From contig OX639973.1 of the NCBI GenBank assembly GCA_951828385.1, forward strand, positions 2,533,200-2,597,199: 64,000 nt of DNA. Reading direction: 5' to 3'. The notes under the pieces are model-generated. The model was not told the DNA's origin. It worked only from the letters and a program-made list of their open reading frames with translations, and did no database searches. This document shows, one piece after another, positions 1 to 64,000 of the stretch. Source of the stretch: an uncultured Poribacteria bacterium. GTDB taxonomy: Bacteria; Poribacteria; WGA-4E; WGA-3G. The stretch's first letter is position 1, and every line of letters begins with the position of its first letter. The position numbers and the translations under genes are program-made.

Positions 1-243
1 ACCGAGAACGGGGTTATGGGGCGACCGACGTGCGCGGTTGTTCCCGCTGTCATACAAGGCGGACGGAGCGTGAGCAGTTTGGGATGTATCGGTAACCGCG
101 TCTATACCGCGCTCTCCGATGATGATTTCTACTTCGCTTTCCCCGGTGAACACATTGACGTACTTGTCGAAAAGTTGGAAACGATTGTAAATGCGAATCG
201 TGCGTTAGAGGAATATCACCAACAACGCCAAGCGGATTTTTAA
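1..243 (+). CDS. DUF169 family protein, C-terminal part (5' truncated)
   Basis: The frame is open from base 1 and ends in TAA at 241-243, so the start lies outside the window. The visible 80 residues read TENGVMGRPTCAVVPAVIQG, then SVSSLGCIGNR, then FAFPGEHIDVLVEKL. This pattern (GRPTCA, SLGCIGNR, a Gly-Glu-His near the end) is what I associate with the C-terminus of DUF169 proteins. That family has no assigned reaction. An internal ATG at 16 exists, but the upstream codons continue the same conserved pattern, so it is not the start. The next gene on this strand begins 140 bases downstream. Confidence 0.7.
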   Translation, partial: TENGVMGRPTCAVVPAVIQGGRSVSSLGCIGNRVYTALSDDDFYFAFPGEHIDVLVEKLETIVNANRALEEYHQQRQADF

Positions 244-383
244 ACTTACCTTGCGGGGAAACGACGTGGACTGGGCATCGAATAGTTTCTGCTAAAGAGT
301 TGAAGAAACGCCCAAGCAAAAACCCTTCCACTTCGTTTCAGGCTTAGGTTTCGTTGCTAATTTAATGTGGAGATCTGAATTTC

Positions 384-1193
384 ATGCAAAAGGTTGCTGT
401 GATTACGGGTGCAGCGAGCGGCATCGGGAGAGGATTGGCAGAACGGTTCGCAGCGGAGAGTATGAAAGTCGTTCTCGCTGACGTTGAAGTGGAAGCATTA
501 GCCGAACTTGAGACGGACTTAAAATCTAAGGGCGCGGACGTTCTTACTGTCAAGACGGATGTCTCAAATGCTGCCGAGGTCGAAAACCTTGCAGTGCAGA
601 CACTGGACACTTTTGGTGCGGTACATATTCTTTGTAATAATGCCGGTGTTGTCTGTAGTCGTCCGATCTGGGAACACACGCTCGCCGATTGGGAGTGGGT
701 TTTAGGTGTCAACCTGTGGGGTGTCATCCACGGCATCCGAGCGTTTGTGCCGCGTATGCTCACACAAGGGGACGCGTGTCATATTGTGAATACGGCTTCT
801 ATCTTGGGTTTGGTGGGAGGTAGTGGCGAAGGTATCTATAAAGTGAGCAAACACGGGGTCGTGGTGCTTTCCGAGACGCTCGCTGATGAATTGGCGCAAA
901 AAGAGGCGAATATTCAGGTACATGTGCTGTGTCCCGGTTGGGTGCGCACAGGGATTCTGGAATCCTCCCGAAATCGTCCGGACACATTGCAAAATCCAAA
1001 AATGGAAACACCGCCACGTCAGGAAACTATCGGTGGTTCCCGGAATACCCGCGCCGAGATGGAAGCGGGGATGTCGCCTGCCGAGGTTGCGGAGCATGTC
1101 TATAACGCGATCCAGACGGGGACCTTCTATATTCACACACATCCTGAACACAAGGCGTGGGTTCGTGAACGTATGAAGCGGATTCTTGAGTAA
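384..1193 (+). CDS. SDR family NAD(P)-dependent oxidoreductase
   Basis: A 269-residue protein of classical short-chain dehydrogenase length. The cofactor-binding motif TGAASGIGRG is at residues 8-17, NNAG at 85-88, the structural Asn at 110, and the catalytic set Ser139, Tyr152 and Lys156 (YKVSK). The tail after residue 200 is polar (NRPDTLQNPKMETPPRQ) and may form the substrate lid. The substrate cannot be read from the sequence; this class oxidises or reduces alcohols and ketones in the cytoplasm. The gene stands alone: the flanking genes do not suggest an operon. Confidence 0.9.
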   Translation: MQKVAVITGAASGIGRGLAERFAAESMKVVLADVEVEALAELETDLKSKGADVLTVKTDVSNAAEVENLAVQTLDTFGAVHILCNNAGVVCSRPIWEHTLADWEWVLGVNLWGVIHGIRAFVPRMLTQGDACHIVNTASILGLVGGSGEGIYKVSKHGVVVLSETLADELAQKEANIQVHVLCPGWVRTGILESSRNRPDTLQNPKMETPPRQETIGGSRNTRAEMEAGMSPAEVAEHVYNAIQTGTFYIHTHPEHKAWVRERMKRILE

Positions 1194-1318
1194 CCCGTTT
1201 AGATTGAATACGAAAATGTAGTAACTAGTTAGATTTGGAGTTTGAACGAAGTTTCAGCGTATGAGCGTAAAATTCGAGAGACAATATACTATAATGACAG
1301 CGAGGTTAAAATAATCAA

Positions 1319-1465
1319 ATGAGACGTAGATTGGAAGTGGAATTAGACTTTATCACAGATTTATCGCCATTGGAACTCGCGTCAAAAGTTGCCCCACTCG
1401 TTCGCGAGGCAATTGACACGGTGAAAGAATCTTTAGGGGCTGAATTAGAGTTTGATATTTTCTGA
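1319..1465 (+). CDS. Possible 48-residue small protein
   Basis: A short open frame from ATG 1319 to TGA 1463-1465, encoding an acidic, helix-prone peptide: MRRRLEVELDFI, then LSPLELASKVAPLVREAIDT, then ESLGAELEFDIF. The regular heptad-like spacing of Leu, Val and Ile suggests a real helix. A GAGG lies upstream but about 14 bases from the ATG, which is long. No family recognised. The remaining bases of this 330-base gap (1194-1318 and 1466-1526) show nothing else I can name. Confidence 0.3.
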   Translation: MRRRLEVELDFITDLSPLELASKVAPLVREAIDTVKESLGAELEFDIF

Positions 1466-1526
1466 TATTGGATGGGCAAGAAGTTCGTTTTGTGATGGAA
1501 TCAGTGTGATATGCACTTGGATTTAA

Positions 1527-1925
1527 CTAATTGATAAAAAAAGACATAAGAGTTCCCTTGAGCCATTTTATAGCACGATCAAGGATAGAAATATTATCCC
1601 TAAAATTTCCAAGCCCCGTGTTGCACCTGTTACAAATATAGCCTCTTATGTCCCCCGTAGTATGATCATGATCTAAATTCACATCCCTTTTACTCTGAAT
1701 CGTTATAGTTCTATCACAGACTTTACAATAAAATCCCTCACCTATTTTAGGTCTCGGATGCTTTTGCTCATACTCCCGCCTTATTTTAGTTGGTATTGCT
1801 TTCTTGCCTGCCCGGGATTCTTTACATTCACTACGCCAAACACTGGGGCGGTTTCGCTCAAATGCTTCTATAGGCAAAAGCCTTTTACATCCCTTATAAA
1901 TACGAGGTTTCGCTTCTTGAGCCAC
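1527..1925 (-). CDS. HNH endonuclease of the recombination endonuclease VII type
   Basis: The 132-residue protein contains the Endo VII / HNH core: CKVC at 67-70, DHDH at 85-88 followed by TTGDIRG, then CNRCNTGLGNFRDN from 98. The two CxxC pairs would hold the structural zinc and the DHDH the catalytic metal. The N-terminus resembles the usual accessory zinc knuckle (two CxxC pairs) but one Cys of each pair is replaced: Tyr10-x-x-Cys13 and Cys34-x-x-Ser37. The gene overlaps the upstream methyltransferase by 32 bases, so it is translationally coupled to it. The pair looks like a restriction-modification unit with this protein as the cutting enzyme; a nicking or repair role is also possible. 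A phage origin of the family is known (T4 gp49), but no phage genes surround it. Confidence 0.8.
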   Translation of the reverse strand: MAQEAKPRIYKGCKRLLPIEAFERNRPSVWRSECKESRAGKKAIPTKIRREYEQKHPRPKIGEGFYCKVCDRTITIQSKRDVNLDHDHTTGDIRGYICNRCNTGLGNFRDNISILDRAIKWLKGTLMSFFIN

Positions 1926-2772
1926 ATTCAGCCTCCAGCAATTTTAGTTGTTCCGGGGTGTAAGATTTCTCGGGAGGCTGCGATTCCTTTGATCGACAAA
2001 TTCTTCGTAGTCTTTCTCTGGCAATTTCGCAGTAATTTTCATTAATTTCACTACCCAGATAATTCCTACCATTTAACTCAGCCATGAGTGCTACAGTCCC
2101 GCTCCCTAAAAATGGATCATACACCAAATCACTCGCGTTACTCCAAGAAATAATGTGATCTTGTGCCAATTTTTCAGGGAATATAGCAGGATGTTTGTGT
2201 GCGATTTCATCCGATGCTGAATGTCCTTTTCCAATCATATACATCCAAACATTCGTGCGCCTTCCGTATTCGGAATAGCCTTCTCGGTTTAATTTTAATA
2301 AAGACCCATCTGGTAGGCGTTTGGTGCCAGTGTCCCCCTTGCGTGATTCTTTGTTTTTTCTATCTTTAATCAGATTGATTGTTTTAGGCTGTCCTTTACT
2401 AAAAACGAACATATATTCAAATGATTGCCAGTAAGTTTTATTATTCCCAACCGCCCCTCTCGGTGGTTTCAAGTAAATCATTGTATCAAACAGGTTAAAT
2501 CCGATCTCTTTAAAATAAAGTGCCTGTCGAAACGAAGTGCCTGTCTCATTTCCGTTTATGGTCTGATCACCAATAACCCATACAACCACGCCCCCAACCT
2601 TAACAACCCGATACAGTTCAGATGCAATTTGTTCAAAAGATTTTAACGTGTATCCTTCATACTCACGCATTTCGTCATACGGAGGTGAAGTTACAACAAG
2701 ATCAACAAAATCATCGGTCATAATCTTCATCGTGTCAAGGCAGTTTTCGTTTCTTATATCGTCCAATTTCAT
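1894..2772 (-). CDS. DNA methyltransferase, beta class (probable N4-cytosine)
   Basis: A 292-residue SAM-dependent DNA methylase. The catalytic motif IV is TSPPY at residues 28-32, and the SAM-binding motif I DPFLGSGT is at 219-226, followed by LNGRNYLGSEIN. Catalytic motif before SAM motif is the beta arrangement; SPPY rather than DPPY is typical of N4-cytosine methylation, though N6-adenine cannot be excluded. The start has a good ribosome site (AGGAG 8 bases upstream). It would protect host DNA from the overlapping HNH nuclease gene downstream. The upstream region carries a promoter with an inverted repeat across it, consistent with autoregulation. Confidence 0.9.
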   Translation of the reverse strand: MKLDDIRNENCLDTMKIMTDDFVDLVVTSPPYDEMREYEGYTLKSFEQIASELYRVVKVGGVVVWVIGDQTINGNETGTSFRQALYFKEIGFNLFDTMIYLKPPRGAVGNNKTYWQSFEYMFVFSKGQPKTINLIKDRKNKESRKGDTGTKRLPDGSLLKLNREGYSEYGRRTNVWMYMIGKGHSASDEIAHKHPAIFPEKLAQDHIISWSNASDLVYDPFLGSGTVALMAELNGRNYLGSEINENYCEIARERLRRICRSKESQPPEKSYTPEQLKLLEAECGSRSETSYL

Positions 2773-2794
2773 ACAGCGTTATCTCCTACAATGA

Positions 2795-2837
2795 TATTAT
2801 GATAAGTATATTACCATAATACCTACAAACAAGTCAA
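2795..2837 (-). promoter_or_regulatory. Promoter with operator-like inverted repeat upstream of the methyltransferase
   Basis: Read on the minus strand, a -35 box TTGACT (2832-2837) and -10 box TAATAT (2808-2813) are separated by 18 bases. A perfect inverted repeat, TATTATG (2795-2801) and CATAATA (2815-2821), brackets the -10 box. A repressor bound there would block transcription, as in autoregulated restriction-modification operons. No separate controller gene is visible, so the methylase itself is the simplest candidate. Confidence 0.45.
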
Positions 2838-2868
2838 CTAAAACTTGACACTTTCATTACTCCCGTTT

Positions 2869-3003
2869 ATTAATAGGACTTACGCAAACACCATTTGGGA
2901 AGAAAGCGGACGCTTCGGATGCTGCAAGCGAAACCGTGAAAAGAGAGTTCACCGAGGCACGGGCCCTCGGCGAACAGGTGCTTGCTGCGTAAGTCCTGTA
3001 TTA
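2869..3003. mobile_element. MITE-like element with 12-base terminal inverted repeats
   Basis: AGGACTTACGCA (2875-2886) and its exact reverse complement TGCGTAAGTCCT (2986-2997) bound a 123-base non-coding segment. The similarity extends outward (ATTAAT on the left, TATTAA on the right). Inside is a hairpin CCGAGG...CCTCGG around 2954-2971. No transposase is present, so it would need one in trans. A single unpaired end of the same sequence occurs at 20110-20121. It sits between the methyltransferase promoter and the alcohol dehydrogenase stop codon, which it touches. No clear target duplication was found. Confidence 0.6.
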
Positions 3004-4083
3004 AGTCAAATCCAGCACACTCCGTGCAACTTCGCCGTTTGCTAATGCCTCAAATGCGTCGTTGATTCCTTCCAATGGGTACGTGCGTGTGACGAGTTCG
3101 TCGAGTTTGAGTTGCCCGGATTTATAGAGCGAAACCAACCGTGGGAAATCCACATGTGGACGCGCAGTCCCGTACATTGAACCGATAACCATTTTCTCTG
3201 GCATCAACATCCGTGCATCAAATTCGACAGGTGTATTCTCCGGTGCGTGTCCAACGAAGACCGTCACGCCTCTGCTCCGCGTACAGAGAATCGCTTGCCG
3301 GAACGTCTCACCGATTAACCCAATCGCTTCAAATGCGTAGTGGACACCACGTCCGCCGGTAATCTCCCTAATCTGTTCTACAGGATCTACTTCGGAAGCG
3401 TTAACGGTATGCGTAGCCCCGAACTGTTTACCGAGTTCAAGTTTATTGTCGAGCACGTCAACGGCGATAACGGGTTCACCACCAGCGAGCGCGGCACCTT
3501 GGATACAATTGAGTCCGACCCCGCCGCATCCGAAGACGGCGACTGAACTGCCGGGCGAAACTTGTGCCGTATTGATAGCCGCACCGACACCTGTCATGAC
3601 ACCACATCCGATGAGTGCGGCTTGTGCGAGCGGCATGTCTTTATCAATCGGAACAACTGCGTCTTGTGGAACGAGTGTTTCGGTGCCGAAGGTGCCCAAC
3701 CCTGCCATCTGATCGATTTCACGTCCACCCGTTTTCGTCGTAGGTCTACCGGATCCATCAGCGGGAAGCGCGCATAAGTTGGGATACCCCTTCTGGCACA
3801 TCTCGCAAAACCCGCAGTTCCGTTTCCAAGAGAGGATAACGTGATCACCCACTTGCACTTGGGTTACGTCGCTGCCGATTTCTTCTACGATGCCGGCACC
3901 TTCATGTCCAAGAATAACAGGCAGCCTGACGAAGGGCCAGTCGCCTTTAACGACATGCCAATCGGAGTGGCAGACACCACTGGCGACCAAGCGCACCCGC
4001 ACCTGATTCGCACGTGGACGCGGTAAGTCGAACGCTTCAATTTTTAAGTGTGTGTCGGTTTCATATAATACTGCAGCTTTCAT
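3001..4083 (-). CDS. Zinc-dependent alcohol dehydrogenase (MDR family, class III-like)
   Basis: A 360-residue medium-chain dehydrogenase. Catalytic zinc ligands are Cys38, His60-Glu61 and a Cys near 160; the structural zinc loop is Cys90, Cys93, Cys96, Cys104. The Rossmann motif VAVFGCGGVG lies near 185. The layout (GHEGAGIVEEIG, long insert around residues 105-125) resembles class III / NAD-dependent alcohol and formaldehyde dehydrogenases, but the substrate cannot be fixed. Start chosen at ATG 4083 with GGAGG 8 bases upstream. Transcribed alone on the minus strand. Confidence 0.9.
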   Translation of the reverse strand: MKAAVLYETDTHLKIEAFDLPRPRANQVRVRLVASGVCHSDWHVVKGDWPFVRLPVILGHEGAGIVEEIGSDVTQVQVGDHVILSWKRNCGFCEMCQKGYPNLCALPADGSGRPTTKTGGREIDQMAGLGTFGTETLVPQDAVVPIDKDMPLAQAALIGCGVMTGVGAAINTAQVSPGSSVAVFGCGGVGLNCIQGAALAGGEPVIAVDVLDNKLELGKQFGATHTVNASEVDPVEQIREITGGRGVHYAFEAIGLIGETFRQAILCTRSRGVTVFVGHAPENTPVEFDARMLMPEKMVIGSMYGTARPHVDFPRLVSLYKSGQLKLDELVTRTYPLEGINDAFEALANGEVARSVLDLT

Positions 4084-4257
4084 GAAACACCTCCGAGGGG
4101 CGTTAAAACTTTTGTAGGTTTCATATTCATTATTATATCACTTTCAAAAAGAGAGGCAAGGAAGATTTAGAATTGACATCTGTCTCCAAAAAAAGATATA
4201 ATAAATTAGATGGACTGATTTGCATGAACACCTAAAACGGATAAGAGGAGAATTGAC

Positions 4258-4776
4258 ATGTTTCGCTTTAACTTGCGCCGCAAGCCTATATTCAAAAGTC
4301 GACGAGTTTTACTTGTCAGTATCTGCGTACTGATTATGCTTTCATGTGGAAGTGGAGAGATTCAGAATTTTGAAGGCATCGCGATCCATGCGGATCCGCG
4401 TGTTGACAGGATTGACTTGAGAATCTATCTGGTTGACAGAAATGGCACACCGTTGATATGGAACCAGAGCATTCTCAGTCCGAGTGTCGGTGTGAGTACC
4501 ATCTCTGAAGCGGATTTTACGACGAACGCCAAAGTCTACTCTATCCGAAATGGTGAGAAACATCGGAAAGTCTACGATGGACGGTTGGTTGACCTCCGCT
4601 GGTCGCAGGAACTCAATAGGCTGGATCGGCTCATGACCGCCGAGATCCCACGGGCTTTCATTGAGGAAGACCCCGAACGTGATACACCGTTAGGTATCAT
4701 CACGATTGAAGTCCAGACTGAAAAGCAGGGGCCCTTCACGGATACCTTAGAAAAAGCTGAAATCTATAAATTTTAA
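4258..4776 (+). CDS. Hypothetical lipoprotein
   Basis: A 172-residue protein with a basic start (RRKPIFKSRR), a hydrophobic stretch (VLLVSICVLIML) and a Cys in the context MLSCGS. This is a near-lipobox: -1 Ser is fine but Met at -3 is unusual. The mature part is mostly beta-predicted and carries no motif I recognise. It precedes an ABC-type permease by 39 bases, so the two are probably co-transcribed and it may be a periplasmic partner. Confidence 0.6.
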   Translation: MFRFNLRRKPIFKSRRVLLVSICVLIMLSCGSGEIQNFEGIAIHADPRVDRIDLRIYLVDRNGTPLIWNQSILSPSVGVSTISEADFTTNAKVYSIRNGEKHRKVYDGRLVDLRWSQELNRLDRLMTAEIPRAFIEEDPERDTPLGIITIEVQTEKQGPFTDTLEKAEIYKF

Positions 4777-4815
4777 GACCGCATTCTACATGTAGCGAGG
4801 CTAAATTAAGAAAAT

Positions 4816-5676
4816 ATGCCTATTCACACACAGGACTATCGACATTGGGAAGGCACACTGAAACCACGTCATTATACACGGTGGTGGATCATCGCCAAGG
4901 CAGAACTCAAACTGCTTGCACAACGCAAGATCGTTCGGTTAATTGTCGCGATTCCGCCGCTCATCTACATTTTCGTTCACGCAATACTCATCTATATCAT
5001 TAACCAGGTCCCAGATGCGACGCTTCCGTTTGACGTTAACGCTGAGTTTTTTCAGAAATTTCTATTCCGGCTTACACCGATTCCATCAGCGATGTTAATT
5101 GCCCTGATAGCCATTTTTGGCGGCTCTGGGTTAATTGCTACAGATCTGAAGAACAACGCGCTCTCCCTTTATCTATCTAAACCGCTTTCATGGATAGATT
5201 ACCTCATCGGGAAATTCGCAGTCATTGGGATCTTACTTGGCTGTCTTACGGTGGTGCCTGGACTTTTGCTATTTCTGGAGCAAGCACTGTTAGCAGATGT
5301 GTCGTTTTTGAAAGAGAACTATTGGCTGCCTTTTTCGATGATCGCCTATTCTGCACTACTCATCCTCTCCGGCAGTCTGTTGATGCTACTTTTTTCATCG
5401 CTGACTTCAAATCCTCGCTATGCCACAATTGGCTTCTGTGCCGTATGGTTTGGCTCACCTGTCATCCAGCAACTGCTAAAAGGTATTACTCGGAGCAGCA
5501 AAACCGCAGTCGTCTCGATTTGGGCAAATTACGACATTCTCGGTTCAGCACTCTTTGATGGTTCACGCAGCCATGCTGTACATTGGGTCTGGTCGCTCCT
5601 CACCGTGCTGGCATTGATAGCCCTCTGCCTTTTTGTGCTTCACCGTCGGATTCGTGCGGTTGAAATTGTTAAGTAA
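4816..5676 (+). CDS. ABC-2 type transporter permease
   Basis: A 286-residue polytopic protein. A cytoplasmic N-terminus (HWEGTLKPRHYTRWWIIAKA) leads into a hydrophobic segment starting LIVAIPPLIYIFVHAILIYI, followed by about five further membrane segments and a C-terminal LLTVLALIALCLFVL helix with a basic tail. The layout and the phrase NNALSLYLSKPLSW fit ABC-2 family permeases that move polymers or drugs. No ATP-binding subunit is next to it in the window, so an ATPase would have to be encoded elsewhere. Follows a lipoprotein gene in the same direction. Confidence 0.7.
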   Translation: MPIHTQDYRHWEGTLKPRHYTRWWIIAKAELKLLAQRKIVRLIVAIPPLIYIFVHAILIYIINQVPDATLPFDVNAEFFQKFLFRLTPIPSAMLIALIAIFGGSGLIATDLKNNALSLYLSKPLSWIDYLIGKFAVIGILLGCLTVVPGLLLFLEQALLADVSFLKENYWLPFSMIAYSALLILSGSLLMLLFSSLTSNPRYATIGFCAVWFGSPVIQQLLKGITRSSKTAVVSIWANYDILGSALFDGSRSHAVHWVWSLLTVLALIALCLFVLHRRIRAVEIVK

Positions 5677-5770
5677 CCGTTAGCGTAATTTTGCTGTGAA
5701 CGGAGACCTGACGGAGCACGCCTACTACTATCGCATTGAAATTGTTCAGTAACTCTTAGCGGAGTCTTGC
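5660..5770. repeat. Imperfect direct repeat around the permease 3' end
   Basis: The 35 bases at 5660-5694, which include the permease stop codon, recur at 5736-5770 with about six mismatches (both begin TTGAAATTGTT). The second copy overlaps the stop codon of the convergent amidohydrolase. It looks like a local duplication or a remnant of a second permease 3' end. Confidence 0.4.
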
Positions 5771-6616
5771 GCCGTTTGCATCCCACATCTCCGCCTCCGA
5801 ATAGACCTGCGGCGGTGTTATCGGTGCCAGTGCTGGCTGCCAATCTTCTCGGAATTGCTGGACCAATCGCACTGCATTCTGATAGGCGATCCGTTCCTTC
5901 GTCTCATCGTCAAGCCGCGCTGTCTCAATCTGATTTTGGACTAACCGAAAATCGTAGTAGGGTAGATCGCTACCGAACATAATCCTATCGCTGCTGAGGT
6001 TATTGACGAGGTGCACCAGGTCCCAACTTTCGTCTGCGCCCTCCGGTTTCTGTGCTACATCGAACCAGATATTCTCCTGCTTTCCACACTGTTCAATGGC
6101 ATCAAGATGTCCGGCTTTGCTCATCGAAACGTGCCCGATGATAAACGTTACTGATGGGAATCGTCTCGCGTACGCGGCGATGTTTTGTGTGGAGCCTGCC
6201 TGATGTAATAGACACAATCCGTTGTGCATCGCTACAACTTCAAGGAATGCGTAAAGTTCACCACCAAGTGAATGTCCTGACAGTCCGGGATGGCACATAA
6301 ATCCAACTAAGCCGTCGTCCTGCATTGCCCTGTCGAGTTCATCTACACCTGCTTGTTCGTGTCGAACTTCAACGTTACCGAGTCCGATCGGAAAACGTTC
6401 TGGGTGGAGTTTGCAGGCATTGGCAATTGTCTCATGTTGCGCACGCGTATCCAATACGCCGCGTGCCTGCGGTCCTCCGCCTGTTGGGCACGGAATGGCA
6501 CCGATAACATTTGCTGAAGCCATCCGCGCGAGACATCGTCCAACGCTCTGTCCTATCGTTGGGGCGCGTGATACCGTCATACCGATATGGCAATGTACAT
6601 CAAAATAGGGACGCAT
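5756..6616 (-). CDS. Amidohydrolase family protein (TIM-barrel metal hydrolase)
   Basis: A 286-residue protein of the amidohydrolase-2 type. The metal motif DVHCH is at residues 6-10, a His in LLHQAG and a His in FIIGH supply further ligands, and GSDLPY holds the conserved Asp. Members hydrolyse or decarboxylate small cyclic or acidic compounds. The substrate is not evident. The ribosome site AAGGAT is 7 bases before the ATG. A PhyH gene lies 20 bases upstream in the same direction, so the two form a likely operon, as catabolic pairs of this kind often do. Confidence 0.85.
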   Translation of the reverse strand: MRPYFDVHCHIGMTVSRAPTIGQSVGRCLARMASANVIGAIPCPTGGGPQARGVLDTRAQHETIANACKLHPERFPIGLGNVEVRHEQAGVDELDRAMQDDGLVGFMCHPGLSGHSLGGELYAFLEVVAMHNGLCLLHQAGSTQNIAAYARRFPSVTFIIGHVSMSKAGHLDAIEQCGKQENIWFDVAQKPEGADESWDLVHLVNNLSSDRIMFGSDLPYYDFRLVQNQIETARLDDETKERIAYQNAVRLVQQFREDWQPALAPITPPQVYSEAEMWDANGARLR

Positions 6617-6636
6617 AGGTTATCCTTTCCAAAAGT

Positions 6637-7404
6637 TTAAAATTCTGGCACAGGCGTGTAAGTATTAAAACCGTTTGTTCTATCTTTGCCCTGCAACAGA
6701 TAGATATAGTGTGCGCGTCGCCACTCTGCGCCGGGGTAACGGACATCTGCTGGCATATAGCGCATTGTGTAGCCGCATCGCCGTTTCTCCGAAACGTTCG
6801 GACTTGAGTTGTGGATTGTCCACGCATCGTGGAAATGGCATTCGCCGACTTCTAATTCCAAGTTGACTGCTTTGGATGTGTCAAGGTCATCTTCGACAAC
6901 TTCGCTGCCGAAAAGCATGTTTTTCCGATCAACAGACTCATAGCGACGGTCGCGCAATTTGTGGCTACCAGAGATGACGCGCATACAGCCGTTTTCGACT
7001 TTTGATTCATCAACAGCCAACCACATCGTGATAACATGCATCGGATCAAGAGACTCACCCCAGTAGACCCCGTCTTGGTGCCACGGCACCTCCATGCCAT
7101 CGTTTTCTCGTTTGCTAATAAAATGGCTCGACCAGAGAACAATATCCGGTCCGATAAACCGCTCTATCACCTTCAACACGCGTGGATGTGTCAGGTATTT
7201 GAATAGATACGGATGCGCAAAATGCGGCACATCCATCTGCTCTGGACGTCTACCGTCCGGCAAATTTTCGATCATATCGTCCACATAATCCCGAAGTTCG
7301 TCCAATTCCGGTTTCGTGAAGATGCGTCCATAAGTAAGATACCCATTTTCTTTGTAAAATTTGACCTGCTCATCAGAGACAGTCGTTTCCAGTTGCCAGT
7401 TCAT
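6637..7404 (-). CDS. Phytanoyl-CoA dioxygenase family protein
   Basis: A 2-oxoglutarate/Fe(II) oxygenase. Counting from the upstream ATG at 7410, the facial triad is His111 and Asp113 (PWHQDGVYWG) with distal His200 (DAWTIHNSSP), and Arg near 210 would bind 2-oxoglutarate. I prefer the second ATG (7404) because GGAGG then lies 9 bases away, against 3 for the first. The family hydroxylates varied small molecules, not only phytanoyl-CoA. It is followed 20 bases later by an amidohydrolase. Confidence 0.9.
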   Translation of the reverse strand: MNWQLETTVSDEQVKFYKENGYLTYGRIFTKPELDELRDYVDDMIENLPDGRRPEQMDVPHFAHPYLFKYLTHPRVLKVIERFIGPDIVLWSSHFISKRENDGMEVPWHQDGVYWGESLDPMHVITMWLAVDESKVENGCMRVISGSHKLRDRRYESVDRKNMLFGSEVVEDDLDTSKAVNLELEVGECHFHDAWTIHNSSPNVSEKRRCGYTMRYMPADVRYPGAEWRRAHYIYLLQGKDRTNGFNTYTPVPEF

Positions 7405-7600
7405 TTTCATTCACCTCCAAGGTTGTTCGCTTTGGATTTTGGCACGAATTCACATCGGATGTCAAGCAATTTTTTCAGTTTATAGTCGCGTGTTCAATTT
7501 ACTGACAACTGACAACCGATAACTGAATACCTCCGAACGCATCCAGGGCCATTCAGTTTTAAGAAATTATTCGATTGGACATCTTTTTTTCAGGATCCGG

Positions 7601-7648
7601 TGCGAAATGCTGCGAAATGCTGCGAAATGCTGCGAAATGCTGCGAAAA
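7601..7648. repeat. 10-base tandem repeat, about 4.7 copies
   Basis: The unit TGCGAAATGC is repeated exactly four times from 7601 to 7640 and partially to 7648. A period of 10 bases is close to one helical turn, so each copy would face the same side of the DNA. It lies about 230 bases upstream of the TonB receptor start. Confidence 0.85.
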
Positions 7649-7763
7649 TTTCAGCGAATTGTTTTAAAACATAACGTATATTAAGTGTTAACACCTACAA
7701 AAAGGACAACACCAAACACCAAAAACCTACAATTGAATGACTCTGGAACGCATCAGACATTGG

Positions 7764-7791
7764 TTGACTTTTTTGTTTGGTATGTTAAAAT
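7764..7791 (+). promoter_or_regulatory. Candidate promoter for the TonB-dependent receptor
   Basis: TTGACT (7764-7769) and TAAAAT (7786-7791) are separated by 16 bases, upstream of the receptor gene on the plus strand. This is a reasonable housekeeping-type promoter by pattern only. Confidence 0.35.
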
Positions 7792-7877
7792 ATTGTTTGT
7801 CCATTATATGATGTAGAATTTCTACTATCGCATCACTATTTTATGTCAATCTTTTGTATACTATTTCTGAGGTAGAT

Positions 7878-10106
7878 ATGAACTTTAGCAAACGGTTTTA
7901 TGCTTTGGCTTTCTTGATGATGTTGTCTATATCTTTAAGGGTTGTTGCTGAGGAGACCGAAGAAATTGTTCAGTTGGAAGACATCGTGGTTACCGCACGC
8001 AAACGCGAGCAGCGGTCTTTTGAAGTACCGCTCTCCGTTTCGACGCTTCGGGGTGAGAAATTCGACACTATACGCTCATCAGGTATGGATGTACGTTTTT
8101 TGTCGAACCGCACGCCGAGTTTGCAGATAGAATCGTCGTTTGGACGTATCTTTCCGCGCTTTTATATCCGCGGTCTCGGCAATACGGACTTCGACCTCAA
8201 CGCTTCACAGCCGGTTTCGCTGCTCTACGACGGCGTTGTGCTTGAAAACGCCTTGCTAAAGGGATTTCCTGCCTTCGACTTGGATCGGGTTGAGGTGTTG
8301 CGGGGACCACAAGGGACGCTGTTCGGACGCAATACACCTGCCGGCATTGTGAAGTTTGAATCGGCGCGTCCGACAGAGGCGTTGGAAGGGTATGGACGGT
8401 TGAGTTACGGTCAATTCAACAGCAGTAATTTTGAGGGCGCTGTATCCGGACCACTCGTTCCGTCTGTGCTTTCAGCACGGCTTTCGCTGCTGGCACAATA
8501 CCGAGACGATTGGGTGAACAACACACACACGGGTGAAGATAATACGTTAGGAGGACATCGGGATTTGGCGGGTCGTTTGCAGTTGTTGTGGACACCTATG
8601 CCGGCGTTAGAGGCACGACTTAAGTTCCATGCTCGCGATCTTGACGGTACGGCGCGCTTGTTCCGCGCGAATATCTTAGTGCCGGGTGAAGGGGGTTTGG
8701 CTCAGGATTTTGCCCGTGACCGCATCGCGCACGATAGCAGCAATGAGCAGATCCTAAGCACGCAAGGTCTGGGAGTTGAGGTGCGCTACGATATTGGGGA
8801 CTTCCAACTGGTCTCGCTGACTGGGTTTGAACGACTGACTAATTTTTCGCGAGGCGATATTGACGGCGGATACGGGGCTGCGTTTCTTCCGGTGAGTGGT
8901 CCCGGCGAGATTCCGTTTCCTTCTGAAACCGCGTCCGGTATTCCGAACCTGCAACAGTTTAGCCAAGAGGTCCGCTTGATGAGTCCGGCGGCGCACCGTC
9001 TCACCTACCAGTTCGGTTTATACTATTTCTGGGAGTTTGTGGAGATGGAGGATTTCAACTACGATACGCTGGCGGGTGGTACTTTGGATGGGGCAGCGCG
9101 GCAAGAGCAGGCATCTACAGCAGGGGCGGCGTTCGCAGCGTTAACCTTCCAAATGCTTGAGAACTTGGAACTCGGTGCGGGTCTACGATTGTCCCATGAT
9201 GCGAAAGACTACACAGCATGGCGGGATCAAGCACCTGCTGTTACCGGAGCGGGTCCGTTGAGTCCTATCCATGAGAACCCACAAGATACAGTGTGGAGCG
9301 GAGATATGAGCCTCCGCTATCAAGTGGCACCGAGTGTGCAGACGTATCTGCGCGCGGCGCGAGGCTTTCGGGCACCGAGCATTCAGGGACGCTTGCTGTT
9401 TGGTGATGCTGTCACTGTCGCGGACACCGAGACGATTCTCTCCTTTGAAGGTGGCACGAAATTACGCTTGTGGGACCAGCGGTTGCATCTGAATATGGCG
9501 GCGTTCCAGTACTATATGCAGGACCAGCAGCTCACTGCGGTGGGTGGCGAGACCAATTTCAATCGGTTGGTGAACGCTGATAGCACGATTGGACGCGGCG
9601 TTGAAGCGGAGTTGATTTTCATGCCAATCACTGCACTTGAGGTTTCGGCAGGACTTAGTTACAATCAGACGCGGATTGACGATCCGAATTTGGCGATACA
9701 GGGGTGTGGTGCGCCGTGTACAATACTGGATCCGCCTGTTGCTGATGGAATTTACTCAATTGATGGCAACAGTCTGCCACAGGCTCCCGGATGGATTGCG
9801 GATGTGGCACTGAGCTACGTGCTTTCGCTTCCATCGGGCATCCGTCTTGCTGTTTCCACGGATTGGGCGTATCGCAGTCGAGTCCGGTTCTTTCTCTACG
9901 ATTCTGTGGAATTCGCCGATGATTGGCTCTTAGTGGGCGGTGTCCGACTTGCTTGTCTATTACCGTACAGCGATATAGAAGTGGCACTTATAGGACGGAA
10001 CATCCTCAATGATACATCTCCGACGGGTGGCATTGATTTCAACAATCTGACCGGGTACGTCAATGAACCGCGATTTTGGAGTCTGGAATTAGTGCGGCGT
10101 TTTTAA
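7878..10106 (+). CDS. TonB-dependent outer-membrane receptor
   Basis: A 742-residue receptor. The start is ATG 7878, preceded by GAGGT; an in-frame TTG at 7854 would spoil the signal peptide. Residues 1-24 form the signal (KRFYALAFLMMLSISL). A TonB-box-like QLEDIVVTARK follows, then a plug domain with RGLGNTDF, VEVLRGPQGTLFGRNTPAG and a 22-strand-type barrel ending in Phe (SLELVRRF). It would import a large ligand such as a siderophore or oligosaccharide across the outer membrane using TonB energy. The ligand is not evident; neighbours offer no clear hint. Confidence 0.9.
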   Translation: MNFSKRFYALAFLMMLSISLRVVAEETEEIVQLEDIVVTARKREQRSFEVPLSVSTLRGEKFDTIRSSGMDVRFLSNRTPSLQIESSFGRIFPRFYIRGLGNTDFDLNASQPVSLLYDGVVLENALLKGFPAFDLDRVEVLRGPQGTLFGRNTPAGIVKFESARPTEALEGYGRLSYGQFNSSNFEGAVSGPLVPSVLSARLSLLAQYRDDWVNNTHTGEDNTLGGHRDLAGRLQLLWTPMPALEARLKFHARDLDGTARLFRANILVPGEGGLAQDFARDRIAHDSSNEQILSTQGLGVEVRYDIGDFQLVSLTGFERLTNFSRGDIDGGYGAAFLPVSGPGEIPFPSETASGIPNLQQFSQEVRLMSPAAHRLTYQFGLYYFWEFVEMEDFNYDTLAGGTLDGAARQEQASTAGAAFAALTFQMLENLELGAGLRLSHDAKDYTAWRDQAPAVTGAGPLSPIHENPQDTVWSGDMSLRYQVAPSVQTYLRAARGFRAPSIQGRLLFGDAVTVADTETILSFEGGTKLRLWDQRLHLNMAAFQYYMQDQQLTAVGGETNFNRLVNADSTIGRGVEAELIFMPITALEVSAGLSYNQTRIDDPNLAIQGCGAPCTILDPPVADGIYSIDGNSLPQAPGWIADVALSYVLSLPSGIRLAVSTDWAYRSRVRFFLYDSVEFADDWLLVGGVRLACLLPYSDIEVALIGRNILNDTSPTGGIDFNNLTGYVNEPRFWSLELVRRF

Positions 10107-10171
10107 GATCCGATGCGGTTGAAGAACCATTGCTACGTGGAAACCAGGGCATAAAATTGAGTGCTATTTAC

Positions 10172-12145
10172 TCAAAACGCATTGGCAACAATCACCAAGT
10201 CCTGAATATTCACGACACCATCGCCGTTGAGATCGGGTGCCTCCTCCCCCAACGCATTAGCGACAAGCACTAAATCTTGTATATTCACAACACCATCAGC
10301 GTTGACATCCACAGTAGGAGGGGTTTCTAACCCCGATTCTGATTTCAAATAAATCTCACCATCTAAGTCGGAGAGGGTATGCGAGCGTTTATCACCCACC
10401 CCGTTGGCAACTCCAGATACCGCTCCCGGGAACTCGATTGTCTGTTCCGTACCACTGCGGTTATACACCGCCCAACCGTTGGTGAACTCTCGGATGAATA
10501 ACCCTTCGCGGTTCTCATAAAGTTGACCCTTCGTTTCATCACCGCCGATCGGATAACCGAGGGAGTCATCCCAGAACTCCAGCCAGACAGAATGTACGCC
10601 CTTATATGTGATATCCACTCCCCAAAGTTGCTTACTGAATACGCCGCCGTTTTTGAATATCAGATAAGCATCGGAATGTGTCAGTGCGAGTGTTGTCAAG
10701 GAACGCACGACCTTCCATGTCTCAGATGAATCTGGAGGGATCCCCGGATTACCCCCCCCGGATATAGCATTGATGACGGGTTCTCGAAAAGGTGCTTCTG
10801 TTTCTGCCCAGAGGAGTGCGTCTTGGATTTTAGCAATTTCATGATCGTCGTATATAGAATTAGCGCCAGGTCCCGTCTCCAGCCAAACACCATTGATATA
10901 GGGTGCCCATCTCGGAATTTTTGAATGCGTACCCGTACCCGCGTTTACGAGAATTAAGAGGTCATCATCTATCTCACGGATACTCTGCAGAATAGCATCT
11001 CTCGCTGCATATTCTTCCTCAAGAGTTCTATACCCTTCAAGTCTTCGCCCAAGGTCCCAATGGTCGAGGATTATTCCGTCAAACAATCCGCATTGCGAAA
11101 TTGCTAATACCTGATCCTTGACCCATTGCTGCGTCTGAGGTAGCGTGAAATCTAATAATAGTGCTGCTCCCTCTCCCGAGTATTCTTTAACAATATTACC
11201 CTGTTCATCTCGGAGAAACAAATCATCGGAAATATAATTTAACCACATCCCTTTGTCATCCAAGTCGCCTCGGTAATAGACAACAGGCACTAACATCACT
11301 AAATTAGGGTTTAGTGATAACAGTTCGGCACGTCGCTGCTTCGCCTGAAAAATATGATCTATCAATACGGGTTTGGTCCCGTTGGCAGTGCTACGAAGTT
11401 CCCAGTAAAGATATAGATCGTCTGGGCAACAGAAATAAAGATCATGGATTGGGATATTTTCAAATTTATTTTCGTGGATCTCTAAAACGTGTCCCCAAGT
11501 ACATAAAAGAGACGGATAATCACGACTTTGGACACGTTCATAGACTGAAGGGCGTTGAATATCACACACCAAATCATACTCAAGATTTGTAATCTTGGAT
11601 GTATTAATCATGCTAAGATCAACACTAATGTTACGCTTTGTATTCAGGCTTTCGAGATTTAACCCTGCAAGCGGTGAAAAATCCGTAATTCGATTATTGG
11701 CAATATTCAACAAATTGAGATTGACTAACCCTGTGAGCGGTGAAATATCAACAATTTGGTTGTTCGCAAGTTTTAATCCACCTAACCCTGTGAGACCTGC
11801 AAGGGGTCGAATGTCAGAAATCTGATTGTGTGACAAATCCAAAAAAGCAAGTGTCGTAAGTTCGGACAAAGGCGATATATTGCTAATTTCATTCTCTTCC
11901 AGAATAAGGGCATGACAATGGGTTGCGTGTTCTAAGCCTGTAAGATCGACAATCCCTTTGTTTGGCACATCGAGATGCCCTAAGGATTGAAGGTGTGCCG
12001 GTGCTAAGGGCACATGTGCAGGGATGTCAAGTGTTTCCCGGACAGCCTCGCGGAGCATAGGGTCTGGCATCCACTCCTCAGCATGAACACTTATTACAAC
12101 ACATAAACAAAATACTATCAAAAAATATCTCATGTTTATCTTCAT
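10172..12145 (-). CDS. Secreted LRR / hydrolase-like / dockerin protein (intact copy of the local family)
   Basis: A 657-residue protein with a signal peptide (residues 1-22), an internalin-type cap WMPDPMLREAVRE, about five leucine-rich repeats of the NxIxDIxPLxxL type (residues 60-165), a central domain that resembles TIM-barrel glycoside hydrolases of the GHL type (LLDFTLPQTQQW, CGLFDGIILDHWD, LLILVNAG), a C-terminal beta domain (GLFIREFTNGWAVYNRSG) and a type I dockerin pair (DVNADGVVNIQDLVLVANAL, then DLNGDGVVNIQDLVIVANAF). The carbohydrate role is inferred. Related copies lie at 14410-16755 and 17260-19932. A palindromic element is embedded in the linker before the dockerin. Confidence 0.8.
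   Translation of the reverse strand: MKINMRYFLIVFCLCVVISVHAEEWMPDPMLREAVRETLDIPAHVPLAPAHLQSLGHLDVPNKGIVDLTGLEHATHCHALILEENEISNISPLSELTTLAFLDLSHNQISDIRPLAGLTGLGGLKLANNQIVDISPLTGLVNLNLLNIANNRITDFSPLAGLNLESLNTKRNISVDLSMINTSKITNLEYDLVCDIQRPSVYERVQSRDYPSLLCTWGHVLEIHENKFENIPIHDLYFCCPDDLYLYWELRSTANGTKPVLIDHIFQAKQRRAELLSLNPNLVMLVPVVYYRGDLDDKGMWLNYISDDLFLRDEQGNIVKEYSGEGAALLLDFTLPQTQQWVKDQVLAISQCGLFDGIILDHWDLGRRLEGYRTLEEEYAARDAILQSIREIDDDLLILVNAGTGTHSKIPRWAPYINGVWLETGPGANSIYDDHEIAKIQDALLWAETEAPFREPVINAISGGGNPGIPPDSSETWKVVRSLTTLALTHSDAYLIFKNGGVFSKQLWGVDITYKGVHSVWLEFWDDSLGYPIGGDETKGQLYENREGLFIREFTNGWAVYNRSGTEQTIEFPGAVSGVANGVGDKRSHTLSDLDGEIYLKSESGLETPPTVDVNADGVVNIQDLVLVANALGEEAPDLNGDGVVNIQDLVIVANAF
10314..10338. 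repeat. Palindromic element inside the LRR/dockerin gene
   Basis: GTAGGAGGGGTTT then CTAACCCCGATT forms a GGGGTT/AACCCC hairpin. It encodes the SGLETPPTV part of the linker on the minus strand. The paralogues have a shorter linker at this place (ESGTSADVNGDG and ETGSSMDINGDG), so the element looks inserted in frame. A copy with one or two differences lies inside the glycyl-tRNA synthetase gene at 35338-35366. Confidence 0.6.
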
Positions 12146-12148
12146 ACC

Positions 12149-12409
12149 TTACTCCTTTACGAAACGCAGTCTAAGGATTTCCAAAAGCACCGGAACACTG
12201 ACAGAAACCTTGAGATAAATCTCGCCATCTAAATCAGGGAGTATGTGCCAGTGTTTATTTTCCAGACTGCTCAACACCACAGATACCTTTTCTGGCAGAT
12301 AGACGTTCTGCTCCTGTAGACTGCCCAACTGTTGGTGAACTCGCGGATAAATACCGCTTTGAGAGATTCCTGTAGGATTTTTGCATCTCCTACTTATAGT
12401 TTGTATCAA
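12149..12409 (-). pseudogene. Remnant of another LRR/hydrolase-like family member (C-terminal domain)
   Basis: On the minus strand one frame reads VFIREFTNSWAVYRS, matching the conserved FIREFTNGWAVYNRSG of the neighbouring paralogues. A different frame then continues with HILPDLDGEIYLK, matching HTLSDLDGEIYLK. The two pieces are out of frame with one another, so a frameshift separates them. The rest of the gene is absent. It lies directly upstream of the intact copy, suggesting an old tandem duplicate that has mostly been lost. Confidence 0.7.
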
Positions 12410-12437
12410 ATGACCCCATGAGTTATACTAATAGTAT
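12401..12437 (+). promoter_or_regulatory. Promoter with palindrome upstream of the DUF1670 pair
   Basis: TTGTAT (12401-12406) and TATACT (12424-12429) are 17 bases apart. A perfect palindrome, ATACTA (12425-12430), one A, TAGTAT (12432-12437), overlaps the -10 box. It is a good candidate operator for the HTH proteins encoded just downstream. The gene start is 60 bases further on. Confidence 0.45.
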
Positions 12438-12496
12438 GCGTTAACCTAACAAGTAGATGTATTTTTATCACCGATACTCTACTCATGGAGGTCACT

Positions 12497-13297
12497 ATGA
12501 CACGCCAAAATGATACCGCCTATGGTATCAAACGACTCGAATCCAAGAACGCAAGAGCTGCGATTATTCAGAAGATTTCAGCAGACTTTAATCTTATGCC
12601 TATCGTCGCTGAAGCCTACTATAAACAGATTTCAAGTTACTTTGAGCAACACGCCGATGTGCAACTGACATCCGGGCAAATCTGTTATGAAGCCGTCGCC
12701 GCCGAGGAACCCGCAGGTAAACACATCGCTTTAGCGAGAAAAGTCTCCTGTCGGTTGACACTCAATGCCATTCAGGAGGACTTTGAAGTCTTAGGCACTT
12801 ATGGGCTTGCAGGACTCAGACGCCATCGCATCCTCCGATTGACCCAAGAAGCTTATGACCAAGAGGCCTTGTTGAGTCATGAGGATCTGGCGGTGTTATT
12901 AACCACCAGTCCCGCCACTGTCAAACGCGACATCCGAGCGTTAAAGCAGGCCGGCTATTTCGTGATGACGCGCGGGGCAAAACACGACATGGGCCCCGGC
13001 ACGTCCCATAAAACCCAGATCTTGGAGTTGTATTTCAAGGCGTATACCTTCACCGAGATTGAGCAAAAGACGAACCACTCTGAACGCGCTGTCTGGCGGC
13101 ACTTGAAAGACTTCACACAAGTCGCAACACTGCATCATCAAGGCTTTCCTGACGCACAGATACGGCTCATCACTCACTTCTCCGACCGGCTCATACGCGA
13201 GTATCTCGCGCTGTATAAGGAATACCAGAACACGGACCGAATGACCGGGCTCCTTCACCCAGAGCCAGCGGATCCAAAAAAGGGGGAACTTTCATGA
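12497..13297 (+). CDS. DUF1670 domain protein, first of a tandem pair
   Basis: A 266-residue protein. Start at ATG 12497 because GGAGG lies directly upstream; an earlier ATG at 12485 would contain that ribosome site. The core reads QEALLSHEDLAVLLTTSPAT then VKRDIRALKQ, a helix-turn-helix with wing, followed by TRGAKHDMGPGTSHKTQILE, EIEQKTNHSERAVWRHLKDF (a second HTH) and a third near the C-terminus. I associate this with DUF1670, whose function is not established; DNA binding is the obvious inference. It overlaps the next gene by 4 bases (ATGA), so the two are translationally coupled paralogues. Confidence 0.75.
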   Translation: MTRQNDTAYGIKRLESKNARAAIIQKISADFNLMPIVAEAYYKQISSYFEQHADVQLTSGQICYEAVAAEEPAGKHIALARKVSCRLTLNAIQEDFEVLGTYGLAGLRRHRILRLTQEAYDQEALLSHEDLAVLLTTSPATVKRDIRALKQAGYFVMTRGAKHDMGPGTSHKTQILELYFKAYTFTEIEQKTNHSERAVWRHLKDFTQVATLHHQGFPDAQIRLITHFSDRLIREYLALYKEYQNTDRMTGLLHPEPADPKKGELS

Positions 13298-14181
13298 GCA
13301 AACCTTTGACGCGCACGCAAATCAACGAGAAGAAGTTCAGACGCATCAACGATAAATCGCTACGCCAGCTGCTGATCCATCGCTTTCTCAACGACTATGG
13401 GTATGACAAGGGCGAAGTCACGGCTACCGCTATTGTTGATGATATTCTTACGACCGTTGAAGACTATTTCGTGATTACCCTCCCTTTGGAGAAACTCGCC
13501 ACGGGGGATCAACTCCCTGATGAACGGTTGCTGAGTTATGGACACCTCGTTTGGATGGCTGTACCTATTGAGGAACACCCTGAAAGAGGAAAATCCATCA
13601 TCAAAACGCGTATGAAACCTATCATCCTGACATACCTCGCCACAGAGGATATTGAATCCTTTCGCAACGGTTTTACCTCACGGAAACCACTGCGGATCAA
13701 TCGCTTGGTTCGCTGGTGTCATCAAGCTTATGACCAAGGGGCCTTATTGACACAACTCGACTTAGCCGTCTTGCTCAATGTCTGTGATGCTGTCGTCTGT
13801 GATTATGTCAATGAGTGGCAAAAGACCACTGGCGAAATCCTGCCCACTCGGGGCAATATCCATGATTTATCGGGTGCTATTACCCACAAGAAAGAGATCA
13901 TAACCCGCTATCTTCAAGGATATCTCACCCCGAGTATTGCTGCGAAAACCAAGCACTCTAAAGAAGCAGTTGACCGATACATTCGCGACTATGAGATCGT
14001 CAAAGTCGTTCGCAAGGCAACCGCTGATATTGACAACATCTCACAGATTACACGACTTTCGAGACGCGTCATTTCTCAATATCTCGACCTGATTCCCAAG
14101 CACCAACTCCAAGCCATAGATGCAAACCTCGCCAATTCAGCCGCAAACGATAACGCGACAGAGCAAGGAGAAACCCAATGA
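13294..14181 (+). CDS. DUF1670 domain protein, second of a tandem pair
   Basis: A 295-residue paralogue of the preceding protein, sharing the order of motifs: HQAYDQGALLTQLDLAVLLN, then TRGNIHDLSGAITHKKEI, then IAAKTKHSKEAVDRYIRDYE, then ITRLSRRVISQYLDLIPK. The three HTH-like segments suggest a DNA-binding protein that could act with its partner as a heteromer. Compared with its partner it has a longer N-terminal region. No catalytic motif is visible. Confidence 0.75.
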   Translation: MSKPLTRTQINEKKFRRINDKSLRQLLIHRFLNDYGYDKGEVTATAIVDDILTTVEDYFVITLPLEKLATGDQLPDERLLSYGHLVWMAVPIEEHPERGKSIIKTRMKPIILTYLATEDIESFRNGFTSRKPLRINRLVRWCHQAYDQGALLTQLDLAVLLNVCDAVVCDYVNEWQKTTGEILPTRGNIHDLSGAITHKKEIITRYLQGYLTPSIAAKTKHSKEAVDRYIRDYEIVKVVRKATADIDNISQITRLSRRVISQYLDLIPKHQLQAIDANLANSAANDNATEQGETQ

Positions 14182-14248
14182 TACCCTAACCGCCTGTTCC
14201 TAACCCATTTGACTTGGCAAAACCGGAGCCGCTTCTGTAAAAATACGC

Positions 14249-14395
14249 TTGACAGTCGTTTCCCGGTTTTGCTATACTTTAGACGTGTTGATCGCTCAGC
14301 ACATCATTTTTCAATGAAGATGCCAGCGAATCCAACGCAACCCACTGAGAAACCATCGCTGGGAAGTCAATAAACATCAACCTTCCAGCTATCAT
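14249..14395 (+). promoter_or_regulatory. Strong promoter without an obvious gene, with downstream hairpin
   Basis: TTGACA (14249-14254) and TATACT (14273-14278) are 18 bases apart, a near-consensus promoter pointing right. Downstream there is only a 19-codon frame (ATG 14314 region to TAA) and a hairpin GCTGGGAAG...CTTCCAGC near 14361-14393 without a T-run. The next gene (14410) points the opposite way. A small RNA or a remnant leader is possible. Confidence 0.35.
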
Positions 14396-14409
14396 AAGGT
14401 CATTTGATA

Positions 14410-16755
14410 CTATTTGAGGATTACCATTTTGCGCAGGAAGGACAACTGATCTGCCTGGAGTTGGTAGAAATAGATACCATTCGCAACGCGTTCACCTACT
14501 TCGTTCCTGCCGTCCCAATAGGCGGCACGGTTCTTGGTAACATAATAACCCGGATGTTGATGTCCGAGTTCTAAACGCTGGATAATGCTGCCGCGTGTGT
14601 CATAGATGGTAATCCGCACATCACTCGGATCTGCTAAATGATACGGAATCCACGTTTCTGGGTTGAATGGGTTCGGATAGTTGGCAAGTAACACTGTTTT
14701 TTCTGGGATGAGCGATGCTAAGAGGCGTTGAAGGTTAGCAATACCGCGTTGGAAGGCGATAGAGCCGTCATTTTCAAGTTGTGCCTGTTCTATCCATGCT
14801 TGTATCACTGCAGCATCGGGTGCCCCCGAAATCATAGCGGGTGCGGCAGCCATTTCGCCGCCCAAGTGTTGTGCGATAAGGATGAGGTCAAGGATGTTAA
14901 CAATCCCGTCGCCGTTGACATCGACTTTTGAGTTAGGTGGCCCGGTCTCACCAAGGTATTGCGCAACCAGCACTAAATCCAGAACGTTAACAACGCCATC
15001 GCCGTTGACATCTGCAGATGTGCCGCTTTCTTGTTTCAGATACATCTCGCCATCTAAATCGGGGACGGTGTGTCGCGTGGCAGTAATACCACTGGCGACC
15101 CCTGTCGTTTCCATCGGCAAAGTGATCGTCTGTTCCGTACCACTCCGATTATACACCGCCCAACCGTTAGTGAACTCGCGGATGAATAAGCCTTCAATCA
15201 TCTCACCAGCGGTGTTGACGTAGTGCTGACCTTTGGTTTCATCGCCACCGACAGGGCGACCGAGATCCGCATCCCAGAAATCATACCAATAGTGACTTTT
15301 TTCTGTTATACCTTCAATATAAAGCACATAGCCATCAGAATGTGTAAGACTCATTGTCGTAAAAACGCGCATCCATCTCTGGTTTGTCGGACTATCAGGA
15401 TTCTCGGTTGGAATCCCTTGTGCTTCCAAACAATTAATCTGCGGCTCTCTAAAATTTTTTTCTGACCATAGCAACGTGTCTTCTATTTCAGTTAAGTGTT
15501 CATGGGTGTAGGAACCAATATTAGGGTCCCATCCGGTTTCCATGAAAGTGCCATTGACATAGGGAGCGGAACGCGGGGCTTTGTACTGAACGGTGTTGAC
15601 AAGAATCAGAAACTCGTCGCCAACGGCTTCACGGATACGCCTTAGCATTGACAACTTCGCATCTACCTCTATTTTGGCATATTTCGAGTCTATATCCTCT
15701 ATTCCTGCGCGATTATAAAGTATACTTCTGTCCTCAACCCACCAATCCAAAAAAATGCCGTCGTAAAGTCCGCACTGTGCCACCGCAATCGCTTGCTGAA
15801 CAAAAAAATCTTGTGCACCCGGCTGTGTAAAGTCGATGAGAAAATCTTCATATCCGGGTTCTTGAATGCGATTCCCTGATGCATCTCTGAGCCAATAGGG
15901 CCAATCTTCCGGGTACTGATCAGCAGGTGTTGCTTGGTAGGAGATTACCGGAAGAAAAATCATGTTTGGATTATAGGAAAGGAGCACATCTCGCTCATGT
16001 TTTGCGGATGCTAAATCTCCAACGAGTTTTACACCTTCAGGTGCTACGTACCACCCCATATTAAATATCCGACGAGAATAATATAAATCATGGTATGAAA
16101 GTTTCTCTTCCCAAGACAACTCGGGGAGATTGATAGCAGACTGCTTCTGATAAACGGATGGATAACTGCGATTTTCAAGCCGTTCAGCAATCGGATCGTC
16201 TTCTAAAAGACATACCCAATTCTCTGCGACATCTAATTCCAATATTGGCGAGAAATCGCCTGGATTTCCCGCCACCCTGATAGACTTCAGATTTCTAAGC
16301 TGGAGGAGTGGCGTAAAGTCAACAATCTGGTTATACTGTAATTTTAAGTCTTCTAAGTTCACAAGATTTGCGAGTGGCGTAATATCAACAATCTAATTTC
16401 GGTAAAGTCTTAGCACCTCTAAGGACACTAAACCCGCAAGTGGTGTAATATCAACAATCTGACTACGGCTTAAATTCAGAAAACGGAGATTAATAGCGTG
16501 TTCTAATCCCCGAAGATCTGCTATATCAGATTCAATAACCACCAGTTCACGGAGTTTAGCCATATCCGAAGTGCGCAGCGGTGTTGCATCCGGCAATTGA
16601 AGTTTTTCTCGGACAGCCTCTCGGAGCGCAGGATCCGGCATCCAATCTTCTTCATTTTCTGCATAGACGGAAGTATTATAAACAAGTATGCCTATAACGG
16701 ATAAAAATAGGAACTGAACCCATAACGATTTACATAATTTTTCTTTTATTGTCAT
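14410..16755 (-). pseudogene. LRR / hydrolase-like / dockerin / T9SS-tail protein interrupted by an in-frame TAG
   Basis: The start is ATG 16755 with AAAGGAGA upstream. It encodes a signal peptide, the cap WMPDPALREAVREKL and leucine-rich repeats up to LRLYRN. A TAG at 16393-16395 then replaces the Gln expected in NQIVDI, and the same frame continues IVDITPLANLVNLEDLKL to the end. The second half alone has no ATG start (GTG 16362). The rest has the hydrolase-like domain (LIDFTQPGAQDFF, CGLYDGIFLDWWVE), the beta domain, a complete dockerin pair (ADVNGDGVVNVLDL, VDVNGDGIVNILDL) and a FlgD-like / T9SS type A tail (NYPNPFNPETWIPYHL to KMVILK). Either a point nonsense mutation or a read-through codon; the open downstream frame shows it is recent or tolerated. 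Confidence 0.75.
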
Positions 16756-16771
16756 AAACGAATCTCCTTTC

Positions 16772-16812
16772 TTAAAACGCATTGGCAACAATAACTATAG
16801 TAGAATTAAGAG
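16772..16812 (-). pseudogene. Detached end of a dockerin module
   Basis: On the minus strand these bases read LNSTIVIVANAF then TAA, matching the last residues of the dockerin of the intact paralogue (LVIVANAF). The 19 bases ending at this stop are the same in both genes. No start or body is attached. Its orientation and position fit the missing end of the sigma-fused gene's dockerin, separated from it by the hairpin array. Confidence 0.65.
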
Positions 16813-16854
16813 GGCACTCTCAAACAATTCTTAGTGCTCTCATCGGCCTTGAAA

Positions 16855-17172
16855 GTGCCACAGGAAACCAGCGATCTCCTATGCTACAGAAAAAGTGCCA
16901 CAGGCTAACAACCTATGCTACAGCAAGAGTGCCACAGGAAACTAACGGTCTCCTATGTTACAGAAAGCGTGCCACAGGCTAACAGCCTATGCTACAAGTG
17001 CCACAGAAACCAACGGTCTCCTATGCTACAGAAAGCGTGCCACAGGTAACAGCCTATGCTACAGCAAGAGTGCCACAGGAAACTAACGGTCTCCTATGCT
17101 ACAAGTGCCACAGGAAACCAACGGTCTCCTATGCTACAGAAAGCGTGCCACAAACTAAAAGTTTGTGCTACA
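16855..17172. repeat. Array of nine small hairpin repeats
   Basis: Nine units begin GTGCCACA and end CTACA, starting at 16855, 16895, 16929, 16969, 16998, 17037, 17070, 17105 and 17145. Each has a central stem-loop. Two main stem types alternate: GGAAACC-AAC-GGTCTCC and AGGCT-AAC-AGCCT, and the last is ACAAACT-AAA-AGTTTGT. The stems change on both sides so pairing is kept. The whole 16813-17199 stretch has no gene on either strand. Confidence 0.85.
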
Positions 17173-17202
17173 AATATGTAGGATTAATTCTGAGTTTCAC
17201 TA

Positions 17203-17259
17203 TAAATCTAAGATATTAACCGCACCATCGCCGTTGATATCCATAGATGAACCCGTTTC
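17203..17259 (-). pseudogene. Untranslated start of the sigma-fused gene's dockerin
   Basis: Immediately after the TAG at 17260-17262, the same frame reads ETGSSMDINGDGAVNILDL and then a second TAG at 17200-17202. This is a typical first calcium-binding dockerin repeat, aligned with ADVNGDGVVNVLDL of the neighbouring copy. The first TAG replaces the CAG (Gln) found in the paralogue (YLKQESG). So the dockerin was once part of the protein. Confidence 0.75.
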
Positions 17260-19932
17260 CTATTTCAGATAAATCTCACCGTCTAAATCAGAGAGGGTGT
17301 GATTAACACCAATAGTCCGGCTTGCGACACCGGTGGCTTGCATGGGGAGTTGTATATCCTGTTCCTTTCCGCTGCGATTGTAGACCGCCCAGCCATTGGT
17401 GAACTCACGCATAAATAATCCCTCAACCGCATGTCCGTTAGGATTATGATAAAGTTGTGCCTTCTTGCCCACAGGGCGACCCAACGGGGCATCATAGAAG
17501 TCATACCAATAGTGTTGGTGGTTGTGAAGATGCGATTTACCTTCTATATGCTCCCGCTCATGTCCTGGCCAGATCTCGTATTCATGTTCATGGATGATGC
17601 CACTTACCCCTATATTGTAGCAAACGTAGCCATCGGAATGTGTGAGGCTCAGGGTTGTAATGACACGCATCGTTTGCTGGTTACGCGGGGAATCTGCTGG
17701 CTCAAGCGATATGCCACGCCCTTCAAGCGCATTTATTTGCGGGTCACGCAAATTCTGCTCCGACCATAGCAACGTGCTTTCAATTTCACGGAGTCCAGCG
17801 TGCGTGTAACCTGTATTCTGTGCGTCCGGAATAGCTTCCATGAACATCCCATTAACGTAGGGGGCAGAAAGGGGTGCTGGACGCTGGTGCGTTTCGACGA
17901 TAATCAGAAAATCGTCACCAATAACCTTACGAATACGGCGCACCAGGGATATTCTTGCCGACCCCTCGGCTTCAACACTTCGATAATAAACACCTTTGTC
18001 ATTATTAAGCGTAGCCTGACCTTCCTCCCACTGACCCAAGAAGATACCGTCGTAGAGACCACATTTTGCTACAGCAACGGCTTTCTGAACGAGAATATCC
18101 TGCACGGCAGGGTGTGTAAAGTCTATCAGGAAGTCTGAAGCATCAGCGTAAACTCGAACGCGATTGCCGTTCTTATCTCTTATCCAATACGGCCAATCTT
18201 CAGGATAATCCCCAGGATCGGCATCGGTGTAGTCAAAGCTCACAAGTCTTATAAAGTTAGGATTTTGTGAAAGAAGATACTCTCTTTTCCAATAAGCATC
18301 GTCTATCCTACCAAAGAGCCGAAACCCTTCAGGTGTAGGGTGCCATTGCAGGTGAAACCCCAGTCCACCCCAAAACAGATCGTGATATATGAGTTTCTCA
18401 TCATCGGATAAGTTTGGTAAGTTGAGAATATCGTTGCCCGACCACGCTGCAAAGATCGAAGGGTAACCTCTCTCTTTGATACGAGGGCCTACTGCAATCC
18501 TTGATATATAATCGCCGACCCGAAAATTGCCTTTAATTTTTACAACCTCTAAGTGACGCAACCCATCAAGGGGTGAAAAATCCCTAATATCATTATTCTG
18601 TATTGACAACTTTTTCAGATTGACTAACCCGGCGAGGGGTGAAATATCTTCTATTTCGTTCCGCCAAATGTGTAAAGTCTCTAAACGCGTGAGTGCTGCG
18701 AGCGGGCGGAGGTCTGAAATCTGGTTGCCACCTAAATCAAGAAAACCGAGTTTCGTTAGACCCGACAAAGGAGATATATCCTGAATCTTGTTCTCTATCA
18801 GAACAAGTGCCTGCAAATCGGTCGCATGCTCTACACCTGTAAGATCGGCAATCCCTTTGCCTCGCACATCGAGGCCTGTCAAACGTTGTTGAAGATATGC
18901 TTGGGTCAAAGGAACATCTGACGGCATATCAAGTTTTTCTCGAACCGCCTGTCGCAGTGCGGGATCCGGCATCCAGTATGTCTCCGAAACGCTGAGTGAA
19001 TCCTCCGAGGCATTGGGAGTTGAATCCCGCTCGGCAACTTGTAAGCCAGCACCGCGAGTTTCACTGGCGACAGTACGCCCGATCTGATTTCGTACAGCCG
19101 GTTTTAGGGTGGTATCAAGTACAATGGGTGCCTCAATAATTTCGACCGTAGGTTCAGATGCTGCCTCGAAACTGTAGGGTCTCTGAAAACGGATGAGGTG
19201 TTGATTGCTGACACCGAGCAATAAGGCAACCAAAACCACGGCGGTGCCGACAGCTGCCCATGGGAGCAACGGTTTTGAAGCTGCGGGCGGTGTAAGTCCT
19301 ATATCGGCGACCCGCCGCATGATGTTTTGTTTTACACTTGCCGGTATCTGCACGCTGCTGAGCACTTCTTGAACGAGGGATGCTTCTTCCGCTTGTAACC
19401 GTTTGCGTGCCCGATACAGTCGGTTATGAATTGCGCTTACGGAAACCCCTAAGAACCGGCTAATTTCTTTGACCGTCATTTCGCCGAGATAATGGAGCGT
19501 CATGACTGTCCGTTCACTCTCTGGTAGTTTTGATAGCAGTTTTTTGACGATCTCACGGCGGTGTTCGGATATCGCTGTCTCCGACTGCTCCGATACGTGA
19601 TGGGTATAAGAGGCTTTCTCAATGTCTTCCACAGGTGTGTCCTCCAGCGATTGTGTCGCAAGATTTTTCTTCCGTATCCAATCAATACAGAGCCGGTTTA
19701 CGATGACATACAACCATCCAGCGAATTTATAGGGGTCTTTAAGTGTCGGTAATTTTTTGTACACCTGAAGGAACGTGTCCTGTGTAATCTCCTCGGCATC
19801 GTGAAAATCGCCGACTTTCCGCCACGCAAGGGCGTGAACGCTTTTCTGGTGTTTTTCGACCAAGACACCAAACGCCGCTTCATCACCCGATAATATTTTC
19901 TGAATGAGTTGAACATCGCTTTCTTTTTCCAT
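17260..19932 (-). CDS. ECF sigma factor fused to a transmembrane helix and an extracytoplasmic LRR / hydrolase-like domain
   Basis: One uninterrupted 890-codon frame with AGGAGG 8 bases before the ATG. Residues 9-90 are sigma-70 region 2 (DAEEITQDTFLQVYKKL, KFAGWLYVIVNRL) and 122-182 region 4 (LPESERTVMTLHYL, MTVKEISRFLGVSVSAIHNR). A membrane helix spans about 222-241 (LPWAAVGTAVVLVALLLG). After a low-complexity linker comes the cap WMPDPALRQAVREKL at 320-335, leucine-rich repeats to about 470, the hydrolase-like domain (FLIDFTHPAVQD, CGLYDGIFLGQW) and the beta domain GLFMREFTNGWAVYNRSG. The outer half resembles the two neighbouring secreted proteins. The likely role is transcription control by an extracellular carbohydrate or surface signal; that is inference. 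Confidence 0.85.
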   Translation of the reverse strand: MEKESDVQLIQKILSGDEAAFGVLVEKHQKSVHALAWRKVGDFHDAEEITQDTFLQVYKKLPTLKDPYKFAGWLYVIVNRLCIDWIRKKNLATQSLEDTPVEDIEKASYTHHVSEQSETAISEHRREIVKKLLSKLPESERTVMTLHYLGEMTVKEISRFLGVSVSAIHNRLYRARKRLQAEEASLVQEVLSSVQIPASVKQNIMRRVADIGLTPPAASKPLLPWAAVGTAVVLVALLLGVSNQHLIRFQRPYSFEAASEPTVEIIEAPIVLDTTLKPAVRNQIGRTVASETRGAGLQVAERDSTPNASEDSLSVSETYWMPDPALRQAVREKLDMPSDVPLTQAYLQQRLTGLDVRGKGIADLTGVEHATDLQALVLIENKIQDISPLSGLTKLGFLDLGGNQISDLRPLAALTRLETLHIWRNEIEDISPLAGLVNLKKLSIQNNDIRDFSPLDGLRHLEVVKIKGNFRVGDYISRIAVGPRIKERGYPSIFAAWSGNDILNLPNLSDDEKLIYHDLFWGGLGFHLQWHPTPEGFRLFGRIDDAYWKREYLLSQNPNFIRLVSFDYTDADPGDYPEDWPYWIRDKNGNRVRVYADASDFLIDFTHPAVQDILVQKAVAVAKCGLYDGIFLGQWEEGQATLNNDKGVYYRSVEAEGSARISLVRRIRKVIGDDFLIIVETHQRPAPLSAPYVNGMFMEAIPDAQNTGYTHAGLREIESTLLWSEQNLRDPQINALEGRGISLEPADSPRNQQTMRVITTLSLTHSDGYVCYNIGVSGIIHEHEYEIWPGHEREHIEGKSHLHNHQHYWYDFYDAPLGRPVGKKAQLYHNPNGHAVEGLFMREFTNGWAVYNRSGKEQDIQLPMQATGVASRTIGVNHTLSDLDGEIYLK

Positions 19933-20231
19933 GAGGTGCCCTCCTAAAGAACAGTTAGGTCGTGACCGTATCCACCAATATCGAATCTTGTAAAATGACG
20001 CGGTCCGATACGGTTCATACCCTCTATAATTAAAGACGAAACTTTGGGCTGAAAATTCGCATAATTAGAAAAAAATCTGGAATTTGTGGATTAAGACCTA
20101 CAAGGGATTTGCGTAAGTCCTGTTATTAATGAGACAATTTGTCAGCGAAAAAGGTGCATAATTTTAGTCCCGTAGGTGCGGTTTCCTAACCGAACTTGAC
20201 AGATTACACTCCTTGTGATAAATTGTTCTCC
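19933..20231. other. Divergent intergenic region with solo transposon end and palindrome
   Basis: The gap between the sigma-fusion gene and glycerate kinase. It holds a single end of the 2869-3003 element (TGCGTAAGTCCT, 20110-20121) without a partner, and a palindrome of the GTAGG family at 20172-20194 (GGTGCGGTTTCCTAACCG). No gene is visible. Confidence 0.5.
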
Positions 20232-21380
20232 ATGAAAATTGTTGTTGCACCTGATTCATTCAAGGGAAGCGTGAGTGCACTCGAAGCTGCGAATGCGATT
20301 GAACAAGGGCTGCGTCGCGTGTTTCCTGATGCTGTTATTGACAAAATCCCGATGGCAGACGGTGGCGAAGGCACTGTGCAGTCGCTCGTTGATGCTACCG
20401 GGGGGCACCTCCAAACACAACGCGTGCTTGCACCATTGGGGAACGCGGTGGACGCACAATTCGGTATCCTCTCAGACTCGGAAACCGCTGTCATTGAGAT
20501 GGCATCCGCTTCCGGTCTGACGCTTGTCGCGCCGCACGAACGGGACCCATGCCGCACCACTACCTACGGCACCGGGCAGCTCATCCACACCGCTCTGGAA
20601 GCAGGGTGTAGACGCTTAATCATCGGTATTGGCGGCAGTGCGACGAACGATGGCGGAGCCGGTATGGCGGAGGCACTCGGGGTTCGGTTACTGGATGCAA
20701 ACGGCGAACAGATACTGCGCGGCGGTGGGGGGCTCGGAGAATTGGCATCAATAGATGTATCGGGTTTACATCCGGCGATTGCTGAAACAGATACCGTTGT
20801 CGCTTGTGATGTCAATAACCCGTTGACAGGTGCAGATGGCGCGGCACACGTCTATGGTCCACAGAAGGGTGCCACGCCTGAAATGATTGAGACGTTGGAC
20901 GCACATCTTGCACATTTTGACAGCGTTTTGACGCGGACACTCGGCAAATCTTTTAACGACATACCGGGAGCAGGCGCTGCCGGTGGACTCGGTGCCGGAT
21001 TGATGGCGTTCCTCAATGCAGAATTGCGACTCGGTGTTGATATTATGGTTGATGCTGTTAACCTCAGAGAACGGGTGAAAGGGGCTGCTATCGTTTTTAC
21101 GGGTGAGGGTCAACTGGATTTTCAGACCGTGTTTGGGAAAACGCCTGTCGGTGTTGCGAAGGTCGCGAAGACGCATAATATCTCTGTGATCGCGATTGCG
21201 GGGGGTATCGCTGAAGGTGCCGAAGCTGTCTACGATGCTGGGATTGATGCGATGTTAGGCATCGTACAAGCACCGATGGAATTAGCGGAGGCGGTTGCAG
21301 ACGCGTCGCGGTTGATCGCTGACACGGCGGAGCAGGCTGCACGATTGATTGCTATTGGTCATAGCGGGTTGGAAAGGTAA
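20232..21380 (+). CDS. glxK: Glycerate kinase (GlxK/GarK family)
   Basis: A 383-residue protein beginning MKIVVAPDSFKGSVSALEAA, the hallmark start of this family; an upstream TTG at 20196 would add an unrelated stretch. Other family segments: PMADGGEGTVQSL, TYGTGQLI, GGSATNDGGAGMAEALG, FTGEGQLDFQTVFGKTPVGV. The enzyme phosphorylates D-glycerate with ATP in the cytoplasm, linking sugar-acid breakdown to glycolysis. It stands upstream of a sulfatase and a galactonate-dehydratase-like gene in a probable sugar-acid neighbourhood. Its last codons (HSGLER) lie in a tandemly duplicated 54-base unit. Confidence 0.9.
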   Translation: MKIVVAPDSFKGSVSALEAANAIEQGLRRVFPDAVIDKIPMADGGEGTVQSLVDATGGHLQTQRVLAPLGNAVDAQFGILSDSETAVIEMASASGLTLVAPHERDPCRTTTYGTGQLIHTALEAGCRRLIIGIGGSATNDGGAGMAEALGVRLLDANGEQILRGGGGLGELASIDVSGLHPAIAETDTVVACDVNNPLTGADGAAHVYGPQKGATPEMIETLDAHLAHFDSVLTRTLGKSFNDIPGAGAAGGLGAGLMAFLNAELRLGVDIMVDAVNLRERVKGAAIVFTGEGQLDFQTVFGKTPVGVAKVAKTHNISVIAIAGGIAEGAEAVYDAGIDAMLGIVQAPMELAEAVADASRLIADTAEQAARLIAIGHSGLER

Positions 21381-21560
21381 GAAAGGTTGGAAGAATGGAA
21401 GCGTGGAAGAAAAGATAGCGGGTTGGAAAGGTAAGAAAGGTTGGAAGAATGGAAGCGTGGAAAAACGGAAGGATGGATACCCCCAACCTTCCAGCCTTCC
21501 AATATTCCATTCTTCTTTTTCAACCTTGCAACCTTCCAGCCTTCCTATCAACATTCGATT
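21362..21560. repeat. 54-base tandem duplication and purine/pyrimidine inverted repeat between convergent genes
   Basis: A 54-base unit starting ATAGCGGGTTGG at 21362 is repeated at 21416, ending about 21466; it contains the glycerate kinase stop codon. The purine-rich GAAGAATGGAA (21391-21401 and 21445-21455) is matched by TTCCATTCTTC at 21505-21515, and further CCTTCC blocks follow. The region can fold as a long hairpin between two convergent genes, and may serve as a two-way transcription end. Confidence 0.65.
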
Positions 21561-22898
21561 CTACAACGGCAATACCGGCGTGTCTTTCATGAAATCGTCT
21601 GTCTCGGTTTGCCACATTTTCATATCTGCAGCAAGTGAGCGGATGCGGTCGGTATGTTCAGGCAGATCAGCGAGGTTTGTCGTCTCCCACGGATCCTGCT
21701 CCAGATCGAAGAGTTGGATGTAATCCGTGCCTTTACCGGTCTCTTCGGAGACATAATAGCGGATGAGCTTCCAACGACCATCGCTGATAGTGCGGTGAAT
21801 ATCTTTGTACGCAGCGAAGACTGTCTCCCGTACTTGCTCGACACAACCCTCCATCAGGGGGACTAAACTACACCCTTCAGTCGTATCCGGGCACTCGACA
21901 CTGGTGAGGTCACAGACAGTCGGAAAGACATCGTAGAGGTAGGTGAGGGCATCAACTGTTGTGTCCTCGGGGATTCCGGGTCCGGCAAATATGGAAGGTA
22001 CACGGATACTGTGGTTATAGAGATTCTGTTTGCCGAGCAGCCCGTGCTGTCCAACACCGAGTCCGTGGTCAGCGGTATAGATGACAATGGTGTTGTCGAG
22101 ATGTCCATTGGCTTCTAATGTGTTTAGCAAACGTCCCATTTCGGCATCTTGGCTGGTAATCATACCGTAGTAATCAGCAATATGTTGTTGAACGATTTCA
22201 GGGGTGCGTGGGAACGGTGCCAGCACTTCATCACGAATCCGCATTTCGCCGTTGTCGAATGGGTGTTCCGGAAGGAAGTTCTCTGGAACAGGGACCTCCT
22301 CAGGTTTATACATCGTCGCGTATTCACCTGGCGGTGTCCGAGGATCATGCGGTGAAGTAAAGGAGAGATAAACGAAAAATGGGTCGGTTTGGTCGTAGTT
22401 TTCTATAAATTGCACGGCGGAATCAGTAAACAGTTCCGTAGAAAACTTATCGCCAATATACCTATCATCTTTCGGATAAGCACCGGTCGGATCAAAATCG
22501 AAAATTGGCACTTTATATTGATTGCCCATGCCACCAAAGAAAATTGTCCCACCGTCATCAAAACTATCTGCAAACGTTTGTTGGTCGTTGTGCCATTTAC
22601 CAGAAAAAAATGTGTGATAACCTGCTTGACGCATCACCTGGGGCCAGACAGCGTAATCTCGGTTAATCTGGTTTGCACCGCTTCGGAATAGACTTGCACT
22701 TGTGAGAACAGCGGCGCGGCTCGGTACGCAGACGGCTCCCGAAAGCGAACCCATGATGTGGGTTTGTCGGAAAGTCGTTCCGCGTGCCATGAGCGCGTCC
22801 ATGGTTGGTGTTTTGACTGTTGGGTCACCCATACCGCCGATGGCATCCCACCGATGGTCGTCGGCGATCATGAACAAGACATTAGGTTGTGAGGACAT
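21561..22898 (-). CDS. Sulfatase (formylglycine-dependent)
   Basis: A 445-residue type I sulfatase. N-terminal metal-binding segment NVLFMIADDHRWDAIG; the signature C57-V-P-S-R61 provides the Cys that is converted to formylglycine; later segments FSGKWHNDQQTF, YTADHGLGVGQHGLLGKQN supply the remaining active-site residues. No signal peptide is visible, so a cytoplasmic location is likely unless the start is misjudged. The substrate is unknown; choline, sugar or polysaccharide sulfates are possible. It diverges from a DgoD-like gene with 110 bases between. Confidence 0.9.
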   Translation of the reverse strand: MSSQPNVLFMIADDHRWDAIGGMGDPTVKTPTMDALMARGTTFRQTHIMGSLSGAVCVPSRAAVLTSASLFRSGANQINRDYAVWPQVMRQAGYHTFFSGKWHNDQQTFADSFDDGGTIFFGGMGNQYKVPIFDFDPTGAYPKDDRYIGDKFSTELFTDSAVQFIENYDQTDPFFVYLSFTSPHDPRTPPGEYATMYKPEEVPVPENFLPEHPFDNGEMRIRDEVLAPFPRTPEIVQQHIADYYGMITSQDAEMGRLLNTLEANGHLDNTIVIYTADHGLGVGQHGLLGKQNLYNHSIRVPSIFAGPGIPEDTTVDALTYLYDVFPTVCDLTSVECPDTTEGCSLVPLMEGCVEQVRETVFAAYKDIHRTISDGRWKLIRYYVSEETGKGTDYIQLFDLEQDPWETTNLADLPEHTDRIRSLAADMKMWQTETDDFMKDTPVLPL

Positions 22899-23008
22899 AT
22901 TTAATTATTCCTTGCGGAGTAACGCCGTGCCTTTAAGCTACGACGTGCGTTCCGTAAATCCGCTCTCCAAATGAAATGGAGCGGTGACCAGGAGGCCATA
23001 GTTAAAAA

Positions 23009-24154
23009 ATGAAAATTGCGACTATTGAACAATTTTACCCGCGCCGCCGGACGCGCCTCGTCAAAATCACGACGGATACTGGTATCGTCGGGTGGGGCGA
23101 AACCACACTTGAAGGTAAGCCCAAAAGCACGTGCGCGGCTGTTGACGAGCTTGCCGACTATTTTATCGGCAAAGACCCGCTGCGGATTGAACACCACTGG
23201 CAGCACGTTTATCGTTCGGCGTTCTTCCGAGGCGGGAATATCTTGATGTCTGCACTGTCAGGCATTGATCAGGCGTTATGGGACATCGCTGGTAAATACT
23301 ACGACGTGCCTGCCTATCAACTCTTAGGCGGTGCTGTGCGTGACCGTATCCGTGTCTATGCCCATTGGGGTATCGGCAGCTTAACGGACGAAGGTAAAAC
23401 CGCTGCGAAAGAACGTCTCGAATCTTTACAACAACAAGGCGGTTACACAGCGTTCAAAAGCGGTCCCGGTGGCAAGTGGCGTGGACACGAACCTCCAGCA
23501 GTGATTGACGAATTTGTAGAACGCGCCTATCTCATGCGCGAATGGGTTGGACCGGATGTTGAACTCGCGTTCGATTTTCACGGTAAGATGACACCTGCAC
23601 TCGCTATTGAGATTTGTCACGAACTTAAAGGGATGCGTCCGATGTTCGTTGAGGAACCTATTCCGCAAGAGAATGTAGACGCGCTTAAATTGGTCTCCGA
23701 CCATGTGCCGTTTCCGATTGCGACGGGTGAACGGCTGCTGACCCGTTGGGAGTTTCGCGAGGTTTTTGAAAAACAGGCGGTCGCTTATCTACAACCGGAT
23801 ACCTCCCACGCCGGGGGCATCACTGAACTGAAAAAGATTGCGAATATGGCGGAGGTTTACTATATGCATATCGCCCCACACTGTGCTATCGGTCCTGTTG
23901 CTTTCTCTGCCTCCCTTCATGTGGATGCTGTTGTGCCGAATTTCCTCATCCAAGAGCAGATTGATGCCGGGTTAGGGGACGGCTTGTTTATTGAGGATTG
24001 GCAAGTCACAGATGGACACATTGAATTACCGACAAAACCTGGACTCGGCTTTGAGATTGATCCGAAAGAGGCGGAACAGACGCTTGATACCTACCCTGAA
24101 GAACTCGGCGGTGAGTTCTATTATGATACCGATGGCAGCGTGGCGGATTGGTAG
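23009..24154 (+). CDS. Galactonate dehydratase-like enolase superfamily enzyme
   Basis: A 381-residue mandelate-racemase / enolase superfamily protein most like D-galactonate dehydratase (DgoD). The metal ligands are Asp189, Glu215 and Glu241; His191 and His291 fit the two catalytic histidines. These match the known E. coli DgoD set with a constant shift of six residues. Family phrases include ILMSALSGIDQALWDI, LQPDTSHAGGITE, HIAPHCAIGP and TKPGLGFEID. It would remove water from an acid sugar. Natural substrate could be galactonate or a relative. The sulfatase gene diverges from it. Confidence 0.85.
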   Translation: MKIATIEQFYPRRRTRLVKITTDTGIVGWGETTLEGKPKSTCAAVDELADYFIGKDPLRIEHHWQHVYRSAFFRGGNILMSALSGIDQALWDIAGKYYDVPAYQLLGGAVRDRIRVYAHWGIGSLTDEGKTAAKERLESLQQQGGYTAFKSGPGGKWRGHEPPAVIDEFVERAYLMREWVGPDVELAFDFHGKMTPALAIEICHELKGMRPMFVEEPIPQENVDALKLVSDHVPFPIATGERLLTRWEFREVFEKQAVAYLQPDTSHAGGITELKKIANMAEVYYMHIAPHCAIGPVAFSASLHVDAVVPNFLIQEQIDAGLGDGLFIEDWQVTDGHIELPTKPGLGFEIDPKEAEQTLDTYPEELGGEFYYDTDGSVADW

Positions 24155-24188
24155 ACAGGACATGAAGCATTTTGTTCCTGTCTAATTT

Positions 24189-24326
24189 CTAGTGCTTTGT
24201 CAAGTTTCAGCTTATAGATGATCCAGTTTGTAGTAGGGCAATTCATTGCCCGTTCTTCTCTGTTGACGTGCGATGAATCGCACTACTACAAACCTACCCT
24301 CAATTTCAAAGTTGACAAAGTATTAG
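24189..24326. mobile_element. Palindromic MITE-like element (copy 1), folds as a three-way junction
   Basis: Outer ends CTAGTGCTTTGTCAA (24189-24203) and TTGACAAAGTATTAG (24312-24326) are inverted with two mismatches. An inner stem GTTTGTAGTAG (24226-24236) pairs with CTACTACAAAC (24283-24293). Between these sit two hairpins: GGGCAAT/ATTGCCC (24236-24251) and GTGCGAT/ATCGCAC (24268-24283). A close copy occurs at 29166-29292. Non-coding and without a transposase. Confidence 0.75.
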
Positions 24327-24358
24327 TTAACTTTGAACTTGTAAATAGGACACGAAAT

Positions 24359-25420
24359 TCAATCAGACTTTGGTGTTTTCTCAACTCTTTCTACAAGCAA
24401 TGAGACACCAAGTAGACCAGCAACCTTTTCAAGTTCCACTTTTCTTTCATATGTGCCATATCCTTCCGTTCCTCTTACCCAAAACCTCCCTCGCTTGATC
24501 CCTTTAGTGGTGAGGGAAAACTGCTCTGTTGATACGATGTTAGGGCGAACACGCATGACTTCTTCCAGCCCTAACTTCTCAAGTACCTCAATATAAGTTT
24601 CTTTCCCGTTATGATGATGTATGACATCCCCATTAGGCATAGTAACTCTAAGGTTTGTAGGTCTTGCCAGATTTTTCTTCCCTTCCTTGGGTGCTTCGTC
24701 CTCTTGTTCACCGTTCCCATTAGGTACTTTCTGTCTCTGTTCGTCTATAAACTCGTTGAATGCGCGTTTAACAACATCGGTGAAATCCTGTTTCGCTATC
24801 TGGGGTTTTATAGCATCATAGAAAAATCTAACAAAACCATTCGTAGGTGTTTCCAGTTGTTCTGTCAGGATTTGCTTTATCTCTCCTCGATGCTTTAATT
24901 CTACTGCAACAAAGCGAGCATTATCCAAATCAAATTTGTCTTTGGTAAAGTTTTTAAGAACATTAACTAAAGATGACTGAATGTCGGACATGTCGAATTG
25001 AAAAAAAGGGACTTCATCCATCCTGTTCGGTTCTTTCAGATCTGCGTAAAATTTATACTGAATACCATTGGTTAGGACACCAATTCGAGCTTCCTGAACA
25101 GCTATAAAGTAACGGAAAAGTTGGGAACAGTGCTTTTTAGCAATATCCTCATTGGAAATATCTACACGCCAATCTTTGCACTCAATAAGTATAACGGCTT
25201 TACCATCTTTCAAAATAGCGAGGTCAACCTTTTCACCCTTTTTTATCCCAACATCAGCATTATATTCAGGCTTAACTTCTGTCGGATTGGTATCGTCATA
25301 TCCCAACAAACGGACAAAGGGTTTGACAAACGCATCTATTGTACCTTGTTCACTATCTACTTCATCTTTGTAATCAGTAATCTGGTTAAATAGGGTATTG
25401 AGTTCTTCAATAAGTGCCAT
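24359..25420 (-). CDS. HsdR N-terminal-like PD-(D/E)XK nuclease
   Basis: A 353-residue protein starting at ATG 25420 (GGAGG 5 bases upstream; the ATG at 25432 lacks one). Residues 20-115 carry a restriction-endonuclease fold: FVKPFVRLLGYDD, then KVDLAILKDGKAVILIECKD, where Asp, Glu and Lys form the PD-(D/E)XK catalytic site. This resembles the N-terminal domain of type I restriction subunits standing alone, without helicase. The C-terminal part (NVRPNIVSTEQFSLTTKGIK-like, ending in KRGRFWVRGTEGYG region) is unassigned. It follows the helicase gene by 35 bases on the same strand, so the two form an operon. Confidence 0.8.
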   Translation of the reverse strand: MALIEELNTLFNQITDYKDEVDSEQGTIDAFVKPFVRLLGYDDTNPTEVKPEYNADVGIKKGEKVDLAILKDGKAVILIECKDWRVDISNEDIAKKHCSQLFRYFIAVQEARIGVLTNGIQYKFYADLKEPNRMDEVPFFQFDMSDIQSSLVNVLKNFTKDKFDLDNARFVAVELKHRGEIKQILTEQLETPTNGFVRFFYDAIKPQIAKQDFTDVVKRAFNEFIDEQRQKVPNGNGEQEDEAPKEGKKNLARPTNLRVTMPNGDVIHHHNGKETYIEVLEKLGLEEVMRVRPNIVSTEQFSLTTKGIKRGRFWVRGTEGYGTYERKVELEKVAGLLGVSLLVERVEKTPKSD

Positions 25421-25455
25421 AAATACCTCCATTAGAGTAGCCCGTAAAAGAAACG

Positions 25456-27717
25456 TTATACTGGAACCATCATCCCGTCTTGGAATCTCCGATCAGGCCC
25501 TCGCTTTGCCTCCTCAAGAATGTGTGTCGCCAATGCAATACCGCCTCTTTTATCTATTTTGTCCTCTGCATTGCTGGTGTTGTAATTTTTTGCAGGCTCA
25601 ATGCAATTCTGACATCCGGAACGGCATTCACAATTTTCGGCGATTTCAATTCCTTTCTTTAGTACATCTTGCCAAACGCTGAAAAGTTTTTTAGCAACAC
25701 CAATACCGCCAGAGTAATTTTCATAATAGAAAGTAGTAGGAGCATCACCAATCTTTGAATAAGTACTTGTGTCAAACCGGTCAGCAGGAATGACGAACAT
25801 TGCCCCAACACGAATGATGTGCTCCAGGGCACCAATCCCATCAGTAGTACGTTCGCCCGGGGGAACATTTATCCAAAAGGCATGTAGATTATTCTGATAG
25901 TATGCATCATTAGTTTGGTGCAGTTCCCTTGGTTCACCTGTGCGCTCATCTACTATTCTGTAGCCGGTAAAATTCATCGTGAGATTCAGAACACCATAGT
26001 ATACTTCAATTCCACCATAGGCGACTCCATCGAAAATGTCTGTTGGTGTCAGCACTGTGAAAAAACTCGGATCTGTTCTAAGACTGTGCTCAGTATCAGT
26101 CAAGACGACGGCATCTGCCTCATGGGCATGTACAGAGTACTTTCGACCAAAGAAAGTGAAAATGGCTCCGATGTAAGCTTCCCGAAACCGCCGCATCTCC
26201 GAAATTTGTCCCAATTTCTCGCTCCCTCGCTTCAACTCAAAAGACTGGCCAATACCCCCACGAATGTTCAAGTTCTGATGCGGTCTGAAGCCCTTTGGAA
26301 CCTTTCCGGCATTCGTTTGAGATATATCATAAAATGCGCTACCGAGAATATGCTCCTCATAAGAAGACAATGCCCCATCCGTTTCATAGGCAAGAGACGG
26401 AAGGTGTCTCCGAATGAGTTCCTCGTTAGAGGGATCAATAACTAATTCATCCAGCGGTTTGTTTAAGAACACTTCCAAGTTCCCTACGAAAAAGCGATCT
26501 ATTGGATCGTTCATGGCATAAAACAGCACAAAAGCCTCTTTGTTCCAACCGCGTCCTGCACGTCCAATCTGTTGCCAAGCGGACATAATATTGGAAGGAA
26601 ATCCTGCAAGTATGACCCCATCCAACCCACCAATGTCCAATCCCAATTCTAAGGCATTGGTTGTGAATACAATACGAATTTCGCCATCTTTAATCTTTTG
26701 TTGTATTTCCCGCCGATCATCACTTTTCATATCAGCGTGGAACGGTGATATCTCATCTGGGTTGAGTCCTTGTTCTTCTGCCTTACGTTTACAATTGATA
26801 AGGGCATCTTCAAGGAATCGTTTTGTTGGGCAAAACACAAGAGCTTGCAACCGATTGGCAAGAATGCTTAGTGCAGCTTGCTCAATCCGTAGCCTAAAAA
26901 TTTCTCTGTATCTAAAATCAGGAATAGCAGGATTGACGAAAATGAAATGACGTTTTGGCCGGAACATATTTCTTGCTGATATTACCTCAACGTCCCGCCC
27001 TGTAAGATTTTTAGCGTGCTCCGCAGGATTAGCGCAAGTTGCCGTTGATAAGAATACACGCGGATTTGCCCCGATACGGTTCAAATAGAGAAAAAATCGG
27101 CGTAGCAAAAGTGCCATGTTAGAACCGAAAAAACCGCGATATTCATGCATTTCATCAATAATGACATACTGCAAATTACGCAAAAATCCTTCCCATTGTT
27201 CCTTATAAGCAAGGAATGACATGTTCAAGTATTCAGGATTGGTCAATAGAATTGGTATTGGATGATTCCGGAGTAGATCTCTATGTACTTTATCGGTGTC
27301 CCCATCATAAGGAAATGATTCAATCTGAAGCGGTTCACAAAGTTGTTCAATCTGTTCTCTTTGGTCGAAGGCTAAGGCTTTCATTGGATAGATCATGAGT
27401 GCATGAGAGCCGGGATTGCGCACCAAAGCGTCGAGCATCGGTGCCGCGAATGCCAAAGTCTTACCACTGGCGGTGGGAGATTCCAAAACTATATCTGCAC
27501 CATTTAGCGATTTACTGATTGCTTCTGCTTGATGTTCGTAGGGAGTAGTGATTCCCGCGCTGATAAGGGCATTGCTTATAGATGGGTGCAATTCAGATGG
27601 CCATTCTTGTGTATGTTGAGGTCTAATACAATCAACAATTCGGGTTTGTATCTTATCATCGTCGCGCAAGGCATCGAATTCTTTCAGTTGTTTCTTAAAC
27701 TGTGCGATGTCAATCAT
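25456..27717 (-). CDS. DEAD/DEAH-box helicase with DUF1998-type C-terminus (MrfA/YprA-like)
   Basis: A 753-residue superfamily 2 helicase. Walker A ESPTASGKT at 79-87, Walker B DEMH at 188-191, STATCANP, motif VI QIGRAGRGW. The C-terminus has the four-cysteine cluster C696, C698, C702, C705 (CECRSGCQNC) typical of MrfA and Hrq1 relatives; MrfA acts in mitomycin crosslink repair. Here the partner gene encodes a PD-(D/E)XK nuclease, not the usual MrfB exonuclease. The pair may be a repair or defence module. Confidence 0.88.
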   Translation of the reverse strand: MIDIAQFKKQLKEFDALRDDDKIQTRIVDCIRPQHTQEWPSELHPSISNALISAGITTPYEHQAEAISKSLNGADIVLESPTASGKTLAFAAPMLDALVRNPGSHALMIYPMKALAFDQREQIEQLCEPLQIESFPYDGDTDKVHRDLLRNHPIPILLTNPEYLNMSFLAYKEQWEGFLRNLQYVIIDEMHEYRGFFGSNMALLLRRFFLYLNRIGANPRVFLSTATCANPAEHAKNLTGRDVEVISARNMFRPKRHFIFVNPAIPDFRYREIFRLRIEQAALSILANRLQALVFCPTKRFLEDALINCKRKAEEQGLNPDEISPFHADMKSDDRREIQQKIKDGEIRIVFTTNALELGLDIGGLDGVILAGFPSNIMSAWQQIGRAGRGWNKEAFVLFYAMNDPIDRFFVGNLEVFLNKPLDELVIDPSNEELIRRHLPSLAYETDGALSSYEEHILGSAFYDISQTNAGKVPKGFRPHQNLNIRGGIGQSFELKRGSEKLGQISEMRRFREAYIGAIFTFFGRKYSVHAHEADAVVLTDTEHSLRTDPSFFTVLTPTDIFDGVAYGGIEVYYGVLNLTMNFTGYRIVDERTGEPRELHQTNDAYYQNNLHAFWINVPPGERTTDGIGALEHIIRVGAMFVIPADRFDTSTYSKIGDAPTTFYYENYSGGIGVAKKLFSVWQDVLKKGIEIAENCECRSGCQNCIEPAKNYNTSNAEDKIDKRGGIALATHILEEAKRGPDRRFQDGMMVPV

Positions 27718-27805
27718 TTAATTCCTTCTTTCAGCATAGTCAAGATGCCCCATAAGTGTCAATTTTAGAAAAGAGTTATAGGAAACCGAATATCCCAAGC
27801 CGGTA

Positions 27806-27827
27806 GATGCGGTTCCCTAACCGCATC
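27806..27827. repeat. Intergenic palindrome of the GTAGG family
   Basis: GATGCGGTT (27806-27814), loop CCCT, AACCGCATC (27819-27827): a perfect 9-base stem. The sequence just before it is GTA. Related to the copies at 20172 and, more distantly, at 29035, 10314 and 35338. Confidence 0.7.
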
Positions 27828-27944
27828 GGATTCTCCGCGAAAACCTTCAGCTGCAGCGTTTGCTAAATAGTGCTGTTAAACAAGAAACCGACGACCCGGT
27901 TGGGATAAGTCCGGTTCTGTTCTGTAGCGGAATTGGAGAATTAG

Positions 27945-27966
27945 GGCGGTTTATCCGCCTTTTTTT
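27945..27966 (+). terminator. Rho-independent terminator pointing right, with no obvious gene
   Basis: GGCGG (27945-27949), loop TTTAT, CCGCC (27955-27959), followed by seven T (27960-27966). On the plus strand this is a good intrinsic terminator. No plus-strand gene precedes it in this 247-base gap; the gene to the left runs away and the one to the right converges on it. It may end an unannotated small transcript. On the minus strand the T-run is missing. Confidence 0.6.
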
Positions 27967-29014
27967 AGTTTTGCTTGAATGCATAAAACGTATATGGGTT
28001 TAGATTTAACCATGTGTCTACATCTGTGGCTGGAACGGTCTGTGCAAGCATGTAGAGAATGTTCCCGTAATATATACCGTGTCTAAATCTCCACTGATCG
28101 TCTCTGCCATGAACTAAAATATCAGGGTTGAAATGTCCTACAAACACACCGTCCTTTGTCAAGATTTTGTATGGTTTGGAGTAGTCTGTCGGTCCGATAC
28201 TTTTGCCCTCTTTGTGGACAAAATCAAGAAAATAGTCGTGTGTCTCTGTAGAGAAAAGCAGATAATCGTCATAAGGCTTGTTAGGATCAAAGTCATCTAC
28301 TTCGCTACACCATTTTGTAGTAGTCCAACTTTGCCCTTCTTCGTCTGTCCATTCCACCCAACAGTCTAATTTATCAGTCCTACCAAAAGAGATTTGCCCT
28401 GTGCCTATGTTCCAATAGGTAGTAGTAGACTCTGCAAAACCCATTCTTGTAATCCAAGTGTTTTTGTAGCCCGGCCACCAGCCTATTTCTATGGTCAATA
28501 TATCGCCTTCTATACTCATATATCTCACAAAGTCTGCTACTGACTGGTCGGGGTGAGTTTTACGCAAAAACTCACCTTCTAAACTAACATTGCCAAAGTG
28601 CGGTGCAAAAGGACTTGCCCTACCGCCTAAAATAACCTCTCTTGCCATAGTCTTATCTTCAAGCATATTGCCGCTCATATCAAACACATATACGTGAGTA
28701 GCAGAGCTATCGGGTATGTAGATATGCCCTTCGTGGAACACTGCTTTCCATTGTGCTAATATAAAAGACTCATCTGGAGCGTGAGGGTGTGCTTCGTCTA
28801 ACCCTATTTGTCCTTGTGAACCGTCTTTTAGCCATTCGGGAAAGTTTAGGGTGATATTCTTCTCTCGATAATAACTCCAGTTTGGTATATCGGAGTTTGT
28901 TTGTTCGGTTATTACATCGTCAACAACATCTAAAACGCTACCTGTTTCACCGCACCCAAGAAAAAGTAGACAGGGCACGATAAAAATAAAGTATAGACTT
29001 GCAAAGACTTTCAT
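27965..29014 (-). CDS. Hypothetical lipoprotein
   Basis: A 349-residue protein with a signal and lipobox LLFLGC at about residues 16-21, so it should be a membrane-anchored lipoprotein. The body contains repeated short beta segments and phrases such as HVYVFDMSGNMLEDKTMARE and DGVFVGHFNPDILV that may indicate a beta-propeller-like fold. No family recognised. Stand-alone; the stop codon overlaps the terminator's T-run. Confidence 0.7.
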   Translation of the reverse strand: MKVFASLYFIFIVPCLLFLGCGETGSVLDVVDDVITEQTNSDIPNWSYYREKNITLNFPEWLKDGSQGQIGLDEAHPHAPDESFILAQWKAVFHEGHIYIPDSSATHVYVFDMSGNMLEDKTMAREVILGGRASPFAPHFGNVSLEGEFLRKTHPDQSVADFVRYMSIEGDILTIEIGWWPGYKNTWITRMGFAESTTTYWNIGTGQISFGRTDKLDCWVEWTDEEGQSWTTTKWCSEVDDFDPNKPYDDYLLFSTETHDYFLDFVHKEGKSIGPTDYSKPYKILTKDGVFVGHFNPDILVHGRDDQWRFRHGIYYGNILYMLAQTVPATDVDTWLNLNPYTFYAFKQN

Positions 29015-29165
29015 TGTAGAATAATTTTACCTTTGTAGGAAACCGAACCTACCGGGCCTGGATGACCGCTAAATTGACACCTATGCAGCATAGTCAAGAT
29101 GTACCTGTCACCCCTTACAGACTCCGTTCTGGTGGGGTCGATCTTTTATACACCTATTGTCCCGG

Positions 29166-29292
29166 TAGTGCTTTGTTCATTTTCAGAATGAAGGCAAATC
29201 CAGTTCGTAGTAGGGTAATTCATTGCCCGTTCTTCTCTGCTGACGTGCGATGAATCGCACTACTACAAACCTACCCTAAGACTAATGCACTA
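29166..29292. mobile_element. Palindromic MITE-like element (copy 2)
   Basis: Close copy of 24189-24326. The left end TAGTGCTTTGT starts at 29166 and the right end GCACTA finishes at 29292, where it supplies the stop codon of the adjacent PhyH gene. In the first inner hairpin (GGGTAAT/ATTGCCC) one C became T, which keeps pairing as T-G. The GTGCGAT/ATCGCAC hairpin is unchanged. Confidence 0.7.
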
Positions 29293-30036
29293 AATCACCG
29301 GTTTGCGGTGTGCAACGTACGGTGGCTCCAGCATCAACTTCTGGTCCTCATCTGACATCAGGTTGCGGAGTTCGTCATCGTATCTACCTTGTCCCCATGA
29401 GGCGTGCCCTGGTGAATACTTGAACAGAATTGAGCGGCGTTGGTGTGTCGCCGTCCACGGGAGCGTGCCGTGTGTCAACGCCTCCGTAAAGATAACTACG
29501 TCGCCCGCCTTCTGATGCACGGGTGCCATACAAGTTTTGTTGTCTACCACGGGTCGGAATTGTGGTGGGCAGGGATAGTTGCTCTTATGGCTGCCGGGGA
29601 TGCAACAGAAACCGCCGTGCTCGGGCAGCATATCGGTTAACGCCCACGAGGCAACGGTTAACCCGTTATACATCCGATCATTTCGGAAGACGTAGTACTG
29701 TGATGGATCGTAAGGCGTGCCGCCGCCGTGGAGTGTTCCGCCAGGGTTGCCTTCTATCATTAAGATGCCGTAGACGTGATCAAGTCGGAATTTAGGACCG
29801 ACGATCTCCGCTAAGCACGGCATAATACGCGGATGGTTGAGGAGTTTACGAAACGCGTCGTTCTCCCAACTCAAGAATCCACCGAACCGTTGTGAATGGA
29901 TGTTATCATCCACAGGATCGGCGTAGTCTTGTGCATCAATTAACGCGTTCAGTTCCGCGAGTGCTTCATCCCCTAAAACACCTTCAATATTCACATATCC
30001 CCATAGATCAAACAGGTATTTCTCTTCAGCGTTCAT
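29290..30036 (-). CDS. Phytanoyl-CoA dioxygenase family protein
   Basis: A 248-residue PhyH-like oxygenase. ATG 30036 is preferred over a TTG one codon earlier because GGAGG lies 7 bases upstream. Conserved phrases: NPGGTLHGGGTPYD, GLTVASWALTDML, HGGFCCIPGSHKSN, GDVVIFTEALTHG (distal His189). The usual HxD is not present at His103: the sequence is HGG, so metal binding may differ from other PhyH proteins. The stop codon lies within a MITE end. Confidence 0.85.
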   Translation of the reverse strand: MNAEEKYLFDLWGYVNIEGVLGDEALAELNALIDAQDYADPVDDNIHSQRFGGFLSWENDAFRKLLNHPRIMPCLAEIVGPKFRLDHVYGILMIEGNPGGTLHGGGTPYDPSQYYVFRNDRMYNGLTVASWALTDMLPEHGGFCCIPGSHKSNYPCPPQFRPVVDNKTCMAPVHQKAGDVVIFTEALTHGTLPWTATHQRRSILFKYSPGHASWGQGRYDDELRNLMSDEDQKLMLEPPYVAHRKPVI

Positions 30037-30068
30037 CAAGCCACCTCCGTTTTGGAGAAAGGTACCTT

Positions 30069-30392
30069 CTACTGATGTGCCGAGCGTGAAGTGGGTTCAA
30101 GCCGTGTGACAACGATTTGTTCTCTGTCAATCAGTTCACCGACGCGTGGTGACATCTCGTTTTTCCACCGATCATCTTCATAGACCGCTGCGTAGAGCTG
30201 CTCTCGCTGTTCTTCGCTCTCAAACCGTCGGATCCAGACGTAGAGATCGTCCTCTTCTTCGCCAATGAAACTGCCAATCACAACCATTCCTTTAGAGATC
30301 TGGAACGGGAGGACCGTTTCTTCCATGTATTTTACCCAATTCTCGCGTTGACCGGGTTTCGTTCTGTACTGCCGTAATTCAAAAAAAGCCAT
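30069..30392 (-). CDS. NIPSNAP family protein
   Basis: A 107-residue dimeric alpha+beta barrel protein of the NIPSNAP family: MAFFELRQYRTKPGQRENWV, then GSFIGEEEDDLYVWIRRFES, then ending PTSRSAHQ. These small proteins are common near catabolic genes; the biochemical function is not settled. Good ribosome site AAAGGAGA. The PhyH gene follows 32 bases later, so they are likely one transcript. Confidence 0.88.
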   Translation of the reverse strand: MAFFELRQYRTKPGQRENWVKYMEETVLPFQISKGMVVIGSFIGEEEDDLYVWIRRFESEEQREQLYAAVYEDDRWKNEMSPRVGELIDREQIVVTRLEPTSRSAHQ

Positions 30393-30499
30393 AAAAAATC
30401 TCCTTTTTAGGGGGTGTCGATTATCAGCTCGTACGGGTGTTTTTGCCGGGGTGTTTCTTCGAGGTTACCCAACCCCTACGACTGACAACCAATAACTAT

Positions 30500-33400
30500 T
30501 TATAATCGATTATAGCCGTAGCCTTCACCTGTGATTTCAAAGAGTGCTGCGGCTGCCAAGAAATGGATGTCTGCGTCCTGATCTTCGAGGAGCATTTCGA
30601 GGAGTGCGACTGCGTTTGCGTTTTTCGCGTCGCCGAGTGCTCTGATGACATCGAGGCGGAATCCGCGTGTAATTTGGGCTTCATGCAGTTCGGTTAGTTT
30701 TGCGACCAACGCCGTTACCGCTTTGTCGGATCCGATGTCCCCCAATGCCCGAGAGGCATCGCGCCGGATCTCCACGTGATTATCGTCGTTGTTCATGACT
30801 TCGATGAGTGCGTCAGTCGTTGAAGGATCCGCCAATTCCCTGAGGCCTTGTGTCGCGGCACGACGAACATCCTTGTTGTCTTCAGTCTCACCTTTCATCA
30901 TCTGCACGAGGTCTGGTATGAGTTCCGACAGTCCGGCTTCACCCGCTGCGAGAGCAGTCGCTTTTCGGATGTCTACGTCCGGATCGGTGAGTCGCTGTTT
31001 GAGATCGGAGATATCCAGGGCTGCACCTGTGGTGCTACAACGCCCTAATGCGACCATCGCGGCATTTCTCACAGGATTGTTTTCCCATTCATCGGCGGCG
31101 CGTTCCGCCATTTTCGATGCGACGAACGCCGGTAAATTCAGTTTTTTAGCCGCAACGACGTAAATCTCCCAGCTCCAGTTGCGTTTCCAGTCATTGAGTC
31201 CAAGGTTTTTCCTGTTCCCCGCGTCCTCCAATGCGACGATGTATTCTGTATCGTCAATGAGCCGTCTTCCAATGGCTTCAGCGGCACGCGCGCCACCGAT
31301 GTTGCCAAGTGCGCGTGCGGCTTTTGTGCGGGCAGACGCATTCGCTAAGACGGCTGTGCCAGCGTTCAACGGTATCCGCTTATCCTCAAGGATAGCTATC
31401 AATCTCGGGACTGCTGTTGTACTTTCGAGTTTTCCGAGAGCAATCATGGCGTTGTTAGCGATGTTTCCCACGCGAATGTCGAGTGCACGAATCAGTACAT
31501 CTTCAGCCGTTTTGTCGCCAATATTACCGAGGGCGGCTACTGCAACGGCACGGACATTGTCCGGCTCCAGCGGATTTTCAACGATTTCGCTAAGTTTCGC
31601 AACTGCTTTTGAGTCCTTGAGGGCACCCAAAGCGGCGGCGGCTTGCAATCGGATTTCGGCGTTTTCATCGGAGAGTGCTGTCAGAAGTGGTGCAGTAGCG
31701 CGTTCATCTTTGAGGGCACCGAGTGAGACGATTGCAGAGGCTCGGATAGATTTCATCTCATCGGTGTTTTCAAGTACAGCGATGAGGGGTTCAACGAGGC
31801 GGCGTTCTTTGAAGCCACCGAGCGAATTTGCCGCCCGTTTCCGGACAACATAACTCGGATGTTTGAGTTCCTCAAGCATCGCATCGGCAGCAAGTTTTTT
31901 TGCAGTCGCCCCAAGAATGTGGACGAATGCCCAGCGCGTCCATTCATCATCAGCGGATTTAAGAGCATCAAGAACAAATCCTGCTGTTGCGTCGTTCCCA
32001 TCTTTGATTAATGCCCCGATGACCTCGTTTTGCACGGAGAGAACTTCGTATCCGTCATCAAAACTTCCCAAGCCTTTCTTCAAAATATCGACAAGCCCCT
32101 TATCCGATGCCTGAATTTCTCGGAGTGCTACTGCGGCTTGGAATCGAGTGGTTTCGTATTTATCGCTACGGAGTACATCCAATAGGGGATCAATGACGCT
32201 CTGCCCTTTTATTTTACCGAGAGCAATAGCAGCTTCTTGTCGGACAACGCCTTGTTTATCTTTTTTCAATGCCGTGATGAGCGCTGTCGTTGCGGCATCA
32301 CCCTTGACTTCACCGAGTGCCCACGCTGCGCTTTGGCGCACTGTTGCGCGACCATCATCCTCAAGGGCACGCGCGAGGGGTTCTACGACAGTGTCCCCTT
32401 TGATGATACCGAGTGTGTGAGCGACTTCACTCCGCACGAGACTGGGTATTGGTTTGAGTTCGCCCCATGTGCGGTAGTTTGCGCGCGGGTAATCGACTGT
32501 CCACTCAATCTGAAAGGATTCAACCTGTGCTCGGAGTGCGTCAAGTGTTTTATACTCGCGTTTCATGTGCCGTTGGAAGTCCGAAATTTCGTCGAATTGT
32601 GTAGACAGGATCCAAACCAACACTGGCGTAGTTTCGGGTGCTTTGATACGACCAAGTACCTTAACGGCGTTAGCACGTATGACAGGGCTGGTTTCATCAC
32701 TGAACATAAGAAGGAGCATCGGCTGTGTGGCTTCTTCAGGTTTGAGTTGCCAGAGCGCAGCGATAGCCGCGAGACGCAGGGTCTCCCGCATCTGTTTATC
32801 CATCGCGATGACGATCAATTTTTCAACAGCGTCTTCTGTCGTTACCCCGATTTTTCCGAGTGCCTCCGCAGCATTAGTGGCAGTCGTATCGTCGTAGGAG
32901 AGTGCCGCCGTCAGTGCGGGAACCGCGCGACGCGCCCGCATATTGCCAAGTCCAACCGCTGCTAATGCTTTAACCTCTTTATGCGGGTCACTATTTAACG
33001 CCGCAATCAGCGGTGCGATTGCCCGCCGGTCACCGATTGCGCCGAGCGCGTTTGCGACCTCTATTCGAATCTCATTTGTGCTGTCTTTGAGTGCGTCAAG
33101 CATAGGTGGGACAGCAACACCGCGCATTTCAATGAGTGCTGCTAAGGCATTACTTTGTAATTCTTCGTTTGCTAATTCTTTTATTAGGGGTTGCACGGCG
33201 GCTTCCGCTTTGAGGAGTCCGAGCGTTTGGATTGCGGCGGCTTGTGTGCCGATTCGGTATTTTTTCATCCACAGATCATCAATGTAAGCACTCGCAATGT
33301 ATTGATAGTCTGCAGTAAAACCGGTGTCCTCGTCGGGAATCAGATTTCGCGCTTTCGTTGCCAAAACTTCAAGGAGAGGTGCGGTTGCGGAGTTTCCTAT

Positions 33401-34348
33401 ACGGTTGAGTGCATCTATGGCTGTACCTTTGACGTAACTGTTCGGGTCAGCAAGCAGCCGGACAAGGTCAGGGACGGCAGTTTCGTCTTGGATGCTGCCG
33501 AGGAGTTTTGCGGCGTGCATCCTGACTTGCGCGCTATTATTTTTAAGTGCAAGTTGAAGCCCCGGCACAATATCGGTGCCTCTCGCTGCACCTGAACTTG
33601 CCAATTGTTCAAGCGCGACAATTGCTCTGTACGCGACCTCCGGTGTGTTTACCGTTTCTGTCAATGCGTTTTCAAAGGTTTGGATGAGTTCGGGGTTCTC
33701 CATCGCCCCCAGAAGGCGTACGGCTTCTTTTTGTATGGCGGGATCCTTGTGGTGCGTTGCCTGCTGTAGCAGTTCAATGACCGCATTTCCGCTTCCGAGT
33801 TTTGCCGTGAGTTGCGCAACTGCTGCACGTGCGTTCGGCTGATAGCATTTCTCCGCTCCTAAAAGTGCCTGGACAACAGCAGCATCCGGATGAGCGACGA
33901 GTTCTGTGAGCAATTCTGCCCGCTTTTCGACTGCCTCCGCGAACGACACGGCAAAGAACCCAGAAATAGCATTCTGAGTGCGGATGAGCCGTTCCTGTTG
34001 ATCAAGATCATCGGAGTCTGGGTCTTCCAGCACTGAGATCGCGAGGATGTCAGTGGCGAGTGTCTCAAGGTAAGCATTCGCTTGGACAATCGCTTGGTGC
34101 CAGCCCTCTGTCTCGGTGCGTGTCCGGTTCTGTAGGAAGGCCTTCAGGTGCTGCGCTTCCTTGTTTCCGGCATCCGTCCGCTGGACTGCCGTTTGTGCAG
34201 CGGTATAATCTCCGCGAACGATGGCGGCTCGCGCGTCAATAATATCCCGATTCTCTTTCTCACCACACCCTATCAGAAGGGCAATAACGGCAATGAATGG
34301 GAGATAGATACCGATTTTCAGTATGTTACAAATGTAGTGTTGCTGCAT
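30500..34348 (-). CDS. Large HEAT-repeat lipoprotein
   Basis: A 1282-residue protein. The N-terminus has a signal and lipobox ALLIGC, so it is predicted to be anchored in the membrane. From about residue 130 to the end it is built of about 30 HEAT / PBS-lyase-like repeats of the type AIPALIEALKD..VRxxAAxALG, for example DSKAVAKLSEIVENP and VRAVAVAALGNIGDK. It would be a long curved scaffold for protein contact. No catalytic motif. It lies 50 bases downstream of glycyl-tRNA synthetase on the same strand, but its role is independent. Confidence 0.9.
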   Translation of the reverse strand: MQQHYICNILKIGIYLPFIAVIALLIGCGEKENRDIIDARAAIVRGDYTAAQTAVQRTDAGNKEAQHLKAFLQNRTRTETEGWHQAIVQANAYLETLATDILAISVLEDPDSDDLDQQERLIRTQNAISGFFAVSFAEAVEKRAELLTELVAHPDAAVVQALLGAEKCYQPNARAAVAQLTAKLGSGNAVIELLQQATHHKDPAIQKEAVRLLGAMENPELIQTFENALTETVNTPEVAYRAIVALEQLASSGAARGTDIVPGLQLALKNNSAQVRMHAAKLLGSIQDETAVPDLVRLLADPNSYVKGTAIDALNRIGNSATAPLLEVLATKARNLIPDEDTGFTADYQYIASAYIDDLWMKKYRIGTQAAAIQTLGLLKAEAAVQPLIKELANEELQSNALAALIEMRGVAVPPMLDALKDSTNEIRIEVANALGAIGDRRAIAPLIAALNSDPHKEVKALAAVGLGNMRARRAVPALTAALSYDDTTATNAAEALGKIGVTTEDAVEKLIVIAMDKQMRETLRLAAIAALWQLKPEEATQPMLLLMFSDETSPVIRANAVKVLGRIKAPETTPVLVWILSTQFDEISDFQRHMKREYKTLDALRAQVESFQIEWTVDYPRANYRTWGELKPIPSLVRSEVAHTLGIIKGDTVVEPLARALEDDGRATVRQSAAWALGEVKGDAATTALITALKKDKQGVVRQEAAIALGKIKGQSVIDPLLDVLRSDKYETTRFQAAVALREIQASDKGLVDILKKGLGSFDDGYEVLSVQNEVIGALIKDGNDATAGFVLDALKSADDEWTRWAFVHILGATAKKLAADAMLEELKHPSYVVRKRAANSLGGFKERRLVEPLIAVLENTDEMKSIRASAIVSLGALKDERATAPLLTALSDENAEIRLQAAAALGALKDSKAVAKLSEIVENPLEPDNVRAVAVAALGNIGDKTAEDVLIRALDIRVGNIANNAMIALGKLESTTAVPRLIAILEDKRIPLNAGTAVLANASARTKAARALGNIGGARAAEAIGRRLIDDTEYIVALEDAGNRKNLGLNDWKRNWSWEIYVVAAKKLNLPAFVASKMAERAADEWENNPVRNAAMVALGRCSTTGAALDISDLKQRLTDPDVDIRKATALAAGEAGLSELIPDLVQMMKGETEDNKDVRRAATQGLRELADPSTTDALIEVMNNDDNHVEIRRDASRALGDIGSDKAVTALVAKLTELHEAQITRGFRLDVIRALGDAKNANAVALLEMLLEDQDADIHFLAAAALFEITGEGYGYNRL

Positions 34349-34399
34349 AGTTCTCTCCTGTCGTATCAGCGGGCACGCTTAAACTTTTTTTAAGTGTTT

Positions 34400-37300
34400 T
34401 TAGTCCCCGGCTATCACAAGTTTTGTCAGGTCTGCAATGGCATAAATATTCTGCCCAATCTTATTCAACAACGCCAACCGGTTTGCACGTAGTGCCGGTT
34501 CCTCCGCCATGACCAAAACATCATCAAAGAATACGTCAATAGCTGGTTGTAAAGTAGCGAGTTGTGTTAGGAATTTAGCATAATCGCGTTCTTGGATGCT
34601 CTGCTTAAAGTTCGGTTCTGCCTCGCTAAAACATGCGTTTAATTGCTTTTCCGCATCGTCTTGCAGTAGCGTCGCGTCCACAGTTTCTGGCGTGTTCGGC
34701 GGTAAAATTCTCAGTACCCGATTGAGGGCATTATACACGTCCTCAAAGTTTGGTGTCAAGCGAAATTCGGCAAGCGCGCTGGCGCGTTTGAGAATGTCGA
34801 TAACGTTGACATCACCGACTGCCAAGACAGCATCCGCAAGGTCAGGCGTGTATTGCTGTGTCTGCGACAAGATGACGCGTAGGCGTTCTTTAATGAAACT
34901 GAGAACACTCGTTTTTGTATCTTCTACTAATGGGACCGTGTAGCCCGCAATCGCCTTTTCTACAACAGCATCCAAAGAGAGTGGTAACTGCCCATCTTGG
35001 AGGATACGGATTGTGCCGAGTGCGTGTCGTCGTAGAGAGTACGGGTCTTGTGAACCTGTAGGACGTTCTGCTATACCGAAATAGCCGACGATGGTGTCGA
35101 GCTTGTCAGCGATGGCGAGCAGCGCGCCGACTTCGGTTTCGGGCAGCGGTGTATCTGCACCGAGCGGTTGGTAGTGCTCAGCGATAGCGGTAGCGACCGG
35201 TTCAGGTTCCGCAGAATTGCGTGCGTAATATCTACCGGTGATACCCTGCAAGGTTGGGAATTCGATGACCATTTGGGTCGTTAGATCTGCCTTACAGAGC
35301 CAAGCTGCACGTTCTGCATGCACGGCGGTCGTTTCTGTGTAGGAGGGGTTTGTAACCCCGATTTCCTTAGCAATGAACTTAACCAGCGTCTTAAGCCGTT
35401 CCGCCTTATCTAAGAGTGAACCGAGTTTGGCGTGAAAGATGACCGCGCCCAGACGTTCAACTTTATCGGCGAGGCTGGTTTTCTGGTCTTCCTTGTAGAA
35501 GAACTCAGCATCATTGAGCCTTGCGCGGAGAACGCGTTCGTTTCCGTGCTGAACACCGTCAAAATTTCCGTCCGTTCCATTAGAGATCGTGATGAATTTC
35601 GCTGCCAATTCTGATGCGTTCTTCCACATCGGAAAATAGCGTTGATGCTTTTTCATCGCGGTAATCAGCACTTCAGGCGGTAGTTCCAGATGCGATTCAC
35701 TGAAATTGCCGACGATGGGTTGCGGGTTTTCTACGAGGTAGTTCACTGTATCCAGCAGTTCGTCGTCGAGTTCTGGAAGATTGCCCTCTGCTTCTAAAAT
35801 GGATGTCACCTGTTTTTTGATCGCCTCGCGTCGCGCATTGGGACAGACAATTACATCCGCAGCACGGAGTACCTCTATGTATGTGTCTAAGTTCGCCGAT
35901 GCCAAGGTTATCGGGTCGGGGTGCAGGGAACGGTGTCCGTAGGTTACGCGTCCTGTGTGCGCGGCACCGTAGGCGCAGTTAACAACTTGATCGCCTAACA
36001 GTGCGACAAGCCATCGGATCGGGCGAGCAAAACGAGCGAACGCACGCGGTTCTTCCGATTTGGTTTCCCAACGCATGGTTTTCGGAAAACGCAGTGCCTC
36101 AATCCATTCAGGTAGCAGCACTTGCAATACCTCTCGCGCCGCAACGCCTTTTTCGAGTTTTGAGGCGGCGATGTATTCTCCGCGTTCGGTTTCAACGATA
36201 CGGAGTGCTGAGAGTTCAACGCCTTGCGTCTTTGCGAAGCCGATCGCTGCTTTTGTCGGTTCACCGTCTTCGTCGTAGGCGATCCGTTTTGGCGGTCCCA
36301 CGACTTCTGTCTCTTCGCTTTCTTGAAGCGTTTTCACGTCTTTGATGCTGAGCGTGATACGGCGCGGTGTACCGAGTGTTTCAACTTCACCGAACGAGAT
36401 TCTATGGCTCGTAAGCGACTCGGTTGCGATTTCACGTAGTTGTGCAAGCACAGGCGGGACATAACTCGCAGGGATCTCTTCCGTGCCGATTTCAAACAGG
36501 AGATCAGCGGTTTCTTGGTCGGATGGCGAGGTGGTATTGCTTTCCACGGCTATCGGGTCCGCCGCATCCGTCCCCATGTTGAAACGTCCGATAAGTGGAT
36601 GCTCCATCTCTTCGCGCTGTTTGACATACGCCCGTGCAATCCGTTGTGCAAGCCGCCGCACGCGTTCAATATAACTCACTCGTTCTGTGACGCTAATAAC
36701 ACCGCGCGCATCTAACATGTTGAAGGTGTGTGAACATTTCAAGACATGATCGGTTGCCGGTAGCACTAACCCGGCATCTAAGCAGGCGTGCGTCTCCTTC
36801 TCATAAGTGCTAAACAGATCAAAGAGCATCTCTACGTTTGCATGCTCAAAGTTGTAGGTGGAGTATTCCACCTCGCTTTGGCGGTGGACATCGCCGTAGT
36901 TGAGATGTTCGTTCCAACGGATCTCAAAAAAATCGTCAACATCTTGCAAGTAGAGAGCGATGCGTTCAAGCCCGTAGGTTATCTCGGCACAAATCGGGTC
37001 GAGATCGATGCTTCCCATCTGCTGGAAGTAGGTGAACTGTGTGACTTCTGCGCCGTTCCACCAGACTTCCCAACCGAGTCCGGATGCACCGAGCGTCGGT
37101 GATTCCCAGTCGTCTTCAACGAATCGGATGTCGTTTTTACGCGGAGAGATACCGAGACTATAGAGGCTCTCAAGGTAGAGAGGTAGCACGTTCTCAGGTG
37201 CGGGTTTGAGGATTACCTGATATTGGTAATACGCGCCGACACGGAAAGGGTTTTCTGCGTATCTGCCATCGGTTGGACGGCGGACGGGTTCTACGTAAGC

Positions 37301-37450
37301 CACTTGCCACGGTTCTGGACCGAGACATCGGAGGAATGTCGCGGGATTGAATGTGCCTGCGCCGACTTCTATATCGCACGGTTGTTGGATGATGCAGCCC
37401 TGGTCTGCCCAAAACTTTTCTAACGCTAAAATTATTTCTTGAAGTGTCAT
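34400..37450 (-). CDS. glyQS: Glycyl-tRNA synthetase, single-chain (alpha and beta fused)
   Basis: The start is ATG 37450, giving [18 protein letters not shown], the usual alpha-subunit start; the longer reading adds 67 unrelated residues. Residues 1-291 are the alpha catalytic subunit ([39 protein letters not shown]). A linker 292-313 joins the beta subunit from about 315 ([17 protein letters not shown]), which includes the tRNA-binding domain to the end. Fused GlyQS is known in some bacteria. It charges tRNA-Gly. A palindromic element is embedded near residue 700. Confidence 0.95.
35338..35366. repeat. Palindromic element inside glyQS
   Basis: TGTAGGAGGGGTTT then GTAACCCCGATTT. It is nearly identical to the copy at 10314-10338 (one difference in the core). 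Within glyQS it encodes [10 protein letters not shown] on the minus strand. In the LRR/dockerin gene the same bases encode SGLETPPT, a different reading frame. Confidence 0.65.
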
Positions 37451-37550
37451 ATCTGTTTTTTCTTTCCACGCTCCGTTTTGAATTGATTGATGCGTATTTA
37501 TTCTAACATAAACAGATTTTTTTAAGCAACAGATTTTGAAGATGCATAAT

Positions 37551-37588
37551 TTGACAATGCCGTACAGATGTATTATACTTAAAATATG
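37551..37588 (+). promoter_or_regulatory. Consensus promoter positioned for a leaderless toxin mRNA
   Basis: TTGACA (37551-37556) and TATACT (37574-37579) are exactly 17 bases apart. Only six bases lie between the -10 box and the ATG at 37586, so transcription would start at, or next to, the A of the start codon. No ribosome-binding site precedes the ATG. Confidence 0.65.
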
Positions 37589-37939
37589 CAAATCATTGCG
37601 AGAGAAGTCAGGAACTATATCACACCAGAAGGACGTAATCCGTTCCGCCAATGGTTAACACAACTCCGAGATAAAAGAGCACGCGCGAACATTCAGAGGC
37701 GAATTGCACGTCTACAAGAAGGAAACTTTGGTGATTGCAAAAGGTTGGGTAGAGACTTATATGAACTAAGAGTAGACTATGGACCAGGATATCGGGTCTA
37801 TTTTGGTACTTTTACTTCTCGTATTGTTATTTTGCTTTGTGGCGGGCAAAAAGGGACGCAACGACGGGATATCGCCAGAGCTCAAAACTATTGGAACGAA
37901 ATAAGGAGCAGGGACAATGAACACAGAAATTCTACTTGA
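37586..37939 (+). CDS. RelE/HigB-type toxin of a type II toxin-antitoxin pair
   Basis: A 117-residue protein with the addiction-module killer pattern: [68 protein letters not shown]. Members cut mRNA at the ribosome. The antitoxin gene overlaps its end by 23 bases. The start appears leaderless; see the promoter entry. The gene diverges from glyQS. Confidence 0.85.
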
Positions 37940-38243
37940 GCAGACTACCAGTTTTAGAGATGACCTTTTGAAAGATCTCGCAGATACGGAGTTCGCAATG
38001 TATTACTTGGAGACAGCCTTAGCGGACTATAAGGAGGATGGTAACACAGAGTCACTCTGGATGGCACTCCGTGATGTTGTAGAGGCACAAGGCGGAATCG
38101 GAAAGCTCGCCCAGCGGACAAAGGCTGATCCTCAACTTCTCAACGATATATTCACTTCTAAACAGAAACCACACTTGGATAATTTACAAAGTATTCTCTC
38201 TGGACTGGGATTTCAGATTCGATTGGAATTCGCTAAAAACTAA
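37917..38243 (+). CDS. HigA-like antitoxin (addiction module antidote)
   Basis: A 108-residue antidote of the putative addiction-module family: FRDDLLKDLADTEFAMYYLE, then ESLWMALRDVVEAQGGIGKL, then an HTH LAQRTKADPQLLNDIF. It should bind and neutralise the overlapping toxin and repress the shared promoter. Unlike the toxin it has a strong ribosome site (AAGGAG, 37903-37908), which would favour antitoxin synthesis. Confidence 0.85.
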   Translation: MNTEILLEQTTSFRDDLLKDLADTEFAMYYLETALADYKEDGNTESLWMALRDVVEAQGGIGKLAQRTKADPQLLNDIFTSKQKPHLDNLQSILSGLGFQIRLEFAKN

Positions 38244-38308
38244 CGGCAACCCTCTAACTATCATCCCACCGTTTTTCAAACTGACGTTCATTTTACGATA
38301 TTGTCAAA

Positions 38309-39712
38309 TCATTTCAATAACGACCAATCCGGTTCGTCTTCTGGGTCGCCGAGGGGACCGTGGGCGTTACGGACGATGCGGCGTTGCAGGTCATACCAAT
38401 CGCTATAACTTGTCGCGGGCTGGAGTTTATCGTTGCGGGCATCCATCAGGTTTGTGAGGGTGTTCTCCATCTCATCTGCCAACGGTTTTGCTTCGGGATT
38501 ATCAATCAAGTTGTTCATCTGCAGCGGATCTGCTTCTATATCGTATAATACCCGTTTGCCGCTGAGCCAGCGTGCATAACTGTGTGTTTTCGTGCGGGCA
38601 CCGCGCCACTCGTTTCCATCCGCGAGATAGTCGTAAGTTGCGCCGAAGTTCATCGTCAAGATGGCTTCCTGCCCAACGGCATCGGTCTCGCCGCGCCAAG
38701 ATGCGGAGAGATCGTAGCCTTCGATGGTTCGCGGTGGCTGGATACCACATAACCCACAGAGCGATGGGAATAGGTCTACGGGGGATGTGAGTGTGTCGCA
38801 AGTGCGGTTACCATCGAAAACGCCGGGCAAACGCATCATCAGCGGCACTTTGATGGATTCTTCGTAAGGTTCGCGCTTTGCCCAGAAGTTAATGCCTTGT
38901 GCGCCGCCCTGCGTGCCGTGATCGGAACCGAAGACGAGCAGTGTGTTTTCGACGCGCCCTGTTTTTTCGAGATATGCCATCAATTCGCCGAGCATATCGT
39001 CCACTGTTAGCACCATGGCGAGGTAGTGTCTGTAGATATTCAACGATTGTTCTTTAATTGCGTCTGGGACGTTTTCGGGTAATTGGAGTTCAGCAGGTAG
39101 CCGGTCATAGTATTCTTGCGGGGCAAACTCATAAGGCGTGGAGTGTGCTTGGTGCGGGGAGATAAACAGAGAGAACGGGGTATCACCCTCTATGTTATCC
39201 ATAAACTGGAAGGCATAGCGGTTCAGTGCGTCGGTTTCATAACCCTCCCATCTTTCGTTCCGCCAGTCTTTGTCAAGATTCACAGTGCCGTTGAAATAGT
39301 CGGTATGGAAGTTATAGCCGCGCCAGTGTTGGAAACCGAGACGGTCGCGCCCTTCAGGGACATAATCGCGTCCACCGATTTCAGGGAACGACCCCGTATG
39401 GAGATGCCATTTGCCGACCCATGCTGTCCGATAACCGTTTCGGTTGAAAACGTCGCCGAGCCCGATTTCATCGTGTCGGGTTTTGACGAAGTTGATGAGA
39501 TGTCCCGTCGTCTGCGGGTGTCGTCCGGTGAGTAGCATGGAGCGATAAGGGGTGCAGACGGGGGCGGTGGCGATTGCGTTTGAGAAGACGGTGCCTTCTT
39601 GCGCGAGCCGGTCAATATGCGGCGTTTCGATCTGCGTGTCGCCGTATACCGGCAACGAACACGCGCGAATCTGATCAGCGAGGAGATAAACGATGTTCGG
39701 TTTGTCTGACAT
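38309..39712 (-). CDS. Sulfatase (formylglycine-dependent)
   Basis: Start ATG 39712 (MSDKPNIVYLLADQIRA) gives 467 residues; a longer reading adds 39 unrelated residues. Signature C53-T-P-Y-R57 (VCTPYRSMLLTG), then WVGKWHLHTG, SLFISPHQAHSTP, VFGSDHGTQGGAQG. The Cys would be converted to formylglycine. No signal peptide. Related to choline-sulfatase-like and other alkyl or sugar sulfatases; substrate open. The gene sits just downstream of a retropepsin-like gene. Confidence 0.9.
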   Translation of the reverse strand: MSDKPNIVYLLADQIRACSLPVYGDTQIETPHIDRLAQEGTVFSNAIATAPVCTPYRSMLLTGRHPQTTGHLINFVKTRHDEIGLGDVFNRNGYRTAWVGKWHLHTGSFPEIGGRDYVPEGRDRLGFQHWRGYNFHTDYFNGTVNLDKDWRNERWEGYETDALNRYAFQFMDNIEGDTPFSLFISPHQAHSTPYEFAPQEYYDRLPAELQLPENVPDAIKEQSLNIYRHYLAMVLTVDDMLGELMAYLEKTGRVENTLLVFGSDHGTQGGAQGINFWAKREPYEESIKVPLMMRLPGVFDGNRTCDTLTSPVDLFPSLCGLCGIQPPRTIEGYDLSASWRGETDAVGQEAILTMNFGATYDYLADGNEWRGARTKTHSYARWLSGKRVLYDIEADPLQMNNLIDNPEAKPLADEMENTLTNLMDARNDKLQPATSYSDWYDLQRRIVRNAHGPLGDPEDEPDWSLLK

Positions 39713-39776
39713 ATTTTTCGTAGGGTTCGCAAGTTTCCAGAACCTGCTGTTGGAAGTGATGTTCTTCGAGATAGGA

Positions 39777-40175
39777 TTAACGTGGGAGAAGTTCAATCGT
39801 TCCTGTTGAGAATGAGATATTAACATCAAAATGCCTCAGAAAATTCAAACCTAACAACCCTTTTATCGGCGAATTTCCAGGTAGGTCGTGACATAAAACA
39901 TCAATATTCTCAATAGTCTCCCCAATCGCGGTTAACCTCCGAACGTTGATACGCTCCGCGAACGCAGTACCGCTCGCGGTGAGCAGTTGCACCCGTTCCT
40001 TTGGGTTTAACAGGTCGTATCCTAAAGCAATAAGCACTTGTGACGAAATGATAGTAATTGTGGCCCCGGTATCTAAAGCTACAGTCACATTTCGGAAGGT
40101 ATCTGGATCGACACCACCGATTTGAAGGCGAAGGACAATTGACTCACCTGAGGGGTTAAAGGAGACGTTCCCCAT
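39777..40175 (-). CDS. Retropepsin-like aspartic protease
   Basis: A 132-residue single-domain protein with the catalytic motif ALDTGATITII (Asp35-Thr-Gly), and IKGLLGLNFLRHFD near the end, the usual hydrophobic-Gly pair of the second half. Such single-domain proteins act as homodimers. The start overlaps the stop of the preceding gene by one base (TAATG), so they are coupled. Substrate unknown. Confidence 0.75.
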   Translation of the reverse strand: MGNVSFNPSGESIVLRLQIGGVDPDTFRNVTVALDTGATITIISSQVLIALGYDLLNPKERVQLLTASGTAFAERINVRRLTAIGETIENIDVLCHDLPGNSPIKGLLGLNFLRHFDVNISFSTGTIELLPR

Positions 40176-40408
40176 TACAATAGGAATCCTCCTATTCCCT
40201 CTGGAAGAAGTCTACCTGTATAATGTATGGCTGCACCACCTTTGTAGTGTCTTGAGGCCTCATGAATATCATCCTCAGATTTGCTATGGACAGCAACTAC
40301 CCCGGATAGCAGCTCAGTATTTTCACTGATTCCACAGTCGATGATAAAGAGCCATTCATCAGGATATTTCTGCTCCATCTCTTCAAGTGTGAGGCGTTCG
40401 TTTGTCAT
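40175..40408 (-). CDS. Small hypothetical protein paired with the retropepsin
   Basis: A 77-residue acidic protein: MTNERLTLEEMEQKYPDEW, then DCGISENTELLSGVVAVHSK, then HYTGRLLPEGIGGFLL. It resembles small proteins of the DUF5678 type often found beside retropepsin-like genes; function unknown. Ribosome site AAGGAG upstream. Translationally coupled to the protease gene. Confidence 0.65.
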   Translation of the reverse strand: MTNERLTLEEMEQKYPDEWLFIIDCGISENTELLSGVVAVHSKSEDDIHEASRHYKGGAAIHYTGRLLPEGIGGFLL

Positions 40409-40547
40409 TTTTAGGAACTCCTTTTGAGAGGATCTTAATGAGTTGATTCATATCTATTATAGCATAATGACCTCTGTTTTAGCAAAGGTTTTCAGAGCGC
40501 ATCAGAGATATTCAGGGATCGGTCATTAACGATGAGCAAACGCGGCT

Positions 40548-41612
40548 TTAGAACTGTAGCCCCAAACTCACCCGGTGTGCTTGTTGTAGCCGTCCGAAAT
40601 CGGCGTAAGCGTAATCGAGCGCGAGTAATCTTTTGCCGAGCGTCAGATGGATACCCAAACCGAGGGTGAGTCCCTCTTCATCGTCCTGCCAGTCTTCGCC
40701 CAAGCGGAATTTGTAACCGCCGCGAATCGCCGCCATCTTCTTAAACCAGTACTCCATACCGATGTTCAACCGTTCACTGTTGTCGTTCGGATGGTTCGCA
40801 TCGAGCGCGAGGGTGAGCAGATTATCGCCAGTGTCAATGATATCATAGGCGATACCGAGTCGAAAATTGGAGGGCAGCGGGAATTCGATTGTTTCTAACG
40901 CCGCTGTCCGTGCGGGGTTCGTTGTATCTGGAAACGGACGGTAGTCTGATGTCCTTGGATCACCGGCTATTTCGGAACCGCTTTCCAGATCGGGACCGCT
41001 GAAACGCATCTCCGGCCCGAAGTTTGAGAAACACATCCCGATACGTAGACTCCGCCAACCGGTGTGGTATAGTGTTCCGACATCAATGGCAACACCATTA
41101 GCACTCTCTCGATGGATCTGCTGATGGATGTATTTGGCGTTGATACCCAAGGAGAGTTTAACGCCGGATTCTTTTGCATAGAGTTCTCTGGCGAACGCCA
41201 AGGAGACCGCGGTGTCATAAGCAGAATACCAGAGACCGGTGCCATCGGGTTTTGCGAGCGTGGTAATTTCCGTGTCAGGGACGTTGAGGAATGTAACACT
41301 TGCGCCCAAGGTGCCGACGTTTTTTATCGGGGTGGCGAAGGCGAGATAGTTGTAGCGAACATCGGCAAGCCAGAATATTTGTGTGTCCGAGAAACTGGTT
41401 TTTTCGAGCTGGCTGATCCCAGCTGGGTTCCAGTAGATACTGGTTACATCATTGGCAAGCCCGCCAAACGCACCGCCAAGGCTGTCTACCCGTGCACCGG
41501 GACCGATTTTTAGAAACTGGGCACCCGCTGTGCCGACATTGGTTGTGGCATGACCGGGAACGCCCCACACTACCAGAAGCGCAAATAAAAAAGTATAAGT
41601 TATATATCGCAT
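40548..41612 (-). CDS. PorV/PorQ-like outer-membrane barrel protein
   Basis: A 354-residue protein with a signal peptide (residues 1-23), the family segment AGAQFLKIGPGARVDSLGGAFGG (key residues GPGAR), GLANDVTSIYWNPAGISQLE, and a beta-barrel body ending in a Phe (SLGLQF). PorV-type proteins are part of the type IX secretion machinery or bind its cargo. The next gene in the operon encodes a protein with a T9SS-type tail, supporting that link. SD AGGAG precedes the ATG. Confidence 0.8.
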   Translation of the reverse strand: MRYITYTFLFALLVVWGVPGHATTNVGTAGAQFLKIGPGARVDSLGGAFGGLANDVTSIYWNPAGISQLEKTSFSDTQIFWLADVRYNYLAFATPIKNVGTLGASVTFLNVPDTEITTLAKPDGTGLWYSAYDTAVSLAFARELYAKESGVKLSLGINAKYIHQQIHRESANGVAIDVGTLYHTGWRSLRIGMCFSNFGPEMRFSGPDLESGSEIAGDPRTSDYRPFPDTTNPARTAALETIEFPLPSNFRLGIAYDIIDTGDNLLTLALDANHPNDNSERLNIGMEYWFKKMAAIRGGYKFRLGEDWQDDEEGLTLGLGIHLTLGKRLLALDYAYADFGRLQQAHRVSLGLQF

Positions 41613-41624
41613 GTGGTTCTCCTG

Positions 41625-44600
41625 TTATCGAATAATAGCGAATCTGCCGATTTTGTTACCGACGACTGTGTCACTCTCGTCGCGGGCTTCAACATGATAG
41701 ATATAGATGCCGCTTGCGAGTGCCTGATTATAACGGTTAAGGAGTTCAAAAGATGCTGTGCCACCCTTGTCGCCTTGTGACGAACGGTCATCCGGACTGT
41801 AAAGTTCGGTACTTTCGTGTTCGATTGTCCGAACTAATTCACCGGCTAATGTGTAAATCCGAATGGTACAGTGTGGTGGCAGATGTGTGAAGAAGATCTT
41901 GTCCGTTCCTTCCGAAAGTACTGCCCTATTCGTGACGAAATAAGGGTTCGGCACGACGCGAATTTTTCCGAGATCGGCTTTAATGTGTTCAGCGTCGAGT
42001 GTTTCTTCTTTTGTTGTCAGAAGGAATTCGTCGCCATCTCGTGGTGCGCTGACACCGCCCATTTCAACAGTGAAGACATCGCCAGCGGATATCTCTTGAT
42101 TCGGGTCCCTGATATAGACATATCCGCCTCGGATGTAAATTCGGAAATAGCCTTCCGTCTCCTGTGGTTTGTATTCATCGACCCAAACAGCAACTCTCTG
42201 ATCTACACCTTCCACTTCCAGGATGGCGTATGCCAGGATGGCATACCCATCAGCACGCTCGGCGTTGAATTGAATTTCTTCACCGGTATCTTCGTCTACC
42301 ACCTTGACGTGTGTATCATCAGTAAACGTGATGGAATATGTATGCGGACGGTAATACGTTGACCACCAGACATTCGGCCATGTGTTCTCACCAAGACCCG
42401 GAGATTGGATATCTACTGACCAGTCTGTTACCGAGCCTTCAATCAGTTTAACATCGTTAATCGGATTTTCGGTTGAGGTTCCATAGGACACATCAACCCC
42501 TTTTATCTTCAGAACGACTCCGTCAAACATCGGTGAGAGGGCTTCAGCGGCTTCTTCATGCTCCGGGTCATACCAGTCAAAAAATTGTTGCTCAACGACG
42601 GTTTCGTTTGTCGTTGTGTTGATAATCTCATAAGCAGGCGGTTGATAACCGGGACCAGTAATATATGCAGCGGCACCCGTCTGTTTCGTGCCCGACCAGA
42701 CGATTTTATATTGGTGTCCAGTGACTTTATCGGGGGCGAGTACCATCGGTTCAAGGCTAACACTTCCCTGCCCTTGTTGTACTATATCAGTAACCTCAGC
42801 TGCCCGATATCCGGCAGGCTGTGCGCGTGGAACGACACTAACCATCGTCTCAATCTGGCTACTCTCCATCGCGATCAGTCCTGTTTTAGGGTTGCCTGTG
42901 TCGTAAGAGGTAACAGCATAAATGTATTCAAGTCCGTTGGTGAGTCCTTCGTCGGTGTAGAAGTTCTTGATGCCTGCATCTTCACCGAGTGCCTGTGAAG
43001 GCGTGGAAACGACTCGGAAGATGTCGCCAGCAACAGGTGGTCCTGAGGGACCGTCGCTGATTTGCACATAAAGCCCACCAAAATAGATCTGGGCACCAGA
43101 GCGATATGTACCATCGGGATGCGGTTCGCCTGTATTCGGGTCTTTGATAACGACATATCCGCCACCGTTTGCTGGAAATTCCGCATTATAAGGCATGACT
43201 TCCCAAAGCGTTGTATTAACCACCTCAAAGGTTGTGCTGGAATTGAATTTGATCATGTAAACAGCACTCTTGAAGAAATCAGCAAAGAAAGGTTCATCGC
43301 CCCCACTTTCAATCTTAGCGTCCGACTGCTTACCGACGTGCGCCACTGTAAAGAAATTACCGGTCGCGCTCGGTTTGTCGAACTCCATCAGCATTGTCCA
43401 ATCCTCAACAGGATTGCCGGTAGATTCGTCGTAAGCGACATCGCGTCTGTAGACGCGATACCCTTCAAATATTTTTTCTGGATCGGTTACGTCAACATAT
43501 TCTTCAATACGCTTACCGACACCGTTGTCAACCCAACGTCCTTCGCTCTCCCAGACGAGGGTTACTCGTCCATCAGCAGGATAAGCCGTTACCAGCGGGG
43601 AGGGTGGTGGTGCGGGTGCGACATAGCCATCGTCATACAACTTTTGTGCCCAATCGGCAGATGCTTGCAGACCGGCAAGACCTTCACCGATCGCGACTGC
43701 GATAATAACGTTGAACGAATCTCCGGGGGCAAGTGATTCAACGGGTCCATAAGATTGGACGAAGCGTTGGTCGTCATAGTTTGCAGGGAGCGGTTCGACA
43801 CCAGGCGTACTAATTAACGCGTATATCTCCGCGTCGGTTGATGGATCTGTGGATATGGTAATCCGTTTGTGTGCCGTGAAAGGGATTTTTGCGGCAGTCC
43901 CTTCCAGGTTATCCCCTATGTATGCATCCAATACCCTTAAACCTATATACCCCGGCGCGGAGGCGTTGGAGAATCCGTAAGAGAGATAACGGTTCGGATG
44001 GTCCACAGGGTTGAGCGCGTCCGGTGTCTGGTCGAGTGCGACGAAGTCATCCGCTGAGTAACTTGCCGTGCCTGTTTCGTTACTGGAGACATCTACATCG
44101 TAACGGAACGCCATAAACACGTCTTCAAGTGTGTCGCTGCCAACATTTTTGACGTTGTATTCAAGAATAAAAAAGTCGTAGAGCGGTGCATAACTCCATT
44201 GGAACCCGTTGACCTCAAGTTCTAATCCGAGAATCGTGCCTTTATTTGCATCAGGGTTCGTATCAGAGCATTTGAAGAAAATGGATTGACTTGTCGGTGT
44301 CCCTTTTGTCGTTGTCCCGGGCTTATCTGAAACGACTTCCGGTACATCATCAGTGGGCCAAATTTCGCTTTGCCTGCCATCTGATTCGGAAACGGCGATC
44401 TCACCACCTTTCTTGGCACCGAGCCATATATTTCCTTCAAAGATATAGGAATCGTTTGTTCCGGCGGGCCACCAGCCTGAAGGGTTGGCAGTCGGGTTGC
44501 TGGGATACCCGACGACTGCGGTATTAAAAATAGCAGACGATAGATTGCCTACATCGAGTGCTTTCCAATCCACATCGGCACTTGCGGGTAGTATGGCGAG

Positions 44601-44645
44601 TGCTAAAATTGCGGATAGGAATAGTGTATATCGTAATAATTTCAT
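41625..44645 (-). CDS. Large secreted protein with a T9SS-type C-terminal domain
   Basis: About 1006 residues from ATG 44645 (MKLLRYTLFLSAILALAILP signal). The long reading from 44765 adds 40 residues that hide the signal peptide. The body has repeated beta modules with phrases such as GWWPAGTNDSYIFEGNIWLG and SYGTSTENPINDVKLIEG. The C-terminal 90 residues (IRVVPNPYFVTNRAVL, FTHLPPHCTIRIYTLAGELV, SGIYIYHVEARD) form a FlgD-like / T9SS sorting domain. Located 12 bases before the PorV-like gene in the same direction. Confidence 0.75.
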   Translation of the reverse strand: MKLLRYTLFLSAILALAILPASADVDWKALDVGNLSSAIFNTAVVGYPSNPTANPSGWWPAGTNDSYIFEGNIWLGAKKGGEIAVSESDGRQSEIWPTDDVPEVVSDKPGTTTKGTPTSQSIFFKCSDTNPDANKGTILGLELEVNGFQWSYAPLYDFFILEYNVKNVGSDTLEDVFMAFRYDVDVSSNETGTASYSADDFVALDQTPDALNPVDHPNRYLSYGFSNASAPGYIGLRVLDAYIGDNLEGTAAKIPFTAHKRITISTDPSTDAEIYALISTPGVEPLPANYDDQRFVQSYGPVESLAPGDSFNVIIAVAIGEGLAGLQASADWAQKLYDDGYVAPAPPPSPLVTAYPADGRVTLVWESEGRWVDNGVGKRIEEYVDVTDPEKIFEGYRVYRRDVAYDESTGNPVEDWTMLMEFDKPSATGNFFTVAHVGKQSDAKIESGGDEPFFADFFKSAVYMIKFNSSTTFEVVNTTLWEVMPYNAEFPANGGGYVVIKDPNTGEPHPDGTYRSGAQIYFGGLYVQISDGPSGPPVAGDIFRVVSTPSQALGEDAGIKNFYTDEGLTNGLEYIYAVTSYDTGNPKTGLIAMESSQIETMVSVVPRAQPAGYRAAEVTDIVQQGQGSVSLEPMVLAPDKVTGHQYKIVWSGTKQTGAAAYITGPGYQPPAYEIINTTTNETVVEQQFFDWYDPEHEEAAEALSPMFDGVVLKIKGVDVSYGTSTENPINDVKLIEGSVTDWSVDIQSPGLGENTWPNVWWSTYYRPHTYSITFTDDTHVKVVDEDTGEEIQFNAERADGYAILAYAILEVEGVDQRVAVWVDEYKPQETEGYFRIYIRGGYVYIRDPNQEISAGDVFTVEMGGVSAPRDGDEFLLTTKEETLDAEHIKADLGKIRVVPNPYFVTNRAVLSEGTDKIFFTHLPPHCTIRIYTLAGELVRTIEHESTELYSPDDRSSQGDKGGTASFELLNRYNQALASGIYIYHVEARDESDTVVGNKIGRFAIIR

Positions 44646-44742
44646 AATTTTTGTTTTCCTCATAATATATGCTAATTGTGATGACAAGTTCCTACAAAAT
44701 GGAAATACTGCTGAAAATAATTCTAATGAAGATCGAAAGTTT

Positions 44743-45117
44743 TCATGAAGCGATTCGTAACGCATAAGGTTGAACTAAAATATCTGCAGGGATTCCGAGC
44801 TCTTTGTGCAATTTCCGAATCATGTCCAGAGACAAGCTACGTTGCCGATTCAGGACTTCTGATACACAAGGACGCGAACCGAGATAGGGTTCAAGGTCAT
44901 GTTCAGATAACCCTTGGTTTTCCATGTAGTGAAGGATTGCTTCAATAGGGTCTGGCGGTGGAATCGGATAATGTTCCTCTTCATAAACTTCTACCAGTGT
45001 AACAAGCACATCAAGTTTATCTCCCTCCGGCGACCCGTAGCTCGCCCCCCATAGTTGTTCTATTTCCTTCAGGGCAGCTTCATAGTCTGCTTCAGTTTTG
45101 ATTGGCTTAATCTCCAT
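44743..45117 (-). CDS. higA: HigA-like antitoxin
   Basis: 124 residues from ATG 45117 (MEIKPIKTEADYEAALKEIE), a pattern typical of HigA antitoxins with an extended N-terminus. The HTH is in LSEHDLEPYLGSRPCVSEVL then RQRSLSLDMIRKLHKELGIP. It should repress the operon and bind the toxin encoded 10 bases upstream. Ribosome site AAGGTGA precedes the start. Confidence 0.88.
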   Translation of the reverse strand: MEIKPIKTEADYEAALKEIEQLWGASYGSPEGDKLDVLVTLVEVYEEEHYPIPPPDPIEAILHYMENQGLSEHDLEPYLGSRPCVSEVLNRQRSLSLDMIRKLHKELGIPADILVQPYALRIAS

Positions 45118-45127
45118 AATCATCACC

Positions 45128-45403
45128 TTAGATTGTGGCAACGTTGATTTTATTATAGGCTTGATGTGTTCCAACAAATCGGATATAATCAATTGCTACT
45201 ACTAAACGATAAGAATTTCCCTTAATGTTGAATACTACCCTATCATTTTCAATAATACTGGCATTTCGATAAATCGCTTTAACATCAGAGGGTGTTTTCC
45301 AATCGGCACGTTTCACATTGGCATACCACGCTCGAAGTGGCTGCTCAGTATCAGGGTATTTCGCCCAAAATTCTCTCAATGCTCTACGCGATATAATCCT
45401 CAT
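45128..45403 (-). CDS. higB: HigB-type mRNA interferase toxin
   Basis: A 91-residue toxin: MRIISRRALREFWAKYPDTE, then WKTPSDVKAIYRNASIIEN, then VFNIKGNSYRLVVAIDY ending GTHQAYNKI. This matches HigB ribosome-dependent mRNA interferases. Toxin-first order with the antitoxin 10 bases downstream is standard for higBA. A TATAAC box is located 7 bases before the ATG, so this mRNA might also have almost no leader. Confidence 0.88.
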   Translation of the reverse strand: MRIISRRALREFWAKYPDTEQPLRAWYANVKRADWKTPSDVKAIYRNASIIENDRVVFNIKGNSYRLVVAIDYIRFVGTHQAYNKINVATI

Positions 45404-45443
45404 AATGTGTGTTATACCATAACCCTGATTGGTCTTTATTTAA

Positions 45444-47249
45444 TCATTGGGTTTCTATAATCTCAAAAACTCGATAGCGTTTTGTTTCTCCATTTCCGAT
45501 GTCTATTTCACCTTCAATGAACAGCGGATAATCATACACTGTGTTCTTGATAGAGAAGAGGTACGGAATCGCACCTGCTTCGCTTGCTGTCTTGGCTTGG
45601 CTCTTGAAATCGCGTGGTGTTTTCATGTGCACATTATAAATCTGGTATGTTGATCGGTCAGCGTAGTACATCAGATCAAAATGCGCGCCGACGCGTTCGT
45701 CATCAAGAAAAAAGCAAGCGTTCTCTGGCATCTCACGTTGGAGACGGGGACCACTCTGTTCATACAGCGGAATCCTGCTGTTGCGTTCAGTGACGTTGTA
45801 GGCAGCATATACATAACGTCCTGCATAGAATAGTGCGATTACCAGTGCCACTGTTCGGAGTCCAAGCCATAGCCATTTTTGCCAATTGTAGCGGCGAACC
45901 AGCATATATATGCCCGCGAAAACGGCGAGCAGTACGCCGAATCCAATGAGTTGCTCAACAATCCAGAAGTTCGTCTCAACAAAGGGCGCGATCTTTTTGA
46001 GTCCATCGAATTGGTCTCGACCTTTGACCAAACTCCGTCCGCCAGAAATGATTGCAATCACAAGCATTCCGGCAGTCCAAATTGCAGTGTAAACCCAGTC
46101 CCGTCGTTGCCATGCGCGGCTGATAACTGCTGCCAGACAGATGAGTAGCGGTGACACAGCGATCATTGTTGCGGATGGCGTTTTTGTTTCTGCGAGTGTG
46201 TGCGGAACAATAACACCGATACCCCACGCTAACACAAAAAGTTCGGCTAAGTTCCAGCGTCTGAACATAACGACTAACAGGCACAAAACCGCCGCGAAAA
46301 GGGCAGCATAGAACACCGGATAGAACAGCGGCATATAGTCAAACAGCGGTCTATCCCAACTTGCTCCCCAACTTTCGACATCCGTGTTAAGATGATCAAG
46401 AACACGTTTATGTTCCCATAAGAATTCCTTGCGATAATAGACCAGACAGTAGGTAACCCACGGGGCCACTGTCGCAATTGCTGCTAAGAATTGTAAACCG
46501 ATGTCTTTGAGACAGATCTTTTCGTCTATTGTCTCGCTTTGCACGCTGTCATCCGATGCATACCTCTTGTAATAAATCTGTTTTCCGCGCGCGACCCCCC
46601 AAACGACGAGCGCGATACCGAAAGTGATGCAAGCGAGGTAACTTTTTGAGAGATACGCGATCCCCATCGCTACACCCGATAAGATATAATTTCTCTGTTT
46701 TCCGGTCCGAATTGCACGGAGCAGGAACCAACACGAGACCTGTACCCAGAGCAGCAACGCAATATCAATATGATCCGAATAGCGATAGCCGTGAACGGAC
46801 GCGAACAGAAACGGGTTGAATCCGACAAGAAACGCACCAATGAGTCCTGTCCGTTTGTCAAAAAGATCCGCAGCGATCCGATACGTCAGCCACGCCGTTA
46901 CAACAAGGCTAATTACAGACGGCAACCGAAGCGCAAACGTATTGATACCGAAAATCAGATGTGAGATCCAGATCGTCCACATCGCCACAGGCGGTTTATG
47001 CAGCCAAATGTGGTTCTCACCCCACCCTTTATAGTCGTAAGGGAGCCACGGTTGATCGTAGAGCGTGAATTTGAGCGGATGTTTCGTCAAATTCCGCGCC
47101 ACAACAGCGTGAAACCCTTCGTCCCAATAGGTAATTCCGCTGTGTCCGACATTCCGCACCACCAAAGCACCGGAGGCGATGAGAATGCAAATTAGAATAA
47201 TTTTTATTACGATTGATTTACTTTTTGCTGGCGTGTTTCCAGAAATCAT
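45444..47249 (-). CDS. Glycosyltransferase of the GT39 / PMT-ArnT type
   Basis: A 601-residue integral membrane protein with about 11-12 helices. The first periplasmic loop holds the conserved acidic pair in YWDEGFHAVVARNL (Asp43, Glu44), followed by LHKPPVAMW, the pattern of GT-C enzymes that use lipid-linked sugars. The C-terminal 100 residues form a periplasmic domain. It would transfer a sugar to protein or lipid at the outer face of the inner membrane. No partner genes are adjacent. Confidence 0.85.
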   Translation of the reverse strand: MISGNTPAKSKSIVIKIILICILIASGALVVRNVGHSGITYWDEGFHAVVARNLTKHPLKFTLYDQPWLPYDYKGWGENHIWLHKPPVAMWTIWISHLIFGINTFALRLPSVISLVVTAWLTYRIAADLFDKRTGLIGAFLVGFNPFLFASVHGYRYSDHIDIALLLWVQVSCWFLLRAIRTGKQRNYILSGVAMGIAYLSKSYLACITFGIALVVWGVARGKQIYYKRYASDDSVQSETIDEKICLKDIGLQFLAAIATVAPWVTYCLVYYRKEFLWEHKRVLDHLNTDVESWGASWDRPLFDYMPLFYPVFYAALFAAVLCLLVVMFRRWNLAELFVLAWGIGVIVPHTLAETKTPSATMIAVSPLLICLAAVISRAWQRRDWVYTAIWTAGMLVIAIISGGRSLVKGRDQFDGLKKIAPFVETNFWIVEQLIGFGVLLAVFAGIYMLVRRYNWQKWLWLGLRTVALVIALFYAGRYVYAAYNVTERNSRIPLYEQSGPRLQREMPENACFFLDDERVGAHFDLMYYADRSTYQIYNVHMKTPRDFKSQAKTASEAGAIPYLFSIKNTVYDYPLFIEGEIDIGNGETKRYRVFEIIETQ

Positions 47250-47313
47250 CTGTTAGGTCCTGGGCATCTGAAATTGTAGTGCTTTTTTGCTTCCTTTGGT
47301 TCTTTCAATGCGT

Positions 47314-47946
47314 TTATATCTTCTGAATGATGTTTTGGAAGAAAAACACCGTCCCAATGCTCGCAGCGACTGTAACTATGCCCATTATCAGATAGAAAAT
47401 ACAAGTTGTTAGATTCATAGGCATAGATGCTCCACGGAAATGCTCGTTCATAGCGGTGATTATCTCTGTAAGTTGGGACCGGTGATCGCGTTGCTTGATC
47501 TTAATCACCCCGGATCCAACCCAAGACTGAATAGACACTTGAAGATCGGCTTCAATAGATGTAAGTCGTATAGAAGAAAGCGTTTCCTCGTAGGGTAAGT
47601 TTAACTTCTGTAAAGATGTGAGGAGCGCGTCCCGAAACGACGTATCTGTAACGCCGAATGCACAATAACCCTTCAACACAAAACACATCATTACAAGGAC
47701 AACCGTAAATATGACGGGGTTTAACCACTTTATTATAAACGGAATAGACGATGGAAAGGTAAAAGCCGGTAAGATAACCGGTATAAAGATAATAAACATC
47801 ATTGAGAGCAACCATCTATTTGAAAGTAAAAAAGGTCGTTTCGTTATGATGCCTCGTAACCCGATTACCAAGAAAAAGACTGCCATAATCCCGAATATAA
47901 ACGGGATCATCACGAAATACATTTGGGCGAAGGATTTAAGATCCAT
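47314..47946 (-). CDS. Hypothetical four-helix membrane protein
   Basis: About 210 residues from ATG 47946 (7 bases after AGGAG). Hydrophobic segments at about 8-30 (MYFVMIPFIFGIMAVFFLVI), 45-65, 75-95, and one at the C-terminus (YLIMGIVTVAASIGTVFFF). A soluble loop of 80 residues (TSFRDALLTSLQKLNLPYEE) lies between. No family recognised. Confidence 0.65.
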   Translation of the reverse strand: MDLKSFAQMYFVMIPFIFGIMAVFFLVIGLRGIITKRPFLLSNRWLLSMMFIIFIPVILPAFTFPSSIPFIIKWLNPVIFTVVLVMMCFVLKGYCAFGVTDTSFRDALLTSLQKLNLPYEETLSSIRLTSIEADLQVSIQSWVGSGVIKIKQRDHRSQLTEIITAMNEHFRGASMPMNLTTCIFYLIMGIVTVAASIGTVFFFQNIIQKI

Positions 47947-48038
47947 CATCAAACTCCTGTTTTCATCATTAATTATAAATTTAACGTATGGTGTAAAGAT
48001 GCGTTAACTCTTTCCATTGGCATCGTCCTAAGATAACA

Positions 48039-48206
48039 TTACTGCGTTTGTAGTTTGTCTTTTTCCTCATCATAGTTATCGTAGACGCTCATCTCAGGGC
48101 TTTCCCAGTCTTCAGCAAAAGTTGTGAAGCGTGCTCGCATTTCTGCCGCCTGTGCTTCGTCAATACCGCGCTCCCGTAAATCTATAGTGCCTACTGTACC
48201 CAGCAT
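48039..48206 (-). CDS. Small conserved-type protein, 55 residues
   Basis: ATG 48206 to TAA 48039. Reads TIDLRERGIDEAQAAEMRAR, then FAEDWESPEMSVYDNYDEEK. The pattern RxxFxxFAEDWxxPEMxVYDNYD is one I associate with small partner proteins in toxin-antitoxin-like or other two-gene units. It overlaps the end of the preceding gene by 16 bases, so the two are likely coupled. Function unknown. Confidence 0.55.
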   Translation of the reverse strand: MLGTVGTIDLRERGIDEAQAAEMRARFTTFAEDWESPEMSVYDNYDEEKDKLQTQ

Positions 48207-48433
48207 AGCCTTTGGTTTAATATGTACATGGGCAGCATCAAAACCCCTTTTCGGACCTCCAGTAGTGCGGAAACAATAGCGGATTCTAAGGAAAAGGCCT
48301 CACGGTGGAAGTGGATTTGGGGCACCCCCTCGACTGTGGTAATAGTTCCGTCATCAAAAATGCTATAAAGCCGATCGGCTTCTTTTTCATTCGGATCGGT
48401 TGTTAAAATGAGTGTGAATTCATGCGTTTTCAT
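48191..48433 (-). CDS. Small conserved hypothetical protein, 80 residues
   Basis: Begins MKTHEFTLILTTDPNEKEAD and includes FDDGTITTVEGVPQIHFHRE and AFSLESAIVSALLEVR. It resembles a family of short proteins that precede a YDNYD-tailed partner. No catalytic residues evident. Overlaps the next gene by 16 bases. Function not known. Confidence 0.6.
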   Translation of the reverse strand: MKTHEFTLILTTDPNEKEADRLYSIFDDGTITTVEGVPQIHFHREAFSLESAIVSALLEVRKGVLMLPMYILNQRLCWVQ

Positions 48434-48462
48434 GGTAAATTCTTCTCTTATTGATTATCTTA

Positions 48463-49089
48463 TTATTTCGCGTATTTCCCCCGAATGCCGTTTTTGAGTC
48501 GTGTTTCATCATACCTTGGACGCAATTCGTCATTAAGATCAGTCTTATCAGTCGTTTTGAGGCTGCACGAAAACAGTGTTTGACAACTCGTAGGGGAGAC
48601 TTCTACCACACCAATTTCTCTGACTTTCGTAGAAGTCGGTAAAACAATTTGCCGACAAAGGGTTACTGCTTCAACAATCTGCGCCTCTGACAAACCGAAA
48701 GCGAGTGTGCAATGTGGCACCCACTGTCCAACAGTGTAATATTCGCGTTGATCCTCTGCGTGTTTTTTGAAGATTTCATGAAATGCCGCGTGAACACTCA
48801 GCAATTCCTCAGTGACCGTTACACCTAAGAAAACAACGCCTTCCGATGTAGAAAAGATGCCTATATTTGGAAAGGACAGCCGAAACGGCGTCACACTCGT
48901 CGCAAATGTTGAAAGCTCTTGTGCAAGTAAATCTGTTTCAAGATGGTTGCAAACCCCAAGTGATACATGCGGACGATAACCACCTTTGGGCATAGAATCA
49001 CTAATCCCTGCTTCATTGATGGCTTTCCATGCACCACGGATGCACTCTTCAACTGTGGGGTCAAAATACAGTTCAACAACAAATGGCAT
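48463..49089 (-). CDS. 2'-5' RNA ligase / 2H phosphoesterase family protein
   Basis: A 208-residue 2H protein with the two HxS/T motifs: PHVSLGVC (His41, Ser43) and PHCTLAFG (His126, Thr128). The two histidines form the active site of enzymes acting on cyclic phosphates of nucleotides or RNA ends. The natural substrate is not defined. It lies 14 bases after the DUF4268 gene. Confidence 0.85.
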   Translation of the reverse strand: MPFVVELYFDPTVEECIRGAWKAINEAGISDSMPKGGYRPHVSLGVCNHLETDLLAQELSTFATSVTPFRLSFPNIGIFSTSEGVVFLGVTVTEELLSVHAAFHEIFKKHAEDQREYYTVGQWVPHCTLAFGLSEAQIVEAVTLCRQIVLPTSTKVREIGVVEVSPTSCQTLFSCSLKTTDKTDLNDELRPRYDETRLKNGIRGKYAK

Positions 49090-49102
49090 ATTAAGTTCAG
49101 CA

Positions 49103-49924
49103 CTACAGATCAGATTCGTTGATTTTATTGTAGATATCGGTGCCCATGGCGACTAATTTCTCTCGTATTTCGGGCCAATGTTCTGGGTCTCTTTTTCCCT
49201 TCTGGAGGACAGGGAATATAACGTTTGCTTCCTTCGGCGAAATCCGATATTCGTAGTTATAATCTGATTCTGGAAAGAGTTGCATAACCTCGTCTCGACG
49301 CTCTATTTTATTTTCTCCGACGAAATTTAGTCGAACAGAGCAATTATGATTCAAGAGATTCAGAGAAATATTTACGCCTCTAACACCCTTTGTTATCCAC
49401 CCTTCGTTTTGGATAAGTACAGGTTTTCCAGCAAATAGTCCATCCGCCTCACGGATTGGTGCCCAGAATTCGCTATATCCTGCTTCAGCTTTCTTCTCGG
49501 TTTGGATATCTACTGCAGGTCCAACGACGTGATGAAAAGACAGTTCGTTGTGTGAATTAACTTGTACTTGAATAAGATACCAGTCAATTTCGCTGTCTTC
49601 GTTCCGTAGATTGCAGGTGACAATCATCAATTCTTCAAAATTTTCAGCAACTAAGACAGCCACATTTGCTTCCTTCAAGCGTGCATAAGCCTCAAGTCTA
49701 CCCCAATGGTCCCAGTCTGCCTTGCCGAACTGATTTTCGACGACAAGTGTACCATCCTCTCCGACAGCAACAATGTCTGCTCTGCGCGTGCCGACATTGG
49801 ATTCTGTCTCAGAATCCTCAAAACTTCCGACTCTGAGGGCATCAAGATTGTCAGCAAGGTCCGCGGAGAAATCTTCCTCTCGGTTGTAGATAGATGAAAG
49901 TGGAATTGTTTTTTGCAGTTGCAT
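49103..49924 (-). CDS. DUF4268 domain protein with a nuclease-like N-terminus
   Basis: A 273-residue protein. Residues 45-70 read TRRADIVAVGEDGTLVVENQ, where Asp and Glu-Asn-Gln resemble a PD-(D/E)XK site with Gln in the last position. The C-terminal half (YSEFWAPIREAD, LLNHNCSVRLNFV) is the DUF4268 domain. The family is often found near restriction or defence genes. Upstream of a 2H gene in one direction. Whether it cuts DNA is uncertain. Confidence 0.75.
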   Translation of the reverse strand: MQLQKTIPLSSIYNREEDFSADLADNLDALRVGSFEDSETESNVGTRRADIVAVGEDGTLVVENQFGKADWDHWGRLEAYARLKEANVAVLVAENFEELMIVTCNLRNEDSEIDWYLIQVQVNSHNELSFHHVVGPAVDIQTEKKAEAGYSEFWAPIREADGLFAGKPVLIQNEGWITKGVRGVNISLNLLNHNCSVRLNFVGENKIERRDEVMQLFPESDYNYEYRISPKEANVIFPVLQKGKRDPEHWPEIREKLVAMGTDIYNKINESDL

Positions 49925-49942
49925 TTATATTCGTTATCCCTT

Positions 49943-52900
49943 CTAAAAATCCAAACTCACGCCCATCATAACCAACCGCGGTGAGCTCCATGATAGCGGG
50001 TGTGAATGCTTCTGATTGTTGAGCGGGATGCCGTACCGGTCGTATGTCACTGCATCTAAGATATCGTCAAGGTTTCTTGTGTTGAAAACATTCCGAATGT
50101 CTACAAAGAGCGTGTAGGTCAATCCTCCGATCCGGCTCCGTTTGCTAATCAGTGCGTCAACATTGTACGTTGCTGGATAACGCTTGGAGTTGATGTCGGG
50201 TTTGATGGGTGCTCGCGGATTGGGTGTATAGGGCAAACCGCTGCCGTAGCTACCAATAAGATTGATAGCAGCATCAAACGGCAATTGAATATCCAGCGTC
50301 CCAGAAAATATGTGACGCTGATCCCATGCCAACGGATGGCTTTCGGTTACATCCGGCTGCTGCCGATAATAAGTGAGATAACCCAAATTCCGACTCGAAC
50401 CTTTACCCTTCGCAACAGAATAGGTATAACTCAGCATCCCAGAAACCCGACTCTGTGAGGTACGCCACTTGCGAATGGTAAGTTCAAAGCCCTGTACTCG
50501 CCCGTAGATACCGTGGGTGACACCATTGAACTCATCATTAAGGAAGTAACTGTAATCGTTGGTGATGTCAACATGCACGCTATTGACGAGTTGATCAATA
50601 TCTTTAGTGAACCCTGTGAGGTCAATCGTCAAATCGTCGGTAAACTGCTGTATGATCCCGACTTCGTAGGCGATAGTCCTCTCTGGATTGAGGTCCGGAT
50701 TGCCTCTTCTTCGGATCGCACCTCGCATATCGAAACTGAGATTTTCGTAGAGATCATCACCGCGCGGGATCTGATAGTAATGCCCATAGGTGAAGTGCAA
50801 TTTCGACCGATCGGTAATCGGGTAGGAGATACCGAGGCGTGGCGAGACCATGTGTTTAGTAGAAGCCTTAACAGGATCTTTGATGATCGGGAGTCCAACT
50901 TTATAGGTCTCTTTGTCCAGTTTGATTGTGCCGTCGTCGTTAAGTTCCAGCGGATCCAATGGGTCCGCGGGTGAGACGCCATCCGGATTGTACATATCAT
51001 ATCGTAATCCGGCGTTGACGATCATACCTTCATACTCCATCTTGTCTTGGACATACATACTCAAAGATTGCGGTTGAACGTCATAAAACTCCATGTAGAG
51101 GTTGGAACTTCCATAGTTTGTCGTCCCGAGGTTATAGAGATCATACGCCAAAAATTCGACACCTGTCTGAATCAAGTGGTTCGCTGTAACTTGGCTTGCA
51201 AAATTTCCTCTCAATATTGAAGTCGTCGCCTCGCGAGTCGTCCAGGAATTGTCATCTCCTGCGATGAAATAGGTCGTATCGTTGTACGCCTGTTGGGGCG
51301 GATTTCTGATTCTGCCTTCTTCTTCGTTCTGCGTAGGTGTTTTTTCGGGGTCCCAAGCGTTCTCATCAAACGTCTTGTCCAACGGGTCCCACACTTTATC
51401 GGGTTGATGACTCGCAACGGCGCGATGGAATTGACCGAGGGTCAGTGTATAGAATGTTCCTGAGTTGATATTATGTGAAAGTTGAGCAGAGAGGTTCCGG
51501 GCATCTCTCGTGCTTACCGGAATTGCGCTGGGCCAGAATCGGAGACTGCCGCCATAGGAATTGGATTCCCGCTGGTCGAAAAGCCCGCTTGCGGTGAGTT
51601 TGATACTCGGAGTCACTTCAAACTTCATTTTCCCCTGAAAAGTGTATCCCAATCCGTCGCTATTCGGTAAAAAACTCTCATCGCTCCGCAACTGGCTATC
51701 AAAAGCGAAGGTCAAGCGATTGCCCCATATCGGTCCACTGAGCGCAAATTCCCCAATGTGGCTCGGGGACAGATCATACGTTTTGGTATTGTTGAATAGC
51801 CCGCTATACTGATTCAAGTCCACAACATAGCCATCTAAGAGCGTAACCTGTTTTTTTTCATAGTCGATAACGGTGCCATCGGCATCCTTGTAAGGTTGGG
51901 GTGCCATAAGCGTTTCGCCTGTATCAGGATCGACTCTCGGTTCACCTGTTTCCACGTCTATCACAGGTTGAAGTGGGTTTTCTGTCCTGTCGGCGTATAC
52001 ACCAGGGACGATTTCAGTAAATACGATCTGATCATCGCCTTCTCGTTCTGCTAACGCTGCGACAGTAACATCTTCGCCGCGATACGGTGTTTGGTAATCG
52101 TAAGGTTTGCCGAGGAAGATACCTCTGAAAGGTTCAATTGCGACCGGTCGGAATCCGTTATCAGGATCCAGCCACGGACCATATAGCGGATCGCCGTGGT
52201 GCGTCCCCCACTGTCCGACGCGGTACCTGAACCGACCAGAAAATTTGTGTGTCCCCGCCTTCGTGATGAGGTTAACGATACCGGATTGTGCATCGCCGTA
52301 TTCGGCGTTAAATCCACCCGTGATAACTTCCATCTGTTCAAGCGATTTCGCACTGATATTCAAACCCAAACTTCCGCCGATCGGGTCACTGATGGGGATC
52401 CCGTCAATCAGATATTTGACCTCTGTTGACCTGCCGCCGCGGACATGAAGCGAACCCGTTGAATTGAGTACCGAAACGCCCGGCAGTGTCTGGAGAATGC
52501 CATTCACGCTATCGCGAGGCATCGCTGCAATATCTTCTGCCTCAATAATCCGTGTCGTCTGTGTGACATCCTTCTTAATGAGCGGTTTAACAGCTGTCAC
52601 TGTTATGCCTTCAAGGGTAACGACCTCAGATGCTTTCAGGGCGAAGTTGAGGGTTGTGGTAAGCCCAGCAAGGACTTTCGCGCCCTCTACGGTTTCCGTA
52701 CCGTAACCCGTCAGTTCAACTTTGACATCATAACCCCCCGGTGGGATGTTCGTCATCACATAGTAGCCGGCATCGTTTGTCGTTGCGACGCTGCTTGTTC
52801 CGACGATTGTTACAGTGACATTTGCGAGCGGTTCATTCGTCGCTTCGGTGGTAATCACCCCTGAAATTTTTCCGGTGATAGCGGCAGACACGTCAGAGTT

Positions 52901-52972
52901 AACTGTCATCGTTATACATATCATGCTTAGCACGAATAGTATTGCTTTTTTGAAGATGTTATTTTTTTTCAT
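49943..52972 (-). CDS. TonB-dependent receptor with carboxypeptidase-like regulatory domain
   Basis: A 1009-residue outer-membrane receptor. Signal peptide (residues 1-30), then a beta-sandwich carboxypeptidase-regulatory-like domain (GKISGVITTEATNEPLANVT), then a plug (IIEAEDIAAMPRDSVNGILQ, VSVLNSTGSLHVRGGRSTEV), then the barrel ending SLDF. The plan resembles oar / SusC-like receptors in Bacteroidetes. It should bring in a large nutrient. The signal and start are normal. Confidence 0.9.
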   Translation of the reverse strand: MKKNNIFKKAILFVLSMICITMTVNSDVSAAITGKISGVITTEATNEPLANVTVTIVGTSSVATTNDAGYYVMTNIPPGGYDVKVELTGYGTETVEGAKVLAGLTTTLNFALKASEVVTLEGITVTAVKPLIKKDVTQTTRIIEAEDIAAMPRDSVNGILQTLPGVSVLNSTGSLHVRGGRSTEVKYLIDGIPISDPIGGSLGLNISAKSLEQMEVITGGFNAEYGDAQSGIVNLITKAGTHKFSGRFRYRVGQWGTHHGDPLYGPWLDPDNGFRPVAIEPFRGIFLGKPYDYQTPYRGEDVTVAALAEREGDDQIVFTEIVPGVYADRTENPLQPVIDVETGEPRVDPDTGETLMAPQPYKDADGTVIDYEKKQVTLLDGYVVDLNQYSGLFNNTKTYDLSPSHIGEFALSGPIWGNRLTFAFDSQLRSDESFLPNSDGLGYTFQGKMKFEVTPSIKLTASGLFDQRESNSYGGSLRFWPSAIPVSTRDARNLSAQLSHNINSGTFYTLTLGQFHRAVASHQPDKVWDPLDKTFDENAWDPEKTPTQNEEEGRIRNPPQQAYNDTTYFIAGDDNSWTTREATTSILRGNFASQVTANHLIQTGVEFLAYDLYNLGTTNYGSSNLYMEFYDVQPQSLSMYVQDKMEYEGMIVNAGLRYDMYNPDGVSPADPLDPLELNDDGTIKLDKETYKVGLPIIKDPVKASTKHMVSPRLGISYPITDRSKLHFTYGHYYQIPRGDDLYENLSFDMRGAIRRRGNPDLNPERTIAYEVGIIQQFTDDLTIDLTGFTKDIDQLVNSVHVDITNDYSYFLNDEFNGVTHGIYGRVQGFELTIRKWRTSQSRVSGMLSYTYSVAKGKGSSRNLGYLTYYRQQPDVTESHPLAWDQRHIFSGTLDIQLPFDAAINLIGSYGSGLPYTPNPRAPIKPDINSKRYPATYNVDALISKRSRIGGLTYTLFVDIRNVFNTRNLDDILDAVTYDRYGIPLNNQKHSHPLSWSSPRLVMMGVSLDF

Positions 52973-53164
52973 AAGTACGTTTCCTCTTTTCCAATGTTTG
53001 AATAGTCAAGTGTCTAAGCTCAGACACGGTATCTTAGATGAAGATAAAAAATAAATTAAGTAGTCCGATAGAAAACGGTTGTCAATCAAGAAAATGCTCT
53101 AAACTTGTAAAACCAAATATGGTAACATATAACGGCATTTATTACAAAATAGTCACGCAAAAAT

Positions 53165-53932
53165 CTAATCTAAGACGTTTTCAATGAATCTGAGGCTTTT
53201 TAAGGTGCGCTCGGTATGATATTCAATAAAACTGCCGAGGCCCCGTTTCAGCTCTTGATGGTTGCGGGTAGAGGCGCGAATTCGGTTGAACCGTTCCCAT
53301 TCAGATTTCCGAAGCATCTTTAGCAATTCACAACTCCCCGGTGTGATTGTAAAAGCAGCACCATCCCGATTTTTGCAATCGACACAAAGCACACCACCGT
53401 AGCGGATGCTGAACGCAATGCCGAATCTATTTGCCGTGGCACCTTGGACGTCTGAACCACAATGTACACAGCGCGAGAGTTCCGGTGCGTAGCCTGCACA
53501 GTCCAAGAACTTAATCTCAAACCCTCTGGCGAGCAAGGGGACATCATCGGCATGTGGTAAAAATTGATAGGTGGTTCGGAGTAAATCGAAAATTTCAGGG
53601 TTGGCGACACCTTCTGAGGCAATGCTCTCGACAAGTTCAGCGAAGTAGCAGCCGTAGGTGATACGTGTGAAATCTGAGCGAACGACATCAAACCCGTCAA
53701 TCAAGTTAAAATCAGTGATGTTCTGCAATTCTCGATTTTCGCGGTGCTGAAAGAGGAGCGTGCCGTGGTTGAGGAGTTCTAAACTCCCGCCGAGTTTGCT
53801 TTTCGGACTTTTCACGCCGTAAGCGACCGCTTTGACCTTCCCGAAGTCAGGCGTGTAGAAAGTAATGATTTTGTGGAATTCTTTAAGAGGAAAGGTGCGA
53901 ATGACAATCGCTTGCGTCTTTTGGGCTGCCAT
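53165..53932 (-). CDS. recO: DNA repair protein RecO
   Basis: A 255-residue protein with the N-terminal OB-fold segment AIVIRTFPLKEFHKIITFYT, the helical middle and a zinc finger: CVHCGSDV and CVDCKNRDG. RecO anneals DNA and loads RecA with RecR in gap repair. It follows tRNA-Pro, 42 bases away, on the same strand. Confidence 0.92.
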   Translation of the reverse strand: MAAQKTQAIVIRTFPLKEFHKIITFYTPDFGKVKAVAYGVKSPKSKLGGSLELLNHGTLLFQHRENRELQNITDFNLIDGFDVVRSDFTRITYGCYFAELVESIASEGVANPEIFDLLRTTYQFLPHADDVPLLARGFEIKFLDCAGYAPELSRCVHCGSDVQGATANRFGIAFSIRYGGVLCVDCKNRDGAAFTITPGSCELLKMLRKSEWERFNRIRASTRNHQELKRGLGSFIEYHTERTLKSLRFIENVLD

Positions 53933-53974
53933 GATTTCAGGTGTAAAAGTGTCGTCATCATTGACGGGAAAGGA

Positions 53975-54049
<75 letters not shown>

Positions 54050-54165
54050 TTCTTATGCTTAATTATACCTTCTCTAATGGGCTTTGTCAAATTAATGTCA
54101 ATTTTCAGGGCGCGCGCCATTCTTTTCCTTGTGTAGGTGGCTGTTGCTATTTGGAACAGATGATT

Positions 54166-55440
54166 CTAAAATGCGTCGTCATTGTCGTCAGTCCCCGGCA
54201 TCTCAAGATGAATCCGTTGGACGCGTCGTTCATCTGCCTCAAATATGGTGAATCGGATACCGCGGTAAGTAAATTGGGTGCCCTGTTCAGGCACGCGCCC
54301 GAGGTGGTCTACGACGAACCCACCGATTGTATCAATGTTTTCTGCTTCAAGTTCGGTGCCGAGTCTTTCGTTGAATTCAACAAGATTCAGCCGCGCATCA
54401 ACAGAATAAGTGTTCGCCGCCAACTCGATGTAGTCATCTTGTTCGTCTATTTCGTCTTCATCGTGGATTTCACCGACAATTTCTTCGATGATATTTTCGA
54501 GTGTCACCATGCCAGCAGTGCCGCCGTATTCGTCTACAACGATGGCGATGTGCTGTTTGTGCTCGCGAAGTTCCCGGAAAAGTTCTGAAATCTTCTTACT
54601 TTCCGGTGTGAAAAAAGGGCCACGATCAACGATTAGTTCTCTTAGGTTGACGGGTTGACCTTTTGCCCAGCAATCCAACATATCTTTAACGTGCAAAATC
54701 CCGACAATTCGATCAATCGTTTCCTCATATATCGGAATACGCGTGTGTCTGGACGTAATTGCAGTCTGTAAAACTTCGGTTTCAGGAGTCGCGACCTCAA
54801 GGCATACCATGTCGGTTCGGGCAACCATGATTTCCCGGGTGACTTTGTCGGGTAGATCCAAAATCCGAGAGATCATTTCACGCTCGTCCGGTTCTAAGAT
54901 TTCTTGGCTGTCACCGACGCTGTCAAGTGTTTCTAATACCTCTGGAGATACGAGGGTATCTTGCGCGGATGTGGCTTTGCCGCCGAAGATACGGACAATG
55001 AGATTGGCGAGGAAATTCAAGGGGATGAGAACGAGGAACCCACACCAGTAGATGGCGCGGAGCGCACTGAGGGCTCGGATGGTTGCTGCGCCAGTGCTGC
55101 CCCGTACATAGTTTTTGGGGAACAGTTCTGTAAAAACGACAAAGCAGGCGACGGCGAGGGCGGCCCCCGCGATCGGGTATGCTTCCCAAAATGTCATAAA
55201 CACCGTAACACCTGCTACTATCAGAATCGTTTTTGCCGTGATAATCGTTAAGGAGTAACGGCGCGGGTGGCGCAGCAGCGATGTTAACACTTCATAACGT
55301 TTGCCGCCTTCCTCGGCGAACTTGAGAATATCGTCCCGCGTTAACCGGGCGAGCAACGCTTCGGCAGTTGAAAACAACGCACTGAGAATTAAGAGTATAC
55401 CTAAGCTAACGAGTTTGATGACTAAGTCTAGGTCGTCCAA
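54166..55440 (-). CDS. corC: HlyC/CorC (CNNM/DUF21) family transporter with CBS pair
   Basis: A 424-residue protein starting at TTG 55440 after a strong AGGAGGTG site. Residues 1-160 are the DUF21 membrane domain (LVSLGILLILSALFSTAEAL), followed by two CBS domains (IMVARTDMVCLEVATPE, ILHVKDMLDCW) and the CorC/HlyC C-terminal domain. It is thought to act in magnesium or cobalt efflux. Third gene of the phoH-ybeY-corC operon. Confidence 0.88.
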   Translation of the reverse strand: MDDLDLVIKLVSLGILLILSALFSTAEALLARLTRDDILKFAEEGGKRYEVLTSLLRHPRRYSLTIITAKTILIVAGVTVFMTFWEAYPIAGAALAVACFVVFTELFPKNYVRGSTGAATIRALSALRAIYWCGFLVLIPLNFLANLIVRIFGGKATSAQDTLVSPEVLETLDSVGDSQEILEPDEREMISRILDLPDKVTREIMVARTDMVCLEVATPETEVLQTAITSRHTRIPIYEETIDRIVGILHVKDMLDCWAKGQPVNLRELIVDRGPFFTPESKKISELFRELREHKQHIAIVVDEYGGTAGMVTLENIIEEIVGEIHDEDEIDEQDDYIELAANTYSVDARLNLVEFNERLGTELEAENIDTIGGFVVDHLGRVPEQGTQFTYRGIRFTIFEADERRVQRIHLEMPGTDDNDDAF

Positions 55441-55494
55441 ACGTTAAATTACACCTCCTACAAACTGGCACTCAAAAGTTAGCGAACACTTGTG

Positions 55495-55983
55495 CTACGC
55501 TTCGGGTAATAAACCGAAGATGGTATGCTGCTTTTCAAACATAACTGTGGCTTCTGCTTGTGTTTCGTGGTCGTAGCCAAGCAGATGGAGTGCTCCGTGT
55601 ATTGCAAGTAACGCGACTTCGGTTTCAAGGTTGTCGTAGGTCGTCTCTTGTTTCTCGGTTTCAAGACTGCTGCGAGTTGCACTGAACGGATCGCTTGTCG
55701 CCACTTGTCGCGATGCGGTTTCGAGGGATATAACGAGATCGCCGAGGATATTCGGGTTCACATGCGCCTCCTCACCCTCACGCATCGCAAAAGCCAGCAC
55801 ATCTGTCGGTGCATCAACGCCTCGATAATCGCGGTTGAGATGTTTGATGTCAGCATCGTCTGTTAAGAGGACACTGACTTCACACGCCTCAGCATTGTGT
55901 GCTTTTAAAGTTGCGAGCACCGCGGTGTGAATCACTTCGACATCAAAGGTGGTATTATTACTTGTATTCGTAACGCGAATCAA
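55495..55983 (-). CDS. ybeY: Endoribonuclease YbeY
   Basis: A 162-residue zinc endoribonuclease with catalytic His129, His133, His139 in HGALHLLGYDHE. It acts in 16S rRNA maturation and ribosome quality control. The start is TTG at 55983 with GGAAG upstream; no ATG fits. The insert around residues 93-118 (ATSDPFSATRSSLETEKQET) makes it slightly longer than usual. It is 5 bases after phoH. Confidence 0.93.
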   Translation of the reverse strand: MIRVTNTSNNTTFDVEVIHTAVLATLKAHNAEACEVSVLLTDDADIKHLNRDYRGVDAPTDVLAFAMREGEEAHVNPNILGDLVISLETASRQVATSDPFSATRSSLETEKQETTYDNLETEVALLAIHGALHLLGYDHETQAEATVMFEKQHTIFGLLPEA

Positions 55984-55988
55984 AACGG

Positions 55989-57005
55989 TTATTCTTCCGC
56001 GTTGGACGTACTTGGTGGGTTTCCACCGTTCTGTCTCTTGTTGTGTGGTGATGCCTGTTCGTAAGCTTCAACGATACGCTGGACGAGTTCATGCCGCACG
56101 ACATCAACTCTTGAAAAATAGATGAACTCAATTCCGTTGATACCAGAAAGTACTTCTTGCGCGTCTGCGAGTCCTGAAATTTTGTGTGTCGGGAGATCTG
56201 TCTGTGTAATGTCGCCTGTGACCACAGCTTTTGAGTCAAAACCGAGGCGGGTTAGGAACATCTTCATCTGTTCGATGGTGGCGTTTTGGGCTTCATCAAG
56301 GACGACAAACGAGTTATTGAGTGTCCTGCCTCGCATAAAAGCGATCGGTGCTACCTCAATAACATTGCGCTCAATGTATTTGTCGAGGGCTTCTGGTGGC
56401 ATCATATCGTAAAGTGCATCGTATAACGGGCGTAGGTATGGATGCACCTTGTCCGCAATATCACCGGGTAAAAAACCGAGTTTCTCACCGGCTTCAACGG
56501 CGGGGCGTGTTAAAATGATACGACTCACCTGTCCACTTTTAAGGGCGGAGACAGCCATCGCCATAGCGAGATAAGTCTTTCCTGTTCCAGCGGGTCCGAT
56601 ACCGAACACAAGGTCGTTGTGTTTAATCGCCTGAACGTACCTTTGCTGACCGGCAGTCTTCGGACGGATGACTCCACGTTTCGAGAAGACTGGGATAGAC
56701 TCGGCGCCTGTTTCACCCAAGGTGTCTGGTTCATCAACACCCGATGCGCGAATCGCATAGTTGACATCGGTTGCCTGAATGCGTTCGCCTTTCCGGATGC
56801 GGTGAAGTAGCGATTCAATAACCGTTGTTACCCGGTTGACCTCTGTGACGTTTTCGCCAATAACAGCGATATTGTCACTTTTCAAAACAACGCGCGCATC
56901 GAAATTGTCTTCAATGATTTTTAAGAAGGCATCACTCTGTCCAAAGAGGGCTTGCACTTCAGCGTTGCTCTGTATGGGAACACCCTTTGATTCTTGCTTT
57001 TGCAA
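55989..57005 (-). CDS. phoH: PhoH family ATPase
   Basis: A 338-residue protein with Walker A GPAGTGKT (137-144), LDEAQN Walker B, VTGDITQTDL and a KH-like N-terminal part. PhoH-like proteins are RNA-linked ATPases that lie next to ybeY. Start TTG 57005; GGAGG is 12 bases upstream and no ATG is available. First gene of a phoH-ybeY-corC operon. Confidence 0.9.
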   Translation of the reverse strand: MQKQESKGVPIQSNAEVQALFGQSDAFLKIIEDNFDARVVLKSDNIAVIGENVTEVNRVTTVIESLLHRIRKGERIQATDVNYAIRASGVDEPDTLGETGAESIPVFSKRGVIRPKTAGQQRYVQAIKHNDLVFGIGPAGTGKTYLAMAMAVSALKSGQVSRIILTRPAVEAGEKLGFLPGDIADKVHPYLRPLYDALYDMMPPEALDKYIERNVIEVAPIAFMRGRTLNNSFVVLDEAQNATIEQMKMFLTRLGFDSKAVVTGDITQTDLPTHKISGLADAQEVLSGINGIEFIYFSRVDVVRHELVQRIVEAYEQASPHNKRQNGGNPPSTSNAEE

Positions 57006-57220
57006 TAGAATTCTAATCCTCCAGTTTTTTATGTGGGAGACTCACAAGTTTCCCGTGTATAGGCTGTTTAACTTAACAAAATTAGAAAAAAAAGTCAAAT
57101 TTTAGGGTTACGCAGGTGCCAGCACTCTGTTTTTTCAGACACCCTACCAAATCCACTGTGCGTACGTTCTATCGGATCATTCCTATTGTACAATGTCATC
57201 AAACAAAAGTCAAGCGTTTT

Positions 57221-57889
57221 TTATTTCCGTCCATAGAATTTGACTTCGCGAATCGAAGCGCCCTTGAGGGGAATATGCATTTTCCCGTCTCTTTTTTCTT
57301 TTTCCCACTTTTGTCGGAGCACTTCAGGGATTTCTGAGAGGACGTTCAGTTCTTTGACGACATCCTCGTTGTGAACGACATTTTCTGGAGCTTCTAACGC
57401 GTAAGCTGTCAATCGCAGATAGCGAATTTTTCGTCCGACCTGAAATCTCACTGGCTGTGTGCCTTTAACTGTTTCACCGCGCTTATCTTCGACAGGTGTA
57501 AACGCAAGCTGCCCTTTTAACGCTCTTTTTTCGGCGGTATCCAAGGCGAAACGACGGAGCGTTGAGGCGGGATAGACCTCAACATAGGCGACATAAGTTG
57601 GCGCGTCCAATTTAATCAACATTTCTGTCTTAGGGTTACCGTCCACTTGACGCTTGTACCGCCGTCCCCTAAAACCTTTTCGGATAACTCCGTCCGTTTC
57701 AAAGCTGCCGACTGTTGTTAGGTCACCGTCCACTATCGTAGGATTTTCCTCACAAGAAAGGCGTGAAGCGAAAATTTCTACCGCGGATGGTTCTTGTAAC
57801 ATTGCACACCCGAAAGGGACAAACAGTAACGCTAACAAAACGAAATAATAATACACCTTGAAGTTATCAGCCTTCCATTTTCTGTTCAT
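57221..57889 (-). CDS. Discoidin-like lipoprotein, copy 1
   Basis: 222 residues with lipobox LLFVPFGC. Conserved among three neighbours: RLSCEENPTIVDGDLTTVGS, LIKLDAPTYVAYVEVYPAST, IPLKGASIREVKFYGR. The fold reads as a galactose-binding / F5-8 type C-like jelly roll with the DGD...Y.EVYP core. A surface ligand-binding role is inferred. It is the last of three tandem paralogues. Confidence 0.75.
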   Translation of the reverse strand: MNRKWKADNFKVYYYFVLLALLFVPFGCAMLQEPSAVEIFASRLSCEENPTIVDGDLTTVGSFETDGVIRKGFRGRRYKRQVDGNPKTEMLIKLDAPTYVAYVEVYPASTLRRFALDTAEKRALKGQLAFTPVEDKRGETVKGTQPVRFQVGRKIRYLRLTAYALEAPENVVHNEDVVKELNVLSEIPEVLRQKWEKEKRDGKMHIPLKGASIREVKFYGRK

Positions 57890-57943
57890 GATGTTTCCTC
57901 CTTCATGCTTAGGTGCTTACGAAACTTTGTCGATTTAAAGTGC

Positions 57944-58525
57944 CTATCGCCCGTAGAACTTGACTTCTCGAATCGCAGCACCTTTGAGTGGAATCCACAT
58001 TTTACGTTCTTCGTCGTCGTGTCGGACGTTTTCTGGATCTTCCAGTGCATTTGCCGTCAATCGTAAATGATGAATTTCCCGCTCAACCTTGAATCTTACT
58101 GGCAAGGTGCCTTCCACTTTTATGCCGCGTTTATCCTCTACTGCCTCAAACGAGAGTTCTCGATTCGGTGGTTTTACTGCAGCATCTAAAATAAGATTAC
58201 GGATGGTTGAGGCGGGATAGATTTCAACATAGGCGATATATGTTGGAACATCCAGTTTAATCAGCGTTTCGGTTTTGAGGGTGCCTTCCACTCGACGCTG
58301 ATACTGCCGAGGCGCGTATGAGACTCTTTTCACAAATTCTTTTTTGATGGATCCTTGTGCTGCAAAGGTGCCAACTGTTTTCAAGTCGCCATCTACCATC
58401 TCAGGATTTTGATCGCAGGTGAGACGTGAAGTTGGTATTTCGACTAAGGGTGCCTCTTGCAGCATCGCACACCCCATAACACTGCATATCAGAATCAGTA
58501 AAATACTGAATACTCGTATTCTCAT
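57944..58525 (-). CDS. Discoidin-like lipoprotein, copy 2
   Basis: 193 residues from ATG 58525, preferred over a GTG nine bases upstream because it is correctly spaced from GGGAGG. Lipobox CSVMGC. Shares NPEMVDGDLKTVGTFAAQG, YIAYVEIYPASTIRNLILDA and PLKGAAIREVKFYGR with its neighbours. Tandem duplication is the simplest history. Confidence 0.75.
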   Translation of the reverse strand: MRIRVFSILLILICSVMGCAMLQEAPLVEIPTSRLTCDQNPEMVDGDLKTVGTFAAQGSIKKEFVKRVSYAPRQYQRRVEGTLKTETLIKLDVPTYIAYVEIYPASTIRNLILDAAVKPPNRELSFEAVEDKRGIKVEGTLPVRFKVEREIHHLRLTANALEDPENVRHDDEERKMWIPLKGAAIREVKFYGR

Positions 58526-58560
58526 TTTCTTCACCTCCCTATCAGATGTAAAAAATCTTC

Positions 58561-58620
58561 TTACGATTGTTTCTTTCCGTAAATTTTGATCTCACGGATT
58601 GAAGCCCTTTCAGAGGAATT
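58561..58620 (-). pseudogene. Leftover C-terminus of a fourth discoidin-like lipoprotein
   Basis: Just after the stop of copy 3, the minus strand continues (with one frame change) IPLKG then SIREIKIYGKKQS then TAA. This matches the end of the other copies (PLKGASIREVKFYGRK). It has no start and is out of frame at one point, so it is the relic of a fourth copy after deletion between repeats. Confidence 0.65.
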
Positions 58621-59221
58621 GTTTACCGAAAAATCTGACTTCGCGAATCTCGGCACCTATTAGCGGGATCTCAACAGATGAGTTTATATTTCGGGTAGAA
58701 TTCTGTTTATCCTCAATTCCGTCTGCGCTCATCCGCAGATAAAGGACTTCTCGTCCAATGCGGAAGCGAACGGGTGTCAATCCTTCTATATCCTTGTGCT
58801 GCTTGTCGGCCACGCGTTCAAAGGCGACATCAAAGCGTGGTGGATCGTCAGTGGTTGTCATCATTGCGAAATTTGGAATGTGCCGTGATGCCGGATAGAC
58901 TTCTACATAAGAGACATAGGTCGGTGCGTCGAGTTTGATAATCGCTTCTGTGCGACGGTTGCCTTCAACCTGTGTTATGTAACGCCGTTGTGCGTATGTC
59001 TGCCGACGGGTCTCGCCGTCAAAAACTTGATACGCTTTTCGGACGAATCCATTTACTGCGAATGAACTCACTGTCTCCAGATTTCCATCCACGAATTCTG
59101 GGTTTGATGCACAGGTAAGGCGCGCCGGTGCAATCTCTTCAACAGACTGGTTCAACTGGTTCAGCACAGCACACCCCGAAACGCCGATGAGCAGAACGGT
59201 TAAACTGATTAGGATTCTCAT
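58610..59221 (-). CDS. Discoidin-like lipoprotein, copy 3
   Basis: 203 residues with lipobox LLIGVSGC and AGGAGG before the ATG. Shares RLTCASNPEFVDGNLETVSS, IIKLDAPTYVSYVEVYPASR and IPLIGAEIREVRFFG with its neighbours. Its last two codons (FL) come from the junction with the fourth-copy relic, so its C-terminus is probably changed by the deletion. Confidence 0.75.
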   Translation of the reverse strand: MRILISLTVLLIGVSGCAVLNQLNQSVEEIAPARLTCASNPEFVDGNLETVSSFAVNGFVRKAYQVFDGETRRQTYAQRRYITQVEGNRRTEAIIKLDAPTYVSYVEVYPASRHIPNFAMMTTTDDPPRFDVAFERVADKQHKDIEGLTPVRFRIGREVLYLRMSADGIEDKQNSTRNINSSVEIPLIGAEIREVRFFGKQFL

Positions 59222-59302
59222 TTTTCCTCCTGTTGTATGCCTGAACGTTTTAGGTTTTGATCACAAAAACCACCGTAAGTGTAAATATCACGTTAGGGTT
59301 AC

Positions 59303-59319
59303 GGCACACGGCGTGTGCC
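59303..59319. repeat. Perfect palindrome just after the Ldh gene
   Basis: GGCACAC, loop GGC, GTGTGCC; three bases from the Ldh stop codon. It could help end that transcript, but no T-run follows. Confidence 0.4.
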
Positions 59320-59321
59320 TA

Positions 59322-60368
59322 CTACTTTAAGGGGACTTCAACATCGAAACGTTCCGCGGCTTCGACGAGGCGGTTCCAAGTCGGTTCTTCAATGGGTATC
59401 CCTTCTCGGAGACGTTTCTCACGGCTCCGTTCCTCAAATTCTCCGGGAACGTAGATTTCATCAACACCGGGCAATCGAGCAGATGATTTCACCCACTCTA
59501 CAAGATATGCGATCTCCTGTTCATAATCCGCTAAGTCAATGAAATCCTCGATTTTGATTGCGAACATTACGATGCCACTCGCGCCGCGCGTCGGTTGTTC
59601 ACGGCTACATCCTGCCCAAGAGAGTCCACCAGCGATGGCATCTATCATCACGCCGAGTCCAAACCCCTTGTGCCCGAATTGGAAACCACCGAGCGGCATA
59701 ACGGCTGTGTCCTGCGGACGTTCTCGAAACGCGTTCGGATCCGTGAGCGGTTTGCCTTCTGCATCTATCATCCACCCTTCCGGTATAGGTCCGCCGCGAG
59801 CCGTCTGAACGAGCAGCTTGCCGCCTGCGACCACGCTGAGCGTCATATCGAGGAGGAGCGGTTCACCACCTTGACGTGGCACCGAGATCGCAATCGGATT
59901 TGGTGGCAGTCTGCGAGAGGTACCGCCGTGTGGATGCATAAATCGTCCACCGCCGTTGAGCAAAACGATGCCGATCATACCGGCACGCGCCGCAATCGGT
60001 GGGTATTCGCCCATCCGTCCTGCGTGTCCACATCGGTGTAAGCCGACTGCCCCGATGGTGCAGCTTTCTGCTTTTTCGACAGCCATCTCCATCGCTTTCC
60101 GTGCGGCGACCATACCGAGTGCACCGTTGACATTGATAACGGTCGCAGCACCGCTCTCTCTGACAATCTCCATTTTATCGGCGGCGGGTCCGCCTGCCAT
60201 GCCACCGATGTAGTTCGGCGCGTTGATGACACCGTGTGAATCGTGACCTGCTAAATTAGAATCAACGACATGGTCGCTGACGATGCGAGCATCTTCTTCT
60301 GTACCACCGGCACCGCGATATATATCGTATACAAACTTTCTCAAAACATCATGAGAGACAATTGGCAT
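59322..60368 (-). CDS. Malate/L-lactate dehydrogenase-like oxidoreductase (Ldh family)
   Basis: A 348-residue protein of the YbiC/ComC type with its own NAD fold: VVDSNLAGHDSHGVIN (active-site His), ESGAATVINVNGALGMVAA, GLHRCGHAGRMGEY, NPIAISVP. It oxidises 2-hydroxy acids with NAD(P). The substrate is not known; lactate, malate, sulfolactate or ureidoglycolate relatives exist. SD AAGGAAA before the ATG. Confidence 0.88.
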   Translation of the reverse strand: MPIVSHDVLRKFVYDIYRGAGGTEEDARIVSDHVVDSNLAGHDSHGVINAPNYIGGMAGGPAADKMEIVRESGAATVINVNGALGMVAARKAMEMAVEKAESCTIGAVGLHRCGHAGRMGEYPPIAARAGMIGIVLLNGGGRFMHPHGGTSRRLPPNPIAISVPRQGGEPLLLDMTLSVVAGGKLLVQTARGGPIPEGWMIDAEGKPLTDPNAFRERPQDTAVMPLGGFQFGHKGFGLGVMIDAIAGGLSWAGCSREQPTRGASGIVMFAIKIEDFIDLADYEQEIAYLVEWVKSSARLPGVDEIYVPGEFEERSREKRLREGIPIEEPTWNRLVEAAERFDVEVPLK

Positions 60369-60440
60369 AAATGTTTCCTTACTGAATTGCGGATTTGTAA
60401 GATGAATAAAGACGTTTTACAACGGGATTGGTACCGCTGC

Positions 60441-61025
60441 CTACCGTTGATTTTCACGAAGTTCGACACGTCTATAAATATCATCCAAGGACAATTCACA
60501 ATCAATTGAGGTAAGCGACAGCACATCTTCAAGTGATCGGAATTCGGTTGGTTGCCACGCTGCCCGTTGCCGACGGTGAAGTTCAACCCGCACTTCGTCT
60601 TGTGATACAAGTACGTATTCACGCAGAGACGTAAGTTGTTGATAATCGTCGAATTTCTCGCCTCGGTCGTACCTTTCAGTTGAAGGCGAAAGCACTTCTA
60701 CTAAGACGACCGGGTTAAGCAACGTATCAAAAACGTTATCCTCAAAGCGCGGTTCACCACAGACAACAACGACATCCGGATAAAAGTAAGAGGCCTCAGG
60801 GTGAGTCCGAACCCGCATATCGTTGGTGTGGACTTCACACGTCCCCTCTTTCAACTGGATATAAAGTTCTCCAGAGATATTCGTCACAATGAGACTATGT
60901 GCGCGACTTGCACCGGACATAGCGATTATTTCCCCGCGCAAGTATTCATGTTTAGTATCTGCCTTGCGTTCCCAAGCAAGGTATTCCTCGGGCGTTAGAT
61001 GGGTTTGCACTGCAGCTGATGACAT
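60441..61025 (-). CDS. Uma2 family endonuclease-like protein
   Basis: 194 residues from ATG 61025 (GGAGGT 5 bases upstream). Uma2 phrases: LTPEEYLAWERKADTKHEYL, EIIAMSGASRAHSLI, YFYPDVVVVCGE, NPVVLVEVLSPSTERYDRGE, KFDDYQQLTSLREYVLVSQD. The Asp...Glu...(K) set resembles a PD-(D/E)XK nuclease. These proteins are frequent in cyanobacteria and Poribacteria; function unsettled. 13 bases after a PhyH gene. Confidence 0.88.
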   Translation of the reverse strand: MSSAAVQTHLTPEEYLAWERKADTKHEYLRGEIIAMSGASRAHSLIVTNISGELYIQLKEGTCEVHTNDMRVRTHPEASYFYPDVVVVCGEPRFEDNVFDTLLNPVVLVEVLSPSTERYDRGEKFDDYQQLTSLREYVLVSQDEVRVELHRRQRAAWQPTEFRSLEDVLSLTSIDCELSLDDIYRRVELRENQR

Positions 61026-61038
61026 GATGTACCTCCAT

Positions 61039-61851
61039 TTATGCTTGGCGGAACCCGCTCTCCGTGCGATGCCAATTCTGTCCGTGATTTGGATCGCGGA
61101 ACTGGATACTTCTGCCGAGCAGCTGCTTGAGTACATCGCTTTCGCCTGCTAATTCCTCGTCAGTCAACTGCCGAGGCATATCCTCTTGCGGATAGATGAC
61201 CGATCGGTTGTACATACCGAGCAACCCGACGCGCGGTGTGTCCGTTAGGTTCGGGCGCGACTGATGCCAGATTGCGCCGTTTGTGAACATGATAGAGCCT
61301 TTCGGTGCGACAGCGACGCTGCTCTCAAGCCCTTCTGCCTCTCCCAATTCGGGACGGCGGAGCGTTTTGTGTGAACCTGCGATACACGCCGTTGCCCCGT
61401 TTTCTTCCGTAAAGTCGTCTAACATCCAAACTGTTTGTCCGGTTATTGAACCGGACGGGAAAGGGGATTGCATTGCCCAATACGGGTAGTCGATATGCCA
61501 GCCGCCTGTGGGTGCCCCAGGTCCAACGATGTTCGCTGTAAATGTGGAGGCGATGACATCTTCACCGAGCATCCGTTTCCATACGGCTACCACGGTTGGG
61601 TGCTGGATGAAATAGCGGAAGATCGGAGATTTCCCAACGATTGCCCAAACGCGTCGGATTTTACCCTCGCCGTAACTGTGGTCAAATCCGTTTGCGATGT
61701 CTTCTTCGACTAATTTCCAGATTGCCTCGCGTGCTTCGTCTGCTTCATCGTCGGTAATCACATTTTCGATGATGTGGAAACCGACTTCAGTCAAGTCGTG
61801 TTCAACAAGGTCTAATCTTTCTGAATCTAACGCTGATTTGATATGTAGCAT
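61039..61851 (-). CDS. Phytanoyl-CoA dioxygenase family protein
   Basis: A 270-residue oxygenase with a normal iron site: His119 and Asp121 (GGWHIDYPYW), distal His196 (GAIWHQSRP) and Arg207. It would use Fe(II) and 2-oxoglutarate to hydroxylate an unidentified small molecule. It lies 19 bases after an epimerase gene in the same direction and may belong to the same pathway. Confidence 0.9.
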   Translation of the reverse strand: MLHIKSALDSERLDLVEHDLTEVGFHIIENVITDDEADEAREAIWKLVEEDIANGFDHSYGEGKIRRVWAIVGKSPIFRYFIQHPTVVAVWKRMLGEDVIASTFTANIVGPGAPTGGWHIDYPYWAMQSPFPSGSITGQTVWMLDDFTEENGATACIAGSHKTLRRPELGEAEGLESSVAVAPKGSIMFTNGAIWHQSRPNLTDTPRVGLLGMYNRSVIYPQEDMPRQLTDEELAGESDVLKQLLGRSIQFRDPNHGQNWHRTESGFRQA

Positions 61852-61870
61852 ATTTCACCTCTGCCTTACA

Positions 61871-62863
61871 CTACCGGATACGCGGTAGATTGCGAACTGC
61901 CTCAATAACCCGATCCTCCAGATCGTCTGCGTCACTATCTGGAATCAGATTGTGTTTGTCCATCCAAGCGATGTTCTCTGCGACACTCTCTGTAACCGGA
62001 ATTTTCGGACTGAATTCAGGTAACGCTGCTGCAAGTTTCTCGTGGCTGAAGATCTGTGTATGCCCGAAGTTGCCCCGCAAACCGCTGAAGCGTTCTGGTG
62101 CCATCGCGATAAGCGACTCTTGGGATACATGCACGATCTCTATGTCAACACCGAGTGCGTCTGCCGCGGCACGGTGCCATTCGTCCCACGTCCGTGCCTG
62201 CGGGTGGACGATATTGTATATCTCGCCGAAGCAGTCGGATTTACCGAGTATATCTGTAAACGCAAAACCTGCGTCGCGAGATGACAGGAATTGAAAATAA
62301 TTTAATCCATCGCCCGCGGAGAGGATCGGTTTGCCCTTCCGTAGCCGATCAATCCAACCCCCATCCCCACCGACTTGACGCAAGAGATTCATGCCCGGTC
62401 CGTGGGTATAGGACGGTTTGAAGATCGTGACGGGGAACCCGTCGCGTGCGTGTGCCTCTAACAGGAGATTATCCGCGGCGACTTTGCCGAGTCCGTAGCC
62501 TGATTCCCCTTGCAACGGTGCCGTCTCTGGGAGGTTGATCCCGGCGAACGGGGGTCCGTAGGTCATCACTGTTGAGCAGTGGACGAAGTGTCCGACGCGT
62601 CCTTGACATGCCCGCAGCGCGGAAGTGGCATCGTCGGCGTTGAAACTAATCATATCGATGACGGCATCCCATTCTTCCGCGCCGACTTTCGCTTCAAAGT
62701 CGTCGCGTTGTTGTCGGTCGCCGTGGATGACGCGGACATCTGGAGGCGGTGCGTCTCTGTGTTGTCCGCGGTTGAATAGGACGACTTCGTGGTTTCGGTG
62801 TTGCAGGGCGGCAACAATTCCACGGCTAATGTTGCCCGTCCCACCGATGACTAAAACTTTCAT
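61871..62863 (-). CDS. NAD-dependent epimerase/dehydratase
   Basis: A 330-residue extended SDR. GGTGNISRGI at residues 7-16 binds NAD; the catalytic Tyr and Lys are in SGYGLGKVAAD; preceded by FVHCSTVMTYG. The family changes nucleotide-sugar or related substrates. Neighbouring PhyH and Uma2 genes do not define the reaction. Start ATG 62863. Confidence 0.85.
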   Translation of the reverse strand: MKVLVIGGTGNISRGIVAALQHRNHEVVLFNRGQHRDAPPPDVRVIHGDRQQRDDFEAKVGAEEWDAVIDMISFNADDATSALRACQGRVGHFVHCSTVMTYGPPFAGINLPETAPLQGESGYGLGKVAADNLLLEAHARDGFPVTIFKPSYTHGPGMNLLRQVGGDGGWIDRLRKGKPILSAGDGLNYFQFLSSRDAGFAFTDILGKSDCFGEIYNIVHPQARTWDEWHRAAADALGVDIEIVHVSQESLIAMAPERFSGLRGNFGHTQIFSHEKLAAALPEFSPKIPVTESVAENIAWMDKHNLIPDSDADDLEDRVIEAVRNLPRIR

Positions 62864-62922
62864 TGTTCATTCCTTTGTTGACAGGATTTTATTTTGCTAT
62901 CTAACTTGACTTAAAAATTCTA

Positions 62923-64000
62923 CTATGTTGCCTGTGAAGGCGGTTCTTGCATGACAGGGATGACGTAGCTCCGGATGGCGAAACCCTCAATAATTTCTGT
63001 TTCTGTCCGGGGTACTGGAGTCTTCCGATGATCGAACACAACATAATATCCTTCTGCTGCCTCTTCTAACCGTACATAAGCTGCGAGTTGTTTCTTGCCT
63101 GCTGTATAGGAACGCTCACCCTCCCAAATCTTAGTTTCAACGATATACTTTCGCGAGTTGTGCAGAATAAGCAGATCCATTCTACCACGTCCTGTTCGCA
63201 CTTCAAGGTACATTCGCCCCTTCACCAACCGTACAAACTGCTCAAGATAGGCAAAAAGGAGGTATTGTCCAACGAACTCTTTCGGAGTCTCCGGTACCTG
63301 TAGAATTCTATATCCGACACGTGCGATAAAACTCTGAAAGTTATCAAGTAAGGGCTGCAGGCGAATCTGACCATCGGAGGTGAGGTAATCTAAGAAATCG
63401 GTTTCTGCGTCTTCAGGGAAGTATTCGCGTTCTAACCCATTTATCACGGGTTGAAACGCCCGCATGATACGATACTGATAAATCGGATTGACAATTTCAC
63501 ACATTCCGTCGGCACCTTCCGCGAGGACACCATAGGTAGCGAGTTCCGAAATAAATTCGTTATCCAGATTAAAATCCACACCTCTATCGTGGGAAACAAT
63601 TCCCATCAGAAGGGTTTCAAAGCGTGGATTCTTTCGGATATTGGTTATGAGATGCTGAATGTTGACGTTCCGTTCCCGCAGCAGCCGTGTGTGTGCTTCT
63701 GAAAAGTGCCTCATACCGATGCGCTCTGTTTTTGGAATGTTCAATTCTTCAGTAAGTATCTGTGCGAATCGGTTTACAAGGAACGGCTGACCGGCTGTTT
63801 GTTTGTGAAGTGCTTCGATGACTTCTGCGGCGAAAGGCTGCCCGACTGCATCCGTATACTCGGCAAGGAGTTCCCGCACCTGTTCAAGCGTAAAGTTAGG
63901 CAAGGCAAACTCGTCCTGAATGTTAAAGGGTGAGATAGAACGGTCATAGTTAAGTTGGGTTATACTCTTAACGCCGACGATGCCGAGGCTGAAAGGGCAG
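62923..64000 (-). CDS. AAA-like ATPase with C-terminal nuclease-like domain (5' truncated)
   Basis: The frame is open to the window edge, so the start is missing; a TTG at 63903 is an internal codon. Visible N-terminal part FSLGIVGVKSITQLNYDRSI then FALPNFTLEQVRELLAEYTD belongs to the AAA module's end (AAA_35-like). The C-terminal part GRMDLLILHNSRKYIVETKI holds an Asp...Glu-x-Lys of PD-(D/E)XK type. Walker motifs would lie outside the window. Such proteins are common in Poribacteria-like genomes, function unknown. Confidence 0.8.
   Translation of the reverse strand, partial: CPFSLGIVGVKSITQLNYDRSISPFNIQDEFALPNFTLEQVRELLAEYTDAVGQPFAAEVIEALHKQTAGQPFLVNRFAQILTEELNIPKTERIGMRHFSEAHTRLLRERNVNIQHLITNIRKNPRFETLLMGIVSHDRGVDFNLDNEFISELATYGVLAEGADGMCEIVNPIYQYRIMRAFQPVINGLEREYFPEDAETDFLDYLTSDGQIRLQPLLDNFQSFIARVGYRILQVPETPKEFVGQYLLFAYLEQFVRLVKGRMYLEVRTGRGRMDLLILHNSRKYIVETKIWEGERSYTAGKKQLAAYVRLEEAAEGYYVVFDHRKTPVPRTETEIIEGFAIRSYVIPVMQEPPSQAT

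Follow-up and report, generated by a model that had tools for sequence, protein, structure and literature searches.

Two pieces of a dockerin stand on either side of an array of hairpins in a 64,000-nucleotide stretch of Poribacteria DNA (hereafter the window, which lies wholly within one 6.66-Mb contig of the source genome, G000:C1), and a TAG stop precedes both pieces. The locus raises the question of whether the repeats entered a functional dockerin, the simplest reading according to the initial annotation, and whether the stop came before or after them, which that annotation left open. We consider it very probable that the stop had already turned the dockerin into an untranslated remnant, and that a 405-bp IS630-type MITE, with an array of GTAG hairpins as its cargo, was inserted afterwards.

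The gene preceding the remnant, gene A (17260–19932, minus strand), fuses an ECF sigma factor with LRR and GHL15 domains, as identified by domain search, and its translation ends in DLDGEIYLK followed by the TAG (17262–17260, minus strand). In frame behind this stop lies the left part of the dockerin, ETGSSMDINGDGAVNILDL (17203–17259, minus strand), and on the far side of the insert lies the right part, VIVANAF with a TAA (16772–16795, minus strand). The two flanking pieces had been recognized from the outset, with the end read as TIVIVANAF; the “TI” comes from the final bases of the insert, and the true end is VIVANAF. The hairpin array, described earlier as filling the space between the pieces, does lie there but forms no more than the core of the insert: nine head-to-tail units in one orientation occupy 16855–17171 (minus strand), and the insert itself has its edges at 17202 and 16798, the former 57 bases from the stop of gene A and the latter 42 bases ahead of the start codon of gene B. 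Domain search assigned LRR and GHL15 domains and two dockerin repeats to gene B (14410–16755, minus strand), and identified gene C (10172–12145, minus strand), used here for comparison, as an unfused paralogue whose two-repeat dockerin is translated; both paralogues score against Dockerin_1, and the repeat of the remnant resembles theirs. From a type I dockerin (Pfam PF00404), the remnant differs in having one repeat instead of two, in standing behind a stop and in being interrupted; the end of gene A was checked for two translated calcium-binding repeats, and the single repeat present lies behind the TAG.

Counterparts of the locus were sought in 40 genomes. A relative with a dockerin stretch free of the repeats, which had been proposed as the check, was found in two Poribacteria, G020 and G005, and no relative was seen in which these repeats occur with some other gene preceding the dockerin end. 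At the orthologous, insert-free loci, the flanks match over 188 nt (93%) and 98 nt (86%) in G020 and over 189 nt (86%) and 99 nt (84%) in G005, with just about ten bases between the two flank matches in each. The joined flanks of the source genome align with G020 without a gap; against G005, there is one additional codon ahead of the stop, and the spacer has diverged. Because these insert-free loci match both flanks, the split dockerin is not a chance resemblance. The source junctions read GATT-TA / TAGTGAAAC ... CTACTA / TA-GTTATT, and the empty site, GATTTAGTTATT, has TA once; therefore, 405 bp (16798–17202, minus strand) entered and the TA was duplicated, leaving copies at 17203–17204 and 16796–16797, as determined by comparison with both empty sites. 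A hairpin array from a candidate phylum can thus be described as an insertion with base-exact edges and with relatives that lack it.

G020 and G005 carry the identical TAG, so the stop predates the insertion, which decides the order of events; the same TAG is present in the orthologues Plut_88864 and SB0662_bin_35, and the one-repeat state behind it already exists in G020 and G005. The repeats did enter a dockerin-coding stretch that is uninterrupted in relatives, but the proposal that this dockerin was functional is unsupported, given the prior TAG and the single repeat. A sample of 40 homologues was then compared, comprising 38 of the first 42 in the homologue list (G014:C857, G051:C3:215, G012:C154 and G009:C1:23985 were left out) and two later entries; two gave no motif and 38 were scored. 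The sigma domain is in the same frame in 16 of the 38, and 15 of these stop 0–1 codons past GEIYLK (13 with TAG, 1 with TAA and 1 with TGA); the remaining one has an unrelated tail of 171 codons, and a translated dockerin was found in none of the 16. Two dockerin repeats are translated by 18 of the 22 homologues that have no in-frame sigma domain, and a further one shows a single repeat by the motif applied. The other three end where the sigma-fused homologues do; alignment reveals two of them (G005 and G049) to be sigma-fused, with an additional stop upstream. As judged from these sequences, dockerin loss goes with sigma fusion, because 0/16 fused versus 18/22 unfused homologues translate the two-repeat dockerin, and the element was inserted subsequently, into a remnant no longer translated; this enzyme family regularly loses its translated dockerin on fusion to an ECF sigma factor. 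G049 (L168/L252, isolate p16x34bins.28) has an intact two-repeat dockerin frame behind the TAG, although with another stop upstream.

These comparisons bear on two alternative histories of the tail. If the array had entered a dockerin that was still translated and working, with the TAG arising later, the joined flanks would be expected to yield the uninterrupted dockerin-like frame that they do yield behind the TAG; however, the stop shared with the insert-free G020 and G005, with Plut_88864 and SB0662_bin_35 and with most of the sigma-fused homologues, together with the single dockerin repeat left at the insertion, refutes this history unless several lineages acquired the TAG independently, and we regard it as scarcely credible. 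The other alternative, that the TAG was read through at some rate and the half dockerin still served as a functional minor extension at the time of the insertion, draws on the retained frame of G049 and, above all, on substitutions: behind the TAG, eight differences separate G020 from G005, all eight synonymous, an outcome that no random set of eight changes reproduced (0/100,000). Such all-synonymous differences are not expected of a freely decaying remnant and count against simple decay. The tail of the source genome differs from each of the other two by four non-synonymous changes, beside 10 synonymous changes in one comparison and 8 in the other, and in these three pairs the pN/pS of the gene body is near 0.3. 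Exchange with paralogous dockerins would explain the tail better, because its pS exceeds that of the body in all three pairs, the G005 tail is closest to gene C of the source genome (54/56 nt), and the tail of Plut_88864 and SB0662_bin_35 is followed by a 3′ flank (KTRNN) found behind another paralogue as well; with many paralogues compared and a tail of 26 codons, this is suggestive only. Decoding also speaks against read-through: TAG looks like an ordinary stop in the source genome, because RF1 is present and no CUA anticodon was found among 46 tRNAs (Rfam RF00005, which could miss an unusual tRNA). TAG ends 12 of the 34 long ORFs in the window, so that none of the three marks of recoding (a CUA tRNA, loss of RF1 and rarity of TAG stops) was seen, and G005 and G049 have another stop upstream. 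Functional read-through is therefore very unlikely in our estimation. A second, weaker RF1-family match with one in-frame TGA lies at G000:C1:823099-824145 and is, we presume, perhaps prfB with its known frameshift.

The preferred reading, insertion of a MITE behind an existing stop, makes the insert one member of a larger family. It has imperfect terminal inverted repeats (TAGTGAAACTCAGAATTAA... at one end and ...TTAATTCTACTA at the other), which pair as TAGTGAAACTCAGAATTAA / TAGTAGAATTAA, the right end being 7 nt shorter than that of a second copy in the source genome. This copy, at G000:C1:5.079 Mb, shares both ends, holds three hairpins and adjoins no dockerin, and the insert is therefore mobile. 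A first degenerate end pattern gave 74 matches in the source genome (control, 0) and a second gave 110 (controls, 0), the latter being present in 33 of the 38 genomes of the genus. Thirty of the 74 matches were read as loci, among which typical copies measure 126–129 bp, with TATAGT ends, and many hold one GTAGCACAAACT-type hairpin. The subfamily of the window's copy comprises 15 matches in 9/38 genomes with 0 to 9 hairpins each, the window's copy having the most; with one mismatch allowed, TATAGT was counted at the left end in 13/15, and the right-end pattern failed in 7/15, the window's copy included.

TATAGT ends on both sides, 908–916 bp apart, also delimit 12 of the 31 DDE_3 loci examined in relatives within the genus; the closest of these IS630-type elements, L152, has TATAGTAAAGTTTAGAATTAATGATAC where the MITE has TATAGTAAAGTTTAGAATTAATTGGGCAC. 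A partner IS with such ends was not found in the source genome, neither of whose two DDE_3 genes has them. As far as sequence can tell, the anatomy of the insert shows a TA-targeting IS630-type MITE, and we infer that a transposase of this kind would be the one that moves it. In the available portion of PMC2229807, RUP of Streptococcus pneumoniae is described as an IS630-related MITE that is short (107 bp), non-coding, inserted at TA and present in many copies. The window's element resembles RUP and other IS630-related MITEs in being short and non-coding, with IS630-like terminal inverted repeats, TA insertion and many copies, and differs from RUP, as described there, in its length (405 bp) and variable hairpin array and in that only related species yielded a full-length IS with matching ends (PMC2229807).

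The nine hairpin units, all on the minus strand, lie at 17145–17171, 17105–17137 and 17070–17102 (units 1–3), 17037–17062, 16998–17029 and 16969–16995 (units 4–6), and 16929–16961, 16895–16921 and 16855–16887 (units 7–9). Each is a short-looped palindrome with a tag beside it, GTAG in eight units and GTAA in the ninth (unit 7), and most folded units have stems of 8–11 pairs and loops of 3–6. Across the genus, the exact pattern GTAGCAYA-N5-30-TGTGGCAC had 98 matches in 22/38 genomes versus 11 for the reversed pattern. In a set of 15 different 27-nt units, pairing is kept at six of the eight stem positions in 15/15 and at two in 12/15, and two positions show changes in both arms of the stem; the search pattern itself fixes the hairpin feet in the genus list, and in the 27-nt units both the feet and the outer letters of the stem. 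The whole element folds as RNA at −158.8 kcal/mol (z −5.8 against 100 shuffles) and is strongly structured, as expected for an array of palindromes. When seven single hairpins were folded as DNA, equally good folding was reached by 0–18 of 200 shuffles in four and by 74–135 of 200 in three. A CRISPR was rejected, the units being palindromic, of two length classes and joined by short recurrent linkers, with no spacers; an Rfam search of the 64-kb window yielded only a tRNA above threshold. Hairpins of the same GTAG type occur without TATAGT ends at three loci of the source genome (L001, L011 and L020, at 2.017, 5.026 and 6.075 Mb), in a different, recurrent context with the right flank ...TTTCCCAATCYGCRAA..., ...ACAATTGACAAAATATTTACACA; the hairpin module is therefore present in at least two backbones. 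There are also chimeric hairpins, such as AGGCT-GTT-GGTCTCCT, whose left and right arms come from different stem classes (for example, in G003:C64, G010:C228 and L011), as if arms recombine at the loop.

The hairpins themselves might instead be the mobile units, that is, GTAG REPs moved by a RAYT and arriving singly instead of as cargo of a MITE. Their GTAG at one end, 8–11-pair stems, short loops and paired stem changes are like those of GTAG-tagged REPs in the portions of PMC3733652 available to us, and the motif recurs without these terminal inverted repeats at L001, L011 and L020. However, the exact edges of the insert coincide with the terminal inverted repeats and the TA duplication and not with hairpin edges, and, unlike those REPs, the hairpins have no flanking RAYT: within 1.5 kb on each side, none of the 12 Y1_Tnp loci of the source genome is directly flanked by them, two having a lone GTAGCA-type motif more than 1 kb off. 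We therefore consider independent arrival of single hairpins highly improbable. Nine head-to-tail units are unlike the arrangements called usual for REPs in the same portions (PMC3733652). The GTAG-15 dimers of A. variabilis sit, according to that text, within TATAGGA...TCCTATA palindromes, which provides a precedent for a GTAG hairpin inside a TATA-ended palindrome (PMC3733652), and the present locus ties GTAG-type hairpins to an IS630-type carrier.

In the proposed sequence of events, the stop immediately behind GEIYLK in the sigma-fused gene first turned the dockerin, which is still translated in unfused relatives, into an untranslated remnant, of which one repeat is left in the lineage of the source genome, G020 and G005, probably through recombination between the two near-identical repeats. 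The 405-bp non-autonomous IS630-type MITE then entered a TA within the remnant and duplicated it, as the orthologues free of the insert in G020 and G005 show. The GTAG-hairpin cargo, varying from 0 to 9 units among related copies, has probably grown by tandem duplication or unequal exchange. The locus is, in short, a non-coding mobile element in the already untranslated tail of a sponge-symbiont gene, a case of tail decay and a jumping repeat and not of damage to a working dockerin. The literature search found no publication pairing Poribacteria with dockerin, and we claim absence from print no further than that.

Given their position between genes A and B, the hairpins are probably transcribed. 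Speculatively, the transcribed hairpins may shield the end of the upstream mRNA or dampen read-through into gene B, roles made plausible by statements on REPs and MITEs in the available portions of PMC3733652. A scan of 16600–17400 gave one terminator-like site versus 0.8 expected and two promoter-like sites versus 1.4, without an excess over shuffles, and the case for a regulatory part is therefore one from position. A bolder proposal, rather unlikely in our view, is a composite element in which an IS630 MITE carries an expandable GTAG-hairpin array whose unit number (0–9) differs between copies and would tune, like a dial, the gene that follows, in this case the dockerin enzyme gene B beside a sigma-fused gene.

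Gene B has an in-frame TAG at 16393–16395 (minus strand), at residue 121 within the LRR region, and its counterparts are open, with 674 aa in G020 and 649 aa in G005. The best named homologues of gene A are from Candidatus Poribacteria MAGs, with weaker ones from Chloroflexi MAGs, which encode the C-terminal enzyme part at 46–50% identity (L275, L277–L282, L287, L292 and L296); these Chloroflexi homologues may reflect transfer between bacteria sharing a host.

Follow-up and report, generated by a model that had tools for sequence, protein, structure and literature searches.

Membrane-held tails on ECF sigma factors are already known from ECF52 and IutY, and expansions of WD40-tailed ECF factors from the Planctomycetes. 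In Pseudomonas putida, IutY (ECF243) is a sigma/anti-sigma hybrid whose periplasmic stub of ~50 residues is a direct RseP substrate (PMC5411451). The actinobacterial groups ECF52 (SCO4117), ECF48 and ECF53 carry a zinc-finger anti-sigma domain before the membrane helix, and ECF52 is confined to the Actinobacteria (PMC5826349, PMC8999054). The hallmark of ECF57 is a conserved cysteine pair that joins sigma region 2 to region 4 (PMC8999054), and the Planctomycetes, Gemmataceae included, hold expanded ECF families with C-terminal WD40 and other repeats (PMC8999054, PMC8567305, PMC11032199). In Clostridium thermocellum, RsgI acts as a separate anti-sigma factor with a self-cleaving periplasmic domain, and RseP takes part in its proteolytic cascade (PMC12203970). 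In the open-access literature searched, Poribacteria genome papers included, no description of Poribacteria sigma factors was found. Here, a sigma factor fused to a membrane helix and a large outer part is described from a window of 64,000 nucleotides, the whole stretch of DNA analysed, from an uncultured Poribacteria bacterium.

A single-frame fusion of sigma factor, membrane helix and outer part

The fusion gene runs uninterrupted from ATG to TAG (Table 1). The first-pass annotation had read it as one frame joining sigma regions 2 and 4, a membrane helix and an outer part, and the Pfam matches, the hydropathy and the open frame agree with that reading. The domain search and structure prediction that it had proposed for residues 1-890 likewise recovered the sigma regions, the leucine-rich repeats (LRRs) and a GHL15-like barrel. 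Regions 2 and 4 occur without region 3, as in the ECF group (sigma-70 group 4; NCBIfam TIGR02937, 1.2e-32), and the closest solved structures to the sigma part are SigW and RpoE. An AlphaFold2 model built from 45 sequences has a mean pLDDT of 77, with the LRRs and barrel mostly above 85 and residues 214-314 below 50.

Table 1. Features of the fusion locus and its surroundings (window coordinates)
Feature	Positions	Strand	Description or basis
ECF sigma - TM - LRR - GH168/GHL15-like fusion	17260..19932	(-)	890 aa
Sigma-70 region 2, residues 24-90	19663..19863	(-)	Pfam PF04542 Sigma70_r2, 2.4e-16
Sigma-70 region 4, residues 127-179	19396..19554	(-)	Pfam PF08281 Sigma70_r4_2, 9.7e-17
Linker, residues 185-222 (38 residues)	19267..19380	(-)	Family consensus ...LGxFQxxxxLTENIMREVAxIKP...KPxxPW
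Predicted single membrane helix, ~residues 223-241	19210..19266	(-)	Mean hydropathy 2.27; model helix 230-241, low confidence
Conserved juxtamembrane segment, residues 242-290	19063..19209	(-)	RFQxPYSFEAxSExTxEIIDAPIVL...KPxxRNQxG; pLDDT <50
Internalin-like leucine-rich repeats, residues 320-470	18523..18975	(-)	Pfam LRR_4, 8e-20; structure comparison
GH168/GHL15-like barrel + C-terminal beta domain, residues 476-890	17263..18507	(-)	GH168 structure and profile matches
Residue 633, Gly in DGIFLG	18034..18036	(-)	Putative catalytic Asp in stand-alone relatives
Dockerin-repeat relic after fusion stop	17200..17259	(-)	ETGSSMDINGDGAVNILDL, then a stop; from sequence, with similar relics at three other loci (L098, L108, L110)
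Proximal family-type promoter	20032..20066	(-)	AATTATGCGAAT - 13 - TTTCGTCTTT; matrix score 21.1
Distal family-type promoter	20128..20163	(-)	AATTATGCACCT - 14 - TTGTCTCATT; matrix score 25.3
Stand-alone LRR-GHL15-dockerin-sorting-tail gene	14410..16791	(-)	Broken by in-frame TAG at 16393-16395
Secreted LRR-GHL15-dockerin protein	10172..12145	(-)	657 aa

Neither a zinc finger nor another anti-sigma domain was recognised in the linker by Pfam or in the paralogue alignment. The membrane helix on which the annotation depended is predicted as a hydrophobic stretch from residue 223, its modelled counterpart being of low confidence, and a hydropathy scan of the protein revealed no second hydrophobic stretch. 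The juxtamembrane segment that follows is probably disordered, as judged from the model; its core columns are more conserved than those of the helix in an alignment of 74 paralogues, among which the DNA-contact helix of region 4 is also strongly conserved.

The same order of sigma factor, helix and LRRs, which the annotation had asked to see in other genomes, occurs in full-length, single-frame orthologues from ~10 other Poribacteria assemblies (L088-L093, L097-L099, L102, L112), which are part of a larger set of matches at 49-85% identity in many other Candidatus Poribacteria assemblies. In the full-length orthologues, the shared C-terminal end ...DLDGEI(Y/F)(L/V)K directly precedes the stop codon. 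Together with ~54 sigma-TM paralogues, these orthologues exclude the assembly join between residues 180 and 320 that had been named as a possible source of error.

An outer part resembling GH168 enzymes

In structure comparisons, residues 312-470 resemble internalins (Z ~23, rmsd 1.8) and residues 479-890 resemble GH168 endo-fucanases (Z ~24, rmsd 4.0, 315 aligned, 14% identity), with a Z of 24 to 9jom placing the latter in the (beta/alpha)8 fold of GH168/GHL15. The Pfam match to GHL15 covers residues 582-848 and lies just above threshold (5e-6; 27.2 bits vs a cut-off of 27). A profile of the stand-alone relatives also matches GH168 chains by sequence, PbFucA at 1.9e-7.

The nucleophile of MeGH168 is Asp167 (PMC12210190). 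In the profile alignment, the DGIFMD motif of this enzyme aligns with the last Asp of DGIFLD in the stand-alone relatives, and the Asp-Glu spacing is 69 in the neighbour (206/275) vs 70 in MeGH168 (167/237); on the strength of alignment and spacing, the DGIFLD Asp is the putative nucleophile. The fusion lacks the full GH168 catalytic pair, Gly633 replacing the Asp, with the acid/base equivalent Glu699 kept. The putative catalytic Asp is present in 50 of 51 stand-alone copies vs four of 15 fused ones (Fisher 1e-8, a P value that overstates independence because the fused sequences are related), but the fused copies vary at this position, with D, G, S, N or A. Another four frames, short ones carrying G or S, were scored as broken or cut-off pieces of fused genes; with them included, the fraction retaining Asp is 4/19. 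Judged from these residues, the LRR-barrel outer part appears to be mostly catalytically dead. The earlier suggestion that the outer domain senses a carbohydrate is plausible, since the barrel is nearest to GH168 endo-fucanases and its putative nucleophile is lost.

Similarity of the outer part to two secreted neighbours, also claimed in the first-pass annotation, holds for both: the LRR and hydrolase parts share 42% identity with 10172-12145 and 48% with 14410-16362. The second neighbour had been taken as one frame (14410-16755), but it is interrupted by the TAG at 16393-16395 and is either a pseudogene or the product of a base error. A reassignment of TAG to Gln would restore this neighbour's frame and join the dockerin relic to the fusion, but was dropped on the sequence at this locus: TAG closes the neighbour's sorting tail at 14410 as expected, and the relic reaches a second stop after 19 codons.

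The stand-alone relatives carry signal peptides and usually a dockerin or a sorting tail. Of 19 fused frames, 18 lack the dockerin, and in several, this gene included, remnants of it lie 3' of the stop. These comparisons indicate that the outer part of the fusion is captured from a secreted enzyme, its dockerin cut off by the stop codon and left behind as a relic. In other assemblies, sigma-GHL15 and stand-alone GHL15 genes again lie together (L086, L089, L091, L097, L098, L099 and L108). Such proximity is not confined to GHL15: at 14 loci (a tandem WD40 array being counted once), a stand-alone relative of the sensor lies at most 15 kb away, always on the strand of the sigma gene. The claim that this outer domain set beside stand-alone paralogues is unusual was therefore not borne out, given these 14 loci and ~54 such fusions with varied outer domains.

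Several further observations concern the same region. Degenerate repeats (gtagcataggagaccgttggtttcctgtggcac) occupy positions 16860-17180 between the fusion gene and its neighbour, and two adjacent DUF1670 proteins, one of which also matches HTH models, are encoded on the plus strand at 12485-14181 between the stand-alone genes. Outside the Poribacteria, Chloroflexi MAGs (L117, L119-L124, L129, L134, L138) contain relatives of the GHL15 part at 46-50% identity, from ~residue 476 only, and many of these MAGs share a sample series with Poribacteria MAGs.

A family of tethered sigma factors and its promoter motif

The source genome (6.66 Mb, one contig) contains 74 genes with this type of sigma factor over the first ~180 residues, four ordinary ECF genes being left out of the count. 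In ~54 of them a helix lies at residue 220-227, and these ~54 have the linker, helix and juxtamembrane segment in common, with end domains that differ. Among 71 C-terminal parts scanned, 27 are VPS10/BNR propellers and 15 are WD40; others are Kelch, regulator propellers, an M16 domain, LRR, GHL15 or a carboxypeptidase-regulatory domain, and a few kinds of tail gave no match. Nearly all copies are long, intact frames; several are short or lack the helix. Mapped onto a tree built from the sigma parts, the sensor labels require a minimum of 32 changes vs 46.9 when shuffled, and starred sister groups carry different sensors. Thus, sensor types are clustered on the tree yet have been swapped repeatedly. 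The closest partner of the gene in the window on this tree is the other LRR-GHL15 copy (100/98), and a thioredoxin-tailed gene joins the two next (100/95).

The tails of the members without a helix include thioredoxin/AhpC, methyltransferase, M61 or S9 peptidase domains (genes at 5432300, 5437861, 5483349, 5491341, 4027610 and 5663216 of the source genome) and the DNA polymerase beta clamp. Two sigma factors without a helix are fused to the DNA polymerase III beta sliding clamp, at 5525786-5527510 (-) and 5385260-5386642 (-), one copy with all three clamp domains, and full-length fusions of this kind (~575 aa, 61-83% identity) occur in ~30 other Poribacteria genomes. This arrangement recalls the clamp-dependent late transcription of phage T4. 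The source genome also holds tandem arrays of sigma fusion genes, with 12 at 1522863-1573148 and five at 3143378-3159276.

In a wider census of 79 Poribacteria genomes, a profile of the linker, helix and juxtamembrane segment gave hits in 65. Every one of the 57 genomes sampled from the organism's own family was positive, with 1 to at least 58 copies each; two sister families have 0-3 copies, and a third sister family and the families at greater distance in this census yielded none. The sister-family proteins retain the sigma factor, the helix and the FQxPYSxxA core ahead of propellers, WD40 or carboxypeptidase-regulatory domains, which places the origin of the design before its expansion.

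Upstream of the family genes lies a common ECF-type motif, AATTATGCA[AC]C followed after 16-18 bases by CGTC[AT][CT]T (ATGCA[AC]C-N16/18-CGTC). With the trained motif, 60 of 78 upstream regions score above the 99th percentile of shuffled regions, and about a quarter of the family genes are without it; none of the four ordinary ECF genes exceeds the shuffle level. Matches to the strict pattern number 27 across the genome vs 0 in the backward control. In the genome stretches scanned, 59 sites precede family sigma genes and 25 lie elsewhere, several of the latter before exported proteins beside a sigma gene, such as a secreted M16-like protein adjoining a sigma-M16 fusion. In other species, 38 of 65 family sigma genes score above 15 and 27 below it, vs 0/65 for both reversed and shuffled sequences; the matrix was trained on family upstream regions of the source genome, and these genes are outside the training set but homologous. 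In the source genome, a strict family-type site at 1305471 precedes three consecutive small genes that look STAS/anti-sigma-antagonist-like by eye.

The window contains two motif sites in total, one of them scored in two spacings, and both lie upstream of the fusion gene (Table 1); the proximal site is also found before the orthologues L086, L099, L102, L106, L108 and L110. The stand-alone neighbours were considered as direct targets and rejected, there being no family-type promoter before either in the window. A two-hexamer sigma-70 scan of 16800-20300 returned promoter-like sites no more often than in shuffles.

Proposed function and relation to known systems

The reading that we favour, with somewhat better than even confidence for the scheme as a whole, casts the fusion as a cell-surface signalling device contained in one protein, with proteolytic release of the sigma factor and positive autoregulation. 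Its own helix would anchor the N-terminal ECF sigma factor to the cytoplasmic membrane, on the inner side. The single helix is predicted to lie N-in, given that a sigma factor has to be in the cytoplasm and that the outer part has homologues with signal peptides. The LRR-barrel outside would bind a ligand, the likeliest candidate being a (sulfated) polysaccharide or a glycoprotein from sponge or seawater, upon which a protease would trim the outer part down to the conserved juxtamembrane stub and an RseP-type intramembrane protease would then free the sigma part. The freed factor would transcribe from ATGCA[AC]C-N16/18-CGTC promoters, its own gene first, motif recognition and targets being predictions. 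By analogy, IutY is cut by Prc and RseP, with Prc needed only if more than ~50 periplasmic residues remain (PMC5411451). Proteolytic release is favoured here since IutY is trimmed and RseP-cut, the stub in the fusion is ~50 residues and a site-2 protease gene is present. The genome has one full-length M50 gene of this type, which lends weak support, as RseP-type proteases are near-universal; its zf-HC2 anti-sigma genes lie away from the fusion. The sigma-linker-helix-stub cassette has been copied ~54 times in this genome with varied outer domains, which would couple many inputs to one promoter type. A bolder extension, for which we hold only a tentative and minority belief, is that the ~60 motif-bearing sigma genes recognise one shared promoter type, each other's included, forming a many-input, one-output surface receptor array whose sensors are continually captured from the organism's own secreted proteins.

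Other explanations were weighed against this scheme. An uncut, tethered sigma factor might recruit RNA polymerase in the membrane in the manner of ToxR or CadC, with the outer domain acting by conformation or clustering. The short, conserved tether and the lack of a recognised anti-sigma domain or zinc finger between sigma factor and helix suit this idea, which we nonetheless consider unlikely: a sigma factor has to bind core polymerase and usually dissociates once initiation is over, IutY, the fused membrane sigma factor that has been studied by experiment, is a substrate of Prc and RseP (PMC5411451), and an outer stub more conserved than the helix is easier to reconcile with a processing or docking site than with a passive tether. 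It is quite improbable that the cassette is mainly selfish or spreads neutrally by duplication and tail swapping, leaving many copies, and perhaps the fusion gene, without a sensing role. Nearly all copies are long and intact, the orthologues of the fusion are intact in ~10 assemblies, the promoters are conserved, and so are the DNA-contact and juxtamembrane residues across different tails; in favour of the idea stand a copy number ranging from 1 to at least 58 among related genomes, the several copies that are short or lack the helix, and the broken stand-alone neighbour.

The outer part might instead be a working, cell-bound polysaccharide hydrolase, with the sigma factor switched by product or turnover. 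E699 is kept and four of 15 fused copies retain Asp, but this protein has Gly at the position of the putative nucleophile and 11 of 15 copies have lost the residue, which makes this reading very improbable. Least of all can the fusion be attributed to an assembly or base-calling artefact: the in-frame TAG in the neighbour indicates that base errors are possible, but an identical order in ~10 other assemblies and ~54 paralogues refutes the artefact.

The ~50 further tethered switches in the same genome suggest a large, modular and hardly described design for sensing the outside in sponge-dwelling Poribacteria. An uncultured sponge-symbiont clade has made the fused, membrane-held ECF sigma factor its dominant design, with up to at least 58 copies per genome; several outer domains clearly come from secreted proteins, and one at least has changed from an enzyme into a probable binder. 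The family makes testable how new sensors arise, whether and how specificity is kept among dozens of similar sigma factors and what Poribacteria perceive of their host, and a defined promoter motif is gained for an organism without genetics. If true, the shared-promoter array would be a sigma-based counterpart to expanded receptor families.

The fusion was rejected as a member of ECF52, ECF57, IutY or RsgI on the features that define them. Like IutY, it combines an N-terminal ECF sigma factor, one membrane helix and an extracytoplasmic regulatory part in one polypeptide. Unlike IutY, which depends on an outer-membrane receptor and carries its anti-sigma domain in the periplasm, it bears LRRs and a GH168-like barrel; Pfam and NCBIfam identified LRR and GHL15 there and no FecR-like periplasmic anti-sigma domain of the IutY/ECF243 kind. 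With ECF52, ECF48 and ECF53 it shares an ECF sigma factor with a membrane helix, an outer part that binds carbohydrate in ECF52 and probably does so here, proposed proteolytic release and suggested positive autoregulation. However, it belongs to another phylum, has dozens of paralogues and lacks the zinc finger, Pfam having found no zf-HC2-like domain between sigma factor and helix. The two cysteines of ECF57 are not matched in the Poribacteria family, where Cys82, inside region 2, is the sole conserved Cys over 74 paralogues. The tested features thus set the family apart from ECF52 and ECF57, and it may fall under an existing ECF group number.

The barrel shares its fold (residues 479-890) and a weak profile similarity with the GH168 endo-fucanases (MeGH168, PMC12210190; PbFucA, 8rg3; the Fun168 series), but it has Gly in place of the putative Asp nucleophile, only 13-17% identity, and is joined to LRRs, a membrane helix and a sigma factor. 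Compared with the WD40-tailed ECF factors of Planctomycetes, the Poribacteria tails also include VPS10/BNR propellers, GHL15, M16 and Kelch. The SigI/RsgI system likewise comprises several paralogous membrane regulators of sigma activity with interchangeable outer carbohydrate sensors, GH-derived ones included (PMC12203970). The N-terminus of the Poribacteria fusion, however, is a sigma factor and not an RsgI domain binding a separate SigI, so that the sensor is fused to the sigma factor itself.
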